Assembly (NCBI GenBank): GCA_035559815.1
Contig: DATMAT010000017.1
Location: forward strand, 1 to 55,633
Length of the DNA: 55,633 nucleotides
Direction: 5' to 3'
Origin: Thermodesulfobacteriota bacterium
Lineage (GTDB): Bacteria; Desulfobacterota_D; UBA1144; Nemesobacterales; CSP1-2
Notes under the pieces: generated by a model
The model's database searches: none
Told to the model about the DNA's origin: nothing
The model's input: the letters and a program-made list of their open reading frames with translations, nothing else
Shown here: positions 1 to 55,633 of the stretch, one piece after another
Layout: every line of letters begins with the position of its first letter
Numbering within the stretch: the stretch's first letter is position 1
Made by a program: the position numbers and the translations under genes

Positions 1-1
1 G

Positions 2-157
2 AGCCTACCAGAAGCCAAGAAGAAGATACTAAAAAGAGGGTTTTATTTAGCGCACATAAAATTTCATGGTGGTTCTGGTCCGTATAGTCAAAACCCTATT
101 TCGTTTTTCAGGTGGATAAAGGAAACCTTCCTTTCAGGGGAGAGGATAGAAATTTGA
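2..157 (+). CDS. C-terminal end of an unidentified protein (partial)
   Basis: An open frame enters from the left edge and runs 51 codons to a TGA at 155-157. The visible tail is rich in aromatic and basic residues and ends with the residues GERIEI. I do not recognise a family. It stops 18 bases before the ATG of the next gene, which has a good ribosome-binding site, so the two are probably one transcript. Its coding status rests only on the open frame and this spacing. Confidence 0.4.
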   Translation, partial: SLPEAKKKILKRGFYLAHIKFHGGSGPYSQNPISFFRWIKETFLSGERIEI

Positions 158-175
158 AGGTTAGGAGGTTGGCAG

Positions 176-490
176 ATGAATGATTTATCACTGGTTGAGG
201 TTCTTAGTATAGTAGAGGCAAATAATCCCGGTTTCTTGAGGGATACGAAAATTGAATCAAAAGACGACCTCGAAGCATATCCGATAACTCTAGTTATTCT
301 TTTGGTACAGTCGGACCAAACAGTAGTTGCGAAAGCAGCGAACATCAATATAACGGAAAGAATTATTGAAAGTATCGAGCAAAAAAGCTCTTTTGTGCGA
401 GAAGTATCGGAAACGGTTACTCCTCGACGCCTAACCATACATCTATTCGTGGATGATGATATGCACAATCGGGAAGTAGTTTCGATATAG
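176..490 (+). CDS. Small hypothetical protein, 104 aa
   Basis: The ATG is preceded by a clear AGGAGG-type ribosome-binding site seven bases upstream, which supports both the gene and this start. The product is acidic, with no signal peptide or membrane segment. It looks like a small alpha/beta protein, with an alternating hydrophobic stretch around residues 36-58 and a D/E-rich tail. No catalytic motif is visible and I do not recognise the family. It follows the partial gene at 2-157 closely and may be its operon partner. An overlapping frame on the other strand (88-468) is considered a shadow. Confidence 0.55.
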   Translation: MNDLSLVEVLSIVEANNPGFLRDTKIESKDDLEAYPITLVILLVQSDQTVVAKAANINITERIIESIEQKSSFVREVSETVTPRRLTIHLFVDDDMHNREVVSI

Positions 491-535
491 AAGGTTTAGT
501 GAAATATCAAATTGAGCATACTAATGTTACAGTGA

Positions 536-805
536 TTATCTGTATGCATCGCCCCTTGGGAATATGTTTACAACGGCGATGATTTTTGATTCTTTGATCA
601 ATCCAAAAATTATTCTGTAATCGCCTACTCTTAATCTGTAGAAATCCTTTAAATCACCGGTTAGGTCTGTTACATGGGGATGTTCTAAAGGCTTCTCATA
701 TTTCGACAAATTCACCAGGGCTTCTTTTATTCTTTGTTTGAGTTTCTTATCCAGTTTGTTGTGATATTTCTCTGCATTGGAAGATACTTTAATCGTCCAA
801 CTCAT
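536..805 (-). CDS. RelE/ParE-family toxin
   Basis: This 89-residue basic protein has the RelE/ParE fold pattern. An N-terminal helix pair is rich in K (residues 8-35), a central beta strand carries the family signature around residues 57-66 (YRLRVGDYRIIF), and a terminal strand ends in an R-x-D-x-Y-R motif. Members cleave mRNA at the ribosome or poison gyrase; which applies cannot be told here. The gene lies downstream of its antitoxin and overlaps it by 17 bases, so the two are translationally coupled. It should be silent as long as the antitoxin binds it. Family assignment is strong, target uncertain. Confidence 0.85.
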   Translation of the reverse strand: MSWTIKVSSNAEKYHNKLDKKLKQRIKEALVNLSKYEKPLEHPHVTDLTGDLKDFYRLRVGDYRIIFGLIKESKIIAVVNIFPRGDAYR

Positions 806-1025
806 TAATGGTTTTTCCGCCGCCCTTTCTTATATCTTCTAGTCCTTCTTTGGATTCCTCTAAGAATCCCGGTATTCTCAACAGCTCAAGGGTTTCTTTA
901 TGCCTTTCTATGTAGCCATCAACCAGTTCCTCAAAGATCTTGCTTAAAGGTCTATTCTCGTATCCCGCTATTGCCCTGAGTAATCTTAATTTTTCCTCAG
1001 GAAGTCTTAAGGTTGTTGCTCCCAT
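789..1025 (-). CDS. Antitoxin of the RelE/ParE-type pair (ribbon-helix-helix-like)
   Basis: This is a 78-residue acidic protein. Residues 3-12 (ATTLRLPEEK) look like the beta strand of a ribbon-helix-helix DNA-binding domain, followed by two helices. The C-terminal 30 residues are acidic and Gly-rich, as expected of a flexible toxin-binding tail. The start is fixed by a GAGGTG site just upstream and by the position of the promoter. The 3' end overlaps the toxin gene. It probably represses its own promoter by binding the palindrome at 1045-1068. Confidence 0.8.
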   Translation of the reverse strand: MGATTLRLPEEKLRLLRAIAGYENRPLSKIFEELVDGYIERHKETLELLRIPGFLEESKEGLEDIRKGGGKTINELDD

Positions 1026-1044
1026 ATTTTCACCTCACCATAAT

Positions 1045-1073
1045 ATTGTAAGATCGTGATATTACAATGTCAA
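1045..1073 (-). promoter_or_regulatory. Promoter and palindromic operator of the RelE/ParE-type TA operon
   Basis: On the minus strand a consensus -35 (TTGACA, 1068-1073) and a near-consensus -10 (TACAAT, 1045-1050) are separated by exactly 17 bases. A perfect inverted repeat, ATTGTAA at 1045-1051 and TTACAAT at 1062-1068, covers the -10 box and the spacer and touches the -35. Transcription should start near 1038, about a dozen bases before the antitoxin ATG. Antitoxin binding to the palindrome would occlude RNA polymerase, the usual TA autoregulation. Confidence 0.75.
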
Positions 1074-1175
1074 ATTGTGATTACCCAGAATACTGATGAA
1101 AATTGTTGACTATTATTGTATAGTTATGCACACTCATAGTAACTGAATTGCAAATATAAATAAGGAGTTGGCAAA

Positions 1176-1493
1176 ATGGAGGAACTTTTAACTGTAGAGG
1201 AAGTGGCAAAGCGGCTTAAGATCAGTAAGGCAACGGTAAGAAGGCATATAAGAGAGGGAAGGCTGAAGGCAGTAAAGATTGGCAGGGTTGTTCGCGTCTC
1301 AGCCGAGGAGGTTAAGGAGTTATTTCGTCCAATAGATGAAGTGAAATCAAAGGCCTCGACAAGCAGGCTTGCCTGGGTCGATAAATGCCGAAGACTGAGT
1401 CAAAAGATAAAGGAAAGTCACCACGGTGTCTTACTTGAAGATTCATCCGAGACAATAAGGAGCCTCAGGGAAGGAAGAATTCTCAGTGAGTAA
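1176..1493 (+). CDS. Excisionase-like HTH antitoxin, partner of VapC
   Basis: Residues 4-50 form an excisionase/MerR-type winged helix-turn-helix (LTVEEVAKRLKIS, then the wing ending in a KIGRVVRV strand). The remaining 55 residues are charged and probably bind the toxin. The ATG has an AAGGAG site at proper distance. The gene overlaps the following PIN-domain gene by 8 bases, the usual antitoxin-toxin organisation. HTH_17 proteins are a known class of VapB substitutes. Small imperfect inverted repeats upstream (1109-1124) may be its operator. Confidence 0.8.
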   Translation: MEELLTVEEVAKRLKISKATVRRHIREGRLKAVKIGRVVRVSAEEVKELFRPIDEVKSKASTSRLAWVDKCRRLSQKIKESHHGVLLEDSSETIRSLREGRILSE

Positions 1494-1926
1494 TCCATCG
1501 GATAGAATCTGTATCGATGCGAGCCTGGCTCTTAAGTGGGTATTACCGGAGAAACATACAGACTGGGCTCTGGAGCTTCTTTATGATTGGATATCAAAAG
1601 GATTTAAGCTTATTGCTCCCACATTGTTTATATTCGAGGTTACCTCTACTCTAAGAAATAAGGTACATAGACAAATCATCTCTTGGGAAGAGGGTTTCTT
1701 GGCACTAGATCAAATCAGGCGGGGCAGAATAGAATTGATCTTATCTCCGAAATTGGTCGATAGGGCATGGGAAATCTCAGGTGGCTTGAGATTGCCGACC
1801 GCATACGACGCTTTCTATTTGGCCTTAGCCGAGGAACAAAACTGCCAATTCTGGACCGCAGATAGGAACTTAGTGAGTATTCTCAAGAAACATAAGATGG
1901 ATTGGGCAAGGTGGATTGGGGATTAA
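1486..1926 (+). CDS. vapC: VapC-type PIN-domain ribonuclease toxin
   Basis: The 146-residue protein has the four acidic PIN positions: Asp in CIDASLA near residue 10, Glu in IFEVTS near 50, Asp in AYDAFY near 107 and Asp in TADRN near 125. These bind Mg2+ or Mn2+ for RNA cleavage, typically of tRNA. The start is a GTG at 1486 inside the end of the antitoxin gene, supporting coupled translation. The gene appears complete. A decayed copy of its 3' end lies about 1 kb downstream (2895-3008). Confidence 0.85.
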   Translation: MSNPSDRICIDASLALKWVLPEKHTDWALELLYDWISKGFKLIAPTLFIFEVTSTLRNKVHRQIISWEEGFLALDQIRRGRIELILSPKLVDRAWEISGGLRLPTAYDAFYLALAEEQNCQFWTADRNLVSILKKHKMDWARWIGD

Positions 1927-1969
1927 AAATGTCAAATAGATGGACATTATTTCCGTAAGGGTTACGGTT

Positions 1970-2022
1970 CGTGGAAATACTTAATCGGATTCGAATCTAA
2001 CCAATTTCCACGGGAACATTAA
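1970..2022. repeat. Inverted repeat with a nested palindrome
   Basis: CGTGGAAAT at 1970-1978 pairs perfectly with ATTTCCACG at 2014-2022. The 35-base loop contains the 10-base perfect palindrome GATTCGAATC near 1988-1997. It follows the vapC stop by about 45 bases. No T-run follows, so it is not an obvious terminator. It could be a protein-binding site or a small transposable remnant. Confidence 0.5.
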
Positions 2023-2153
2023 TCTTGGGGTTAAAGGAAGGTTAACCAGAGAAGTAATCTATGAGATGATATTGGTTTCTTAATAAAATATTTCATTTGA
2101 CGGATAAAGCTTTATGTAACTTTGTGTAATACCTTTATTTTTGGGTAGTGACA

Positions 2154-2414
2154 ATGGGTACGCGTACTGTCCGTTTAGATGATGAGACCGAAAAACTCCT
2201 TCAAGAGATCATCCAGGCGACAGGTCTATCTATATCCGCAGCGCTCAAGAAGGGACTCCTGGTGCTTCAGGACGAAATTTCCCGGCAAGTTGAGAGAACG
2301 CTCTATGACATTTACCGAGAACTAGATCTGGGGCCGGGGGGCTATGCTATAGGGCCTTCTACCCAAACCCGCCTCGGGGTGAAGGGGGCAATTAAGAAGA
2401 AGCTCAAACGATGA
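2154..2414 (+). CDS. Ribbon-helix-helix antitoxin of a broken VapBC pair
   Basis: The N-terminus (RTVRLDDETEKLLQEI) is a typical ribbon-helix-helix strand and first helix. The second helix follows at about residues 22-40, with a basic C-terminal tail. I prefer the ATG at 2154; a GTG two codons earlier is an alternative, and neither has a strong ribosome-binding site. The stop overlaps the ATG of the PIN gene by 4 bases (ATGA), the classic coupling. The antitoxin appears intact although its toxin partner is frameshifted. Confidence 0.7.
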   Translation: MGTRTVRLDDETEKLLQEIIQATGLSISAALKKGLLVLQDEISRQVERTLYDIYRELDLGPGGYAIGPSTQTRLGVKGAIKKKLKR

Positions 2415-2825
2415 TTCTTGTAGACACGGGTCCTCTTATTGCGCTATTTGATCCAAAAGATGCATTGCACGAATGCTGTAAGAGTGTACTTAAGACGATC
2501 AGGGAGCCGCTTTATACTACTATTCCAGTTCTCACAGAGGCTTTTCACATAATTTCCGCTGGGGAGCTACGGAGCGGATCGGCTAAGAGACTTTATCCTC
2601 AAAGGCGGCTTGTTCATTTGGTTCATGGATTATACCCGGGTGCAGCGTGGATTTGAGTTGATGGACAAGTACGCGGATCACCCGATGGATTTTGCAGATG
2701 CTTCCCTCATCGTCGCTGCGGAGGTATTGAAAACTAATAAGGTCTTTACTATCGACCGGCAAGACTTTGAGACATACCGGGTACGGCGAGGACATCGCTA
2801 CTACCGGGTCGAGATCGTGTGCTGA
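2411..2825 (+). pseudogene. vapC: Frameshifted VapC PIN-domain toxin
   Basis: The first frame gives the PIN N-terminus (VDTGPLIALFD, with the first catalytic Asp) and continues to about residue 50 (TEAFHII). The second frame then supplies the rest, LGSYGADRLRDFILKGG onward, including the DFADASL acidic motif and the TIDRQDF motif. Removing one G from the run of four G at 2561-2564 joins both frames into a continuous protein of about 137 residues with normal family spacing. As written, the first frame runs off into unrelated sequence and stops at 2656. This is either a true single-base inactivation or a sequencing error in a homopolymer. Confidence 0.8.
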
Positions 2826-2894
2826 CAATGGCAGAATACCTCTATATCGCCCGTTTATTCTTAATATGATGTTGTCTGATCCTGTTTGAGGTAC

Positions 2895-3008
2895 GCCAAT
2901 TCTGGACGGCTGATCAGAATCTTTATTACTAAGAAACATAGAATAGACTGGGCAAGATAGATAGGGGATTAAAGATGTCAAATAGATAGACATTATGTCC
3001 ATAAAGTT
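2895..3008 (+). pseudogene. Decayed copy of the vapC 3' end
   Basis: This stretch aligns with 1844-1962, the last quarter of the intact vapC gene plus about 35 bases after its stop. Shared blocks include CCAATTCTGGAC, AAGAAACATA, TGGGCAAG, GGGGATTAAA and TGTCAAATAGAT. Indels and an in-frame TAG mark it as non-coding. Because the match continues past the stop codon, it is a DNA duplication and not merely a related protein. The upstream part of the gene is absent. The rest of the gap, 3009-3191, shows nothing I can name. Confidence 0.75.
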
Positions 3009-3191
3009 TACATGACTCTCAACTCTTTTATTATCAATAGTTCCAAACCTATCTTGAATAGCCCTATGTAAAGATCCTTGACACTAGTCCTACACAATAT
3101 TGTATCTGTAAATCAATTAGTTACTAACCAGAAAGAACCTAACTAGCTTATTTTACTATCTTTCTCCGTTATCACTTCAAACCCAATGCCC

Positions 3192-3208
3192 TTGGCACAA
3201 TTCTTGTA
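3192..3208 (+). promoter_or_regulatory. Candidate sigma-54 promoter
   Basis: TTGGCAC, five bases, then TTGTA matches the -24/-12 consensus with the required 10 bases between the GG and the -12 dinucleotide. The only important mismatch is GT for GC at -12. Transcription would begin near 3220, about 65 bases before the TPR gene. rpoN is encoded in this window. No enhancer-binding site was identified. Confidence 0.4.
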
Positions 3209-3284
3209 AAACTTATTAACATGAATTTTTAAAAAATTTTAGGATTGTGTGCTGTTGATTCCTGTGTATAAGGAGGATTAAAAA

Positions 3285-4613
3285 ATGAATAATATAATGG
3301 ACTCAAAGTCTTTCCCTATTATCTTAGTTTTTTCATTTTTTATTCTGTTTTTCTCCATTCCTTACAGCAATGCTCAGGATGCGGATAAAATCGCAGAGGG
3401 AATTGAGAAGGGTGCAAAAATTACAAAGGGAGTAATTAAAGCTCTCGGAGAAATTTTCGGCGATGATGACAAGGAAGAAAAAAAGAAATCGGGTACCGGA
3501 GGGGAAGAAGAAGGTGACTTTGAGTCACAAGGCTTGAATACAGAACCTCCTGGTCAACATAATCCGTATCCCATGGGTCAGACTTCTTCAGGAGGTGAAT
3601 ACAACCAAACACCTCATTATCAGCCTTACGGACAAAACCAAACCGGGTTCACAAGTGGAGGGTACAATCAATCTGGGCCATATCAACCTGGTTATAGGGC
3701 TGCCCCTGGTGGCCAGTATACCGTGCCTAATCAAACAGTAGGTCCAGGACAATATCCATCTACGGGAGGAGGTTATTATCCCAATCAAGTTAATCAAGGC
3801 AACACCCAGTACGGACCGGGTCAGGGAGGTTACACAGGAGGTGGATATAATCAAACAGCACCATATCAACAGAGCTATGGGACTGCCCCTGGTGGTCAAT
3901 ATACTGCGCCTAATCAACCTTATGGGCAAAACCAAAGTGGGTTTACGGGTGGATATAATCAAACAGCGCCATACCAGCCGGGCTCTGGGGTTAATTCCGG
4001 TGGTCAGTATACTGCACCTAATCAACCGGGTGGAATCACCAACCCAAATCAAACCCATCAGAGTAATACTGGTACTGGTACCACTTCCAGTAGCCAATCA
4101 GCCTATGTGCCGATAAAACCTGTCTCTGTGCAAAAACAAGCAGAGGCCCTGAGAAACGAGGGATATGTCCTTTATCAGAATACTCAGTATCAAATGGCTA
4201 TCGATGTTCTTAACAGGGCTATCCAGCTTAACCCTATGGATTCTTATGCCTATTTTTACAGAGGTGTTTCTTACATGGGATTAAAGTTGATAGACATGGC
4301 TATCAGGGATTTACAAATGTCAATTGATTTAAATCCTGGATATTCTCATTCGTATAGTAATTTGGGAGCTGCTTTCTTGGAGGTTAAGGATTTGGATAAT
4401 GCAATTAGGACCTGCAGCACGGCTATACAACTTAACCCGAATCACACACTTGGCTACTACAACAGAGGGGTTGCATATATGTTATCAAAACAGTATCAAC
4501 TGGCTTTTGCAGACTTTAGTCAGGTACTGAGATTAAATCCCAATCATCAAGACGCTAAGGTAAATATCGAATACGTTCAGAAGAAATTAGCAAAAGGAAA
4601 TCCGACTGATTGA
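3285..4613 (+). CDS. Exported Q/N/G/Y-rich repeat protein with C-terminal TPRs
   Basis: A strong AAGGAGG site precedes the ATG. A signal peptide (hydrophobic core residues 10-25, cleavage near NAQ-DA) targets the protein across the inner membrane. Residues 60-85 are highly charged. Residues about 90-265 are a low-complexity region dominated by Gln, Asn, Gly, Tyr and Pro, built from three main imperfect units containing YNQTAPYQ and GGQYTAPNQ. Residues 285-430 hold four tetratricopeptide repeats, recognisable by the A-x-x-LNP spacing. TPRs bind partner proteins; the repeat region resembles a disordered, prion-like spacer. It is the first gene of the exported cluster. Function unknown. Confidence 0.85.
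   Translation: MNNIMDSKSFPIILVFSFFILFFSIPYSNAQDADKIAEGIEKGAKITKGVIKALGEIFGDDDKEEKKKSGTGGEEEGDFESQGLNTEPPGQHNPYPMGQTSSGGEYNQTPHYQPYGQNQTGFTSGGYNQSGPYQPGYRAAPGGQYTVPNQTVGPGQYPSTGGGYYPNQVNQGNTQYGPGQGGYTGGGYNQTAPYQQSYGTAPGGQYTAPNQPYGQNQSGFTGGYNQTAPYQPGSGVNSGGQYTAPNQPGGITNPNQTHQSNTGTGTTSSSQSAYVPIKPVSVQKQAEALRNEGYVLYQNTQYQMAIDVLNRAIQLNPMDSYAYFYRGVSYMGLKLIDMAIRDLQMSIDLNPGYSHSYSNLGAAFLEVKDLDNAIRTCSTAIQLNPNHTLGYYNRGVAYMLSKQYQLAFADFSQVLRLNPNHQDAKVNIEYVQKKLAKGNPTD
3627..4028 (+). repeat. In-gene tandem-like repeats of the Q/N/G/Y-rich region
   Basis: Three related DNA units of roughly 75-110 bases begin near 3627, 3838 and 3951. Each encodes GGYNQ-x-x-PYQ followed about ten residues later by GGQYT-x-PNQ. 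The second and third are closest to each other. A degenerate stretch rich in GQYP and GYYP separates the first from the second. Such repeats change copy number easily by slippage or recombination. Confidence 0.75.
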
Positions 4614-4691
4614 TGAGAGGTGAGTGTTGATCATCAAATTTTTAATTGTAGTAGAGGCAGCCAAATAATGGTATTAAGGAGGTTTAAACAG

Positions 4692-4853
4692 GTGATAAGA
4701 GAAATGAGTTCACTAATTTCATTAATCGTACTAACCTTAACAATTTCACCGATCAATATTTATGCTCAATCTCCAGATTCTGTTGAGCCTTTAGCTAGAA
4801 CTGTGGAGGCTTTGTTTAAGGCAAAGATTTGGTCGAACTTATATATTAGTTAA
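4692..4853 (+). CDS. Short secreted peptide, possibly a gene remnant
   Basis: An AAGGAGG site eight bases before a GTG at 4692 marks the most likely start; an earlier GTG at 4620 and an ATG at 4668 are in the same frame. The product of about 54 residues begins with a signal peptide ending near IYAQ. Only some 28 residues follow, so the mature peptide would be tiny. It lies 36 bases before the next gene. It may be a real small exported peptide or the 5' stump of a larger exported protein. Confidence 0.4.
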   Translation: MIREMSSLISLIVLTLTISPINIYAQSPDSVEPLARTVEALFKAKIWSNLYIS

Positions 4854-4889
4854 AGAACAATTTTTCATTTGGTGCGTAGGGGGGAGAAA

Positions 4890-6248
4890 ATGATAAATGT
4901 ACTAAAGGATTATTGTAGAGTTAGTTGCATAATAATAGTTATTTGTCTATGTAATATCCCTATATCTCAACAAACATATGCGGTTGATTGTAATACAGAT
5001 TGTAACAGACATTGCAAGAATGTATTTATCAAAGGGGGTTGCATAACAGCATGTGAGGCAGAAAAAGCGATTTCACGTAATAGTGGTTGTGGAGGCGTAG
5101 TCTTAACCCCTAGCAACCCTGATTTTGATAAGACTATTTCCAGTTGGCTCAGACAAGGACTAACTCCGCCGATGGTTCGAGAATACTTCGTTTATCTGGA
5201 AAGACAAGGAGATGGCACATGGAAAAGATTGCCACAAAGGCTGCATGAAATTCTAATCTTTGAGTATGTAAAATCTAATCTTCGTAGTGTTAAGTACGCT
5301 GAGAGCGTTAATACTGTGCACGGACAGCATATTACGGTAGGGGATAACATATATTTTATAAGACCGATAAACCTGAATTATTGTAATCTGAATGAAGTAA
5401 AAGTAGATAAAGAATGCGATCTTCATTTGTTATTACACGAATTAGAACACACGAGCCAATATGCAGTTCATGGAGGTAAGGAAGCCTTTGTTGTTAAGTA
5501 CTTATTGAATGGAGCAATTGAAATAGGGAGAAATGGGTCATTCAATGTTCATGATGCAATAAATCTCGAACAAGATGCAGAAAATAAGGCTGATCGGATA
5601 ATCCAAAAGATTTGGAACCAATGGTCGTTACGGCCTGTTTTAATACAAAACCAATGCCGCTATCCGGTGCGCCTATCTCTCTTCTATTTAAATCAATTTG
5701 GGAATTGGGTAGCTGAAGGATGGTGGAATTTTAATCCTGATCAGCAGTTCTTTCTGAGTGTAAGCGGTACACGAATAGCAACACGCGACAGTAGATTTGA
5801 TTATTATGCAGAAATCCCGGGCAAAGGAATTTCATGGGGTGGCGATAAATATCGAAAATTTGATGGCAAAATGCTACCTATGCGCGAACGAAAGTTCGGC
5901 GTTGATTCAGATGGAAACTATAAGTTTAGTATAGCCTGTAATAATCTTAGAGAAGTAGAAGTTAGCGTCCAACCTGAGTATGATTATCATGCCGTTACTA
6001 AATTGCGATCAGTTGAAAGCACTTACCCGTCTTCAATAACATTTGTCAATAGTTCAAATAAAACTGTAGATGTTTACTGGGTGGATTTTCAAGGTAATGA
6101 GAAGCCGTATAAAAAACTACTCCCGGGACAATCTTACGATCAGCAAACATATGACACTCATCCATGGGTTGTAAAATATGAAGGTAGCGGACAATTAGTG
6201 CTTACGGTTATTGGAACTAAAACCCCACAGGTTGCAAATATTAAATAA
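4890..6248 (+). CDS. Exported HExxH protein with DUF1036-like and VHL-beta domains
   Basis: The ATG at 4890 follows a GGGGGAG site; a TTG seven codons earlier is less likely. After a signal peptide (about 35 residues) comes a Cys-rich segment. Near residue 183 is HELEH, a zinc-metallopeptidase HExxH motif in an H-E-x-x-H-x-x-Q setting, followed about 40 residues later by EQDAENKAD, resembling the DUF4157-type pattern. Residues about 260-360 resemble DUF1036 (VAEGWWNFNP). The last 60 residues match the von Hippel-Lindau beta domain: ITFVNSS, VDVYWVDF, LLPGQSY, QQTYDTHPWVV. Probably periplasmic or secreted. Peptidase activity is inference. The VHL domain usually binds protein partners. Confidence 0.75.
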   Translation: MINVLKDYCRVSCIIIVICLCNIPISQQTYAVDCNTDCNRHCKNVFIKGGCITACEAEKAISRNSGCGGVVLTPSNPDFDKTISSWLRQGLTPPMVREYFVYLERQGDGTWKRLPQRLHEILIFEYVKSNLRSVKYAESVNTVHGQHITVGDNIYFIRPINLNYCNLNEVKVDKECDLHLLLHELEHTSQYAVHGGKEAFVVKYLLNGAIEIGRNGSFNVHDAINLEQDAENKADRIIQKIWNQWSLRPVLIQNQCRYPVRLSLFYLNQFGNWVAEGWWNFNPDQQFFLSVSGTRIATRDSRFDYYAEIPGKGISWGGDKYRKFDGKMLPMRERKFGVDSDGNYKFSIACNNLREVEVSVQPEYDYHAVTKLRSVESTYPSSITFVNSSNKTVDVYWVDFQGNEKPYKKLLPGQSYDQQTYDTHPWVVKYEGSGQLVLTVIGTKTPQVANIK

Positions 6249-6267
6249 GGTGGGGAGGAAAATGAAG

Positions 6268-7713
6268 ATGAAGGATATATTAAGCGGTTGCAGCATTAAA
6301 TCAGTTTCATTATTTATAATCATAGGTCTTTGGTTTGTCGTTCCTTTAAATGCCGAAGCTGAATGTGGATATGAGACAAATAAATTTGATTTAAAAGCAG
6401 GAGTTGAAGGTGGTGGTTGGACGGCTGCATGGGCAGATGACATTTCCGAGACCGACGTAGCTCAGGGCCTTGTTGCCACAGGTGTTTCTATCTACTCGGC
6501 TAACCCTGCTCCATTTTATGCCTGGGTCGAAGAATTAATCAGAAGGACTATTCAGTCACTTTCATCTAGCATTCAGGACAGATTTTCTCAGAGAGTTATA
6601 GAACAGGCCAATCAACTAGCTTCCGAAGCGATAAAAGCTGCAATTCGAGGTCAGAGTGCTAATGAAGTACTTAGGCAATTCGATACAGTTGATTTCAAAG
6701 CCGGTGCGATACAGTATGCGGGTAGGAACTATTGTAAAGGTTTGGGCCAGGATGTGACTTTATCAAATACTTGGGGAATTAAACCATATGTTGCTTTTAG
6801 GTGGAGGGGATCAGGTACAGATACTGGGAGTGGCCAAATTTCTGGTTCTGAGGGGTCGGGTTCTCAAGGACCGACTTATCAGAGTTTTATCCTCCACACT
6901 GGAACGGCTCTGCATGAGACAGGTGAGGACTTTGACTTTGTGGTGGGAGACTGGAATAGAGATGGAGCTATAGACTTGATAGCGATAAAGAAAAGAGGTA
7001 CTGGTTCGAACAGCACAGAGGTGCACGTTCTCAATGGAGCATCAAACTTTAGTAACTTCATCCTCCACACTGGGACGGCGTTGCATGAGACAGGAGAGGA
7101 CTTTGACTTTGCTGTAGGAGATTGGAATCGGGATGGGAGTTTAGACTTGGTAGCGATAAAAAAGAAGAGTGGAACGGGTTCCAACAGTACTGAGGTGCAT
7201 ATTCTGAATGGAGCCTCCAATTATAGCAACTTTATTCTCCAAACGAGCACTGCATTGCACGAGACTGGTAGTAATTTTGATTTTGCAGTAACAGATTGGA
7301 ATAGAGATGGGAGACCAGACCTTATAGCACTGAAGAAAAGTGGTAGTGGAACGAATAGTACCGAGGTGCATATTTTAGATGGGGCATCGAATTTTAGTAA
7401 TTTCTTACTCCAAACAGGCACTGCATTGCATGAGACAGGTGAGGACTTTGACTTTGTTGTAGGAGACTGGAATAGAGACGGAGCTGTAGACTTGATAGCT
7501 GTGAAGAAAAACCGAACAGGAAGTAATAGCACTGAGGTACATATACTAAATGGAGCATTGAATTTTAGTAACTTCCTGCTTCAAACTGGCACCCCATTAC
7601 ATCAGACGAGTAGTGACTTTGACTTTGTTGTCAATGACATAGATTTAGGCCTGTTTGCTATAAAGAAAAGAGGAACAGGAACTAACAGCACTGAGGTGCA
7701 TGCTTTGAGATAG
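6268..7713 (+). CDS. Exported protein with five VCBS/FG-GAP-like repeats
   Basis: Two ATGs (6262 and 6268) follow GGGGAGG; the second has the better spacing and starts a signal peptide (LFIIIGLWFVV, cleavage near AEA). Residues about 35-200 form an unrecognised domain with an amphipathic helical centre. From 6886 to 7710 five units of 57-58 residues follow, each with FxLxTGTALHETG, a DWNRDG calcium-type loop, DLIAIKK and NSTEVHxLNGA. These match VCBS/FG-GAP beta-propeller blades. The fifth unit has lost the DWNRDG loop. Likely a secreted or surface adhesion-type protein, third in the exported cluster. Confidence 0.8.
   Translation: MKDILSGCSIKSVSLFIIIGLWFVVPLNAEAECGYETNKFDLKAGVEGGGWTAAWADDISETDVAQGLVATGVSIYSANPAPFYAWVEELIRRTIQSLSSSIQDRFSQRVIEQANQLASEAIKAAIRGQSANEVLRQFDTVDFKAGAIQYAGRNYCKGLGQDVTLSNTWGIKPYVAFRWRGSGTDTGSGQISGSEGSGSQGPTYQSFILHTGTALHETGEDFDFVVGDWNRDGAIDLIAIKKRGTGSNSTEVHVLNGASNFSNFILHTGTALHETGEDFDFAVGDWNRDGSLDLVAIKKKSGTGSNSTEVHILNGASNYSNFILQTSTALHETGSNFDFAVTDWNRDGRPDLIALKKSGSGTNSTEVHILDGASNFSNFLLQTGTALHETGEDFDFVVGDWNRDGAVDLIAVKKNRTGSNSTEVHILNGALNFSNFLLQTGTPLHQTSSDFDFVVNDIDLGLFAIKKRGTGTNSTEVHALR
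6886..7710 (+). repeat. Five tandem 171-174-bp coding repeats
   Basis: Units begin at 6886, 7057, 7231, 7402 and 7573; the last is shortened. Long stretches are nearly identical at DNA level between units 1, 2 and 4 (for example around GAGACAGGTGAGGACTTTGA), indicating recent amplification or gene conversion. The repeats keep the reading frame throughout. Confidence 0.85.
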
Positions 7714-7818
7714 AGAAGGATAAGTTGTACAACAATTAGGATCTAGAACCTATGATCGGGTTTTCGATCCAACGATTTTTTAGTTCTTTATTCTTACTTG
7801 TTTTAACTTCATCTTGAA

Positions 7819-7845
7819 GCGAACACCAGGTTCGCCCCCCTACGT
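7819..7845. repeat. GGTTCGCCC-type palindromic repeat, copy 1
   Basis: GCGAAC at 7819-7824 pairs with GTTCGC at 7830-7835, followed by a CCCCTACG tail. A second copy with the same tail (CCCCTACGTTTT) lies at 8825-8850. The two copies bracket the alcohol dehydrogenase fragment and the Phd/VapC module. Confidence 0.6.
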
Positions 7846-7860
7846 TTTCTTAGGATTTAT

Positions 7861-8068
7861 CTAAGGCGTGTGCGCGACCTTTATGGCATTCCCTTCTTTA
7901 CTCTCCATGAGGTGATATCCCTTTGGTGTATCGACAAGCGGGAGATCGTGGGTAATCACGGCGGTTCGGCCAACCTTGCCGTGCTCGACCAATAGAAGGA
8001 GTTTATTGATGTAGTTTTTTGCCGAGGATACTCTGCCTTTAGGTCTTTCAGAGGATTTAAAAAGCATA
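7861..8068 (-). pseudogene. Duplicated 3' fragment of the zinc alcohol dehydrogenase gene
   Basis: The reading frame ends with about 60 residues nearly identical to the C-terminus of the full-length dehydrogenase at 9034-10080: shared AKNYINKLL, VEHGK, TAVITHDLPL, DTPKGYHLM and SKEGNAIKV. The stop codon and the bases around it also match. Everything upstream (cofactor and zinc domains) is missing, so it cannot be an enzyme. It lies just downstream of the Phd/VapC operon and appears to be a truncated duplication made when that module or the adjoining repeats moved. Confidence 0.85.
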
Positions 8069-8120
8069 ACTGCTTTTATTGTCCGGGGTACGCTCTATTG
8101 TGTGATGTAAGTTTGCTATT

Positions 8121-8516
8121 CTACCAGATTGTTTGGATATAAGGATAGCGAGCTATCTTTTCATCACGAGTAATTAGAGGAAATCCTAGAGCAAGCGCAG
8201 TAGCAATAATGATTCGGTCGGCAGGGTCTGGATGAAGAGGGGAAGGTAGTTGAACCGACTTGATGGCGATTGAATTGTCAACAGGAATAAAATGGACAAA
8301 CGGTAGTGCCTCGGACTTGGCCACCCATCCGGTTACATCCAAGGTAAGTTGCAAACGACCTCTCTCCACAAGCTGGGCAATTTCCCATACGCTAATGGAA
8401 GATATGTATATAGCATCTCTATTCTTGGCTTTCGTAATTAGACGATTTGCTTTCGAGGAAAGACGTTCGATTCCACTAACCCACCAAACCCATACATGAG
8501 TATCGAGCAATATCAT
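8121..8516 (-). CDS. vapC: VapC-type PIN-domain toxin of the Phd/VapC pair
   Basis: The 131-residue protein starts with LLDTHVWVWWVSG, the signature of VapC toxins paired with Phd/YefM antitoxins. Further acidic PIN residues lie at SVWEIA (about residue 45), DPADRIIIATAL (about 98) and TRDEKIA (about 116). These form the metal site for RNA cleavage. The start overlaps the antitoxin stop by 4 bases, indicating coupled translation. The module sits between a dehydrogenase fragment and the intact dehydrogenase gene. Confidence 0.9.
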   Translation of the reverse strand: MILLDTHVWVWWVSGIERLSSKANRLITKAKNRDAIYISSISVWEIAQLVERGRLQLTLDVTGWVAKSEALPFVHFIPVDNSIAIKSVQLPSPLHPDPADRIIIATALALGFPLITRDEKIARYPYIQTIW

Positions 8517-8746
8517 TTAAGAGCATCCCAATCTTCTACCCCTACCGGTTCAGTGGGGTCTTTGTATTTGAGTACACTGCCGCGCAGTGACTTTAAGCTC
8601 GCCTCTGGGTCTGCGGAGTAGGGCACTATTTTGAGGACAGGTTTCCCTCGGTCGGTTATGATTAGTTCCTTGCCCGTTTTTTCGACCTCCCGGAAATATT
8701 CAAGCGCTCGTGGTTTGAATTTGGATTTAGAAACGGACTTTGACAT
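8513..8746 (-). CDS. Phd/YefM-family antitoxin
   Basis: The 77-residue protein has the Phd/YefM pattern: a basic N-terminus, the FREVEKTGKELIITDRGKPV strand-turn-strand that shapes the DNA-binding dimer, then an acidic C-terminal tail ending DWDALK that wraps the toxin. A GGAG site lies seven bases before the ATG. A palindrome in the promoter (8774-8795) is the likely operator. It should neutralise the PIN protein encoded immediately downstream. Confidence 0.88.
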   Translation of the reverse strand: MSKSVSKSKFKPRALEYFREVEKTGKELIITDRGKPVLKIVPYSADPEASLKSLRGSVLKYKDPTEPVGVEDWDALK

Positions 8747-8773
8747 TAGATCTACTCCTGAAATGAGAGAGTA

Positions 8774-8810
8774 ACCATAGTCATATTACTATGGTCATTT
8801 AGATTGTCAA
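8774..8810 (-). promoter_or_regulatory. Promoter and palindromic operator of phd-vapC
   Basis: On the minus strand a consensus -35 (TTGACA, 8805-8810) and a -10 (TAATAT, 8783-8788) are 16 bases apart. The perfect inverted repeat ACCATAGT (8774-8781) and ACTATGGT (8788-8795) overlaps the -10, so a bound antitoxin would block initiation. Confidence 0.68.
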
Positions 8811-8824
8811 GGTAATAACCAGTT

Positions 8825-8850
8825 GGGCGAAGGCAAGGTTCGCCCCTACG
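8825..8850. repeat. GGTTCGCCC-type palindromic repeat, copy 2
   Basis: GGGCGAA at 8825-8831 and TTCGCCC at 8839-8845 form a hairpin, again followed by CCTACGTTTT. It shares core and tail with 7819-7845. Between here and the dehydrogenase stop, near 8951-8999, there is also a CCCTCCC/GGGAGGG palindromic stretch of the kind seen near 44460. Confidence 0.6.
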
Positions 8851-9033
8851 TTTTTTACGCGTTTATAGCAATACTTTCCTTTCAAGATGGAAAAAGGTAC
8901 GGCATGTTTTGTGCGAAATCGAAGGAAGAAGGTGGGTAGAATCATTTTGTTCACCCTCCCCTTTATCCCCTCCCATCAAGGGAGGGGAAATTCCGGTGAT
9001 GCGCCTTGCAAAGGGGGAATGATTTGGATTTGA

Positions 9034-10080
9034 CTAAGGCGTGAGGACGACCTTTATGGCATTCCCTTCTTTGCTGTCCATGAGGTGATATCCCTTTGGC
9101 GTATCGGCAAGCGGAAGGTCGTGGGTAATCACGGCGGTTGGGTCGACCTTGCCGTGCTCGACCAATGGAAGAAGTTTATTGATGTAGTTTTTTGCCGGGC
9201 ATACTCCCCCTTTTAAGGTTAAGTCTTTCAGGTAAAAATCGAGCATGGGTATGGGAACCGGTTCTATGAATAGCCCGGCGAACGATATTCTTCCCGCCGG
9301 TCTCACTATCTTGAAGGCGTCAAGGAGCGCTTCGCTAGAGCCAATGCATTCTAGGACGGCATCGACGCCCCTCCCGTTTGTTATCTCCATTATTTTTTCA
9401 ACCGGATTTTCTTTATGCGTATTGATTCCGATATCCGCACCCATCTTCTTAGCTACATTTAACCTGAAGTCGTGCCGTCCTATGGTTATTATTAACGATG
9501 CTCCAAAGAGTTTTGCCGATGCTGTAGCGAAGAGACCGATCGGGCCGTCGCCGAATACCACAACTGCATCTCCCGGATTTATGTTCGCACACTCGGCGCA
9601 AAAGTAACCGGTCGAGAATATGTCCCCGAGGAATATGATTTTATCATCAGGAATATTATCAGGAACCTTCTCCAGAGTACCATCGGCTAGGGGAACCCGG
9701 ACATACTCGGCCTGGCCGCCGAAGATATCTCCGAATGCCTTTCCAAAACCGAAGCAGCCTCCCCCTCCGGTGCAAGATGTGGGCACGTTATTTCGGCAAT
9801 TTACACAGATTCCGCAGCTTACCCAGAATGGAGCTACTACTTTATCTCCTTTTCTAAAATTCTTGACTCCTTTCCCGGCGTCTTCTATCACACCCATAAA
9901 CTCGTGTCCGACCACGAATCCCTCGTCCATAGGAACGCGGCCGCGGTAGAAGTGTAGGTCCGAGCCGCATATAGCGCTCTTGGTAACCTTGAGGATCACG
10001 TCATTCGGGTTTGTAATTTGGGGGTCAGGAACGGTCTCCACCCTTATGTCTCTTACGCCATGATATGTCGCCGCTATCAT
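9034..10080 (-). CDS. Zinc-dependent medium-chain alcohol dehydrogenase
   Basis: The 348-residue enzyme belongs to the medium-chain dehydrogenase family and should oxidise an alcohol or polyol with NAD(P)+. Catalytic zinc ligands are visible: Cys38 in ICGSDLH and His59-Glu60 in VVGHEF. Structural zinc is bound by Cys89, Cys92, Cys95 and Cys103. The Rossmann fold begins at VVVFGDGPIGLFA (about residue 173). Length is normal. It most resembles glutathione-independent formaldehyde, threonine or sorbitol dehydrogenase-like members; substrate unknown. A GAGGTTCC-type site precedes the ATG. The gene's 3' end is duplicated at 7861-8068. Confidence 0.88.
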   Translation of the reverse strand: MIAATYHGVRDIRVETVPDPQITNPNDVILKVTKSAICGSDLHFYRGRVPMDEGFVVGHEFMGVIEDAGKGVKNFRKGDKVVAPFWVSCGICVNCRNNVPTSCTGGGGCFGFGKAFGDIFGGQAEYVRVPLADGTLEKVPDNIPDDKIIFLGDIFSTGYFCAECANINPGDAVVVFGDGPIGLFATASAKLFGASLIITIGRHDFRLNVAKKMGADIGINTHKENPVEKIMEITNGRGVDAVLECIGSSEALLDAFKIVRPAGRISFAGLFIEPVPIPMLDFYLKDLTLKGGVCPAKNYINKLLPLVEHGKVDPTAVITHDLPLADTPKGYHLMDSKEGNAIKVVLTP

Positions 10081-10179
10081 GAGGAACCTCCTTGATTTGT
10101 TTTAGTAACTGTTCGGCCACGAAGACACTAAGACACGAAGTTTGGTTTGTAGTTGTATGGTTGATGGTTAAAAGCTTTA

Positions 10180-10200
10180 ACTATCAACTATCAACTATCA
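10180..10200 (+). repeat. Three tandem ACTATCA heptamers
   Basis: Three exact copies of ACTATCA lie in the gap between the alcohol dehydrogenase and hydrolase genes. The same gap holds an ACGAAGACACTAAGACACGAAG-like direct repeat near 10119-10140. Similar degenerate heptamer arrays occur at 25177-25268 and 26545-26579. Confidence 0.7.
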
Positions 10201-10276
10201 CCTTATTTCGTAGTACCTTGGTGGATAGTATAGATACTATCATGAGATCGTATTCCATTTCTAGTAGCAAGTAATT

Positions 10277-11080
10277 CTATCTAAGAATACCGTCGTGTTC
10301 TTTTAAAAACCCCAGTACTATGGCATTAAACTCCTCCGGCTTCTCGATGGGGGGGACGTGTCCGCAACCTTTGATTATTACCAGCTTAGAGCCTTTGATG
10401 CTATTATGCAGTATTCTAGAGTGCCGGGGAGGGATGAGGATATCTTCCTCGCCGACGATGATGAGGGTAGGGGCTTTTATCTCGGAGATGCGGTCGGCCA
10501 GGTTATGTTTCATGCACGCCTTGGCCAGGTTTATGATAGGCTTAGGTGGGTTGTTCTTTATGCTCGCCTCCCTCAGTGCCATTATGTTCTCCAGGTTTTT
10601 CTCGACAAAACTATTGGCAAAGAGAACGGGAAGCGCCACATCGTACCTTAGCTCGCTTCCCCCTACCTCCGTCGCCTTTATCCAGGCCTTGAGTATGAGC
10701 TCTAACAAAGTATCTATGTAGCTGCAGGTATCAACCAAGACTAAGGCGCCTACTTTGTCCGGATATTTCAAAGCGAAGTGCTGGGCGACCATACCGCCGT
10801 TAGAAAGTCCTACAACGTGAGCCTTACCCACATTTATTTTGTCCAGGAGATTATTCAGGTCCTCTGCATGCATTTCCTGTGAGTAATCCATGTCCGGCTT
10901 GTCGGACTGGCCTTGGCCACGGCAGTCGTATCTCAGCACGTTGTAGTTTTGCGAAAAAGCATCAACCTGATAATACCAGCCGTTTACATCCATGGTCAGT
11001 CCATTTATGAATACCACTACTGGTCCCTCTCCGTCTAATACGTAGTTTAGTTCTATTCCGTTTATCTTCACCCTGGGCAT
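10277..11080 (-). CDS. Alpha/beta-fold hydrolase
   Basis: This 267-residue cytosolic enzyme has the complete alpha/beta-hydrolase triad. The nucleophile is Ser93 in GLSNGG, the acid is Asp213 in GEEDILIPP, and the base is His241 in GCGHVPP. An oxyanion-hole region (FINGLTMD) lies near residue 24, and RYDCRGQGQSDKP near 50-62 is the family strand-4 motif. It is similar to 3-oxoadipate enol-lactonase and related esterases; the natural substrate cannot be deduced. It is transcribed in the same direction as the flanking HAD and dehydrogenase genes but with separate spacing. Confidence 0.88.
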   Translation of the reverse strand: MPRVKINGIELNYVLDGEGPVVVFINGLTMDVNGWYYQVDAFSQNYNVLRYDCRGQGQSDKPDMDYSQEMHAEDLNNLLDKINVGKAHVVGLSNGGMVAQHFALKYPDKVGALVLVDTCSYIDTLLELILKAWIKATEVGGSELRYDVALPVLFANSFVEKNLENIMALREASIKNNPPKPIINLAKACMKHNLADRISEIKAPTLIIVGEEDILIPPRHSRILHNSIKGSKLVIIKGCGHVPPIEKPEEFNAIVLGFLKEHDGILR

Positions 11081-11126
11081 GATAGATTGGTTTTTTATTC
11101 CTAGTGTTATTTTTGAAGGGTTTCTG

Positions 11127-11148
11127 GAGACACAAAATTTTGTGTCTC
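11127..11148. repeat. 22-bp perfect palindrome
   Basis: GAGACACAAAA at 11127-11137 is followed directly by its exact complement, TTTTGTGTCTC. It sits 5 bases beyond the stop of the HAD gene. No T-run follows on the minus strand, so a repeat-type palindrome is more likely than a standard terminator, though it could stabilise the transcript end. Confidence 0.6.
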
Positions 11149-11153
11149 TACCC

Positions 11154-11948
11154 TTATTCTTTTAATAAATCTTCCAGGTTGCTTATAACATAATCGGGCT
11201 TGATTTCGGACCGGGAAATCTCCTCTTTGGTTGTCGAACCGGAAAGAACCAGGATAGTGGCCAGCCCGGCGCGCTTCCCACCCAGAATATCCGTATCAAG
11301 CCTGTCTCCTATTATGGCAGTCCTTTCTGGTGATGGAAGAAGCTTCTTGGCTACGTCGAACATTATCGATTCAGGCTTTCCTACGGTAATCGCTTTTTTC
11401 TCTGATGCAACCTCGATAGCCGCAAGCAGGGCGCCGGTAGCTGGAACAAGCCCTTCCGGCGTTGGGAAAACCGGGTCACGATTTGTACCGAAGAATTTAG
11501 CGCCGTTTCTCACTGCCATTGCGGCAAGCTTTATCTCCTGATAACTAACCTGCTGGTGGCCGCCGACTACCACATAGTCGGCAAATTTTGCTTCTTCGTC
11601 GTCACAAAGCCTTAGACCTATCCCCCTTATTTCTTCCTTGAGCGCATCGGTCCCGACGACATATGCCTTCTTCCCGTCTAGTTCATAATTCTCTTTTATG
11701 TGCTGCGCTATAGCCATTCCCGACGTAACTACGTGGTTGGCAGTTACGGAGATACCCATTCTTTCGAGCTTGTCTGAATACTCTCGGGAGGAGCTTCTGG
11801 GGTCGTTGGTTAGAAAAATTATGCCCTTTCCCAACTTTCTCAGGGTTTCGATCGTCTCCCTGGCCCCGGTAACCGGCTTGTTCTCGACATAGACCACGCC
11901 GTCCAGGTCGATTATGAAATGATCGAATAGGTCAACGAGTTTCATCAA
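11154..11948 (-). CDS. HAD-superfamily (subfamily IIA) phosphatase
   Basis: The 264-residue protein begins its HAD core with IIDLDGVVY (nucleophile Asp14, acid-base Asp16). Motif II is FLTNDPRSS, motif III the Lys in VGKPES, and motif IV IIGDRLDTDILGG. The C2-type cap lies in between. This is the NagD / p-nitrophenylphosphatase group, which dephosphorylates nucleotides or sugar phosphates in the cytosol. The start has two consecutive Met codons; the exact one is uncertain. No operon partner suggests a substrate. Confidence 0.9.
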   Translation of the reverse strand: MMKLVDLFDHFIIDLDGVVYVENKPVTGARETIETLRKLGKGIIFLTNDPRSSSREYSDKLERMGISVTANHVVTSGMAIAQHIKENYELDGKKAYVVGTDALKEEIRGIGLRLCDDEEAKFADYVVVGGHQQVSYQEIKLAAMAVRNGAKFFGTNRDPVFPTPEGLVPATGALLAAIEVASEKKAITVGKPESIMFDVAKKLLPSPERTAIIGDRLDTDILGGKRAGLATILVLSGSTTKEEISRSEIKPDYVISNLEDLLKE

Positions 11949-11999
11949 GATATATTGGTGTTTTTAATACCAGCGGAGGAATATAAGTTGATTCTACTG

Positions 12000-12323
12000 C
12001 TACTCCCAGATGTACTTCTTCAGCAGCTCCTGTTTATCCTCTTTGACAAAGCTCCTCTTCACCTGGATTAACTTCATGTGGTCATCCTGAACCATCTCCA
12101 CGCCGATCAAGCTGAGAATGTCCGTGGCCGCCCGTTTATATCCTTCATAGTAATCCACGACCTCGCCTGCTGCTCTCACCGTTGTAGAGTCTAAAAACAG
12201 GGCAATGGCAGCAAATTCCCTGGGCACATCTTCATCGATCTCTAGGCTATAGCCCTCTAGGGCATCTACAAGGAGATGGTTCTTCCACATCTCTACTATT
12301 CTATCAAACTCTTCCACTCTCAT
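12000..12323 (-). CDS. Hypothetical protein, 107 aa
   Basis: This is a small acidic, predicted alpha-helical protein without signal peptide or membrane segment. It has an EEFDRIVEMW N-terminal helix and a C-terminal helix rich in Lys and Glu. No motif points to a function and I do not recognise the family. A TATAAT box on the minus strand at 12378-12383 could be the -10 of its own promoter, but no good -35 accompanies it. The gene stands alone between the PTS cluster and the HAD gene. Confidence 0.65.
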   Translation of the reverse strand: MRVEEFDRIVEMWKNHLLVDALEGYSLEIDEDVPREFAAIALFLDSTTVRAAGEVVDYYEGYKRAATDILSLIGVEMVQDDHMKLIQVKRSFVKEDKQELLKKYIWE

Positions 12324-12435
12324 TTTGTATTTCCCCTCGGTTGGCTTGTTGTTGGGTACTATAAACGGATTTTGTTTATTATAACCAAAAAGTCCGGGTT
12401 TTAAAGCTTGGATTATCCTTTACTCGATTAGACTG

Positions 12436-12849
12436 CTACTGGCCCCTTTTTTGAAGAAGCTTGCTGGCCACGATTATGTTATCCCTTCCTGCGCTCTCGG
12501 CTATCTTCACCGCTTCATCCAGGTTCACGCCTGCCGGTAGTGTGGCTAGCTTGAGAAGCATGGGGAGGTTTACCCCAGATACTACCTCCACGTTTTTAGC
12601 CTCCAGAAAAGTCAGGCTGACGTTGGAAGGGGTACCGCCAAACATATCCGTCACGATCAGGATTCCGTCCCCCTCGTCTACTTTTTTCATGGCATTCTTT
12701 ATATCCTGCTTGAATGTCTCGAACTCTCTGTGTGGGTCCAGGCAAACGCCCTCCATCTTCACCGGCGGTTTTACCGATAACACGAACTGCACGGCTGAGA
12801 TAAGCTCTTCTGCTAGTTTTCCGTGACTGACTACTATAACTCCGATCAT
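12436..12849 (-). CDS. PTS mannose/sorbose-type EIIA domain protein
   Basis: The 137-residue protein matches the EIIA-Man family: VIVVSHGKLA with the phospho-acceptor His9, the TDMFGGTPSN motif near residue 68, and a GVNLPML segment near 91. Stand-alone EIIA-Man proteins next to hprK and rapZ are common in bacteria that lack a complete sugar PTS and are thought to act in regulatory phosphotransfer. No EIIB, EIIC, HPr or EI gene lies in the window. It follows rapZ by 9 bases and should be co-transcribed. Confidence 0.9.
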   Translation of the reverse strand: MIGVIVVSHGKLAEELISAVQFVLSVKPPVKMEGVCLDPHREFETFKQDIKNAMKKVDEGDGILIVTDMFGGTPSNVSLTFLEAKNVEVVSGVNLPMLLKLATLPAGVNLDEAVKIAESAGRDNIIVASKLLQKRGQ

Positions 12850-12858
12850 GTGTTCACC

Positions 12859-13710
12859 TCAGCTTTTGGAAACGTCTCTGTGCCAGATGTTGGGAGCCAG
12901 GTCCTTGAATCTTTTTGCTATTTCATTGGTTATGACCACCGACCTATGCTTTCCGCCGGTGCATCCTATGGCCACGGTTAGATAGGACTTACCCTCTTCC
13001 TCGTATCGCGGGATCAAGAACTCCAGGAAATCCACCAGTTTTTCGATGAATTCTCTGGTGTCTTGGTGTCCCAGGACAAAGTCGATTATGCTCTGGTCGT
13101 GCCCGGTTAAATCCTTTAGACCCTCGATGAAGTGAGGGCTGGGTAGGAACCTCACGTCGAGCACCAGGTCCGCGTCGTAGGGGAAACCGTACTTATACCC
13201 GAAGGAGAGAAAGTTTATGGAAATCTTCCGGGGAGTGGTTTTTCCGAATGTGCCCTGGATTATCTCTCCTAGCTGATGGACGTTAAAAGAGGAGGTATCT
13301 ATGATGTGGTCGGCCATATTTTTCACACGAGACAGCAGTTCCCTCTCTTTTGAAATTCCCTCCAGTATGTTTCCATCCGGAGATAAAGGATGCTTTCTCC
13401 TGGTCTCTTTGTAGCGCTTTACCAGGACCTCGTCCGAGGACTCCAGGAATAAGAGCTCGACGGAGTGTCCCTTTTTCTTGACTTCTTCTATTACCTCGGG
13501 TACCTCCTCGAAAAAGACACCTTCGCGCACATCCATAACTATACCTACTTTGGTGATATGCTCCGCCGAGTGCTTGGCCAAGTCGATAAAAGTAGGGATC
13601 AGGCTGGGTGGGAGATTATCCAGGCAAAAATAACCCAGGTCTTCTAGGGCTTTTACGGCAGTGCTCTTTCCCGAGCCAGAAATACCGCTTAAGATCACAA
13701 TGTTAATCAT
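12859..13710 (-). CDS. rapZ: RNase adapter / nucleotide-binding protein RapZ
   Basis: The 283-residue protein has the RapZ (YvcJ) layout. A P-loop, GISGSGKST, lies at residues 9-17, DNLPPSL follows near 31, and the C-terminal half carries [23 protein letters not shown]-type and [11 protein letters not shown] motifs. In Enterobacteria RapZ guides RNase E to a glucosamine-6-phosphate synthase small RNA; elsewhere the role is less certain, but the family binds ATP or GTP and amino-sugar signals. The gene overlaps hprK by 8 bases. Confidence 0.95.
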   Translation of the reverse strand: [283 protein letters not shown]

Positions 13711-14665
13711 GATCTTTCCTTTTTAAAGTTGTTCTTTCCAGCCGGGCTTCAAATTCCTCCGCCGTTCTTGTCCCGCTGATTCTCAGTAACTGATTTCTGA
13801 CTGCGACCTCCACTATTGTAGCCGTGTTCCTCCCCGGGCTCACCGGGAGAATTAGATAAGGTAGGTCCACCTCCATGATTGAATAGGTTTTTTGCTCAAG
13901 TCCCAGCCGGTCGTATTCGGTACTAGGGTCCCATTGAGCCAGTTCGATCACCAAATCAATCTCCCTCTTGTCCATCACCGAAGCGGTTCCGAATAAATCT
14001 TTTATATTCACTATTCCCACTCCTCGAATCTCCATGAGGTGTCTGATGTTTTCCGGGCCGCTTCCGATCAGCCTAGACGCTCCTACTTTTCTTATCTCCA
14101 CCAAGTCATCAGCAATGAGTTTAGAACCTCTCAGTATTAAGTCAAGAGCACATTCGCTCTTGCCAATCCCGCTCTTTCCCAGTATGAGCACCCCTAGTCG
14201 GTGTATGTCTATGAACACACCGTGCAGGCTCACGAAAGGAGCGAGCCGCTCTTCCAGTATCTGATTGAGGGTGGAAATAAGCCTTCCGGTGCTGAGTTTG
14301 GTAATGAATAGGGTCATCTTATTTTTCTCGCAGTACTCTTTCAAAAAACCGGGTGGGATGAGTCCTTTTGAAACAATGAAGCAGGACACATCCTGGGATG
14401 TGAGCTTATCCGCTATTTTCTCTTGCTCCCGGCTGGAGAGTTTATTGAAGTAAGAAACCTCGGTCATCCCCAATACCTGTATCTTTCCCTCTTCCAGTTG
14501 AATGTCCGGCTCGATCATTCTTAGTCCCGGCTTTTGCACCCGGTTCCATCTCACGCTACGTCTTAATCCGGACTTTCCGGAGACGACCTCTAATTGAAGT
14601 TCTTTGCCCCATAGCCTGTAGATTTCTTCGATCTCCAGGGGTTCCTCAGCTCTAATGCTTTGCAT
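13703..14665 (-). CDS. hprK: HPr kinase/phosphorylase
   Basis: The 320-residue protein shows the HprK signature. The N-terminal regulatory domain covers residues 1-135. It is followed by LILGKSGIGKSECALDL (P-loop about residue 160), an ADDLVEI acidic motif and the MEIRGVGIVNI signature near 215. The family phosphorylates and dephosphorylates a Ser of HPr in response to metabolite levels. No HPr gene lies in this window, so its partner is elsewhere or is a paralogous phospho-carrier. The 3' end overlaps rapZ and the 5' end overlaps ptsN by 14 bases. Confidence 0.95.
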   Translation of the reverse strand: MQSIRAEEPLEIEEIYRLWGKELQLEVVSGKSGLRRSVRWNRVQKPGLRMIEPDIQLEEGKIQVLGMTEVSYFNKLSSREQEKIADKLTSQDVSCFIVSKGLIPPGFLKEYCEKNKMTLFITKLSTGRLISTLNQILEERLAPFVSLHGVFIDIHRLGVLILGKSGIGKSECALDLILRGSKLIADDLVEIRKVGASRLIGSGPENIRHLMEIRGVGIVNIKDLFGTASVMDKREIDLVIELAQWDPSTEYDRLGLEQKTYSIMEVDLPYLILPVSPGRNTATIVEVAVRNQLLRISGTRTAEEFEARLERTTLKRKDHD

Positions 14666-15113
14666 CTTCCTCGGCTATTATATCGTAGATTTCGTCCTGT
14701 GATTTTGCTTCCATCAGCCTGGACCGGAAAACCGGGTCCCGGAATATCTTGGATATTCTGGCCAGGAGTTTAAGGTGTGCCCCCGAGGAGTTTTCGGGAG
14801 CGAGTATCAGGATGAAAAGATGGGAAGGATGACCGTCTAGGGATTCAAAGTCTATTCCCTCGAGGCTTCTGCCAAAGGAGGCAATAATGTTTGTAATTCC
14901 GCCGAGCTTACCATGGGGAATGGCCACTCCGGCGTCGACTGCGGTGCTGCACAGCTTTTCTCTTTCCATTAATACTTGAAAAAGCTGGTCGGGGTTGATA
15001 TTAGGGTAGAGCGATGATAGTAGTTGAGAAAGTTCCCTGATAACTTCCGGTTTATTTTTAGAATGCAGGTCGGCAATCACTGATTCCTTTTTTAGAACGT
15101 CTACTAATTTCAT
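14652..15113 (-). CDS. ptsN: Nitrogen-regulatory PTS protein EIIA-Ntr
   Basis: The 153-residue protein is an EIIA of the fructose/mannitol/Ntr class. Phospho-acceptor His67 lies in VAIPHGKL, and LDGHPSHLFILILAP and HLKLLARIS are family blocks. It takes phosphate from HPr-like proteins and in Proteobacteria regulates K+ transport, sigma-54-linked functions and stress. It is located between hpf and hprK with overlaps or short spacing, as expected for the rpoN cluster. Confidence 0.93.
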   Translation of the reverse strand: MKLVDVLKKESVIADLHSKNKPEVIRELSQLLSSLYPNINPDQLFQVLMEREKLCSTAVDAGVAIPHGKLGGITNIIASFGRSLEGIDFESLDGHPSHLFILILAPENSSGAHLKLLARISKIFRDPVFRSRLMEAKSQDEIYDIIAEEDAKH

Positions 15114-15129
15114 AATCCTAGCTTGACTA

Positions 15130-15690
15130 TTAGGGTGCTATCAGCACTACTTTTCCTCTTCTGTTATGAAGGGTGTTTATTTCTCCCGTCTCGCTGTTGC
15201 GGAATGTCAGAATATCCTCCCCGGATACCTTTAATTGCAGTATAGCTTCTTCCACCGACATCGGCTTGAGAGGGACCCTCTCAAGGCTGATCCCTTCCCC
15301 TTCGAGTCTTTTTTCATTCGATGGACGGAGAGGCTTTTGATTTGTGCCGCCAGTATTTTCCCTCGGTTTTGCGGAGCCCCTTCTCCTGGTTTTTATTCTC
15401 ATTTCGCTGAGCTTCTTCAGGCGTTTTATAGTGCCGTCGATTGCCCTATCGATGGCCCCGTGCATCTCATCTGATTCTACAGAAGAAGTGATTTTGAAAG
15501 TGCCGCTGATCACCAATATCTCGCAGATATTCCTGAACTTCTCCTCAAAAAGAACCACCCTTACTTCAGAGGGATTTTTTCTCGATTTTATATATCTTTC
15601 TACCCTCTTGATTTTTTTAAGCGTGTAATTTCTCAGGTTTTCTTGTCGGGCTTGGTTATCTATATGTCTTATGGTCACGGAAACCTGCAT
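15130..15690 (-). CDS. hpf: Long-form ribosome hibernation promoting factor
   Basis: This 186-residue protein has the N-terminal HPF/RaiA fold (residues 1-100: strand MQVSVTIRHID, Lys-rich helix). A variable linker follows, then the conserved C-terminal dimerisation domain: LKPMSVEEAILQ and FRNSETGEINTL. The two-domain form binds stationary-phase 70S ribosomes and joins two of them into inactive 100S particles. It lies 5 bases downstream of rpoN and is part of the same operon. Confidence 0.93.
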   Translation of the reverse strand: MQVSVTIRHIDNQARQENLRNYTLKKIKRVERYIKSRKNPSEVRVVLFEEKFRNICEILVISGTFKITSSVESDEMHGAIDRAIDGTIKRLKKLSEMRIKTRRRGSAKPRENTGGTNQKPLRPSNEKRLEGEGISLERVPLKPMSVEEAILQLKVSGEDILTFRNSETGEINTLHNRRGKVVLIAP

Positions 15691-15695
15691 CTTTT

Positions 15696-17210
15696 TTACC
15701 TCTTGTTGGCTCTTTCTGAAGAAGAAGGTATTTTAAGTATTTTTCTGTATTTTGCAACAGTGCGGCGGGCCACTTTTATATTTCTTCTCTCCAGTATCTT
15801 GGATATGTCTTCGTCGGAGTAAGGACTCTCTGGTATTTCGGAAGAGACGATTTCTTTTATAAGCGACTTTACCTTTTCGAAAGATACGTCTACTCCATGG
15901 GAGGTCTCTATTTTTCTGGAGAAGAGGGATTTGAGTTCTATCACCCCGTGCGGCGTCTGAATATACTTTCTGCTGGTTATTCTGCTTATCGTGGATTCAT
16001 GCTTGTTTATTTCTTCATCGTTGGCTATGTCTTTCAGTCTTAATGGTTTTATGTATTCTTTTCCGTGCTCGAAAAAATCCCTCTGTCTCTCCACGATTTT
16101 TATGATGATCTTTTTTATGATTGTTTCCCGCTCTTCGAGGCATTTTATTATTCTCTGAGCGGCCTCTATCTTTTCTTTGATGTATTTCCGCACTTCGGGG
16201 GGAAGGTTATTCTCTTTGTTGACCAAGCTCCGGTAATACTGACTTATCCGGACGGTAGGAAAGTCTCGGTTTAGCTGTATTTTCAGTTCATTTCCCAGTT
16301 TATAGACGTAGAAATCTGGCACGATATGCTTTTCGGTGTCTTTGGTGTAAAAAGGTCTTCCCGGCTTGGGTTCTAATGACTTGACGGCAAGGATAGCTTC
16401 CTCTACTTTATCCGGCGAACAACCGAGAGAGTCGGCGATTAATTTATGGTCTTTTTTGCCTATATCTTCCAGGTGGTTTTCGATCAACTTAATTATGATA
16501 CTGTCATCGGTGTAACCAATCATTCGTGCCTGGACCAGAAGACATTCTTTCAAATTCCTGGCGCAGACACCAGGAGGGTCAAAAGAGGCTTGGATTTTTT
16601 TTAAAACCTGTTCAACCTTCTCGCAGTAAGTAGGGTCGGACTTGATTTGGTTCTGGTAAAAGTGCGCCTTCTCTTCATCCGACGTCTCCTGGATCTTGGA
16701 GTCGGAATCAAACCGGTTCTTAACCATCAAGATGGCAATCTCCTCCAGGTCGGTTTCGAGGTATCCGTCTTCGTTGAGGTTACCGATAATCAGCGAGCCG
16801 ATTTCTTTTTCCTCTGGAGAGAAATCGGAGAGATTTAGCTGCCATTTTAGGTAGTCTAGGAGGGATTCAGGTGCGCTTACCCTGTTCTCCCAGGGGCTTT
16901 CTTCTTCCTGGTCTCCGAATATCTCCCGGAAATAGGGGAGGTTGTCGTCACCACTCCCGAGAAAACTCTTTTCGGCGTCGCTAAAATCATACTCATGGTC
17001 ATCGGAGTGGTTTTCTTCGTTGGCCTTCTTATCTTCTTCGATTTTTTCCTCTAGGATCGGATTCTCTACGAGCTGTTCTTCGAGATATTCCTTGAGCTCA
17101 AGCGTAGTCATCTGTATAAGCTTCAGAAAAAGCTGTAGCTCTTGCGTCAGAATAAGACGCTGCTGTAGTGTCTGTGTTGGGCCTATTCTTTGTCCTGGTG
17201 GTGTGCTCAT
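15696..17210 (-). CDS. rpoN: RNA polymerase sigma-54 factor
   Basis: The 504-residue protein contains region I (QQRLILTQELQLFLKLIQMT, typical Gln/Leu-rich activator-responsive segment), an acidic region II (residues about 60-110), the core-binding and DNA-binding parts of region III, and the diagnostic RpoN box ARRTVAKYRK near residue 486. It directs RNA polymerase to -24/-12 promoters and needs AAA+ activators. It opens the rpoN-hpf-ptsN-hprK-rapZ-EIIA operon. The commonly seen upstream lptB is not here; instead a DUF2905 gene diverges. Confidence 0.96.
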   Translation of the reverse strand: MSTPPGQRIGPTQTLQQRLILTQELQLFLKLIQMTTLELKEYLEEQLVENPILEEKIEEDKKANEENHSDDHEYDFSDAEKSFLGSGDDNLPYFREIFGDQEEESPWENRVSAPESLLDYLKWQLNLSDFSPEEKEIGSLIIGNLNEDGYLETDLEEIAILMVKNRFDSDSKIQETSDEEKAHFYQNQIKSDPTYCEKVEQVLKKIQASFDPPGVCARNLKECLLVQARMIGYTDDSIIIKLIENHLEDIGKKDHKLIADSLGCSPDKVEEAILAVKSLEPKPGRPFYTKDTEKHIVPDFYVYKLGNELKIQLNRDFPTVRISQYYRSLVNKENNLPPEVRKYIKEKIEAAQRIIKCLEERETIIKKIIIKIVERQRDFFEHGKEYIKPLRLKDIANDEEINKHESTISRITSRKYIQTPHGVIELKSLFSRKIETSHGVDVSFEKVKSLIKEIVSSEIPESPYSDEDISKILERRNIKVARRTVAKYRKILKIPSSSERANKR

Positions 17211-17327
17211 GGGTTATGTTCACCAGCTTCGTAATCGCATTTTAAGCTCGTTTCCCCATAGGAAAGCTTAATTCCTATTTTCCGAAACTTCCAGTCCTTT
17301 CAAGCCTTTTCAGACTAAACTAGGCCG

Positions 17328-17354
17328 GTTACAATTAAATCATACCTGTTACAA
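17328..17354. promoter_or_regulatory. Paired GTTACAA direct repeats upstream of rpoN
   Basis: GTTACAA occurs at 17328-17334 and 17348-17354, 20 bases apart (about two helical turns), with AT-rich flanks. They lie between the divergent rpoN and DUF2905 genes. The spacing would suit a dimeric regulator on one face of the helix, but no regulator is known. Confidence 0.3.
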
Positions 17355-17446
17355 ATTTTTTTTACAGCATCGAAGATAAAGTCCTTGCCTAATTTTGACA
17401 GGGCATTAACCTTGATTGAAGAAGAAATTGTGAGCCAGAGAATAAT

Positions 17447-17671
17447 ATGGAAATTCAACCCATTGGGAAGATACTAATAGCTCTGGGCGTGCTTCTGGTA
17501 ATCGCAGGTGTGCTGATGGTCTTTGCCCCAAAGCTTCCATATATCGGTAGATTGCCCGGGGACATATATATAAAACGGGACAACTTTACACTCTACTTTC
17601 CTATAGCCTCTTCTATTCTCATCAGTATTATTCTTACTATTATTTTAAGCTTTGTCCTGAGCAAAAAGTGA
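17447..17671 (+). CDS. DUF2905-family small membrane protein
   Basis: The 74-residue protein has two hydrophobic helices (residues 7-27 and 49-71) joined by the conserved loop LPYIGRLPGDIYIKRDNFT, which marks DUF2905. It should sit in the inner membrane as a hairpin. Its function is unknown. A TTGACA at about 17393 may be part of the promoter. It is divergent from rpoN. Confidence 0.85.
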   Translation: MEIQPIGKILIALGVLLVIAGVLMVFAPKLPYIGRLPGDIYIKRDNFTLYFPIASSILISIILTIILSFVLSKK

Positions 17672-17857
17672 AAGTGTGGGAATGACCAGTCCAGCCGCTC
17701 GCCGTCCATATATGTATCCATATGTATGTAATGCTTAGGCCATGTCCTACTCCGTCAATAACTACGGATAATTCTGAAAGTTTAACGGCCAGAGTCAAAG
17801 TATGTGGAGAGGAAAGATATCAAAAGCTCGATTATATCTTAAGTGGTGAATTTTAGT

Positions 17858-18448
17858 CTAAGCCCTTTCTTCATAGGCTTTAATCTTATCCTCGAGCTTG
17901 AGCGTGAGGCTTATGTCATCAAGCCCCTCTAGGAGGCATTTCTTCGCAAAGGGGTCGACTATAAAGCCGATTGTCCAGCCATCCGGGTCCTTGAGCGTTT
18001 GGGATTCCAGGTTGACGGTCAGACTATATCCTTCGTTCTCAAAAACTTTAACGAAGAGTTCTTTGACCAAATCGCCGGGGAGAACGATGGGTAGCATTCC
18101 ATTCTTAAGACAGTTGTTGAAGAATATATCGGCAAAGGAGGGGGCAATTATTACTTTGAAGCCATAATCCTTTAGTGCCCAGGGCGCATGCTCACGCGAA
18201 CTGCCGCAACCAAAATTGTCCCCGGTAAGCAGGATAGTCGCTCCCTGGTAACGCTCCTGGTTGAGCACAAACTCCGGATTAAGCTTCCCGTCCCGATATC
18301 GCCAATCATAGAATAGAAATTCCCCAAAACCGGTTCGCTCGATACGCTTTAAAAACTGCTTGGGTATGATTTGGTCTGTATCGACGTTGACCTTGTCTAA
18401 GGGAGCCACCAGCCCGGTAAAGGTTTTGAACGGTTCCATGTTTTTCAC
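17858..18448 (-). CDS. leuD: 3-isopropylmalate dehydratase small subunit
   Basis: The 196-residue protein is the swivel (aconitase-type) subunit of isopropylmalate isomerase in leucine synthesis. Diagnostic blocks are [13 protein letters not shown] near residue 21 and the substrate-loop motif [14 protein letters not shown] near 70. It pairs with LeuC, encoded just upstream in the same direction. The 156-base gap between the two genes is filled mostly by a mobile-type palindromic repeat, which may weaken their coupling. Confidence 0.95.
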
Positions 18449-18481
18449 CTCAATAAAATGTTCGTGAAATACTCATAAGGT

Positions 18482-18586
18482 GTCATTACGAGTGAATGTA
18501 ATGGGCGAAGCAATCTCTCGAAATATCAGGAGATTGCTTCGTCGCGGAGTTCATCCTGAGCCTGCCGAAGGACTCCTCGCAATGAC
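18482..18586. repeat. MITE-like palindromic element between leuC and leuD
   Basis: The ends GTCATTACGAG and CTCGCAATGAC are inverted repeats of 11 bases with one mismatch. Inside, GAAGCAATCTC (18507-18517) and GAGATTGCTTC (18530-18540) pair perfectly. The third quarter contains TCATCCTGAGCCTGCCGAAGG, a sequence type that recurs in part near 41825 and 20388. No coding capacity. Such elements are non-autonomous repeats spread in many environmental bacterial genomes. Confidence 0.75.
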
Positions 18587-18604
18587 TTCTTATTAATACC
18601 CTTA

Positions 18605-20038
18605 TCATTCTAATTCTGACTGGAGGTCTTGGCTTAATTCCCATTCCCGTATATCCACGAAATGTCCTTCAATTGCCGCTGCTGCGGCCATGATGGGGCT
18701 GACCAGGTGGGTTCTGCCGTCTTTTCCCTGTCGGCCTTCAAAGTTCCGGTTAGATGTGCTTGCGCATCTTTCCCCTGGGGCAAGGATATCTGGGTTCATA
18801 CCCAGACACATGCTGCAGCCTGATTCCCTCCACTCAAACCCGGCTTCCTTGAAAATCTGGTCGAGGCCTATCTTCTCGGCCTCCCGCTTCACCAATTGGG
18901 AGCCGGGAACGACCATTGCCCGTACCCGGGGGGAAACCTTTTTCCCCTTCACCACCTCTGCCGCCGCTTTTAAATCCTGCAGGCGGGAATTTGTGCATGA
19001 CCCGATAAAAACACGGTCGAGTTTTATCTCCGTTATCGGAGTCCCGGGGGTAAGTCCCATATACTTGAGTGCGTCCCTGGTTGCTTTTTGTGCGCTTGGG
19101 TCGGTGAAGGAATCGGGGTCGGGGACAACCCCGGTAACGTCCGTAACCATTCCCGGACTGGTTCCCCAACTAACCTGGGGGGCCATCTTGGATGCATTCA
19201 GGACCACCTTCTTGTCAAAGGATGCACCTTCGTCGGTTTTAAGCTCCTTCCATATCTCTACAGCCTTTTCGAAATCTTGTCCCTTGGGAACATACTGCCT
19301 GCCCTCCAAATAACGGAACGTATGTTCATCCGGGGCGATCATTCCGGCACGCGCCCCCGCTTCTATGGACATGTTGCATATGGTCATTCGCTCTTCCATG
19401 GAGAGGGATTCTATTGCCTGGCCTCGGTATTCGATCACGGTACCGGTTGCGCCGGCAGTCCCAATATGTCCGATAATGCTCAGTATAATATCTTTTGCAG
19501 TAACTCCTTTTGCTCTTTTCCCGTCGACGCGAACCTCAAATACCTTTGGACGGTTCTGCCAGAGGCACTGCGTAGCTAGTACATGCTCCACCTCGCTCGT
19601 ACCAATTCCAAAAGCAAGCGCTCCAAACGCCCCGTGAGTGGAGGTATGACTATCCCCGCAAACTATGGTCATACCCGGTTTGGTAAGGCCTAACTCCGGT
19701 CCTATTACGTGAACTATTCCCTGGTAAGGGTTTTTGAGGTCAAATAGGGTGATGCCGAAGTCCCGGCAGTTTTTTCTTAGCGTATCTATCTGTTTCGCAG
19801 AGATTGGGTCTTCAACCGGAAGAGACCTATCGGTAGTGGGCACATTATGGTCCATCGTGGCAAATGTTAAATCGGGCCTTCTTACTCGGCGGCCGGAAAT
19901 ACGAAGTCCTTCAAACGCCTGGGGAGAGGTTACCTCGTGAACTAGATGAAGGTCGATGTAAAGGAGGGTGGGTTTCCCCGGCTCTTCATGAACTACGTGC
20001 CGTTCCCAGATCTTATCGAATAAGGTTTTAGCGCTCAT
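18605..20038 (-). CDS. leuC: 3-isopropylmalate dehydratase large subunit
   Basis: The 477-residue protein is the 4Fe-4S subunit of isopropylmalate isomerase, which interconverts 2- and 3-isopropylmalate. Visible blocks are [28 protein letters not shown] (first cluster Cys) and the CSMCLGMN motif with the other two cluster ligands. I start it at the ATG at 20038 ([13 protein letters not shown]), which has a GGGGAG site; an upstream extension of nine codons is not family-like. Its partner leuD lies downstream. Confidence 0.95.
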
Positions 20039-20507
20039 ATATCTCCCCTGATTAAAGAATAACATTTAATTATAACCGGGGAAAAAAGAGGTTCAATTGC
20101 GGCCAAGTAATAGCCGGAAAGAAGTGATTGCTCATGCGATAGTATATTGATTTTCGTGAAAGTTTGGATTTGGTTAGACGGGCAATGTCGGCACAGGTTA
20201 AATCTGAACACGCTATCCAAAAAAATTTCGATACATACAATAAGACTGTCCTGGTTTGTGGTAATGGTTCTTTGCTGAAATTCAGCTTAAACTCTCTGGA
20301 GAAAATGGCTCTCATGCTGAACCCTTCGTTGCACTCGGGATAAACTCCGTGAAGCATCTAATAATGATTGGATTCTTCACCTTCGGTTCAGAATGACAGG
20401 CTGGAATTGCCGCTTATATATACAATTTGTATGGACACTGTCCGTAATACCTAATGTCGACACTTACATCTATCTAAGAACATGTATTAGTATCTTCCCT
20501 TAATGCT
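20039..20507. other. Gap between leuC and eno without a gene
   Basis: No convincing reading frame is present. The segment 20310-20402 contains CTTCGTTGCACTCGGGATAA and a CCTTCGGTTCAGAATGACAGG stretch, resembling worn pieces of the same repeat class as 18482-18586. The leuC promoter should lie in the first 100 bases upstream of 20038, but I see no clear boxes. Confidence 0.5.
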
Positions 20508-21848
<1,341 letters not shown>

Positions 21849-21891
21849 TTATCAAATCGTAGTCTAAGGACGTATTCCAGAAAGTCTGGCC

Positions 21892-23076
21892 ATGAAAAAA
21901 GCTATTGTAATTGGCTATGGCGTTAGCAGCCTCGGTGTAATTAGGTCACTTGGATTGAAGGGTTTGCAGGTGGCTTCTATGTATTACGACAAAACCGATT
22001 TTAGCCATACTTCAAAATACGTCTACGAGGGTATCCAGGTTCCGAGCCCAAATAGAGGGGAAAGGGAGTTTATCTATACGCTCATCAAGCACGCGGATAG
22101 GTGGAAGGGGTCGCTGGTATTCGATACTGATGATGCAGTTACCGTCGCTATTTCAAGACATAGGCGGGAGCTCGGTGAATTCTATACCGTGGTAACTTCG
22201 GGTTGGGAAGTGGTTAGAAGGTTTATAGAGAAAAAGGAAACCTATCGGATTGCGAAAAAATGTGATGTTCCTTACCCGATGACCCTCTTCCCAAATTCCT
22301 TGGATGAGTTAGAGGAGATTAAGGATAAAATAGAATACCCCTGCATACTGAAGCCGGTTCGGGTACATGAATTTGCACGCCGGTTTAATTCAAAAAACTT
22401 CAAAGTAGATAACTATGACCAGCTTTTATCCAAATTCATACTTAGTCTGGAGACCGGGCATGAGGTCATGGTGCAAGAGATAATTCCAGGCCCTCCCGGT
22501 AATATGGATAACTACACGGTCTACGTGAATACGAATGGTGATGTCGGTGCTAGGTTTCATCGCCTGAAGGTCAGGCAGAATCCCCCTCAATTTGGAATAA
22601 CCAGAGTCGGTATCAGTCACGATAGGATTCTGGAAGTGGAGGAATTTACCGAAAAATTATTGAGAGAGGCCGGTTTCAGGGGAATCGCTACAGCCGAGTT
22701 CAAGAGAGACCCTAGAGACAATAGGTTCAAGCTCTTGGAGGTTAACGCTAGGACGATCAGGTCCAATTGGCTTTCGACTTACTGCGGCGTGAATTTCCCA
22801 TGGATTGCTTACCTGGACCTGGCTGAAGGGAAACAGATTGACGTCAAAGACTACCGAAAGAATGTGTACTGGATAGATTTGAATGCGGATATCTACAACT
22901 TGACTTTTCGCCGCAGCCAGGAAAATTTGGGAATTAAAGACTTTCTCAAACCTTACTTGGCAAGGGACAAATCATTCTCGGTACTATCCCTGGATGATCC
23001 TAGACCGTTTCTGACCGAAATAGCTACACTTCCCATAAGACAGTATAGATTATTCCGGTCAGGTAGTTATGAATAA
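21892..23076 (+). CDS. ATP-grasp domain ligase
   Basis: The 394-residue protein starts with a Rossmann-like segment, AIVIGYGVSSLGVIRSL. The ATP-grasp fold follows: a KPVR lysine motif near residue 155, a VQEIIPG stretch near 200, and the metal-binding end LLEVNARTIRSNWL near 280. ATP-grasp enzymes join a carboxylate to an amine or thiol through an acylphosphate. The overall form resembles carbamoyl-phosphate-synthase-like and D-aspartate-ligase-like stand-alone proteins; the substrate is unknown. It is divergent from eno and followed closely by a short reading frame. Confidence 0.8.
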   Translation: MKKAIVIGYGVSSLGVIRSLGLKGLQVASMYYDKTDFSHTSKYVYEGIQVPSPNRGEREFIYTLIKHADRWKGSLVFDTDDAVTVAISRHRRELGEFYTVVTSGWEVVRRFIEKKETYRIAKKCDVPYPMTLFPNSLDELEEIKDKIEYPCILKPVRVHEFARRFNSKNFKVDNYDQLLSKFILSLETGHEVMVQEIIPGPPGNMDNYTVYVNTNGDVGARFHRLKVRQNPPQFGITRVGISHDRILEVEEFTEKLLREAGFRGIATAEFKRDPRDNRFKLLEVNARTIRSNWLSTYCGVNFPWIAYLDLAEGKQIDVKDYRKNVYWIDLNADIYNLTFRRSQENLGIKDFLKPYLARDKSFSVLSLDDPRPFLTEIATLPIRQYRLFRSGSYE

Positions 23077-23088
23077 AAATGGAGAGAT

Positions 23089-23265
23089 ATGACCAATGAT
23101 TCCGAAACCGATAGGCTTTTTGAAAAAAATATTGGGCCGACCGGACGTCAAATAAACTTGGCTCTTGAGTGTTCCTCGAATGCTTCCTACCAGGACAGTT
23201 GGAATGTACTCAATAGTTCGGTAAAATTCATAACCCTAAAAACCAGCCGAGGCCAAGCTATATGA
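23089..23265 (+). CDS. Small coupled reading frame, 58 aa
   Basis: An ATG at 23089 follows a GGAGAG site and the ATP-grasp stop by 12 bases. It runs 58 codons to a TGA whose first two bases overlap the next gene's ATG (ATGA at 23262-23265). This overlap and the absence of stops suggest a translated small gene that couples the ATP-grasp gene to the lipoprotein. The predicted peptide (MTNDSETDRLFEK start) has no signal peptide or known motif. It could still be chance, since it is short. Confidence 0.4.
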   Translation: MTNDSETDRLFEKNIGPTGRQINLALECSSNASYQDSWNVLNSSVKFITLKTSRGQAI

Positions 23266-25163
23266 ATAATCAAACAAAGTTAAATTTAATCGTTTCATCT
23301 CTTCTCTTTGCGCTTTCATTAACGATTAGCTCTTGCGATACCGGTATCAGCGTAGGGGATGATACCCCTCCGGCTACTACCGAGGACCTCAGTTTTGACC
23401 CTTTGACAAAGCTGTTTAATTGGACTGCCCCTGGGGACGATGGAAATAGTGGGACGGCGACTATATACTTTTTTCGGTTTTTAGAGGATACCCAAGTTGA
23501 AAGCATTCTCGGTGTAGATTCATTAGAGGGTGTGCCTTTCAGCACCATACAACAAGTCGTACAAGATAATTTTAATGATGCTACACAGATGATAAACGAA
23601 TTGGAACCGGATAGGGCAGGCACGCCACAAAGCCTTCCGGTCATCAGGCTGGATATTTTAGGGATCCAAAGATTTTTTTTCGCCATGTTTACTAATGACG
23701 AAGTCGGTAATTCGTCGGGGGTATCGAACGTTGTCGAGGTGACAACGCCCTTGCGTCCGGTGCAATTTGAGGATAGCGGCGAAGGGAGTTGCTTGGGAGA
23801 TGCAATTGGCAGCGGTAATTTTAACGGCGACCAAGATTCTGACACTCCAAACCGCTTTGGGCCTGACGACCTGGTTATGGGCGACCCCTGTCTGGGCAGG
23901 GTCTATATATTTTATGGCGGTGTCGAACTGGCTCAGTTAGCGGATGACGGAGTTGTTGATGTGACCCAAGCCGATGTAACCATAATCGGCGATCCGGGCA
24001 TCATGTTTGGGGCGGCGGTGGCGGGGATTGGTAATATTTCCGGTGATTCAGCGGAGGAGTTAGCGATAGGGGCCCCGGGCTTTAATGAAGATACGGGGCA
24101 GGTCCTGATTTTTGACGGCAGCAATAAAGGTCTGCCGGCAGTCATAGACCTAACGAACGGAGCCGAGCCTGACCTGGTAATTAATGGCGAGAATGCCGGG
24201 GACAACTTTGGTTTTACGATAACTTTGAGCAGGAGAATATTCGTTGGCGCGCCTAACGCCCAGTCCGGCACGGGAAAGGCTTATGAGTTTCGCGGAGATG
24301 ACATAAAGAGGAATACTCCGGCCAGTGATGCCCGGGCGATAATCGTCGGCGAATCGCCGGGTGATATGTTTGGCTTTGCCATTGCCGATGTAGGACAGGT
24401 AGACGACGGCTCTTCGACTGATACTGCCATTAGCTCCCCCGGTGCGGGAAAGGTATATGTATTTTTTGACATTCGGAGCGGCGTGACCAATCTTTCAACG
24501 GATGAAGAAGATGTGGTCGTACTTCAAGGTGACCCTGTGGATGGATTTGGTTTTAGTATTTCCGGCGACGGTGATATCGTAGGCATTGTTGAAGACGATG
24601 ATGACAACAAGTTTGGCGCCGACACTGACCCTGACAATGACGAATGGGACGACATTATCGTGGGCGCCCCTAACTCCGGTATGAATACGGGCTCGGTTTT
24701 CCTCTACTCCGGAGAGGATATAAACACGGCTAAAGATAACGGTACCAGCCCCGGTTTCGTTACGGAATTTACCGGCCTGAATACGGAGGACCGGTTTGGG
24801 ACTTCCGTAGCTGTCCTCGGCGACGTTAATCCGGAGATCGGCTCCGACAAAAGACCGGAGGCTTTTATACTTGAAGTTACTGACACCAATGCCGACTTTA
24901 TCGTGGGCGCTCCGGGCATATCTCAGGTCTACCTGTTTTTCGGCCAGGAAGAATTTCCGGTTCTAGTTGACGCGGGAGAAGCTGACCTAGTCTTGCCCCT
25001 TGCCGATGACCCACCGGCTCCTCCAGGATTTGGAAAACTGGTCTTTAACCTGGGCAACGTGCTCACAGCCCCCCTCGAAGAGAGGGACTTAAATGAGGAA
25101 TATATGGGGCTCAACACCGATTTTGCCGTCGGCGGGGACGGTTCTGTTAGGATGGAATTTTAA
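23262..25163 (+). CDS. FG-GAP-repeat lipoprotein
   Basis: The 633-residue protein begins with a lipoprotein signal peptide ending in the lipobox LTISSC, so it should be acylated and anchored to a membrane, probably the outer one. Residues about 40-160 form a fibronectin-like segment. From residue 170 on there are several integrin-type FG-GAP repeats: GDAIGSGNFNGD, FGAAVAGIGNISGD, FGFAIADVGQ, FGTSVAVLGDVN and FAVGG, with Asp-rich calcium loops and IGAPG/VGAPN motifs. This predicts a seven-bladed-type propeller used in surface binding. It is not closely related in sequence to the repeats at 6886-7710. Confidence 0.85.
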   Translation: MNNQTKLNLIVSSLLFALSLTISSCDTGISVGDDTPPATTEDLSFDPLTKLFNWTAPGDDGNSGTATIYFFRFLEDTQVESILGVDSLEGVPFSTIQQVVQDNFNDATQMINELEPDRAGTPQSLPVIRLDILGIQRFFFAMFTNDEVGNSSGVSNVVEVTTPLRPVQFEDSGEGSCLGDAIGSGNFNGDQDSDTPNRFGPDDLVMGDPCLGRVYIFYGGVELAQLADDGVVDVTQADVTIIGDPGIMFGAAVAGIGNISGDSAEELAIGAPGFNEDTGQVLIFDGSNKGLPAVIDLTNGAEPDLVINGENAGDNFGFTITLSRRIFVGAPNAQSGTGKAYEFRGDDIKRNTPASDARAIIVGESPGDMFGFAIADVGQVDDGSSTDTAISSPGAGKVYVFFDIRSGVTNLSTDEEDVVVLQGDPVDGFGFSISGDGDIVGIVEDDDDNKFGADTDPDNDEWDDIIVGAPNSGMNTGSVFLYSGEDINTAKDNGTSPGFVTEFTGLNTEDRFGTSVAVLGDVNPEIGSDKRPEAFILEVTDTNADFIVGAPGISQVYLFFGQEEFPVLVDAGEADLVLPLADDPPAPPGFGKLVFNLGNVLTAPLEERDLNEEYMGLNTDFAVGGDGSVRMEF

Positions 25164-25176
25164 TTGCGGTTTAAGC

Positions 25177-25268
25177 AGTTAAGAGTCTAGAGTTTAAACT
25201 TGGATTTAAGATTAATGTCCACAAATTGTTTTTACTCGGAACTCTGAACTTAGAACTGAAAACTGTCT
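25177..25268. repeat. Opposed arrays of degenerate heptamers
   Basis: Four seven-base units of AGTYTAG type occupy 25177-25204, and five ACTCTGA-type units occupy 25234-25268 (ACTCGGA, ACTCTGA, ACTTAGA, ACTGAAA, ACTGTCT). They fill the gap between the converging lipoprotein and permease genes and end 3 bases from the permease stop. A like array overlaps the end of the ATPase gene at 26545-26579. Confidence 0.65.
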
Positions 25269-25270
25269 GT

Positions 25271-26482
25271 TTACTCATACCGCAATGCTTCGATCGGGTC
25301 CAACTTAGACGCTTTTTTTGCCGGATAAAGGCCGAAGAAAACACCGATAAGAGCGGCAAATCCAAAAGCTAATATGATCGCACCCACGGAAACCAAGCTT
25401 GGCCAACCGGTTAATAGTGAAGCGGTCTTTGTTGCTATTATTCCCAACAATATGCCTATGATCCCGCCTACCAGTGATAGCACCACTGCTTCGATCAAAA
25501 ACTGAATAAGGATGTCTCTCTCCTTGGCGCCCACGGCCATACGTATTCCGATTTCCCTAATCCTCTCCGTTACGGAAACGAGCATAATGTTCATTATCCC
25601 GATCCCTCCCACTATGAGAGAAATAGAGGCAATGCTGCCTAGCAATATAGTCATAATCCTGGAAATGGTGAATATTCTATCGATTATGTTTTGCTGAGTC
25701 CTGATATAAAAATCATCCTCCATGCCCGGACGTATCTGGTGACGTTCTCTCAGGAGTTGAGCAATTTGAGCCTCAGCGTATGGTATGTCATCCTGAGTCC
25801 TCACGGAGACGGATATTTTTTCTACCTTGGCCATTCCCATTATTCTTTTTTGGAGGGTGGAGTATGGGACTATGACCACATCATCTTGATCCTTTCCGCT
25901 CGGGGTCTGGCCTATTGTGGTTAAGACACCAATAACCTTGAATGTGATTCTCCCAATTCTAACAGTCTCGCCTACGGGGTTATGATATCCAAACAGGTTT
26001 AAGGCTACGCTTCTTCCAAGAACACATACCCTTTCTGCATTAATAATATCTTGGTCGGTGAAAAAGCTGCCTTGCTCGGGAGGCCAATCATTTATGTAGG
26101 TAAAATCGGGAGAAGCCCCTACTATGGTCGTGAACCGGTTACGGTTATTCCATACGACCCACTCGTTTGTATCTAATATCGGCGATACATGGGTTACCAT
26201 GCTCAGTTTTCCTATAGCTTCTGCATCTTCAGCTGTGAGTGTATCTACTGCCGAGCGTTCGGTTGCCCCGCTTCCTGCTCTCATTCCCGAGCCTATAATC
26301 AGGGAATTTCCTCCAAGACTTATGAGTTGTTCTTCGATTAGTTTCTTTGCTCCTTGCGTAACCGCTACCATGGTTATCACCGCGGCAACCCCGATTATGA
26401 TCCCAAGTGTAGTAAGCATGGAGCGAACCTGGTTCTTTCTGAGGGCGCGGTATGAAACTCTGAGCGCTGCCATCGGGTTCAT
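25271..26482 (-). CDS. MacB-type ABC transporter permease
   Basis: The 403-residue protein has the MacB/FtsX layout: one N-terminal transmembrane helix (TLGIIIGVAAVITMV), a large periplasmic domain (residues about 45-275), and three C-terminal helices, the first followed by VTERIREIGIRMAVGAKERDI, the coupling segment that contacts the ATPase. Such proteins work by mechanotransmission and push substrates from the periplasm through TolC. In classic MacB the ATPase is fused; here it is a separate gene 60 bases upstream. Last gene of the efflux operon. Confidence 0.92.
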   Translation of the reverse strand: MNPMAALRVSYRALRKNQVRSMLTTLGIIIGVAAVITMVAVTQGAKKLIEEQLISLGGNSLIIGSGMRAGSGATERSAVDTLTAEDAEAIGKLSMVTHVSPILDTNEWVVWNNRNRFTTIVGASPDFTYINDWPPEQGSFFTDQDIINAERVCVLGRSVALNLFGYHNPVGETVRIGRITFKVIGVLTTIGQTPSGKDQDDVVIVPYSTLQKRIMGMAKVEKISVSVRTQDDIPYAEAQIAQLLRERHQIRPGMEDDFYIRTQQNIIDRIFTISRIMTILLGSIASISLIVGGIGIMNIMLVSVTERIREIGIRMAVGAKERDILIQFLIEAVVLSLVGGIIGILLGIIATKTASLLTGWPSLVSVGAIILAFGFAALIGVFFGLYPAKKASKLDPIEALRYE

Positions 26483-26542
26483 TTGCTACTCCAAAAGTAT
26501 AGAGTCATAGATATTGGATAAACGTTAAACACATATTGACTT

Positions 26543-27250
26543 TCAACTCTTGATTCTTAACTCTGAATTCTTCGTTCTGTCATCGAGAACCTTTCCGTCC
26601 CTGAACAAAATTATCCTTTGAGCGTACTCGGCTATCTCTTTGTCGTGTGTGATCATTACTATAGTTTTGCCCTGACGATTTAGCGTCTTGAATATCTCCA
26701 TTATCTCTATACTGGTATCGGTGTCCAGGTTACCGGTGGGTTCATCAGCCAATATAATGCTTGGCTTGTTTATGATTGCTCTAGCTATTGCTACCCTCTG
26801 CTGTTGTCCGCCTGAAAGCTGGGATGGGTAATGTTTTTCCCATCCTTCAAGCCCGACCATAGATAGTGCTTCCGTAGCCAGTTTATTTCTCCTGTTTGCT
26901 GGAGTGTTGTTGTATATGAGGGGAAGTTCTACGTTCTCGAGTGCCGTTGTCCTAGCGAGAAGATTAAAATTTTGAAAGACAAACCCGATTTTCTTGTTTC
27001 TCATTTCCGAGAGTTCATCTTTGTCCAGTAGCGAAACTTCATTTCCGTCGAGAAAATAACTTCCCTCTGTTGGTTTATCCAGGCACCCTATGATGTTCAT
27101 GAAAGTGCTTTTTCCCGAGCCGGAGGGACCCATCACCGAGACAAAATCTCCTCCTCTTATTTTGAGAGAGACCCCTCTTAAGGCGTGAACATCGACGTCG
27201 CCCATCTTGTATATTTTATGAAGGTTATCCACTACAATGATATTATCCAC
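26543..27250 (-). CDS. ABC transporter ATP-binding protein (MacB/LolD type)
   Basis: The 235-residue ATPase has Walker [10 protein letters not shown] near residue 40, Q-loop FVFQNFNLL, signature [14 protein letters not shown], Walker [12 protein letters not shown] and H-loop MITHD. It powers the permease encoded next. The last ten or so residues (NSELRIKS) are encoded by a degenerate heptamer array (26545-26579) and are not part of the family fold, so the original stop was probably replaced. It lies 3 bases after the adaptor gene. Confidence 0.93.
26545..26579. repeat. Five degenerate heptamers at the ATPase 3' end
   Basis: The units are AACTCTT, GATTCTT, AACTCTG, AATTCTT and CGTTCTG in plus-strand reading. 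They encode the last residues of the ATPase on the minus strand. The period of seven and the consensus are like those at 25234-25268, 1.3 kb away. Confidence 0.65.
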
Positions 27251-27253
27251 GGC

Positions 27254-28411
27254 TTAAAACCTGATTGGCTTTGGTAGAATCGATTCGAGTGAGTCTGAGT
27301 TAGATTCACCTTTAATCGTCGCTTCGATAATCACCTCTTCTCCTTCCCGGAGGCCGCCGCCGACGATTTCAGTAAAGTTATCGTCACTGATACCGGGATT
27401 TATCCTGACCGGCTTTATTTTCTTGCTTCCAGCAGGAATCCATACTACCGAGGTACCGTCCGGCTCTTGGGAATTTCGCTCGACCAAGGCGTTTGGAGGA
27501 GGGATAAACCGGAGGGCTGCCCGGGGGACTCTCAGCGTGTCATCCCGGTGTGCTACCAGTATCCTTACCTCTGCAGTCATTCCCGGCTTGAGTTTAAGCT
27601 CTTTGTTTTGTACCCGGATCACCACGTCGTAGGTTACTACGTTGTTGCTGACGATAGGCTCGCTTCTTATCTGTTCCAGTTTGCCGGAGAATTCTTCGTT
27701 TGGATATGCGTTCACGGTGAAGACAGCATCCTGGCCGACCTCAATTTTGCCTATGTCTGACTCGCTTATGTGGGCAATGACATTCATGGAAGAAAGGTCT
27801 TCGGCTATGACGAAAAGGGGAGGGGAGTTCTGCCCTGCGGTTACGGATTGGCCGACATTGATGTTCTTGGAAATAACGATCCCGTCGATCGGGCTCCGAA
27901 TTGTCGCATTCAAGAGATTCGACCTGGCTATATCTACCTCCGCTTTTGTCTGCTCCACCGTGGCTGTATCTCTAGAATATTTAACTTTTGAATCATCATA
28001 CTCCTGCTTGGAGATTAGCCTCTTTTCATAAAGCTCTCTGTTTGCATCCATTATGGTTTTATTGAGTTGGGCATCTGCCTGGGCTTTCTTCAGGTCAGCC
28101 AGAGCCTGTTCCAGCTTGGCCCGGAAGGGTGTAGTGTCTATCTCGGCAAGCGGTTCATCTTTCTCCACTGCGGAGTTAAAATCCACATATATTTGTCTTA
28201 TGGTCCCGGAAACCCGGCTTCCGACCTCTACTCTGGATATAGGATTCACTGTACCGGTGGCAGTGATGTAGGATGATATATCCCCCCTATCCACCTTGGC
28301 GGTCCTATAAGCTATCGACCCGTCATCATTCTGTGAATATCGGACGGCGATAAGGATGATAACGACCAGTATTACCAGCAAAAAGATGATCTTTTTACTC
28401 TTCAGGTTCAT
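27254..28411 (-). CDS. MacA-type periplasmic adaptor (membrane fusion protein)
   Basis: The 385-residue protein starts with an N-terminal anchor helix (IIFLLVILVVIILIAV). A barrel-sandwich part with TGTVNPISRVEVGSRVSG comes next, then a coiled-coil hairpin (residues about 95-165) and the lipoyl half ATIRSPIDGIVISKNINVGQ. The C-terminal beta-barrel and membrane-proximal domains follow. It should bridge the inner-membrane MacB-type pump and the TolC-type channel. It overlaps the upstream outer-membrane gene by 4 bases. Confidence 0.92.
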   Translation of the reverse strand: MNLKSKKIIFLLVILVVIILIAVRYSQNDDGSIAYRTAKVDRGDISSYITATGTVNPISRVEVGSRVSGTIRQIYVDFNSAVEKDEPLAEIDTTPFRAKLEQALADLKKAQADAQLNKTIMDANRELYEKRLISKQEYDDSKVKYSRDTATVEQTKAEVDIARSNLLNATIRSPIDGIVISKNINVGQSVTAGQNSPPLFVIAEDLSSMNVIAHISESDIGKIEVGQDAVFTVNAYPNEEFSGKLEQIRSEPIVSNNVVTYDVVIRVQNKELKLKPGMTAEVRILVAHRDDTLRVPRAALRFIPPPNALVERNSQEPDGTSVVWIPAGSKKIKPVRINPGISDDNFTEIVGGGLREGEEVIIEATIKGESNSDSLESILPKPIRF

Positions 28412-29646
28412 TCTTCGGCTATCTTCTCCCCGGTGGCTCTCTCCAGTTGGGCGATGGCGATTTTATAGTTGTAGATGGCCTCGATGTGGTCTGCGTTTGT
28501 GGAGGCCAAAAGTGCTTCCGCTTCTGCCAGGTCGACCGCTGAGCTTTTCCCCAAGCGATACTCCTCCTCGGTCAGTTCGAGATTTTCTTGTGCGGATGTC
28601 TCCGATATCTTGGTTACCTCGAGGGCTTCTTCCGCCGTCTTCAGGTTAAGATATAGCTGCTTTACTTCTGATGTTATTTGATTCTTCAGGGATTCTATGT
28701 TTGCTCGAGCCTGCTTTAGTTTTGCCCTGTCCTCATTCACCCGGGACAGGTCTGCAAATCCCTCGAACACCGGGAACCTGAGCCCGACACCGGCTATAAA
28801 ATCCGGGCCGGTTGCCCCCTCGCCATCAAACCGGTATGCCACCCTTCCCAGGATCTCCGGGAAATAAAGGGACTGCTTAGAAGCAGATAAACTCGCCTTC
28901 ATTCCTGCTTCCTTTGCTCTCAAACCCTTTAATTCGGGACGTCTATCCAAGGCCTTGTTTATGGCGTCATCCAGGTTCAAATCCACCAGTTTATATTCTA
29001 ACATATCCACGAGCTGGTAGTTAAAGCCGGATTCGTCTATGCCCATGGCGTTTATCAACCTCATCTGGGCATTCTCCAGGTTATTTTTTGCGGTGATTAG
29101 GTCGAGCTTGGCGTTACCCAGGTTTACCCTTGCTTTGGTAACTTCCAGCCTGGAGGCCCTCCCGGCTTTAAAAAAACCCTCCGTCTGCTCCAGGCGCTTT
29201 TCCTGTTCTTGGAGCGTCTTCTCCGCCGCCTGCAGGATATGCCTATGGGCAAGCACCATATAATAGGAAACCTTGGTATCCAGGATTACGTCCTCCTCCG
29301 TTGCCTCCTTATCGAAGATCGAGGACTCCACCTGCGCTTTGCTGGACTTGATTATGTTCGGGGTGCGCCAGAAGTCCCAGATAAGCTGGTCTGCAAATAT
29401 GCCCGACTCACGCTCGATGAAAGGTATGATAAACCTAAATTCGACCTGAGGATAAAGAATCGATTTTGAATCCTGCAAACGGGCTCTCATGATGTCGACC
29501 GATGCGTCTGAGGCCATGATGTTGGGGTTATTTTCGAGCGCGATTCTGATGGCTTCGTCCAGGGATAGAAGTTCGATATCTTGCTCGGCAAGGGCAGTGA
29601 GGCTAAAAAAAAGCGAAAATATGAACATAACCTTCAATCTTTTCAT
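28408..29646 (-). CDS. TolC-family outer-membrane channel protein
   Basis: The 412-residue protein has a signal peptide (LKVMFIFSLFFSLTALA) and the duplicated TolC helix-strand pattern. LDEAIRIALENNPNI near residue 30 and LDDAINKALDRRPELKGL near 220 mark the two halves, each with long coiled-coil helices. Three copies would form the outer-membrane tunnel. First gene of the four-gene efflux operon (channel, adaptor, ATPase, permease). Substrate of the pump is unknown; relatives export macrolides, peptides or lipids. Confidence 0.92.
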   Translation of the reverse strand: MKRLKVMFIFSLFFSLTALAEQDIELLSLDEAIRIALENNPNIMASDASVDIMRARLQDSKSILYPQVEFRFIIPFIERESGIFADQLIWDFWRTPNIIKSSKAQVESSIFDKEATEEDVILDTKVSYYMVLAHRHILQAAEKTLQEQEKRLEQTEGFFKAGRASRLEVTKARVNLGNAKLDLITAKNNLENAQMRLINAMGIDESGFNYQLVDMLEYKLVDLNLDDAINKALDRRPELKGLRAKEAGMKASLSASKQSLYFPEILGRVAYRFDGEGATGPDFIAGVGLRFPVFEGFADLSRVNEDRAKLKQARANIESLKNQITSEVKQLYLNLKTAEEALEVTKISETSAQENLELTEEEYRLGKSSAVDLAEAEALLASTNADHIEAIYNYKIAIAQLERATGEKIAEE

Positions 29647-29718
29647 TTATGCGCCTCCCTCTTGACCTTTAAAGGAGTATAAATATGATTCTAAAATGTA
29701 CTTGTTGCAACAGTTTAT

Positions 29719-29747
29719 TTGTCATGGTTCAAGCGGTTGTGTAAAAT
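29719..29747 (+). promoter_or_regulatory. Promoter of hemW, predicting a leaderless transcript
   Basis: A -35 TTGTCA (29719-29724) and a -10 TAAAAT (29742-29747) are spaced by exactly 17 bases. The expected start of transcription, 6-8 bases after the -10, falls on or next to the A of the hemW ATG at 29754. No ribosome-binding site is visible before the ATG. Confidence 0.55.
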
Positions 29748-29753
29748 AGGCCC

Positions 29754-30914
29754 ATGGCTTTCGGAATCTATGTTCATATCCCCTACTGCGTCAAAAAGTG
29801 TCCCTATTGCGATTTTAATTCCTACGGCGTGGGGAAGCTGATACCGGAGGAGGAATATACAGAGGCGTTATTAAAAGAGGTCGATTTCTACGAGGAGTGG
29901 ATAGGGGAGTTGCCCATCTCCTCGGTCTTTTTTGGCGGCGGCACCCCGTCGTTATTTTCTTCACAAAGCGTCGAGAGGATAATCGATCAGATTGTGAATA
30001 TTGCTCCTTCATCGGACCGCGTCGAGGTCTCCTTAGAGGTAAACCCGAAAACGGCTGATTTAGGGAAGCTCAGGGGCTTTCGAGAGGTAGGAGTGAATAG
30101 GATAAGCGTTGGAGTTCAATCCTTCTCCGAGAGAAAACTCAAGGTCCTGGGCCGGATCAATTCGCCCGAGGACAGCCGAAAGATACTGGAGGATGTGGTT
30201 AAGGCCGGGTTTCATAATTTTAACCTAGACCTCATGTACGGGGTTTCTGACGAAACGCTCGAGGAATGGAAGCTAGATTTACTTAAGGCGCTAGAGTTTA
30301 ACACGACCCATATATCGGCGTATAACCTGACCATCGAGGATGATACCGAATTTGCCGCGCTAAATGCGGCGGGGAGGTTAACGCTTCCAGACGAGGATAC
30401 GCTGGCGGATATGATCGTGTTTACCAGTGAGTTTCTTGAGGAGGCCGGCTACGGACAATACGAGATATCGAATTATGCCAAACCCGGGTTTGAGTGTAGA
30501 CATAACCTCCTTTACTGGAGGGGGGAGAGTTACTTAGGTCTTGGGGCAGGGGCGCATTCGCATCTAGCTCAAGATGAGAGAACCCCCTGGGGCACTAGGT
30601 GGGCTAATCTCAAGGACCCGGTTGCTTACATCAATACTCTCAAGGACGGTAAGAGACCGCTAGCGTTTACCGAGTGGCTAAGTAGAGACGAGGCCATGGA
30701 AGATAGGGTTCTGATGGGTCTTCGGCTAAAAGAGGGGATAAGCCTGATTAACCTCGAACAAAAATTCGGTGTAGGATTGTCTTCGGATAAATTGGATTAC
30801 CTTATGGATAAAAACTTTATACAAATGTCCGATAACCGTCTCCGGCTTACCGGTAAAGGATTCCTCCTATCTAATGAAATTATCTTGAAGGTTCTGGATT
30901 CTTTGATATCTTAG
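29754..30914 (+). CDS. hemW: HemW-like radical SAM protein
   Basis: The 386-residue protein has the radical SAM cluster motif Cys12-x3-Cys16-x2-Cys19 with the HemW-typical extension CDFNSYG, followed by FFGGGTPSL and EVNPKT. HemW is a heme chaperone that binds heme and a 4Fe-4S cluster; it was formerly annotated as oxygen-independent coproporphyrinogen III oxidase but lacks that function in studied cases. The N-terminus MAFGIYVHIPYC fits family starts exactly, which supports translation from a nearly leaderless mRNA. Confidence 0.93.
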   Translation: MAFGIYVHIPYCVKKCPYCDFNSYGVGKLIPEEEYTEALLKEVDFYEEWIGELPISSVFFGGGTPSLFSSQSVERIIDQIVNIAPSSDRVEVSLEVNPKTADLGKLRGFREVGVNRISVGVQSFSERKLKVLGRINSPEDSRKILEDVVKAGFHNFNLDLMYGVSDETLEEWKLDLLKALEFNTTHISAYNLTIEDDTEFAALNAAGRLTLPDEDTLADMIVFTSEFLEEAGYGQYEISNYAKPGFECRHNLLYWRGESYLGLGAGAHSHLAQDERTPWGTRWANLKDPVAYINTLKDGKRPLAFTEWLSRDEAMEDRVLMGLRLKEGISLINLEQKFGVGLSSDKLDYLMDKNFIQMSDNRLRLTGKGFLLSNEIILKVLDSLIS

Positions 30915-30921
30915 AACACGA

Positions 30922-31377
30922 TTATCTTTTGCGTTTTACCCGATGCTTTATTCCTTTGGCCACGATATAAAAGTTATCTCCTTCCTCGATTAGATGCTTG
31001 GTTAGCTCGTAATAAGCGGGTCTTAGCAGCCTGGCCTCGTATCGGTCGTTTTTTACCTTGGTATAGGCTACGTTTTCTTCGTTCATCCATAGTTTGCCTA
31101 GGTCCAGTTTTTCCTCGGTTTCATCGTTCAGGATTGCGTAGAATCCATCTTCACGCATATCGACCATTTTTACTACAAAAGGCGTGTCTTCAACCTTCAC
31201 ATAAAGCCTGCCGCTGCCCTCATCTACGTAGTATCTTCCTTCTTCGTCTCGGCTGAGTAGCCTGTTATTGTGAAGATAAGTCCATCTATGCAGGACCGGG
31301 ATACCGTCCTGAAACCAATTGCCCTCTTTATCGATGAAGAACCTAGGCTTAAATTTGTCTGTTTTCTGCTCTTCCAT
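30922..31377 (-). CDS. DUF1285-like hypothetical protein
   Basis: The 151-residue protein contains FFIDKEGNWFQDGIPVLHR, an SRDEEGRYYV segment and VEDTPFVVKMVD, which resemble the DUF1285 pattern of small beta-rich proteins. The C-terminus is basic (KHRVKRKR). No signal peptide is present. It runs convergent to hemW with 8 bases between stops. Role unknown. Confidence 0.7.
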   Translation of the reverse strand: MEEQKTDKFKPRFFIDKEGNWFQDGIPVLHRWTYLHNNRLLSRDEEGRYYVDEGSGRLYVKVEDTPFVVKMVDMREDGFYAILNDETEEKLDLGKLWMNEENVAYTKVKNDRYEARLLRPAYYELTKHLIEEGDNFYIVAKGIKHRVKRKR

Positions 31378-31410
31378 ATCGGCCTTGGTGTAACATACCG
31401 GAGTAAATTT

Positions 31411-31824
31411 TTACTCACCCATTACCTTCACAACTACCCTCTTCTTCCTCTGCCCGTCGAACTCGGCGTAGAAGACCCTCTGCCAGGGGCCCAGGTCTAA
31501 ATCGCCATTGGTTATGGGGACGATTACCTGATGGTGCATTATCAGGTTCTTGAGATGAGCATCGCCGTTGTCTTCCCCGGTTTGATGGTGTTTATAGTCT
31601 TTTCGATATGGTGCCAATTTTTCGAGCCACTCCCATATGTCCTCAAATAATCCCTCTTCCAGGTCGTTGACGTAAACGGCTGCGGTTATGTGCATGGCCG
31701 AAACCAACACAAGACCCTCCTGCACCGAGCTTTTTTTCACGATTTCCCTGACTGTATCGGTGATGTGTATGATTTCTCTCCTTTTTTTGGTGTTAAACCA
31801 TAGATACTCGGTGTGGCTTTTCAT
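31411..31824 (-). CDS. yjbQ: YjbQ/UPF0047-family protein
   Basis: The 137-residue protein shows the YjbQ signature: [15 protein letters not shown] near residue 42, a [12 protein letters not shown] block near 88, and [16 protein letters not shown] near 115. Members form trimers and have weak thiamine-phosphate-synthase-like activity in one reported case; the true role is unclear. It lies 33 bases upstream of the DUF1285-like gene and may be in the same transcript. Confidence 0.9.
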
Positions 31825-31863
31825 GCCTAAATCTCTCCGATAAATAGTGTGCTATGCTTCGGC

Positions 31864-32232
31864 TTATGTTCCATTCTGGTTTTGTGTTGTTGATTTTTCG
31901 TCGAGGTACTTTTGTAGCAGTTTGTTCTTCCCTTCTATGTACTTTTCGATTAATGCCTGTTGTCTCTGCTTAAACTCTTCGTATTTGATCCTGAGTTTGT
32001 CGGTAAGATAACCGTTAACCAGCTCTTCCCTGAGCCTCTGGTAATCTTTCCAGAGGGATTCCTGTGCGTTCTTATATTCGCCGTAGATATCGTGCTTTTG
32101 CTCTTGGCTTTGTGTTTCTTCTTTTCTCGCCGGGGTATTTGAGTATTCCTTTTGTTCTGCGGATACCAAAAGACTGGGAAGGAGAAGAGTGAGAAAAATA
32201 AGCGTATAAAATATCGAGACGAATTTTGCCAA
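31864..32232 (-). CDS. Small exported helical protein
   Basis: The 122-residue protein has a signal peptide (hydrophobic residues 7-23, cleavage near VSA-EQ). The rest is very polar and predicted helical, with heptad-like KYEEFKQRQQALIEKYIEGK stretches suggesting a coiled coil. It ends in an unstructured Gln/Asn-rich tail. No family is recognised. It is probably periplasmic and structural or chaperone-like. Confidence 0.65.
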   Translation of the reverse strand: MAKFVSIFYTLIFLTLLLPSLLVSAEQKEYSNTPARKEETQSQEQKHDIYGEYKNAQESLWKDYQRLREELVNGYLTDKLRIKYEEFKQRQQALIEKYIEGKNKLLQKYLDEKSTTQNQNGT

Positions 32233-33023
32233 ACTTGTGTTCCTCCTCCTGTGGTCTTAATACGAATTATAAACTCTTATCCACATTTTTTGAAGAAACT
32301 TTCTTTGGTGCGCTGGACGGTGAATTCATACATTTTTTTGGCTAAATAGGCGTGTTTTATTAAGTCATAGCAACCCAAAATTTATAGAGAGAAGCGAATG
32401 AAGAATTGAAAGTAGGAGATGGACTGGAGAATCGACTGGGTCGATTTGGCTGCGATCATCCAGCGATTAGAATAATTCAAGACAATCAACACAGGTTGTG
32501 CCGGCCAATAAAGCAATTAAGTTAACATCCTCTTGATCGAGTACTAATCATTACCCTTTTCTTACAAGGAAGGTTAAGAAGTAAACCGTAGAAATAACGG
32601 GTAATTATATTGATATCTTATTATATAACATAAAGTATGATCAGGTTATATATAAGATGTTCTAAAGCATTATCTCAGAAACTGTGGATAGATAGCTCGA
32701 AGCTGGAAATTTGCTTTAAGAGTTGTGGAGACTGGAGGAGTTCGAATATCGGATTGGGCTTTAATGTAATACCCTAGTTCACTGTTATTATTGTCATTAT
32801 TAAGTGAATTTAATCTTATGCTACTCCTCAATAATCGCAATATGTTGACCTCAATTATACCTTAAGTTTGAATGGCTTGAGCTAGCGGATTAACTATCTG
32901 TAATTTCGGTGCGGAACTTAAATTTCGACATTAAAGTTTAATTTAAAATGATGGAAAACGTGAGGAGACGGACACAACCCGTTTCTGTTGTTTGATTATC
33001 TTCTTAAAGTTAATTCTTAAGCG
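32233..33023. other. AT-rich 790-base gap without a recognisable gene
   Basis: No reading frame over 60 codons lies wholly within it, and I see no tRNA cloverleaf and no strong hairpin-plus-T terminator. The middle (32600-32660) is very AT-rich with TTATATAACAT and GGTTATATATAAG. It could hold an unannotated small RNA or a decayed gene; nothing positive supports either. Confidence 0.5.
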
Positions 33024-34547
33024 TTATTTGATATTCTGGAAATAGCGTACAACTTCTTTGACCAGCTCCTCCACCGTGTATTTACTGCAGATTATTTCCG
33101 GTTCTTTGCCAAATATCCTAACCGTATCGGCGGTGATGGGACCGATACAGGCTGCGATTAGGTTTGAAAGAACTTTTTCATCACGGCCCAGAAGCGAGAG
33201 GAAGTTTTTAGCCGTGGAGGAGCTAGTAAACGTGACCACATCTATCCTGCCCCTCTTTAGCATCTGTTTGACCTCTAAAACGTTATCGATGGGAGGCTTT
33301 TTAGTTTGATAGGCGGTTATGACGCTGACATCTGCTCCCATTCTCCTAAGCTCTTCCGGGAGGATTTCCCTTGCCTCTTTTGCTCGGGGGATGAGGATTT
33401 TTTTTCCTCTTATGTCACTTTTGCTAAATTTCTCCACAAGGCCTTCTGCCCTGAAGTCTCCCGGAATCATATCCGTGGCTAGTCCCAGGCCGGCTATTTC
33501 TTTCGCCGTCTGTTCTCCTATAGCGGCGAATTTTATTCCCTTTAGCTCCCTTATATCCTTTTTCAGGCTTCGAAATCTTTCAAAGAAAAAATGAACCCCG
33601 TTCACGCTGGTAAAGATGACCCAGTGGTAGTTGTTCAAATTTCCTATTGCTCGATCCAGTTCGTCCCAGTTATCGGGAGGGAAGACTTCGATCGTGGGGA
33701 ATTCTATGACCTCTGCTCCCTCCGCTTCGAGAAGTTCTACCAATGGGCCGGACTGTTTTCTGGCCCTGGTCACCAGTACCTTTTTTCCAAAAAGCGGTTT
33801 GGTCTCAAACCAGTTGATTACATCCCTCAGTCTTACCACCTCGCCGACGACTATAACTGCGGGGGCTTTCACTCGGTTTGGTTTTACTAATTCCCCTACA
33901 TCTCCGATGGTCCCGGTCACCGTTCTTTGAGCCGGGTGGGTTCCCCAGGAGATTATAGCAACAGGCGTCTCCGGGGGTTTTCCAAATTCGACGAGCTTCC
34001 TCATATTCTCTTCGATGTTTTTCATGCCCATGAGAAATACTACTGTTTCGGCCTTGGCTAGATTCTCCCATGATAGTCTTGATTTCTCTTTCTTCGGGTC
34101 TTCGTGTCCGGTGGCTACTACGAATGAAGAGGTAAAATCCCGGTGGGTAATAGGGATTCCGGCGTAGGCAGGCACGGCAGAGACGGAGGTTACCCCCGGG
34201 ACGATTTCAAAAGGAATGCCGCGTCTGGCTAGCTCCTCCGCTTCCTCTCCGCCCCTTCCGAAAATAAACGGGTCACCCCCTTTTAATCGGGCGACGATAT
34301 TGCCTTCCCCGGCCTTATCCACTAAGAGCCGATTTATCTCCTCCTGGGGTAATTCCTTATGTCCTCTCTTTTTCCCTACATAAATCCTTTCCGCTTCCGG
34401 TTTGGCGTGTCGTAACAGCTTCGGGTTTACCAAATAGTCATAAATTACGACGTCGGCTTTAGTCAGGCAATCTTTTCCCTTGATGGTAAGAAGCCCGGGG
34501 TCGCCGGGGCCGGCGCCGATCAGATAAACTTTTCCTTTTCTATTCAT
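33024..34547 (-). CDS. cobA-hemD: Fused uroporphyrinogen-III methyltransferase / uroporphyrinogen-III synthase
   Basis: Residues 1-250 are the SAM-dependent methyltransferase (SUMT): VYLIGAGPGDPGLLTIKG, VARLKGGDPFIFGRGGEEAEEL and TSVSAVPAYAGIPITHR blocks. It makes precorrin-2 for siroheme or cobalamin. Residues about 255-507 are HemD (VLVTRARKQSG, FTSVNGVHFF, FTSSSTAKNFL), which closes hydroxymethylbilane to uroporphyrinogen III. The fusion is common in anaerobes and deltaproteobacteria and channels the product to methylation. Usual partners hemA, hemC and hemB are not adjacent. Confidence 0.94.
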   Translation of the reverse strand: MNRKGKVYLIGAGPGDPGLLTIKGKDCLTKADVVIYDYLVNPKLLRHAKPEAERIYVGKKRGHKELPQEEINRLLVDKAGEGNIVARLKGGDPFIFGRGGEEAEELARRGIPFEIVPGVTSVSAVPAYAGIPITHRDFTSSFVVATGHEDPKKEKSRLSWENLAKAETVVFLMGMKNIEENMRKLVEFGKPPETPVAIISWGTHPAQRTVTGTIGDVGELVKPNRVKAPAVIVVGEVVRLRDVINWFETKPLFGKKVLVTRARKQSGPLVELLEAEGAEVIEFPTIEVFPPDNWDELDRAIGNLNNYHWVIFTSVNGVHFFFERFRSLKKDIRELKGIKFAAIGEQTAKEIAGLGLATDMIPGDFRAEGLVEKFSKSDIRGKKILIPRAKEAREILPEELRRMGADVSVITAYQTKKPPIDNVLEVKQMLKRGRIDVVTFTSSSTAKNFLSLLGRDEKVLSNLIAACIGPITADTVRIFGKEPEIICSKYTVEELVKEVVRYFQNIK

Positions 34548-34617
34548 TGTTTAAACAAAAGAAAACCTAAGCCAAGAGGGTTGTCAAGAAAGTCCTTTGT
34601 CTTATCCTGGGTATTCC

Positions 34618-34860
34618 CTACTGGCACGGAACGTTAGCCGGGGTTCCGCCGGTAAGGGCCGCGCATCTGGCCACGTCTGCACAGCTAATTTTTAGATTTT
34701 TAAGCGAAGGGTCCATGTACTGGAACCTGGCAATTCCTACGGGAATTTCTGCGCAAATGTCTCTCTGCCTGATTTTGATGTGTTCTTCATCGGAAGTATA
34801 GTTTCCTCCGGCACAAGCGGAAAGTAAGAAGAAACCGAATAGCGTCAATATTATTCTCAT
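34618..34860 (-). CDS. Small lipoprotein, 80 aa
   Basis: A short signal peptide ends in the lipobox LLSACAGG, so the mature protein should be lipid-anchored from Cys16. Four more Cys (in DICAEIP, ISCADVARC and the terminal PCQ) could form disulfides. No family is recognised. It stands alone between cobA-hemD and the MFS gene, on the same strand. Confidence 0.65.
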   Translation of the reverse strand: MRIILTLFGFFLLSACAGGNYTSDEEHIKIRQRDICAEIPVGIARFQYMDPSLKNLKISCADVARCAALTGGTPANVPCQ

Positions 34861-34945
34861 CCTTTAACACCCTATTATAAAAATCAAACCATCGTATTTG
34901 CTCGGGGGATATTCACAATAAATATATCACACGCTGGATAACCGT

Positions 34946-36559
34946 TCATCGTTCTTTTATTTGTTCTTTTTTACTGCCGACATAGTTATATTTTTCAAGC
35001 GCTTTATCCTCGACCCGCCCTTTGGGAATCAGGAAGGAGGAGAGAAACGCCAATACAGCCATGACTAACCCGGCTATGAAGACGTAGTGAAGGGAATGAG
35101 CCAGGATTTCCCTGAGCGGCCCCAGAACCTCCGGGGATATCTGTTCTCTCACCGCCGGATTAAGAATCAGGTCTGGATTTTTAATATAAGGTAGTTGGTC
35201 GGCTGAAAGGCCATTTGCCGATGTATTCAGGCCTTGATGCATGAAAGCGTTCATCACCACTCCCATTACACTTACGCCCACCGTTGCGCCGATCAACCGA
35301 AAAAACTGGGTTGCCGAGGTGGCGATTCCCAGACGGTTCCGGGGCACTGAATTTTGCACGGAAAGGAGTAGGGGTATGAAAATCATTCCCATTCCTGACC
35401 CCAGAAATAGCATATTCAATATAGCGTTTAATTGTTTGGTCTCCTCGTTCATCCGGGTAAGCAGGAGAAAGCCTATGGTCACAATAGCGGTGCCGACCAG
35501 TATGAGCGGACGGTAACCGAAGCCCAGCATCAGTCTTCCGGAGATGCTGGAGAAAAATACCCAGCTCAGTAACAGCGGCGAGAGGATCATTCCGGCCCTG
35601 GTTGCCGTTGTGCCTATTACCCCTTGAATGAATAGCGGGAGGAAGGAAATAGACCCAAACATGGCCATCCCTATCAGGAAGCCGGTTATCGCCGATGTCT
35701 TGAAAAAGGGATTTGAAAAAAGTTCGAGGGGAAGAATGGGGTCCTCTGCCCTTTTTTCCGCGGAGATGAAAATCCAGAAGAGGGGAATGCATATTAAAAG
35801 CATGAGTAGTGTGGGCGGAGAATCCAAACCGTTTTCCTTCCCGATCTTCATTAGTCCGGTCAGAAGGAGTGTTATGAGGGTGGAGATGATGATCGCTCCC
35901 TTGTAATCGAGGGATACCTTTTTGCTTTTGTCTATGCGTTCCTTGAATGCCAATCCCATTATCAACGCCGCTATCAGGCCAAACGGAATATTCAGGTAGA
36001 ATACCCAGCGCCAGGAAAAGTGGTCGGTAATAAACCCTCCTAAAAGTGGCCCGGCAATACTGGACAGGCCCCAAACACCGCCGAAAAGACCCTGCACCCG
36101 GGCCCTTTCCTCGAGCGAAAATATCTCGCCTATTATTATCATCCCGAGCGTTAGAAGCGCACCCCCGCCGATTCCTTGAATAGCCCGGAAGATGATAAGC
36201 TCCAGCATGGATTCGGATTGTCCGGACAGGGCAGAGCCCAGGAGGAAAATGGTTATGCCGATGACATAAAAGATTCTCCTTCCGTAGAGGTCTGACAGCT
36301 TTCCCCAGAGGGGCAGAGTGACGGTGGAGGTGAGAAAGTAGGCGGAGAAGACCCAACTGTATATGTTTAGACCACCCAGGCTTGATACCACCGTGGGCAT
36401 GGCCGTGCTCACAGCCGTGGCTTCGATGGCCGCTAGGAACATCCCCACCATCACGCCGGCGGTGACGAATATACGTCTTTTGTCCGAGATTACCCTTGCT
36501 ATTTTCTCAGGCCCGGCGGAATAGTCTGAGATTGTTTTTTTCGGAGCTGAACCTTGCAT
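34946..36559 (-). CDS. MFS drug exporter, DHA2 (14-helix) family
   Basis: The 537-residue inner-membrane protein has about 14 hydrophobic helices. Signature motifs are AIEATAVSTAMPTVV near residue 45 (motif D1 of DHA2), the LYGRRIFYVIG loop (motif A) and GGVWGLSSIAGPLLGG (motif C) near 163. These are proton-coupled exporters of the EmrB/QacA type. The N-terminal 30 and C-terminal 25 residues are cytosolic and charged. Specificity cannot be deduced. No EmrA-like partner is adjacent. Confidence 0.92.
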   Translation of the reverse strand: MQGSAPKKTISDYSAGPEKIARVISDKRRIFVTAGVMVGMFLAAIEATAVSTAMPTVVSSLGGLNIYSWVFSAYFLTSTVTLPLWGKLSDLYGRRIFYVIGITIFLLGSALSGQSESMLELIIFRAIQGIGGGALLTLGMIIIGEIFSLEERARVQGLFGGVWGLSSIAGPLLGGFITDHFSWRWVFYLNIPFGLIAALIMGLAFKERIDKSKKVSLDYKGAIIISTLITLLLTGLMKIGKENGLDSPPTLLMLLICIPLFWIFISAEKRAEDPILPLELFSNPFFKTSAITGFLIGMAMFGSISFLPLFIQGVIGTTATRAGMILSPLLLSWVFFSSISGRLMLGFGYRPLILVGTAIVTIGFLLLTRMNEETKQLNAILNMLFLGSGMGMIFIPLLLSVQNSVPRNRLGIATSATQFFRLIGATVGVSVMGVVMNAFMHQGLNTSANGLSADQLPYIKNPDLILNPAVREQISPEVLGPLREILAHSLHYVFIAGLVMAVLAFLSSFLIPKGRVEDKALEKYNYVGSKKEQIKER

Positions 36560-36961
36560 TTTTCCTCTTACGGCCTACTGATCATATTTCTAGTTATCAT
36601 ACTGGGAGGACTAGATCTAATTTTACTAAATCCCTAATTCTTATTCTGTAGGTGTTGAATAAACTAAAAGATTTAAGTATACCCGAAATGTAAACCCTGA
36701 CTGTTTTCTGATTTTCTCGGTATGTCTACATCACTTACAGGTAATTTTGTCTTAGAACCGAGAAACGGATCCAGCTTGTCAGCTTTCTAATTCGTTTTTG
36801 CTATATCCCTGATTTATTGCCTTCCGATGTTCGGTCAAGCTATGGTTTTTGAAAAAACCTGGAAAACAGCCTCACTTTTTAGTTTAAGTTTCTGGAAGAA
36901 TGGTTATAATCTTGAAACCTTTTGTAAAATTCATGGTTATTTAATAGAGAAAGCAAGCGGT
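36560..36961. other. AT-rich gap before the ECF sigma gene
   Basis: The interval between the divergent MFS and sigma genes has no separate gene. An in-frame ATG at 36827 would lengthen the sigma factor by 45 residues that do not look family-like. I found no convincing promoter with an ECF-type -35/-10 pair. Confidence 0.4.
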
Positions 36962-37546
36962 ATGCAGATGGAAAGCGATATCGAGCTCATGATGAGGACT
37001 AAGTCGGGGGATGACTCTGCTTTTACCGAGCTTATGAAAAGGCATTATAAGGGATTGGTGAACTATATATACAGATTTACGAACAGTAAGGAAAACTCGG
37101 AGGATTTGGCACAAGAAGTCTTCTTGAGAATTTACCGTTCTGCCGGCAGTTACGAGCCCCAGGCAAAATTTTCTACCTGGCTTTATAAGATAGCTACTAA
37201 TCTTTGTCTGACTAAGGCTAAATCCAGAGCCAGGGAGAATAACCAGAGCCTCGATGAATTACAGGAGAACAGCGGTGACCTTCAGGATTCAAACTCGGAG
37301 AATGCATACGACATAGTCTTCCGGAAGCAGATTAAAGAGGCTATTTTTGAGGCGCTGGAATCGTTGCCGGAAAGGGAGAGAATTGCTATTATACTGTGTA
37401 AATATGAGGAACTTCCTTACGAAGAGGTTGCAGAGGTAATCGGATGCACCGTAGGGGCGGTCAAGACCCATGTTTACAGGGGGAGGATGAAGCTTATAGA
37501 AAAATTAAAACCTTTTTTGAGGGGGAGAGAGTACCATGAGGTGTGA
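36962..37546 (+). CDS. ECF (sigma-70 family, RpoE-like) sigma factor
   Basis: The protein, about 194 residues from the ATG at 36962, has sigma region 2 (FTELMKRHYKGLVNYIYRFT and the -10-binding EDLAQEVFLRIYRS) and region 4 (LPERERIAIILCKYEELPYEEVAEVIGCTVGAVKTHVYRGRMKL). ECF sigmas turn on envelope-stress or metal-response regulons. The stop overlaps the anti-sigma gene by 11 bases, so both are made together and the sigma is probably held inactive by it. Confidence 0.92.
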   Translation: MQMESDIELMMRTKSGDDSAFTELMKRHYKGLVNYIYRFTNSKENSEDLAQEVFLRIYRSAGSYEPQAKFSTWLYKIATNLCLTKAKSRARENNQSLDELQENSGDLQDSNSENAYDIVFRKQIKEAIFEALESLPERERIAIILCKYEELPYEEVAEVIGCTVGAVKTHVYRGRMKLIEKLKPFLRGREYHEV

Positions 37547-38015
37547 AGAAATTAGGGAGTTGTTCCATGAGTACACAGCCGGAGGTTTGGACCAAGGCCA
37601 GAAGCTTTGGGTGGAGTCCCACGTCCGGGATTGTGAAGACTGCGGTCTATTTTTTAGGGAGTCTAACGAATTGTGGAATATCCTGGACAATTGGGACCGG
37701 GTTGAGCCCGGGGAGGATTTTGTTACCGGGTTCTGGAAGAGGGTCTCGGAGGAAGATGTAAAGAAGGGAGGGATTCTCGATTTTTTTAGGAACTTGAAGC
37801 TCAACTGGGCCTTGGGTGCGGCCTTAGCGGTGATAATGGTGGTGAGCGTGATAACCTTGAACGTTTTTCATTCGGATAGGGCTAACGTGGTTTTCACCGA
37901 GAATGACGAAGCCGATGAGGAGCTTTTGATCAAGCTGGACAAGGCTATTTCCAGAGAGACGGCCACGGCGCTCGATATCTACGGGCCTTGGGAGCAATTC
38001 GACAAGAATAACTAG
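37536..38015 (+). CDS. Zinc-finger anti-sigma factor
   Basis: The 159-residue protein has an N-terminal zinc-binding anti-sigma domain (zf-HC2): Cys3, then HVRDCEDC giving the H-x3-C-x2-C ligands. One membrane helix lies near residues 92-110 (LGAALAVIMVVSVITL), with a periplasmic tail of about 45 residues. It should bind the ECF sigma in the cytosol and release it when the periplasmic part receives a signal. Its start codon lies inside the sigma gene. Confidence 0.9.
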   Translation: MRCEEIRELFHEYTAGGLDQGQKLWVESHVRDCEDCGLFFRESNELWNILDNWDRVEPGEDFVTGFWKRVSEEDVKKGGILDFFRNLKLNWALGAALAVIMVVSVITLNVFHSDRANVVFTENDEADEELLIKLDKAISRETATALDIYGPWEQFDKNN

Positions 38016-38027
38016 GGAGGGTAAGAG

Positions 38028-38435
38028 TTGAGAAGTCTATTCATATTCTTTTGTCTGATGGTCTTAGTACCTTCAGGTATTCATGAAGCTTATGCCAAAA
38101 AAGAGGGGCATATTAAATGGTGGAAGAATCCCAAGATAGTGAAGGAATTGGACCTTAGCTCGGCCCAGGTTGAGCGCATAGAAGATATCTTCTCGTCTTA
38201 CAAGGGCAAGATAGTCACCCTCAATTCAGAGCTGGACAAGAAGGAGAAGGAATTAAGAAAGGTAGTTAAGGACCCAAATTCAACCAAAGAAGAGGTGCTC
38301 AAGTTAAGTGATGAAGTGGGCCGTACCAAGGGGGAATTGAGAAGACTCGAAGTGAACATGTTTCTGGAGATTAGAGACGTCCTGACCCCGGCACAGAGGG
38401 AAAAGCTTCAGACTATAAAGGCAAGATATAGGTAG
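38028..38435 (+). CDS. Spy/CpxP/ZraP-like periplasmic protein
   Basis: The start is a TTG at 38028 with a GGGAGGG site upstream. A signal peptide (cleavage near AYA-KK) leads to a 110-residue helical protein with DLSSAQVERIEDIF and LTPAQREKLQTIKARYR, the LTxxQ-type repeats of the Spy/CpxP group. Such proteins are periplasmic chaperones or metal sensors. Placed third after a sigma and its anti-sigma, it probably acts as the periplasmic sensor or as an output of the stress circuit, comparable in layout to CnrX-type sensors. Confidence 0.82.
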   Translation: MRSLFIFFCLMVLVPSGIHEAYAKKEGHIKWWKNPKIVKELDLSSAQVERIEDIFSSYKGKIVTLNSELDKKEKELRKVVKDPNSTKEEVLKLSDEVGRTKGELRRLEVNMFLEIRDVLTPAQREKLQTIKARYR

Positions 38436-38803
38436 TTGCTTTTTATATCTCTTCAAAATGAAAAGTCTTGGCAAGCCTTTTTAGCCCTCTACCACCCGTT
38501 CTTCAATTCAAAACATTTACAGTTACGGGCACCTGAATTAAACTTAATACCGGTCTATCGTATGACTGCCGAATAGGACAATCTAGGAATGGATTTTGAT
38601 TTTCCCTGTCATAAGGCGAGTGAATAGAACTGGTTTCATATTATAGGCACGTTGGCAACGGATGCTAGTCACCTCTCGAACTTACGTAAATTTATGGGAT
38701 TCATCGGTTCCTTCACCCCTTAAAAATGACAGCATTAGCATTTATGAGGCCGTCTCCGGCAATAAAATTGAAGATATCGGCATCGGTCTAAGGGAGTAGT
38801 TTT
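38436..38803. other. Gap before the transglutaminase gene without a gene
   Basis: No reading frame or RNA is supported. The stretch 38698-38740 (CATCGGTTCCTTCACC and AATGACAGC) faintly resembles worn repeat pieces seen near 20388. The promoter of the next gene should lie here but no clear boxes are visible. Confidence 0.4.
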
Positions 38804-40858
38804 ATGAAGGTATCGCAGGCGCTTAGCTTGTTTACTCATCTGATCGCACTGATAGGGTTCTTTACCATCTGCGTCTCTGGGCAAGTGAGCGTGCTGGGAA
38901 TCACTATTTTTCTCTCTTCACTCTTCCTCAGCTACATAAACGAGAGATACCAGAAGCAGTATTACCTAGACCAGAGGTTTGTAACCCTGCTGGCATTTGC
39001 GCTTTTGCTGTATGCGTTTTTAAGTATAGTGGTTTTTGGTAAGGATGCCTTTAATGTTATCCTGACTTTCCTGATATACACCCAGGTCATAAAGCTTTTG
39101 GGAAGAAAGGATATGAGGGATTATATCCAAATCTTCATCCTCAGCTTCTTTCATTTTCTTGCCGGAACCATCCTCACCGTCGATTTTTCTTATGGAATAG
39201 CCTTTGTCGTGTATGTCTCCGTTGCTCTATGGGCAATCATCGTCCTTAGCATGAGAAAGGAATCCATGGAAGCTTCGAGCAACGATGACCCGCGAGTGGT
39301 AACCCCTCTTTTTCTGAGCTCGACCGTGATAATCAGCTTCGGTATTTTTGCGTTCACCGCATTGATGTTTGTTTCTATCCCCCGCTTGAAAAGCGGGTTT
39401 CTGACCAGCGCCTTCATCAGACCGGAGGCTTTGAAGACCGGCTTTTCGGACGAAGTTAAGCTAGGACAGGTGGGAGAGATTAAGCTCGATAGCTCCCCGG
39501 TGATGAGGGTCAAGATTCTAAATAGCGACCCGGAGTCTCTTCCGGAGACTATATACTGGAGGGGGATAGCGCTCGACCATTTTGACGGAACTACCTGGAG
39601 GGCCAGCAACAGAGACTACAAAATGTACAAGAGTGACCCGGAGGGGGTCATACGGGTAAAGGAAAATGGGGACAGAGTTCTGGTGCAGGAAATAGTCACC
39701 GAACCCCTTGACACCGATGTAATTTTTGCCGGCAGCTTGCCGGTTGGATTTAAGGGAATAGCCGGGGGCAGGTTAGCCGAGTTTAACGATTCCTATGTGC
39801 TCCCGGTTAAACTTTCTTACAGGTTAAAGTACACAGCTTACTCTGACTTATCTAGCCCGCTGCCTAGGGACTTACGTGAAGAAAAAAATAAGTATCCTGC
39901 CCTTATAAAAAGGCATTACCTTCAGCTCCCCCCGATGGACGAGAGGATAAGCGAGCTGGCCCGAGAGATAACTAAGCTTGATAGGAATCCCTATGACCAG
40001 GCAGTCTCGGTCAAAAGATACCTGGTCACCAACATGGGCTATACCCGGACTCTTCCCCCCGGGGCCGGCGAATTTCCGCTTGAGGACTTCCTCTTTGAGA
40101 GTAAAGCGGGCCATTGCGAGTATTTTGCCACGGCCATGGTGGTGCTCTTGAGAGAGGTGGGCATACCGGCAAGGATAGTAAACGGGTTTGTGGGAGGAGA
40201 ATGGAACGAGTACGGTAACTTCTTTCTCCTCCGCGAAAGCAACGCTCATTCCTGGGTAGAAGTATATTTTCCGGAGAGCGGATGGGTTATTTTTGACCCC
40301 ACTCCTGCCGGCAATGATAGTCTAGCTGCCGACGACTCTCTCTTTTTTATCCGCTCCTATCTCGATTACTTGAAATATAAATGGAGCAGATACGTTGTGG
40401 ACTTCAATCAGCAGGACCAGGTCCGTCTCTTCGATGAGTTTCGGAGCGGCTGGTCCTGGCGGAAAAATAACCTGGAAAATAGAGTAGACCGAGTAACAAG
40501 TCTTCATAAGAAATGGCTCGTTGGGTTTCTCCTCGTAGCTCTGGTAGGATGGACTCTCTATAACCGGTCGGACCTGAGATACTTCATCGGTTATAGGAGT
40601 AAGAAGCCGCTGGAGAAGGCTTCCGTAATCTATAAAAAAAGCCTTTCCCTTCTCTCCAAGAAGGGCTATCCCAAGGCCGAGCACTTAACCCCAAGAGAAT
40701 TCGCCCGGGATGTGACCAAAGAGGGTGGAGCACGGTTTCATACCTTTGTCGAACTCACCGAAAAATACCTGAACCTCAGGTTCGGAGGCGAAGCCGTGAA
40801 GTCTAAACTTCTCGAGTTGGAAGCGCTATTAGATAGGCTTAGAAAAGAGATCAAGTAA
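38804..40858 (+). CDS. TgpA-type membrane transglutaminase-like protein
   Basis: The 684-residue protein has about six N-terminal membrane helices (residues 8-195, DUF3488 region). A large periplasmic domain follows with the transglutaminase triad: Cys in KAGHCEYFATAMVVLLREVGIPAR (near 428), His in ESNAHSWVEVYF (near 472) and Asp in WVIFDPTPAG (near 490). A last helix (residues 570-590) and a cytosolic DUF4129-like tail complete it. TgpA is needed for growth in Pseudomonas. Usual neighbours (MoxR ATPase, DUF58) are not next to it here. Confidence 0.93.
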   Translation: MKVSQALSLFTHLIALIGFFTICVSGQVSVLGITIFLSSLFLSYINERYQKQYYLDQRFVTLLAFALLLYAFLSIVVFGKDAFNVILTFLIYTQVIKLLGRKDMRDYIQIFILSFFHFLAGTILTVDFSYGIAFVVYVSVALWAIIVLSMRKESMEASSNDDPRVVTPLFLSSTVIISFGIFAFTALMFVSIPRLKSGFLTSAFIRPEALKTGFSDEVKLGQVGEIKLDSSPVMRVKILNSDPESLPETIYWRGIALDHFDGTTWRASNRDYKMYKSDPEGVIRVKENGDRVLVQEIVTEPLDTDVIFAGSLPVGFKGIAGGRLAEFNDSYVLPVKLSYRLKYTAYSDLSSPLPRDLREEKNKYPALIKRHYLQLPPMDERISELAREITKLDRNPYDQAVSVKRYLVTNMGYTRTLPPGAGEFPLEDFLFESKAGHCEYFATAMVVLLREVGIPARIVNGFVGGEWNEYGNFFLLRESNAHSWVEVYFPESGWVIFDPTPAGNDSLAADDSLFFIRSYLDYLKYKWSRYVVDFNQQDQVRLFDEFRSGWSWRKNNLENRVDRVTSLHKKWLVGFLLVALVGWTLYNRSDLRYFIGYRSKKPLEKASVIYKKSLSLLSKKGYPKAEHLTPREFARDVTKEGGARFHTFVELTEKYLNLRFGGEAVKSKLLELEALLDRLRKEIK

Positions 40859-40960
40859 AGCCAGCATTTCAATTCGGAGTTAGCTTAAACTTAGATTAAT
40901 TAGATTATTACTGCGTCTTTTATGAAGTTGCTTATGTTTGCCTATCCAGGAATGTAGAAT

Positions 40961-40993
40961 GTAGGGAACGCATATATGCGTTCCTTACAATTA
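40961..40993. repeat. Short palindromic repeat, copy A
   Basis: The 20-base perfect palindrome GGAACGCATATATGCGTTCC (40965-40984) is flanked by GTAG and TTACAATT. The same outer sequence, GTAGGGAACG...GCGTTCCTTACAATT, recurs at 43498-43530 with a different centre, and as split ends at 42567-42620 and 43275-43327. Confidence 0.75.
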
Positions 40994-41105
40994 AAATTGT
41001 TCATGCGTAAACCGTGGAATCAAGCATACTTTTACCACGAAGCCGTAGTGAATCAGTCATTTAAGTTTTACGAGAAATTAATCTTGAAACGAGTTATATC
41101 CACTC

Positions 41106-41594
41106 TCATAAACCAAAAGCAAACCGAATTATTACATATGGAATAGAGCTCAAGATTACGACCACTATTGCCCTTGGCGTCTCGCAGTCTAAGGCCTGCC
41201 TTACCGCAACGACGAAGGCGGCCAGGCCCCAGAAAAATACTACCGCATATACTAAAAAGCCGACCAAGGGTATTAGACCGAGGATATTTAACACATGCGG
41301 AGAATAAGCAAATCCGAGACACCTCAGGAGCTCGCTGATTCCCACTCTCCGGTTAAGGAGTATGGCTACCAGGAAAATAATGGCGCTCCACAGTACCCAT
41401 CCCACTATTGCCGATATCAGCCCTTTTAATATTCCCACCGAGTCCCCCGTCCCCAGTGTTCCGATCGCGCTGCAGATCCCCACTATTAAAACGACCAGCA
41501 AGGCTTCTCTTGTAGCCTCCTCGTCCTTTTCCACCTCTTCATAGAACTCGGCCTCGAGCTTCGCCGCTCTTATCATCTTCTCGATTAGATTCAT
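41106..41594 (-). CDS. Yip1-domain-like membrane protein
   Basis: From the ATG at 41594 (GGGGAG site six bases upstream) the protein has about 162 residues. After a charged cytosolic helix (residues 1-35, EAEFYEEVEKDEEATREA) come four to five membrane helices with the Yip1-like pattern: LRCLGFAYSPHVLNILGLIP, then VYAVVFFWGLAAFVVAVRQAL. Bacterial Yip1-like proteins have no settled function. No operon partner. Confidence 0.78.
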   Translation of the reverse strand: MNLIEKMIRAAKLEAEFYEEVEKDEEATREALLVVLIVGICSAIGTLGTGDSVGILKGLISAIVGWVLWSAIIFLVAILLNRRVGISELLRCLGFAYSPHVLNILGLIPLVGFLVYAVVFFWGLAAFVVAVRQALDCETPRAIVVVILSSIPYVIIRFAFGL

Positions 41595-41695
41595 TCTTGG
41601 CTCCCCTGAAGATAGTTTCATAATTTATAACAATTTTTTGGTAATAAAGTCAAATCCGTTTTCTTTGGATTAACCATCAAAAATCTCCTCTAGAG

Positions 41696-41775
41696 ACCTG
41701 TCCTGAGCAGCGCCGAAGGATGTGTTCCTTGTAAGTCCCCGCTAGAGAGGGGTGTCCCGAAGGGACAGGGTGTGT
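41696..41775 (+). repeat. 80-bp composite repeat, copy E
   Basis: This block is identical, base for base, with 42581-42660. It consists of CCTGTCCTGAGCAGCGCCG, the GTTCCTTGTAAG half of the short palindrome, then TCCCCGCTAGAGAGGGG and the GTCCCGAAGGGAC hairpin, ending GGGTGTGT. The 5' half of the short palindrome is missing here. A partial start of another copy (ACCTGTCCTGAG) lies at 41824. Confidence 0.85.
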
Positions 41776-41886
41776 TGTAACAGCAGATGCAAATCCGCTC
41801 GTACTGAGCCCATAGTAAGTAACACCTGTCCTGAGCCTGGTTGAAGGGCAGAGAGATACGTTCCTATTTTTCAGCCCTGCTACCGA

Positions 41887-42153
41887 TTATCTGGCCAGTT
41901 TATGAAGCTTTTCTTTAAGCCAGGTGTTAATCAGTTTCTCAGATGACACTTTCTTCTTTTTAGCAACTTTATTCAGCTTGGGAATTATTTCTTCATCAAT
42001 TGCAACGAGATGTTTTCTATTTTTGATTCTTATATCAAAATGAGCTTCTGGCATTTGATCTACATACTCGCCCATATCGTGAGTATCGAAGAACTCTATA
42101 AGCTTATCTAATGATTCAAATTTCGGTAGGGCTTTAGCTTTATTTCTTGCCAT
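41887..42153 (-). CDS. brnA: BrnA/CopG-type antitoxin
   Basis: The 88-residue protein starts with a basic segment and the LPKFESLDKLIEFFDTHDM region typical of the CopG-antitoxin (BrnA-like) family. The C-terminal half (HLVAIDEEIIPKLNKVAKKK, VSSEKLINTWLKEKL) forms a ribbon-helix-helix DNA-binding domain. In the BrnTA family the antitoxin gene follows the toxin, as here, and the dimer represses the promoter. Overlaps brnT by 14 bases. Confidence 0.82.
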   Translation of the reverse strand: MARNKAKALPKFESLDKLIEFFDTHDMGEYVDQMPEAHFDIRIKNRKHLVAIDEEIIPKLNKVAKKKKVSSEKLINTWLKEKLHKLAR

Positions 42154-42424
42154 ATAATTTTCTTTCCTTATCTGCCATGTCTCTTGCGCTCAATACCAAG
42201 GCCTCTTTAGTTTTCTTGTAGATAAACAATACTGCCAGGTACCTACCAGCGTCTGTTCGTCCTAGTGCCATATATACATCCTCTCCTTTTCGCTCACCCT
42301 TTTGAATAAGCCGAATTTTAGGCTTGCTATTGAGTGCTTGTTCAACCTCATCGGGTTCGACGTGATGTTTGAAGGCGAGTTTGTCTACTACTTCTCTGAG
42401 CCAGATTACGCCCTCAATTTTCAT
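42140..42424 (-). CDS. brnT: BrnT-type toxin
   Basis: From the ATG at 42424 the protein has about 94 residues; a GTG seven codons earlier is possible. Family-like blocks are HHVEPDEVEQAL, DVYMALGRTDAGRYLAVLFIYKK and ALVLSARDMADKERKLY, matching the BrnT pattern (SAR-x-M near the end). BrnT is a RelE-fold ribonuclease toxin. Toxin-first order is characteristic. The pair is bracketed by two identical 80-base repeats. Confidence 0.8.
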   Translation of the reverse strand: MKIEGVIWLREVVDKLAFKHHVEPDEVEQALNSKPKIRLIQKGERKGEDVYMALGRTDAGRYLAVLFIYKKTKEALVLSARDMADKERKLYGKK

Positions 42425-42566
42425 CAGGTGTTCTCTCACTTGCACCTGTGCAGTCTATTTTACCCTATTTTTTCAATGCACTGAAACGAGGTTTGTATCA
42501 AACAGAAACCGTTCTATATTAACCTGGGTTCTAGGTTAGAGTAGGTTGTAGGAAATGTAATTCTTG

Positions 42567-42660
42567 GTAGGGAACGCAGAACCTGTCCTGAGCAGCGCCG
42601 AAGGATGTGTTCCTTGTAAGTCCCCGCTAGAGAGGGGTGTCCCGAAGGGACAGGGTGTGT
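42567..42660 (+). repeat. Composite repeat, copy C
   Basis: It starts with GGTAGGGAACGCA (the 5' half of the short palindrome), then the 80-base block identical to 41696-41775. Its end, GGGTGTGT, lies 9 bases from the stop of the DUF559 gene. The final part is in inverted orientation to the repeat at 43071-43155. Confidence 0.85.
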
Positions 42661-42669
42661 AACTGTGTC

Positions 42670-43077
42670 CTACTTTCCGTGCTTTTTCTCATACTCCAAA
42701 ATCCAGCTTTCTATGGATTGAAGAACGCTGTTTACATCTTTTTTAACTTCTCTATCATCAAACCTTAAGAAGCGAACTCCGAGGCTTTCCAGTCTTTGCT
42801 CCCTGGTCATATCTCTTATATAAACCTTCTCGGAATCATGGCTGACTCCGTCGATTTCTACTGCCAGCATGAGCTTGCTGCAAAAAAAATCTACGATATA
42901 GTCGTCAATCGGTTTCTGTCGGTGAAAATCGTAACCGAGCATTTGTTTCCCCTTCAGATGTTGCCAGAGAAAGATTTCAGATAATGTGCTGTTCTTCCGC
43001 AATTTTCTGGCGAGTTCTTTTAGCTTGGGGTTGTAGGGGATGATTGTGCGTCTCTTCAATATGCACAGATTACACAC
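42670..43077 (-). CDS. DUF559 (Vsr-like) endonuclease-domain protein
   Basis: The protein has the DUF559 pattern: NPKLKELARKLRKNSTLSEIFLWQHLKGKQ, then DFHRQKPIDDYIVDFFCSKLMLAVEIDG with the PD-(D/E)xK-like Asp and Glu, and LGVRFLRFDDREV near the end. Members are related to the very-short-patch-repair nuclease fold; their role is unknown. I suggest a GTG at 43077, which has a GAGGGG site eight bases upstream; a TTG at 43095 gives a longer frame. Both signals lie inside the flanking repeat. The gene is enclosed by inverted repeat copies. Confidence 0.8.
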   Translation of the reverse strand: MCNLCILKRRTIIPYNPKLKELARKLRKNSTLSEIFLWQHLKGKQMLGYDFHRQKPIDDYIVDFFCSKLMLAVEIDGVSHDSEKVYIRDMTREQRLESLGVRFLRFDDREVKKDVNSVLQSIESWILEYEKKHGK

Positions 43078-43155
43078 CCCTAAATCCCCTCTCAAGAGGG
43101 GACTTGATAGAAAATCCCTCTACAGAGTTGTGACTCAGGGGGGTCGTGGTGTGTG
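43071..43155. repeat. Composite repeat, copy F (inverted relative to copy C)
   Basis: It begins with ACACACCCC, has the hairpin CCCCTCTCAAGAGGGG, continues with ACTTGATAGAAAATCCC, a degenerate second hairpin, and ends GTGGTGTGT. Its first half matches the reverse complement of the last part of copy C without the GTCCCGAAGGGAC insert. It overlaps the beginning of the DUF559 frame. A GAGAGGGTGTCCCGAAGG piece follows at about 43161-43179. Confidence 0.75.
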
Positions 43156-43274
43156 CCTCTCGAGAGGGTGTCCCGAAGGAATGGAAAAGATATTTTAAGG
43201 AATATGGCCAGGGCAGAACTTACATAGCAAATATAAAAAGAAGGTAATCTGATTTTAAGAAGGCGTTTTTATCT

Positions 43275-43368
43275 GTAGGGAATGCATAACCTATCCTGAG
43301 CAACGCCGAAGGATGCGTTCCTTGTAAGTCCCCTCTAGAGAGGGGTGTCCCGAAGGGACGGGGTGTAT
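43275..43368 (+). repeat. Composite repeat, copy D
   Basis: GTAGGGAATGCA, then the CCTATCCTGAGCAACGCCG block, GCGTTCCTTGTAAG, CCCCTCTAGAGAGGGG, GTCCCGAAGGGAC and GGGGTGTAT. It differs from copies C and E at about eight positions but has all modules. It lies in the gap between DUF559 and dhaA, which holds no gene. Confidence 0.8.
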
Positions 43369-43497
43369 TGGTTTTAACAGAGGTATCCCTAAGGGTACAA
43401 AGGCTGTTTAATCAAATATGGTCAGGACTGCAGTTGCATAGCGAGCACAATTAATGTCAATTCGGAGTATAAGTAGGTTGCGAGAGTTGTGCTTTCT

Positions 43498-43530
43498 GTA
43501 GGGAACGCCGATCTGCGTTCCTTACAATTT
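43498..43530. repeat. Short palindromic repeat, copy B
   Basis: TGTAGGGAACGC, four to six differing centre bases, then GCGTTCCTTACAATTT. Same outer sequence as 40961-40993. It lies 5 bases beyond the dhaA stop region. Confidence 0.75.
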
Positions 43531-43534
43531 CAGC

Positions 43535-44425
43535 TCAGAAAAGGCTTTTGTACCAGCTAGCCAGCTCTCTACCAATGAAATGTGGATTGTCCTCTTGCAG
43601 GTAATGGATCCCCGGTCCAATATCCACCGTCTTCAAGTGCCTCAAGTTCTGCTTACACCATTCCAACACCGGCGCTTTGATAAGCGCACCCGGATTACCA
43701 TAGAATAGTAGCTTCGGCAGGTCCGTCCTCTGGAGCCACGCGTTGTAGGTTTCGACAGTCTTTACCACATCGGCGGGTTCTCCTTCGATGGGGAGTTCGT
43801 TGGGCCAGCGCCAGACGGGCCTAAGGCTGCTCGTTTCTTTGAACGGCTCCCGGTAGTGGTTCATTTCCTCTACGCTCAACTTTCGGACTATTGATCCAGG
43901 TAGTATTAGTTCGATGAACATGTTCTTGTTCACAATCATGTCCCAGCCCACATCCGGAGTCCGAAAGCCCTGGAAAATCTCTTTGACTTCCTGGGGAAAC
44001 ATTTCCCAACTTGGCACTGGTAGGACGATCGCTTCCATGAATGCCAGACCCTTAACATTGCTCTCGTGGCGCATGGCGTAGTAGAAGCCGAGGGCCGAAC
44101 CCCAGTCGTGTACCACTAAGGTAATATTCCTTAGACCCATCTTTTCGATGAAGCCATCTATGTATTTCAGGTGGTCGAAAAAGCGATATTCTATATCCGG
44201 CTTGTCCGACTTGCCCATTCCGATGAGGTCAGGAGCTATGCAGCGGGCCAAGGGTGTCACATAAGGGATGATGTTCCGCCAAAGGTATGAGGAAGTGGGA
44301 TTGCCGTGAAGAAAGAGCACCGGGTCTCCTGTGCCCTCGTCAACATAGTGCATCCTTGAACCGTGAACCTCGATGTAATTGGGTTTGTAAGGAAACTCCG
44401 CCGAGATTTCTTGTTTTGTAGTCAT
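43535..44425 (-). CDS. dhaA: Haloalkane dehalogenase
   Basis: The 296-residue alpha/beta hydrolase has the haloalkane dehalogenase signature of the DhaA/LinB group. The nucleophile Asp107 and halide-binding Trp108 lie in VVHDWGSALGF, the halide-binding Asn42 in HGNPTSSYLWRN, the acid Glu131 in AFMEAIV and the base His274 in GPGIHYLQEDNP. It cleaves carbon-halogen bonds to give an alcohol and halide. Length is normal and all catalytic residues are present. It lies in a repeat-rich stretch beside the restriction island, so it may have arrived by transfer. Substrate range unknown. Confidence 0.94.
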   Translation of the reverse strand: MTTKQEISAEFPYKPNYIEVHGSRMHYVDEGTGDPVLFLHGNPTSSYLWRNIIPYVTPLARCIAPDLIGMGKSDKPDIEYRFFDHLKYIDGFIEKMGLRNITLVVHDWGSALGFYYAMRHESNVKGLAFMEAIVLPVPSWEMFPQEVKEIFQGFRTPDVGWDMIVNKNMFIELILPGSIVRKLSVEEMNHYREPFKETSSLRPVWRWPNELPIEGEPADVVKTVETYNAWLQRTDLPKLLFYGNPGALIKAPVLEWCKQNLRHLKTVDIGPGIHYLQEDNPHFIGRELASWYKSLF

Positions 44426-44459
44426 TATTATTGCTCCTTGATTGTGATATTTGAGTGTT

Positions 44460-44543
44460 ACACACTCCTATATCCCCTCTCAAGAGGGGACTTCACAACA
44501 AAATCCCCTCTAGAGAGGGGTGACTCGTAGAGTCGGGGTGTGT
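44460..44543. repeat. Palindromic repeat with ACACAC/GTGTGT ends, copy G
   Basis: ACACACTCC and GGGGTGTGT are terminal inverted repeats with one mismatch. Inside are CCCCTCTCAAGAGGGG and CCCCTCTAGAGAGGGG, both perfect hairpins. It ends 3 bases before the hsdR stop codon. It is closest to copy F and may act as a bidirectional transcript end between hsdR and dhaA. Confidence 0.8.
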
Positions 44544-44546
44544 TAG

Positions 44547-47500
44547 TCACGCCGTCGCCCACTCATAAGAAAGCACTTCCGCCTGCTCAAGCACGGTCTG
44601 TGTTGCCTTTTCCTGTTTGTCCGGCGGGTAGCCGTATTTACGCAAAATACGCTTAACCAGTACCCGTAAATGAGCGCGTACGTTCTCTCGCATAGTCCAA
44701 TCAATGGTGACGTTGGCGCGAACTGTCTTTACCAACTCGCGCGCAATCGTGCGAAGTGTCTCATCACCCAATACCTTCACTGCACTGTCGTTGGTCTCAA
44801 GTGCGTCATAGAATGCGACTTCTTCTTCGGTAAGGCCGAGTGCCTCTCCCCTTGCGTTTGCCTGTCGCATCTCTTTGGCCAGCTCGATCAATTCCTCGAT
44901 TACCTGTGCCGCTTCGATTGCCCGGTTCTGATAGCGCCGGATGGCTTGCTCCAGCATTTCGGAGAAAGAGCGTGCCTGTACTACATTTTTACGCCTGCGA
45001 GTACGAATCTCGCCGGACAGCAGCTTACGTAAGAGTTCCACGGCGAGGTTTCGCTGTGGCATCCCTCGTATCTCAGACAGGAATTCATCCGATAGAATAG
45101 AGATGTCAGGCTTTTCCAGCCCGGCGGCGGTAAAGATATCTATCACACCTTCGGGTGCAATTGCACGCGAGACGATCTGCCTGACAGCCTGGTCCAGCTC
45201 TTCCTCAGTTCTTGCCTCACCCGGGGCGCGTTTGACCAGGCTGGCCCGCACTGCCTGGAAGAATGCAACGTCGTCCCGAATGCGAAGCGCATCTTCATGA
45301 GGAACGGCCAGTGCAAAGGCCTGGGACAGCTCTAGTACAGCATGCAACAATCGGTTCTTCCCATCCTCCTGGGCCAGGATATGTTCCTGTGCAGATGGCA
45401 GTACCCCAAGACGCTCCCCAGGGGTTCCAGTGATCCACTTTGACCAGTCAAAGCCGTGGAAGAGGCCGCAGCAGACTTCATATTTTTCCAGCATCGCCGC
45501 GACTGCTTCCTTTTGGTCGATGGCCGTCTTTCCCGTGCCGCCGCTCTCGGTGTAGGTGGCGAGCGCCTGCTTGAGTTCGTGTGCTAATCCCAGGTAATCC
45601 ACCACCAGACCGCCCGGCTTTTCCCGGAAGACGCGATTCACCCGCGCAATCGCCTGCATAAGACCATGCCCGCGCATAGGTTTATCCATATACATTGTAT
45701 GGAGTGATGGTGCGTCAAAGCCGGTGAGCCACATATCACGAACGATTACGATTTTGAACGGGTCTTTCGGGTTTCGGAAACGATTGGCAAGTATTTCTCG
45801 GCGCAGTTTGTTGCGGATATGAGGCTGCCAGTCTAGCGGGTCAGAGGCCGAGCCGGTCATAACCACCTTAATCATTCCCTTATCATCGTCTCCGTGATAC
45901 CAGTCAGGCCGTAATTCAACGATCTCGTGATGAAGCTCGACGCAGATACGACGGCTCATGCACACTACCATCGCCTTTCCTTCATCACCCGTCTGCCGCC
46001 ACATAGCATCGGCACGCTTTTCGAAGTGCTCGACTATATCTTTGGCGATAAGCTTGAGACGCTTCTCAGAGCCTACGATAGCTTCAAGCTGGGCCCACTT
46101 GCTCTTGAGCTTCTCCTTACGTTCAACCTCTTCGCCCTCGGTTACCTCCTCAAACTCCGGGTCGATTCTCAGCCTTTCCGATTCGTCCAGGTCGAGTTTC
46201 GCCAGTCTACTTTCATAATAGATTGGTACAGTCGCCTTGTCTTCGACCGCCCGCTGGATGTCATATATGCTGATGTAATCGCCGAATACCGCGCGGGTGT
46301 TCTTGTCGGTGAGCTCGATCGGAGTACCGGTGAAACCGATAAAGGAAGCATTAGGCAGGGCATCATGCATGTGACGGGCGAAGCCGTCGATGAAATCATA
46401 CTGACTCCGGTGAGCCTCGTCGGCTATGACGACGATGTTGCGGCGAGAGGAGAGCACTTCTTTTCTTCTCCCTCTCCCCTCCGCGGGAGAGGGTAGGGGT
46501 GAGGGGGATTCAGGCAGGAACTTGTGAATGGTGGTGAAGACAACGCCGCCCGCGTCTACTGAAAGTTTAGCCCGCAGGTCCTCGCGGTTCTCTGCCTGTA
46601 CCGGGGGCTGTCGCAGTAAATCCTTACATCGTGAGAATGTGCCGAAGAGCTGGTCATCCAGGTCGTTACGGTCGGTGATAACGACGATGGTGGGATTCGA
46701 CATTTGCGGCTCTCGGATCACGCGGCCTGCATAAAAAGCCATAATAAGGCTCTTTCCCGATCCCTGTGTGTGCCAAACCACTCCGATACGCCGGTCTCCG
46801 GGCTGGCCGCCGTGCCGGAGACCTGCTTCGTATCTGCCCTCTTTTTCTTTTATGCGCTTTAAATTTGCTGCCCTGAGAGTCTCTGTAAGGGCAACATTAA
46901 CAGCATGAAACTGGTGATAACCGGCCATCTTCTTGACCGGCACGTCGCTGCCGTCATCCTCGAACACTATGAAATATCGGATCATGTCGAGCAGTCTTCG
47001 TTTCTCGAAGATACCTTCGATCATCACCTGAAGCTCCGGCAGATGTGGATCGGCCAGGGTCTCTCCGGTGATTGTTCTCCAGGGCTTAAACCACTCGCGG
47101 TTTGCAGTGAGTGTGCCTATTCGCGCTTGCATACCATCGGAAATAACCAGCAGTTCGTTAAAAGCAAAGAACGTAGGCAGTTCTGCCTTGTAGGTTTGTA
47201 ACTGCTGAAAAGCAGACCAGATTGTTGCGCCCTCGTCGGCCGCGTTCTTAAGCTCGATTGCGGCGAGAGGCAAGCCATTGATGAATAACACTACGTCTGG
47301 CCGCCGCGTGTGCTTGCCTGCCTGTCCGGCAGACAGGTTCTCACTGATAGTGAACTGGTTGACGACGAGAAAGTCGTTGTTGTCCGCATTGTCAAAATCA
47401 ATCACCTGCGCCTGTGCGCCGTGGATAGAGCCATCAGACATGCGGTACTCCACCGTCACACCGTCTACGAGCAGATGGTGGACAGCACGATTTCGCACCT

Positions 47501-47747
47501 CCAGTGTCGGACCCTCCGGTCGTGTGAGTTTGCGAAAGGCGTCTTTAACGGCTTCAGCGGGAAGCATTGGATTGAGCCTCATGAGGGCGTCCTGTAGTCG
47601 TTGCTCCAGCACGACTTTGCCGTAATCTGCCCGCTCTGCAAAAAGCTCACCTGGAGCAATGTCAAGGCCGTGCTTAACCGTCCAGCCGAGTCTTTCCAGC
47701 CAGTCGAGGGCAGCATCTTCGACGACTGATTCACTGAAACTACTCAT
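44547..47747 (-). CDS. hsdR: Type I restriction enzyme, R subunit
   Basis: The 1066-residue motor and nuclease subunit has an N-terminal PD-ExK nuclease ([21 protein letters not shown] near residue 150). SF2 helicase motifs follow: [12 protein letters not shown] (motif I), [25 protein letters not shown] (DEAH), FIGFTGTPI (III) and [11 protein letters not shown] (VI). It translocates DNA and cuts distant from the recognition site. Two stretches look inserted in frame by palindromic repeats: [13 protein letters not shown] near 415-428 and SAGQAGK near 137-143. It overlaps the OLD gene by 4 bases. Confidence 0.95.
46470..46493. repeat. In-frame palindromic insertion in hsdR
   Basis: CCCTCTCCC (46470-46478) pairs with GGGAGAGGG (46485-46493). 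The encoded Pro/Ser/Gly/Arg-rich stretch lies between the KFLPE segment and the DEAH motif, where relatives have a short variable loop. Similar elements sit in hsdM. Confidence 0.75.
47321..47337. repeat. Small palindrome inserted in hsdR near the nuclease motif
   Basis: CCTGTC (47321-47326) pairs with GACAGG (47332-47337); a CTGCC/GGCAG overlap extends it. It encodes SAGQAGK just before HTRRPDVV, where the usual protein has only a short ENG/GH-type link. The insertion keeps the frame. Confidence 0.5.
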
Positions 47748-49445
47748 ATGGCTACCACCGGCGATCCCGTTCCGAGCAACTTGGATACGGTTTTAGACGG
47801 CAAGCACGACTCTACAAGTTCACAAAAAGCATTGATCTTGGCGGCATTTATTTTTCCTGTTTCGTAGAGATAGAGAACGTGTTGTGGTTTTCGGTGGTCG
47901 GACCCAGCGGCAGGAATCTCTAACATCGCCTCCAATTTCCCCGGGATACGCTTAATGTTCAGCGTAAAAGTCGGGTGCTTTGAGTCTTCGATCAACTGAT
48001 TAATTTCCTTATGCTCTTCCTTGTCATTGTCGTCATCATGAAGCACCGCATGAGGCACTCCAAGGTGACTCAAGAGATTCATGAACCTGTGGATGTTGTA
48101 CTTACCGATGCAGTCGAGAACATAAAGCCCGCAGTCGGCCTTCTTGATCTTTCCATCACCTACGAGCCTGTTGATCAGCGCTACCTCTGTCGGTCCTTCT
48201 ACCAAGAGCACGTGGTTTGCAAAGAACAAGCTCGAACGGTCGGGATTCAACCAGAGGAAGTGCTTCACCGCTTCCATCTCGGGCTTTGCATCGTCGTCGT
48301 GGAGGCGCTTTTCCATCTTCGGATACTTTTTCGCGATTGCTATGATCACTTGATTAGCGTCCACTATGGTCTTCCACTCGCTTTCCTCGATCTGGAATTT
48401 GACAACCTTTCCATCGGAACGGCGCAGGCGCACGATGGCTGGAATGTCGGCAGCGTTCTTACTCACAAAGTGAGCGGAATGGCATGCACACACAACCTGC
48501 CAATGGTCGGCTTCGGAAACGGACATCAGATTTCGTGCGAGCACCTCCTGTTGAGGTGGGTGAAGAAATGCTTCTGGTTCCTCGAAAAGGATAAGCGTTA
48601 AGGAAGGCGTGAAATCTTTGACTTTCTTCACCGGTTTTTTGCCGACATAGCGTGAACCGAGCTGAATCAAAGAGTAGATGAAGTGTCGCTGGAATCCCGA
48701 GCCGTAGTAGTCAATGCTTTGTGCCTTCCCGTGGGCTTGGTCAAACAAGTCCCATCCGAGCATTGACTTTATGATTTCCGCGGCGGAAGGCGGAGGAAAT
48801 TTGAGCTTGAACTGCGTTTCCCAAGGCTCAAGAAGGGCGTTCAGTTCAGTCTCGAAACCCGACAGGGAACGGTCGTCCGCTGTTTTTTCGTCTCTGATTG
48901 AGTCGGCGAATGTTTGCACGTTCGAGGTGAAGTCGACATAGGCTTTACCAGCCTCCACGACGTCACTCATGATGTCGGTAAGTAGGTCCCGCAACGCAGA
49001 GGGGCCACTGAGCTTGGCGTGCTCATCAACTTTGCTAATCGCGGGTATATATACTAGATCTCCGAATTTGCCACTTTGCACATTCTTCGCACCGAAGAAT
49101 GGCTCGTTGGACAGGGACCCATCCGTCTTGTAGGCAAAGATAGATCCTGCAGATGGCTTGCCGTCATGCGTCTTACTTTCAGTCTGGAAATACTTTCGAA
49201 CGGTAAGTTCTTGCTGTGCGATCTTGTAGTGGTCGGGAAGAGAATCATGCTCTTCTTTGTTGAGAGAAAACGTAAGTTCAATCCACGATTCCTCATCGGT
49301 GCTACCAAGGTGTGGAAAGTCATGCTCTTTCTTGTACTTGAAACCATCCTTCTCGTAGAAGGCTCGTATAGCATCGATGACGCAACTCTTGCCTGCGTTA
49401 TTCGGGCCAACTAGCAGGGTATAGTTTTTAAGCACTATCTCCTGC

Positions 49446-50747
<1,302 letters not shown>

Positions 50748-50778
50748 CCTCCCTGGTCATAAAGCAAGCATTGCAATT

Positions 50779-51288
50779 TCAGCCTATCTTGGCGCCCAAG
50801 TCACGCAGCATCTGAAACGTGTCGACGTATCGGACTCCGAATGCCTGACAGACATTAGGGATTGGAATCCTTGACCTCACATCCTGGTCGAACTGCTCGT
50901 GAGTGACGATCATGCACCCCTTTGCTAGCGCATACGCAACTAGCCACGCATCTGCATTTTCAGCCCGTGAGAATGTGGCTTTAGCGGCATTGGTAAACTG
51001 AGCTTGGCTGTGAACCCAGGCCATGATTTGACGATAGGCTTCGATGACGTCAGCCTGGTCTGTCGGGACAAACCACTCGTGGAAGTCATTGTTCGCCCAA
51101 TCTTTTAGCGCGTCTGCGCCTCGGTCGATCTCTGCTTTCACACGATCAATGCTCAGCACACGATCACTCTTTGCTTGATCAACCAACGCCTGCCAAAACG
51201 ATAAGACGATATCAAAAGCATAGTATCGACGTGCAGCTTCTATAAACACATTGGCATCTAAAACATAGCGAGCAGGGCTACCATTCAC
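50779..51288 (-). CDS. DUF4411 PIN-domain protein
   Basis: The 169-residue protein has a PIN fold of the DUF4411 type: YVLDANVFIEAARRYY near residue 8 (first acid), a central DRVKAEIDRG acid, ENADAWLVAYALAKG near 110, and VTHEQF near 130. It is a predicted RNase. The stop of the upstream ImmA/XRE gene overlaps its start by 4 bases. The same pair (XRE-ImmA then DUF4411) is found together in many genomes, often within type I restriction loci, and is regarded as a possible TA module. Confidence 0.88.
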   Translation of the reverse strand: MNGSPARYVLDANVFIEAARRYYAFDIVLSFWQALVDQAKSDRVLSIDRVKAEIDRGADALKDWANNDFHEWFVPTDQADVIEAYRQIMAWVHSQAQFTNAAKATFSRAENADAWLVAYALAKGCMIVTHEQFDQDVRSRIPIPNVCQAFGVRYVDTFQMLRDLGAKIG

Positions 51289-52430
51289 AGCCGTTCTCCC
51301 AACAGAAACCTGGTATACTGCTCGAAAGTTCTCCCGTAAAGACCGGTCAGCCTGTACGCATCACGATAAAGGAGTTTGCCTTCCTTAACTGCACGAACGA
51401 CTGTTTCGGCAAAGCGACGACCAAGACGGAGGTTTTGCGTAGCGTAGAAGTTGCCTCCATCTCGATCTGAAACAGTACGATGCTCGAGTTCCTGATATGC
51501 TCGATAGAAGTTAAGAAACTCGTCTTTAGTGATGAGCTGAAGGTCGAGTGCTCTACGTGCGGCAACTAGCTCGCTGACCTTGAACTGACGTGCAATCATC
51601 TGGAAGCGATTTGGGTCTTGCCGAATAGAAGGCCAGATCTGACGCAACTCAACGGTGGAAACCAGAAACTCCGCGGCCACTCGGTTACACGCTCGTTCAG
51701 TCTCGTTTTTGGCTGGTTGCAATTCCCGTAAGTCGAAGGCTGCGCTGCTTCCGAGCCAAATATGCGCCAGCTCATGCGCTAAGGTGAACATTTGTGCTGC
51801 TTTGCTATCTGCGCGGTTGACAAACACAAGTGGTGCATACTCATCCACCAGAACAAAGCCACGAAACTCGGTTGGATCCAACTTGCGGTGAGTGTTATTG
51901 CCAACGATGCTATTTAACACAACAAGGATGCTGGCCTCCTCAATCTTATCCCGTAAGTTTTCTAGAGCACCACTCCAGGTGGAATGTTCCGTTGCCCATC
52001 CGTGGGATAGGTTGAGCGTATCTCGTATGTGGTGCGCTATTCCCTCCGGGTCGTCCGTGACTTGTGCAGAGCTGACAAAGCTTAATGGTTCGTAACCCTG
52101 TTCCATTAAATATTCGCGCATCCAGGCTTGGCGCTGTTCCATCGTTTGAACCATCTCAAGTAAGTTGGGACTGGCCTGCCGCAGAGGCTCGTCGCCAAGG
52201 GTGCGGAAGTAGGGGATGGGTAGTTGCTCCTGTGGTGGTTCAGAAAGGAACAAGTATCCAAGGGGGGTAGACGTCGCTTTCGCAAACGCTTCAAGCTGAC
52301 GAAGCGTCGGTCGGCTCTCGCCCTGCAGCCACTCGGACAGCTTCGGAAACCTAAGTTTGACCGCCTCAGGATTACTGGACCGCTCCAATGCCCAACTAAG
52401 GACTGATTCCCTTACGGCAACCTCTGTCAT
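51285..52430 (-). CDS. ImmA/IrrE-type metallopeptidase with N-terminal XRE-like domain
   Basis: Residues 5-65 look like a helix-turn-helix of the XRE type (LSEWLQGESRPTLRQLEAFAKAT). Residues about 195-260 carry the HELAH zinc site (219-223) in MFTLAHELAHIWLG, with the later acidic ERACNRVAAEFLVS. Such proteins cleave or sense regulators and control mobile-element or stress genes. In this place it probably represses or inactivates the PIN protein encoded next and may sense attack. It lies 174 bases downstream of hsdM. Confidence 0.9.
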   Translation of the reverse strand: MTEVAVRESVLSWALERSSNPEAVKLRFPKLSEWLQGESRPTLRQLEAFAKATSTPLGYLFLSEPPQEQLPIPYFRTLGDEPLRQASPNLLEMVQTMEQRQAWMREYLMEQGYEPLSFVSSAQVTDDPEGIAHHIRDTLNLSHGWATEHSTWSGALENLRDKIEEASILVVLNSIVGNNTHRKLDPTEFRGFVLVDEYAPLVFVNRADSKAAQMFTLAHELAHIWLGSSAAFDLRELQPAKNETERACNRVAAEFLVSTVELRQIWPSIRQDPNRFQMIARQFKVSELVAARRALDLQLITKDEFLNFYRAYQELEHRTVSDRDGGNFYATQNLRLGRRFAETVVRAVKEGKLLYRDAYRLTGLYGRTFEQYTRFLLGERL

Positions 52431-52604
52431 GCATGAACATCCTTTCGCATATCGGATTTAAATTACACCACATACAAGTCTTATGCGGTTCTAAGTTGCA
52501 GCAGCATATTTCAGGTTAGAGATCACAGACTGTGACCTCAATTTCTGCCCCGTATGAGAAAGATTCAAGACTTGATGCATTTCAAGGGGATGATTACCCT
52601 CTTA

Positions 52605-54254
52605 TCAGCCATAACCCAGCTCCTTCAGGTTCTTCTTAATGATACCCTCCAACTTTGCGCTCTCCGCGAATTGCTTTTCCAGTTGCTTTGTCAGCCGCGT
52701 CATTTTTTCTTCAAACGGCTCGCCACCCGCCTCCTGCGCTTCTGCGCCCACATAGCGTCCTGGTGTGAGCACGTAGCCGTGCTTCCGAATTTCCTCGATT
52801 TTAGCACTCTTGCAGAAGCCAGGGATGTCTTTGTATTCCCCCTCACCCTGACCCTCTCCCGCGAGGGGAGAGGGAGAAATTTTTTCGCCACGCCAGGCGT
52901 GATAGGTATTAGCGATTTTGGCGATCTCTTCGTCGGTCAACTCGCGATGGGTGCGGTCCACCATGCGGCCGAGTTTGCGGGCGTCGATGAAGAGTATTTC
53001 ACCCCGGCGGTCACGGAATCGTTCACCCCCACCCCGACCCTCCCCCATCGATGGGGAGGGAGATTTTCCGGATTTGTCACGTGCAAGGAACCAGAGACAG
53101 GCTGGAATCTGTGTCGAATAAAAGAGCTGGCCCGGGAGTGCTACCATACAGTCAACGAGGTCTGCCTCGATGATGTTCCTACGAATCTCGCCTTCGCCGG
53201 ACTGGTTCGAGGACATTGATCCGTTGGCAAGAACGAATCCGGCTAAACCCATTGGCGCCAGGTGGTGGATGATATGCTGTACCCAGGCGAAGTTGGCATT
53301 ACCAACGGGCGGGACGCCGTACTTCCAGCGCTTGTCATTGCGAAGCAGTTCGCCTCGCCAGTCACTCACGTTAAAGGGTGGATTAGCGAGTATATAATCT
53401 GCCTTTAAGTCGGGAAAGCGATCGTTATGGAAACTGTCACCATGGGCGATCTGGCCGTCGATGCCTCGGATAGCCAGGTTCATGCGCGCCAATCGCCAGG
53501 TGGTGTAGTTTGATTCCTGACCGTAGATACTGATATCACTCCTTACCTTGCCGCCGTTGCCGTTGCTGTTAGCATGAGCCTGTATGAATTCAACGGACTG
53601 GACGAACATGCCGGAGGACCCACAGCAAGGGTCATACACACGTCCTTTATACGGTTCCAGCATCTCAACCAGTAAACGTACTATACAGCGTGGGGTGTAG
53701 AATTCTCCACCCTTCTTCCCTTCGGCGCTGGCGAACTCGGAGAGGAAATACTCGTAGACCCGGCCTAGAATGTCCTTGGAGCGGTTATCCGTATAGCCTA
53801 CGCTGATGTTGCTAATGAGGTCGATAAGTTGGCCAAGCCTTTGTTTGTCGAGAGCAGGGCGGGCATAGTCTTTTGGCAAAACGCCTTTGAGTGAAGGGTT
53901 GTCTCGCTCGATGCCGGCCATTGCATCGTCTACGAGTTGTCCGATTGTAGACTGCTTTGCTTGAGCCTTGAGGTGAGACCAGCGCGCCTCGGGTGGCACC
54001 CAAAAGATATTCAAGGCCCGATACTCGTCCGGGTCTTCGGGGTCTGCACCCTGTACGCGCTCTTTTTCGAGCTTGGTGTGGTGTTCTTCGAAAGCGTCTG
54101 AAATGTATTTTAAGAAAATAAGGCCAAGGACAACATGCTTGTACTCGGCGGCGTCCATGCTACCGCGCAGGGCATCGGCGGCCTTCCAGAGCTTGGCTTC
54201 AAAACCGAGGTTGGCAGCAGTGTCGTTCTTCTTGCTCGAACTCCTTGCCATCAT
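52605..54254 (-). CDS. hsdM: Type I restriction enzyme, methyltransferase subunit
   Basis: The 549-residue protein has the HsdM N-terminal helical domain ([35 protein letters not shown]). An N6-adenine methyltransferase domain follows with motif [14 protein letters not shown] and catalytic motif [14 protein letters not shown]. It methylates the host site with HsdS. Two Pro/Ser/Gly-rich stretches (near residues 398-408 and 455-470) are encoded by palindromic repeats and interrupt the otherwise normal C-terminal region (LWFLARDK to RFRDRRGE, and AWRGEK to EYKDIPGF) in frame. First gene of the island. Confidence 0.95.
52852..52874. repeat. In-frame palindromic insertion in hsdM, site 1
   Basis: CCCTCTCCC (52852-52860) pairs with GGGAGAGGG (52866-52874). 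The encoded [15 protein letters not shown] stretch lies between AWRGEK and YKDIPGF, which are normally joined by a few residues. Confidence 0.78.
53038..53060. repeat. In-frame palindromic insertion in hsdM, site 2
   Basis: CCCTCCCC (53038-53045) pairs with GGGGAGGG (53053-53060). It encodes [15 protein letters not shown] between LWFLARDK and RFRDRRGE. Flanks CACCCCCACCCCGA resemble the CCTCACCCTGA flank of site 1, so both belong to one repeat family. Confidence 0.78.
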
Positions 54255-54371
54255 ATCCTCTCTTAACCTCTCGATAAAAGTGATTATCAGGATGTCCGGG
54301 GCAGGGTTAATTAATTATTAAACACGTGAATAAAAGTTTCTATATTCCAGAGAGAGAGGTTTTTATTTGAA

Positions 54372-54401
54372 ACTATAAATTAAAACGTCATTTCAGGTCA
54401 A
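54372..54401 (-). promoter_or_regulatory. Promoter of the restriction island
   Basis: On the minus strand a -35 TTGACC (54396-54401) and a -10 TATAGT (54372-54377) are 18 bases apart (17 to the overlapping TTATAG). Transcription would start near 54365, about 110 bases before hsdM, in an AT-rich leader. Confidence 0.5.
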
Positions 54402-54453
54402 TAGTTTTATTTAAGGAACAATGGGCAAAGGTGCTTCTGGATCGAGTTTGCAT

Positions 54454-54666
54454 TTACAAGTCGTCCGGTTTTAAACCTGTTACTTTTGCAATACGGGCAA
54501 GCATACGTGATCCTATTTCCTCATTGTCATGAAATGCAAAGACTACATCCGGCCAGCCAGGTCGAGAGAGTGTGCGATGTGAGCCGGATTGACGTTTGAT
54601 ACCCCAGCCGATGCGTAGAAGTGCTGCGAGTACGCGTTTAGCTTTTGTAGAGGGCCATTGAGTCAT
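54454..54666 (-). CDS. hicA: HicA-type mRNA interferase toxin
   Basis: The 70-residue protein has the HicA dsRBD-like fold: VLAALLRIGWGIKRQSGSHRTLSRPG with the catalytic His in GSHRTL, followed by VVFAFHDNEEIGSRMLARIAKVTGL. HicA cleaves mRNA at stationary phase or stress. Its start overlaps hicB by 4 bases; here the antitoxin comes first in the operon, the less common order. Confidence 0.9.
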   Translation of the reverse strand: MTQWPSTKAKRVLAALLRIGWGIKRQSGSHRTLSRPGWPDVVFAFHDNEEIGSRMLARIAKVTGLKPDDL

Positions 54667-54869
54667 GCCGTGGCAAATGTTACGCTCACGGAATCAGGGG
54701 CAATCTCTCCATGTTCAAGCCGATCGGCAACTACACGGAGGGCTAAAGCCTGAACCTTAGCTTTGGCCTCATTTGGAGTTTGGCCATAAGCCAGCACCCC
54801 AGGAAGCTCTATCACTTCGGCTATCCAGCGGCCGTCTGCCTCTTGCTCAAGCTCAACAACAAAATTCAT
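54663..54869 (-). CDS. hicB: HicB-type antitoxin
   Basis: The 68-residue protein starts with the HicB partial-RNase-H fold: FVVELEQEADGRWIAEVIELPGVLAYGQTPNEAKAKVQALAL. It lacks the extra C-terminal DNA-binding domain of long HicB proteins, so promoter control may need another factor. A GTGAGG site precedes the ATG. An imperfect palindrome (ATTTG ... CAAAT, 54923-54943) lies in the promoter region. Confidence 0.9.
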   Translation of the reverse strand: MNFVVELEQEADGRWIAEVIELPGVLAYGQTPNEAKAKVQALALRVVADRLEHGEIAPDSVSVTFATA

Positions 54870-55136
54870 GCAAACCTCACTTTTCTTAATTCTGCTTCGC
54901 TTCGACTATACCACAATCATACATTTGCAATAATTATACAAATATAATTTCGTATAACCACTTCGAACAACCTTATCCTTTTTCCACTTGTTTAAGAGTA
55001 TAAATAAAGACGCCTTCAACCGTCAATAAGTTATAAATGGGAAAGAAAATCAGGTACATGAGGTTTGAGATTGACTATACAATAGATTTCTACTTTTAGT
55101 CCTACTCACACTGCCTTCAGTGCGCGGACTTCCTTT

Positions 55137-55430
55137 TTAATTCTTCATCCGATTTTTTTTCTGGGCTACCTCTAGGTCGTAACGGGCCTGCAACCTTAAC
55201 CATACTTCCGCACCTGTGCCGAAATAACAGGACAACCGTATTGCCGTATCTGCTGTTATCGCCTGTTTTCCGTGTATGATTTGGCTAATGCGAATCGGTG
55301 AAACCCCGATATCTTTAGCAACCCTGTATTGACTTAACCCCAGCGGTTTCATAAAGTCTTCAAACAATACTTCCCCTGGATGAACCGGCGGCATCCTCTT
55401 CATTTTTTCTTCTTTACGAATGATAGTCAA
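55137..55430 (-). CDS. higA: HigA-type antitoxin (XRE family), apparently without HigB
   Basis: The 97-residue protein has the HigA layout: PPVHPGEVLFEDFMKPLGLSQYRVAKDIGVSPIRISQIIHGKQAITADTAIRLSCYFGTGAEVWLRLQ, a helix-turn-helix with the family-typical HPGE opening and WLxLQ close. The best start is a TTG at 55430 with a full GAGGAGGT site eight bases upstream; an ATG at 55403 has none. A HigB toxin normally lies just before higA, but only 23 bases separate it from the fetB stop and none follows. Confidence 0.88.
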   Translation of the reverse strand: MTIIRKEEKMKRMPPVHPGEVLFEDFMKPLGLSQYRVAKDIGVSPIRISQIIHGKQAITADTAIRLSCYFGTGAEVWLRLQARYDLEVAQKKNRMKN

Positions 55431-55453
55431 CGATTTCTACCTCCTCATTTATC

Positions 55454-55633
55454 TCAAAAAGCTTCCTCCCTCAACTGATGATCGGGCGTGAAGTATCTCC
55501 TGAACCGGAGTTTGGTCAGGATATAAGCCGAGACCGCCACGGAGAAGGCGATGAGGTACATGATGATAATCTGATACTTGACGGCGATGAATGGCGAGGT
55601 GCCGGAGAGAATCTGGCCGGTCATCATTCCGGG
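55454..55633 (-). CDS. fetB: FetB/YbbM-family ABC permease, C-terminal end (partial)
   Basis: The frame enters from the right edge and ends with a TGA at 55454-55456, giving 59 residues. PGMMTGQILSGTSPFIAVKYQ followed by a membrane helix (IIIMYLIAFSVAVSAYILT) matches the end of FetB-type (UPF0014) permeases, linked to iron export and peroxide resistance. A basic tail and REEAF end follow. The ATPase partner FetA should lie off the window, upstream. higA follows 23 bases downstream and is probably co-transcribed. Confidence 0.8.
   Translation of the reverse strand, partial: PGMMTGQILSGTSPFIAVKYQIIIMYLIAFSVAVSAYILTKLRFRRYFTPDHQLREEAF

Follow-up and report, generated by a model that had tools for sequence, protein, structure and literature searches.

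A DUF559 nuclease gene enclosed by inverted REP-like repeats as a candidate mobile cassette

A small nuclease gene of the DUF559 family lies between inverted copies of a hairpin repeat in a contig of a Thermodesulfobacteriota bacterium (DATMAT010000017.1; the whole stretch of 55,633 nucleotides is referred to as the window), and DUF559 genes in other bacteria are frequently flanked in the same way. From this association we infer, with somewhat better than even confidence, a mobile cassette whose nuclease, of the Vsr/EDxHD fold, spreads itself and gene-less copies of its repeats. Because the same gene-between-repeats arrangement recurs in many phyla, the little-studied DUF559 family probably moves short repeats, in a way akin to the known REP transposases but without kinship to them. 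The original prediction had read the locus as a mobile unit, and this reading gains support from comparative sequence evidence, namely the enrichment of repeats at DUF559 flanks, filled and empty alleles of one site, and the relation between repeat number and intact gene in Pontibacter.

The nuclease gene and the repeats of the window

The features of the region, in window positions, are:
40961-40990, + strand: GTAG-tagged palindrome (GTAGGGAACGCATATATGCGTTCC), of a family separate from the DUF559 repeat
41733-41776, + strand: half copy within a composite repeat (repeat comparison)
42567-42617, + strand: foreign part of composite copy C, a GTAG palindrome interrupted by a TCCTGAGC..GCCGAAGGA hairpin, from another repeat family
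42618-42660, + strand: half repeat of two hairpins past the DUF559 stop, GGGTGTGT tag towards the gene, hairpin with compensatory changes
42670-43059, − strand: DUF559/Vsr-like nuclease gene, 129 codons from the probable start TTG 43059, stop side at 42670
43072-43155, + strand: REPIN-like doublet (copy F) on the 5' side of the gene, 83% identical to the 44460 element
43156-43271, − strand: leader on the upstream side of the doublet; about five gene-less derivatives of the cassette in the same genome have a homologous leader
43326-43368, + strand: half copy within a composite repeat (repeat comparison)
43498-43527, + strand: GTAG-tagged palindrome of the same separate family as that at 40961
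44460-44543, + strand: solo complete REPIN-like doublet, tags outward (sequence inspection, genome matches)

Profile searches identified the window protein as a stand-alone DUF559 domain (PF04480, E=1e-30; REase_MTES_1575, E=1e-9). Its Pfam matches were PF04480 and PF18741 only, and the HUH Y1 tyrosine transposase family (PF01797) was not among them. The AF2 model (pLDDT 92.6) matched the DUF559-like protein 3hrl and the domain of the homing endonuclease I-Bth0305I (E=1.2e-4), and more weakly Vsr (1vsr), while the sequence profile also matched 3r3p (I-Bth0305I, E=1.7e-6). In terms of predicted structure, I-Bth0305I is the nearest characterised fold. Six catalytic-type residues (E28, D57, E68, D70, H74, and D83) were invariant across 62 sequences, and the fold and these conserved acidic and histidine residues are those of an EDxHD/Vsr-like nuclease. 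PADLOC gave only weak matches, to homing-endonuclease and restriction models. A BrnT/CopG-type toxin-antitoxin pair adjoins the cassette, and on the other side the hydrolase gene is followed by a type I restriction R gene (window 41887-42445 and 44547-47747).

The gene probably starts at TTG 43059, and the in-frame upstream GTG 43077 and TTG 43095 are less likely, because homologues open with MKRxIIPYNPKLK and related cassette remnants in the same genome have an ATG at this position. With this start, the repeat would lie just upstream of the gene and is probably not the source of its start codon, which had been placed at GTG 43077 within the repeat. The 5'-side repeat may nevertheless contribute to the ribosome-binding sequence.

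The GTGTGT/ACACAC tags of both flanking repeats point towards the gene. Copy F consists of a ACACACCCC tag and a CCCCTCT..AGAGGGG hairpin (43072-43105), followed by a degenerate second half ending in GTGTGT, and the half repeat at 42618-42660 ends 9 bp beyond the stop codon. The original prediction of a gene between inverted copies, with copy C ending 9 bases past the stop, was therefore borne out by these two elements. However, copy C as first drawn (42567-42660) is a DUF559 repeat only from 42618 onwards, the remainder being the foreign GTAG part. Similarly, of the solo copies proposed at 41696, 43275, and 44460, the last is the best of the complete copies, running from an ACACAC tag through a hairpin, a spacer, and two hairpins to a GTGTGT tag, whereas the other two are composites, beginning at 41682 and 43275, that merely hold half copies. 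In each of the three composites at 41682, 42567, and 43275, a GTAG palindrome, or part of one, is split by a TCCTGAGC..GCCGAAGGA hairpin and joined to half a DUF559 repeat. The presumed short versions at 40961 and 43498 turned out to be the separate GTAG-tagged palindrome GTAGGGAACGCA..TGCGTTCC, which is RAYT-REP-like by its tag and was also seen at L021, L032, and L045.

Compensatory changes were found in the second hairpin of 15 half copies (GACTC/GAGTC, GGCTC/GAGCC, GTCCC/GGGAC, and GTCAC/GTGAC), with 15 double-change cells against 4.8 in shuffled data (0/500). Window positions 40500-45000 gave no Rfam match at E<=0.1.

Inverted flanks of DUF559 genes across bacteria

One genome-collection scan for proteins similar to the window protein or its relatives yielded a first sample of 80 relatives. 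For each gene, the upstream 200 bp were aligned to the reverse complement of the downstream 200 bp, and a score>=16 was counted as positive. Inverted similar flanks were found at 49/78 DUF559 genes, compared with 32/839 other ORFs of the same loci (OR 43, P=4e-39), and the positive loci spanned at least 14 named phyla. Since the choice of these loci depended on likeness to the window protein and its relatives, the Pfam model was used to draw a second sample from Bacteroidota, in which 31/54 DUF559 genes and 17/545 ORFs were positive (OR 42, P=3e-25). The enrichment, which the original prediction had called for as a check, was about 16- to 18-fold in both samples, with an odds ratio of ~42. After removal of proteins >60% identical, 51/82 DUF559 genes were still flanked. 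A symmetric flank was absent from about 40% of the DUF559 genes, and several subfamilies appear to be without repeats at the surveyed loci.

Intergenic regions in general commonly contain short G+C-rich palindromes, and the flank similarity might be an artefact of such hairpins occurring near any small gene. However, shuffled flanks never scored above 15, small control ORFs passed the same threshold at 4.1%, and the enrichment persisted in the independent sample and after redundancy removal. We consider such an artefact extremely unlikely.

The median distance of the repeat from the gene is 35 bp on the start side and 7 bp on the stop side. At 28/80 DUF559 genes the stop codon is inside the repeat, and the AGGGG of the repeat is often at the expected position of the ribosome-binding site. 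These positions, together with the conservation of tags within protein clades, would suit hairpins that are functional parts of the gene, regulating or insulating a repair or defence nuclease, as in the role of VsrA in Caulobacter (PMC12907096). However, the same repeats are also scattered apart from the gene, with as many as tens in one genome, copies lie in unrelated contexts, and both filled and empty alleles exist. We regard this explanation as very unlikely.

The repeat type follows the DUF559 tree, with 30 changes against 57 in shuffled data (0/200). One clade, that of the AAATCCCCC type, joins Thermodesulfobacteriota, Chloroflexota, and the window's own order. The tags are C-rich (ACACCCC, CCCACCCC, ACAACCCCC, CCCCCACC, and others) rather than GTAG-type tetranucleotides. 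Across Bacteroidota, an exact repeat pattern was not significantly associated with DUF559 (3/5 pattern-positive genomes, compared with 126/296 overall), and the pattern was present without a DUF559 match in G231 and in G348, which had nine copies.

RAYT genes of the same genomes served as a positive control. By the same test, 16/29 had inverted similar flanks, none of them resembling the DUF559 repeat types, so the parallel with RAYT proteins and REP elements drawn at the outset was apt, with different repeats. In the window's own genome a RAYT was considered as the mover and rejected, all six Y1_Tnp matches being without these repeats. No Y1_Tnp match was found in G058 and G076, where DUF559 genes pass the flank test, nor in G064, G075, and G077, where the DUF559 repeats are weaker or one-sided. 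At a Nostoc locus (L368; G073:C76:317333-318202), GATCCCCC-type doublets enclose a DUF559 gene, with a Y1_Tnp gene ~200 bp away, and a TGTGTACAC-like sequence occurs near both edges.

Dispersed copies and alternative alleles

The 44460 element had 34 matches at E<=0.01 on ~17 contigs of its own 3.97-Mb genome, five of them inside the window. Because of these 34 matches, and because equally strong inverted similarity was found at only ~3-4% of neighbouring ORFs, the inverted repeats around the window gene are beyond chance. Extra solo copies within ~10 kb occurred at only 6/49 loci (23 copies, compared with 1.1 expected); therefore, most solo copies are not local.

The three DUF559 HMM matches of this genome are the window gene and two further loci, also edged by hairpin repeats. 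One (on contig C70) is a truncated relative of the window gene in an unrelated context, 83% identical over 255 bp; its stop carries the same repeat, and a doublet takes the place of its missing 5' half. The other (C62) belongs to a different DUF559 subfamily and lies between a different hairpin repeat. A further DUF559 pseudogene was found on C3. Moreover, five "solo" copies (C42, C37, C29, C19, and C52) with unrelated flanks have in common up to ~0.53 kb, comprising the leader, the doublet, the first ~20 DUF559 codons or fewer, and the tail. These shared parts indicate that the nuclease cassette, decayed or with an internal deletion, accounts for some of the "solo" copies. Within the window's own family, G001/G002 hold subfamily-B copies in unrelated contexts, and no clean empty site was seen.

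The ends of five derivatives (L007, L008, L010, L011, and L014) resemble imperfect terminal inverted repeats, TGTCC-AAAATAA, and these derivatives may therefore have been moved by another transposase; such ~0.53-kb elements are possibly a MITE of some other transposase. No target-site duplication was established for the roughly five gene-less derivatives. An enzyme other than the nuclease might be at work more generally, with a RAYT/Y1 or DDE transposase moving the repeats and DUF559 genes hitchhiking between copies. The derivatives with terminal inverted repeats of their own, the closeness of the Nostoc DUF559 gene to a Y1_Tnp gene, and the mixing of several families in the composite repeats are all consistent with a passenger gene. 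However, neighbouring ORFs, small ones included, were flanked at just 3-4%, the repeats at RAYT genes of the same genomes are of other kinds, repeat-flanked DUF559 genes occur in genomes with no Y1_Tnp match (G058 and G076), and the repeat type follows the DUF559 tree. We therefore regard a passenger role as fairly unlikely and favour the nuclease itself as the mover.

Pontibacter genomes provided filled and empty alleles of the kind that had been sought as a check. One intergenic site is filled (repeat-gene-repeat) in four genomes (G058, G059, G080, and G089) and empty in four others, whether ancestrally or by loss: G117 and G115 have a single repeat there, and G114 and G099 have neither repeat nor gene. 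Among 50 Pontibacter genomes, the median number of repeats was 11 in the 32 with an intact cognate gene and 0.5 in the 14 without it (P=7e-5, kinship among genomes ignored), and the four with a broken or partial gene had 21, 0, 0, and 0 repeats. Two genomes, G098 and G124, had 14-15 repeats without the cognate gene, which could be relics.

The nuclease might instead spread only its own gene, homing into existing repeats that serve as target and homology arms and that multiply by other means. The closest characterised fold, a homing endonuclease, and the two empty Pontibacter alleles that have one repeat in the position taken by the gene in other genomes accord with such pure homing. However, repeat number tracks the intact gene in Pontibacter, gene-less derivatives retain 5' remnants of the gene, and the other two empty alleles have no repeat at all. 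On balance, pure homing appears unlikely, and we prefer a nuclease that spreads both gene and repeats.

Further copies bear on the form of the unit. In six Pontibacter genomes, 20 solo elements (L406-L425) have their tags inward, as in the cassette; their cores cluster at 33 bp (4) and 55-59 bp (12) and are unrelated in sequence, which suggests a spacing constraint. Solo doublets with tags outward were found in Bacteroidota G348 and G181 and in the window's genome, so orientation differs between lineages. DUF559-type repeats are dispersed as inverted doublets of a REPIN/BIME-like kind. Paralogues in G003 share 94% identity across 553 bp and lie in unrelated surroundings, and Brocadia (L371) has two near-identical full cassettes 1.7 kb apart. 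In G030 (C2, around 559565-561539), two DUF559 genes lie within ~2 kb, one of them interrupted.

Proposed mechanism and comparison with known systems

In the mechanism that we propose, inverted hairpin repeats with tags facing a small nuclease gene would form the cassette unit. The nuclease would recognise its cognate tag-plus-hairpin repeat and nick or cut there. Cassettes and gene-less doublets would thereby arise as copies at new locations, the simplest route being break repair with a repeat-bearing copy as template. The step itself may be homing-like cut-and-repair, the nicking of hairpins that have been extruded, or transposition in which another enzyme assists. On the comparative evidence, the repeats are probably what the nuclease acts on and what it spreads. 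Whether DUF559 enzymes are, more broadly, a second class of REP mobilisers that spans phyla and is separate from the RAYTs, working by EDxHD/Vsr-type cut-and-repair and giving rise to many common C-rich hairpin repeats (CCCCTCnnGAGGGG types), we judge to be an even question.

For many REP-like repeat families no mover is known, and beyond one Vsr-like case hardly any cellular role has been assigned to DUF559. If the proposal is true, a widespread orphan enzyme family and a widespread orphan repeat class would explain each other, and short-repeat spread would have evolved at least twice with unrelated enzymes. The nuclease and its repeat of ~30-45 nt form a testable pair in culturable genera such as Pontibacter. 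Open-licence PMC papers yielded no link between DUF559 and repeats, and an earlier description elsewhere is possible; DUF559 has been tied to EDxHD in passing (PMC9403480).

RAYTs were first proposed as REP movers on the basis of inverted flanks, cognate abundance, tag-plus-palindrome repeats, and linked phylogeny (PMC2817692), and at the sequence level the DUF559 evidence is of each of these kinds. As in the RAYT/REP system (TnpA-REP, HUH Y1; REPIN/BIME; 'REPtrons'), the gene lies between inverted tag-plus-hairpin repeats, cognate repeats are dispersed as inverted doublets, the repeat type follows the protein, and within one genus (Pontibacter, kinship ignored) genomes with the cognate gene tend to hold more copies. 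However, the DUF559 fold is PD-(D/E)XK/Vsr-like with no Y1_Tnp match, and the tags are C-rich instead of GTAG. Because enzyme fold and tag differ, we do not file the DUF559 system as a RAYT, though on present evidence it appears RAYT-like in its working.

The CGTC REPs are likewise REP-like palindromes, without a known dedicated transposase and with no nuclease partner proposed (PMC3733652), but they have a different tag. As in MITEs, gene-less derivatives share their ends and a 5' gene remnant with the coding copy, which here, unlike in MITEs, does not encode a DDE transposase. The Vsr mismatch endonuclease and Caulobacter VsrA (DUF559) share the fold or domain, and VsrA has been linked to DNA damage in vivo (PMC12907096); an association with repeats is not described for these enzymes in the accessible part of the literature on them. 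The EDxHD homing endonuclease I-Bth0305I is the nearest characterised structure by both profile and fold, and its gene, too, is present or absent at a site. In contrast to I-Bth0305I, the DUF559 protein is free-standing, with no intron or intein and no extra DNA-binding modules, and its gene is flanked by multi-copy palindromes.
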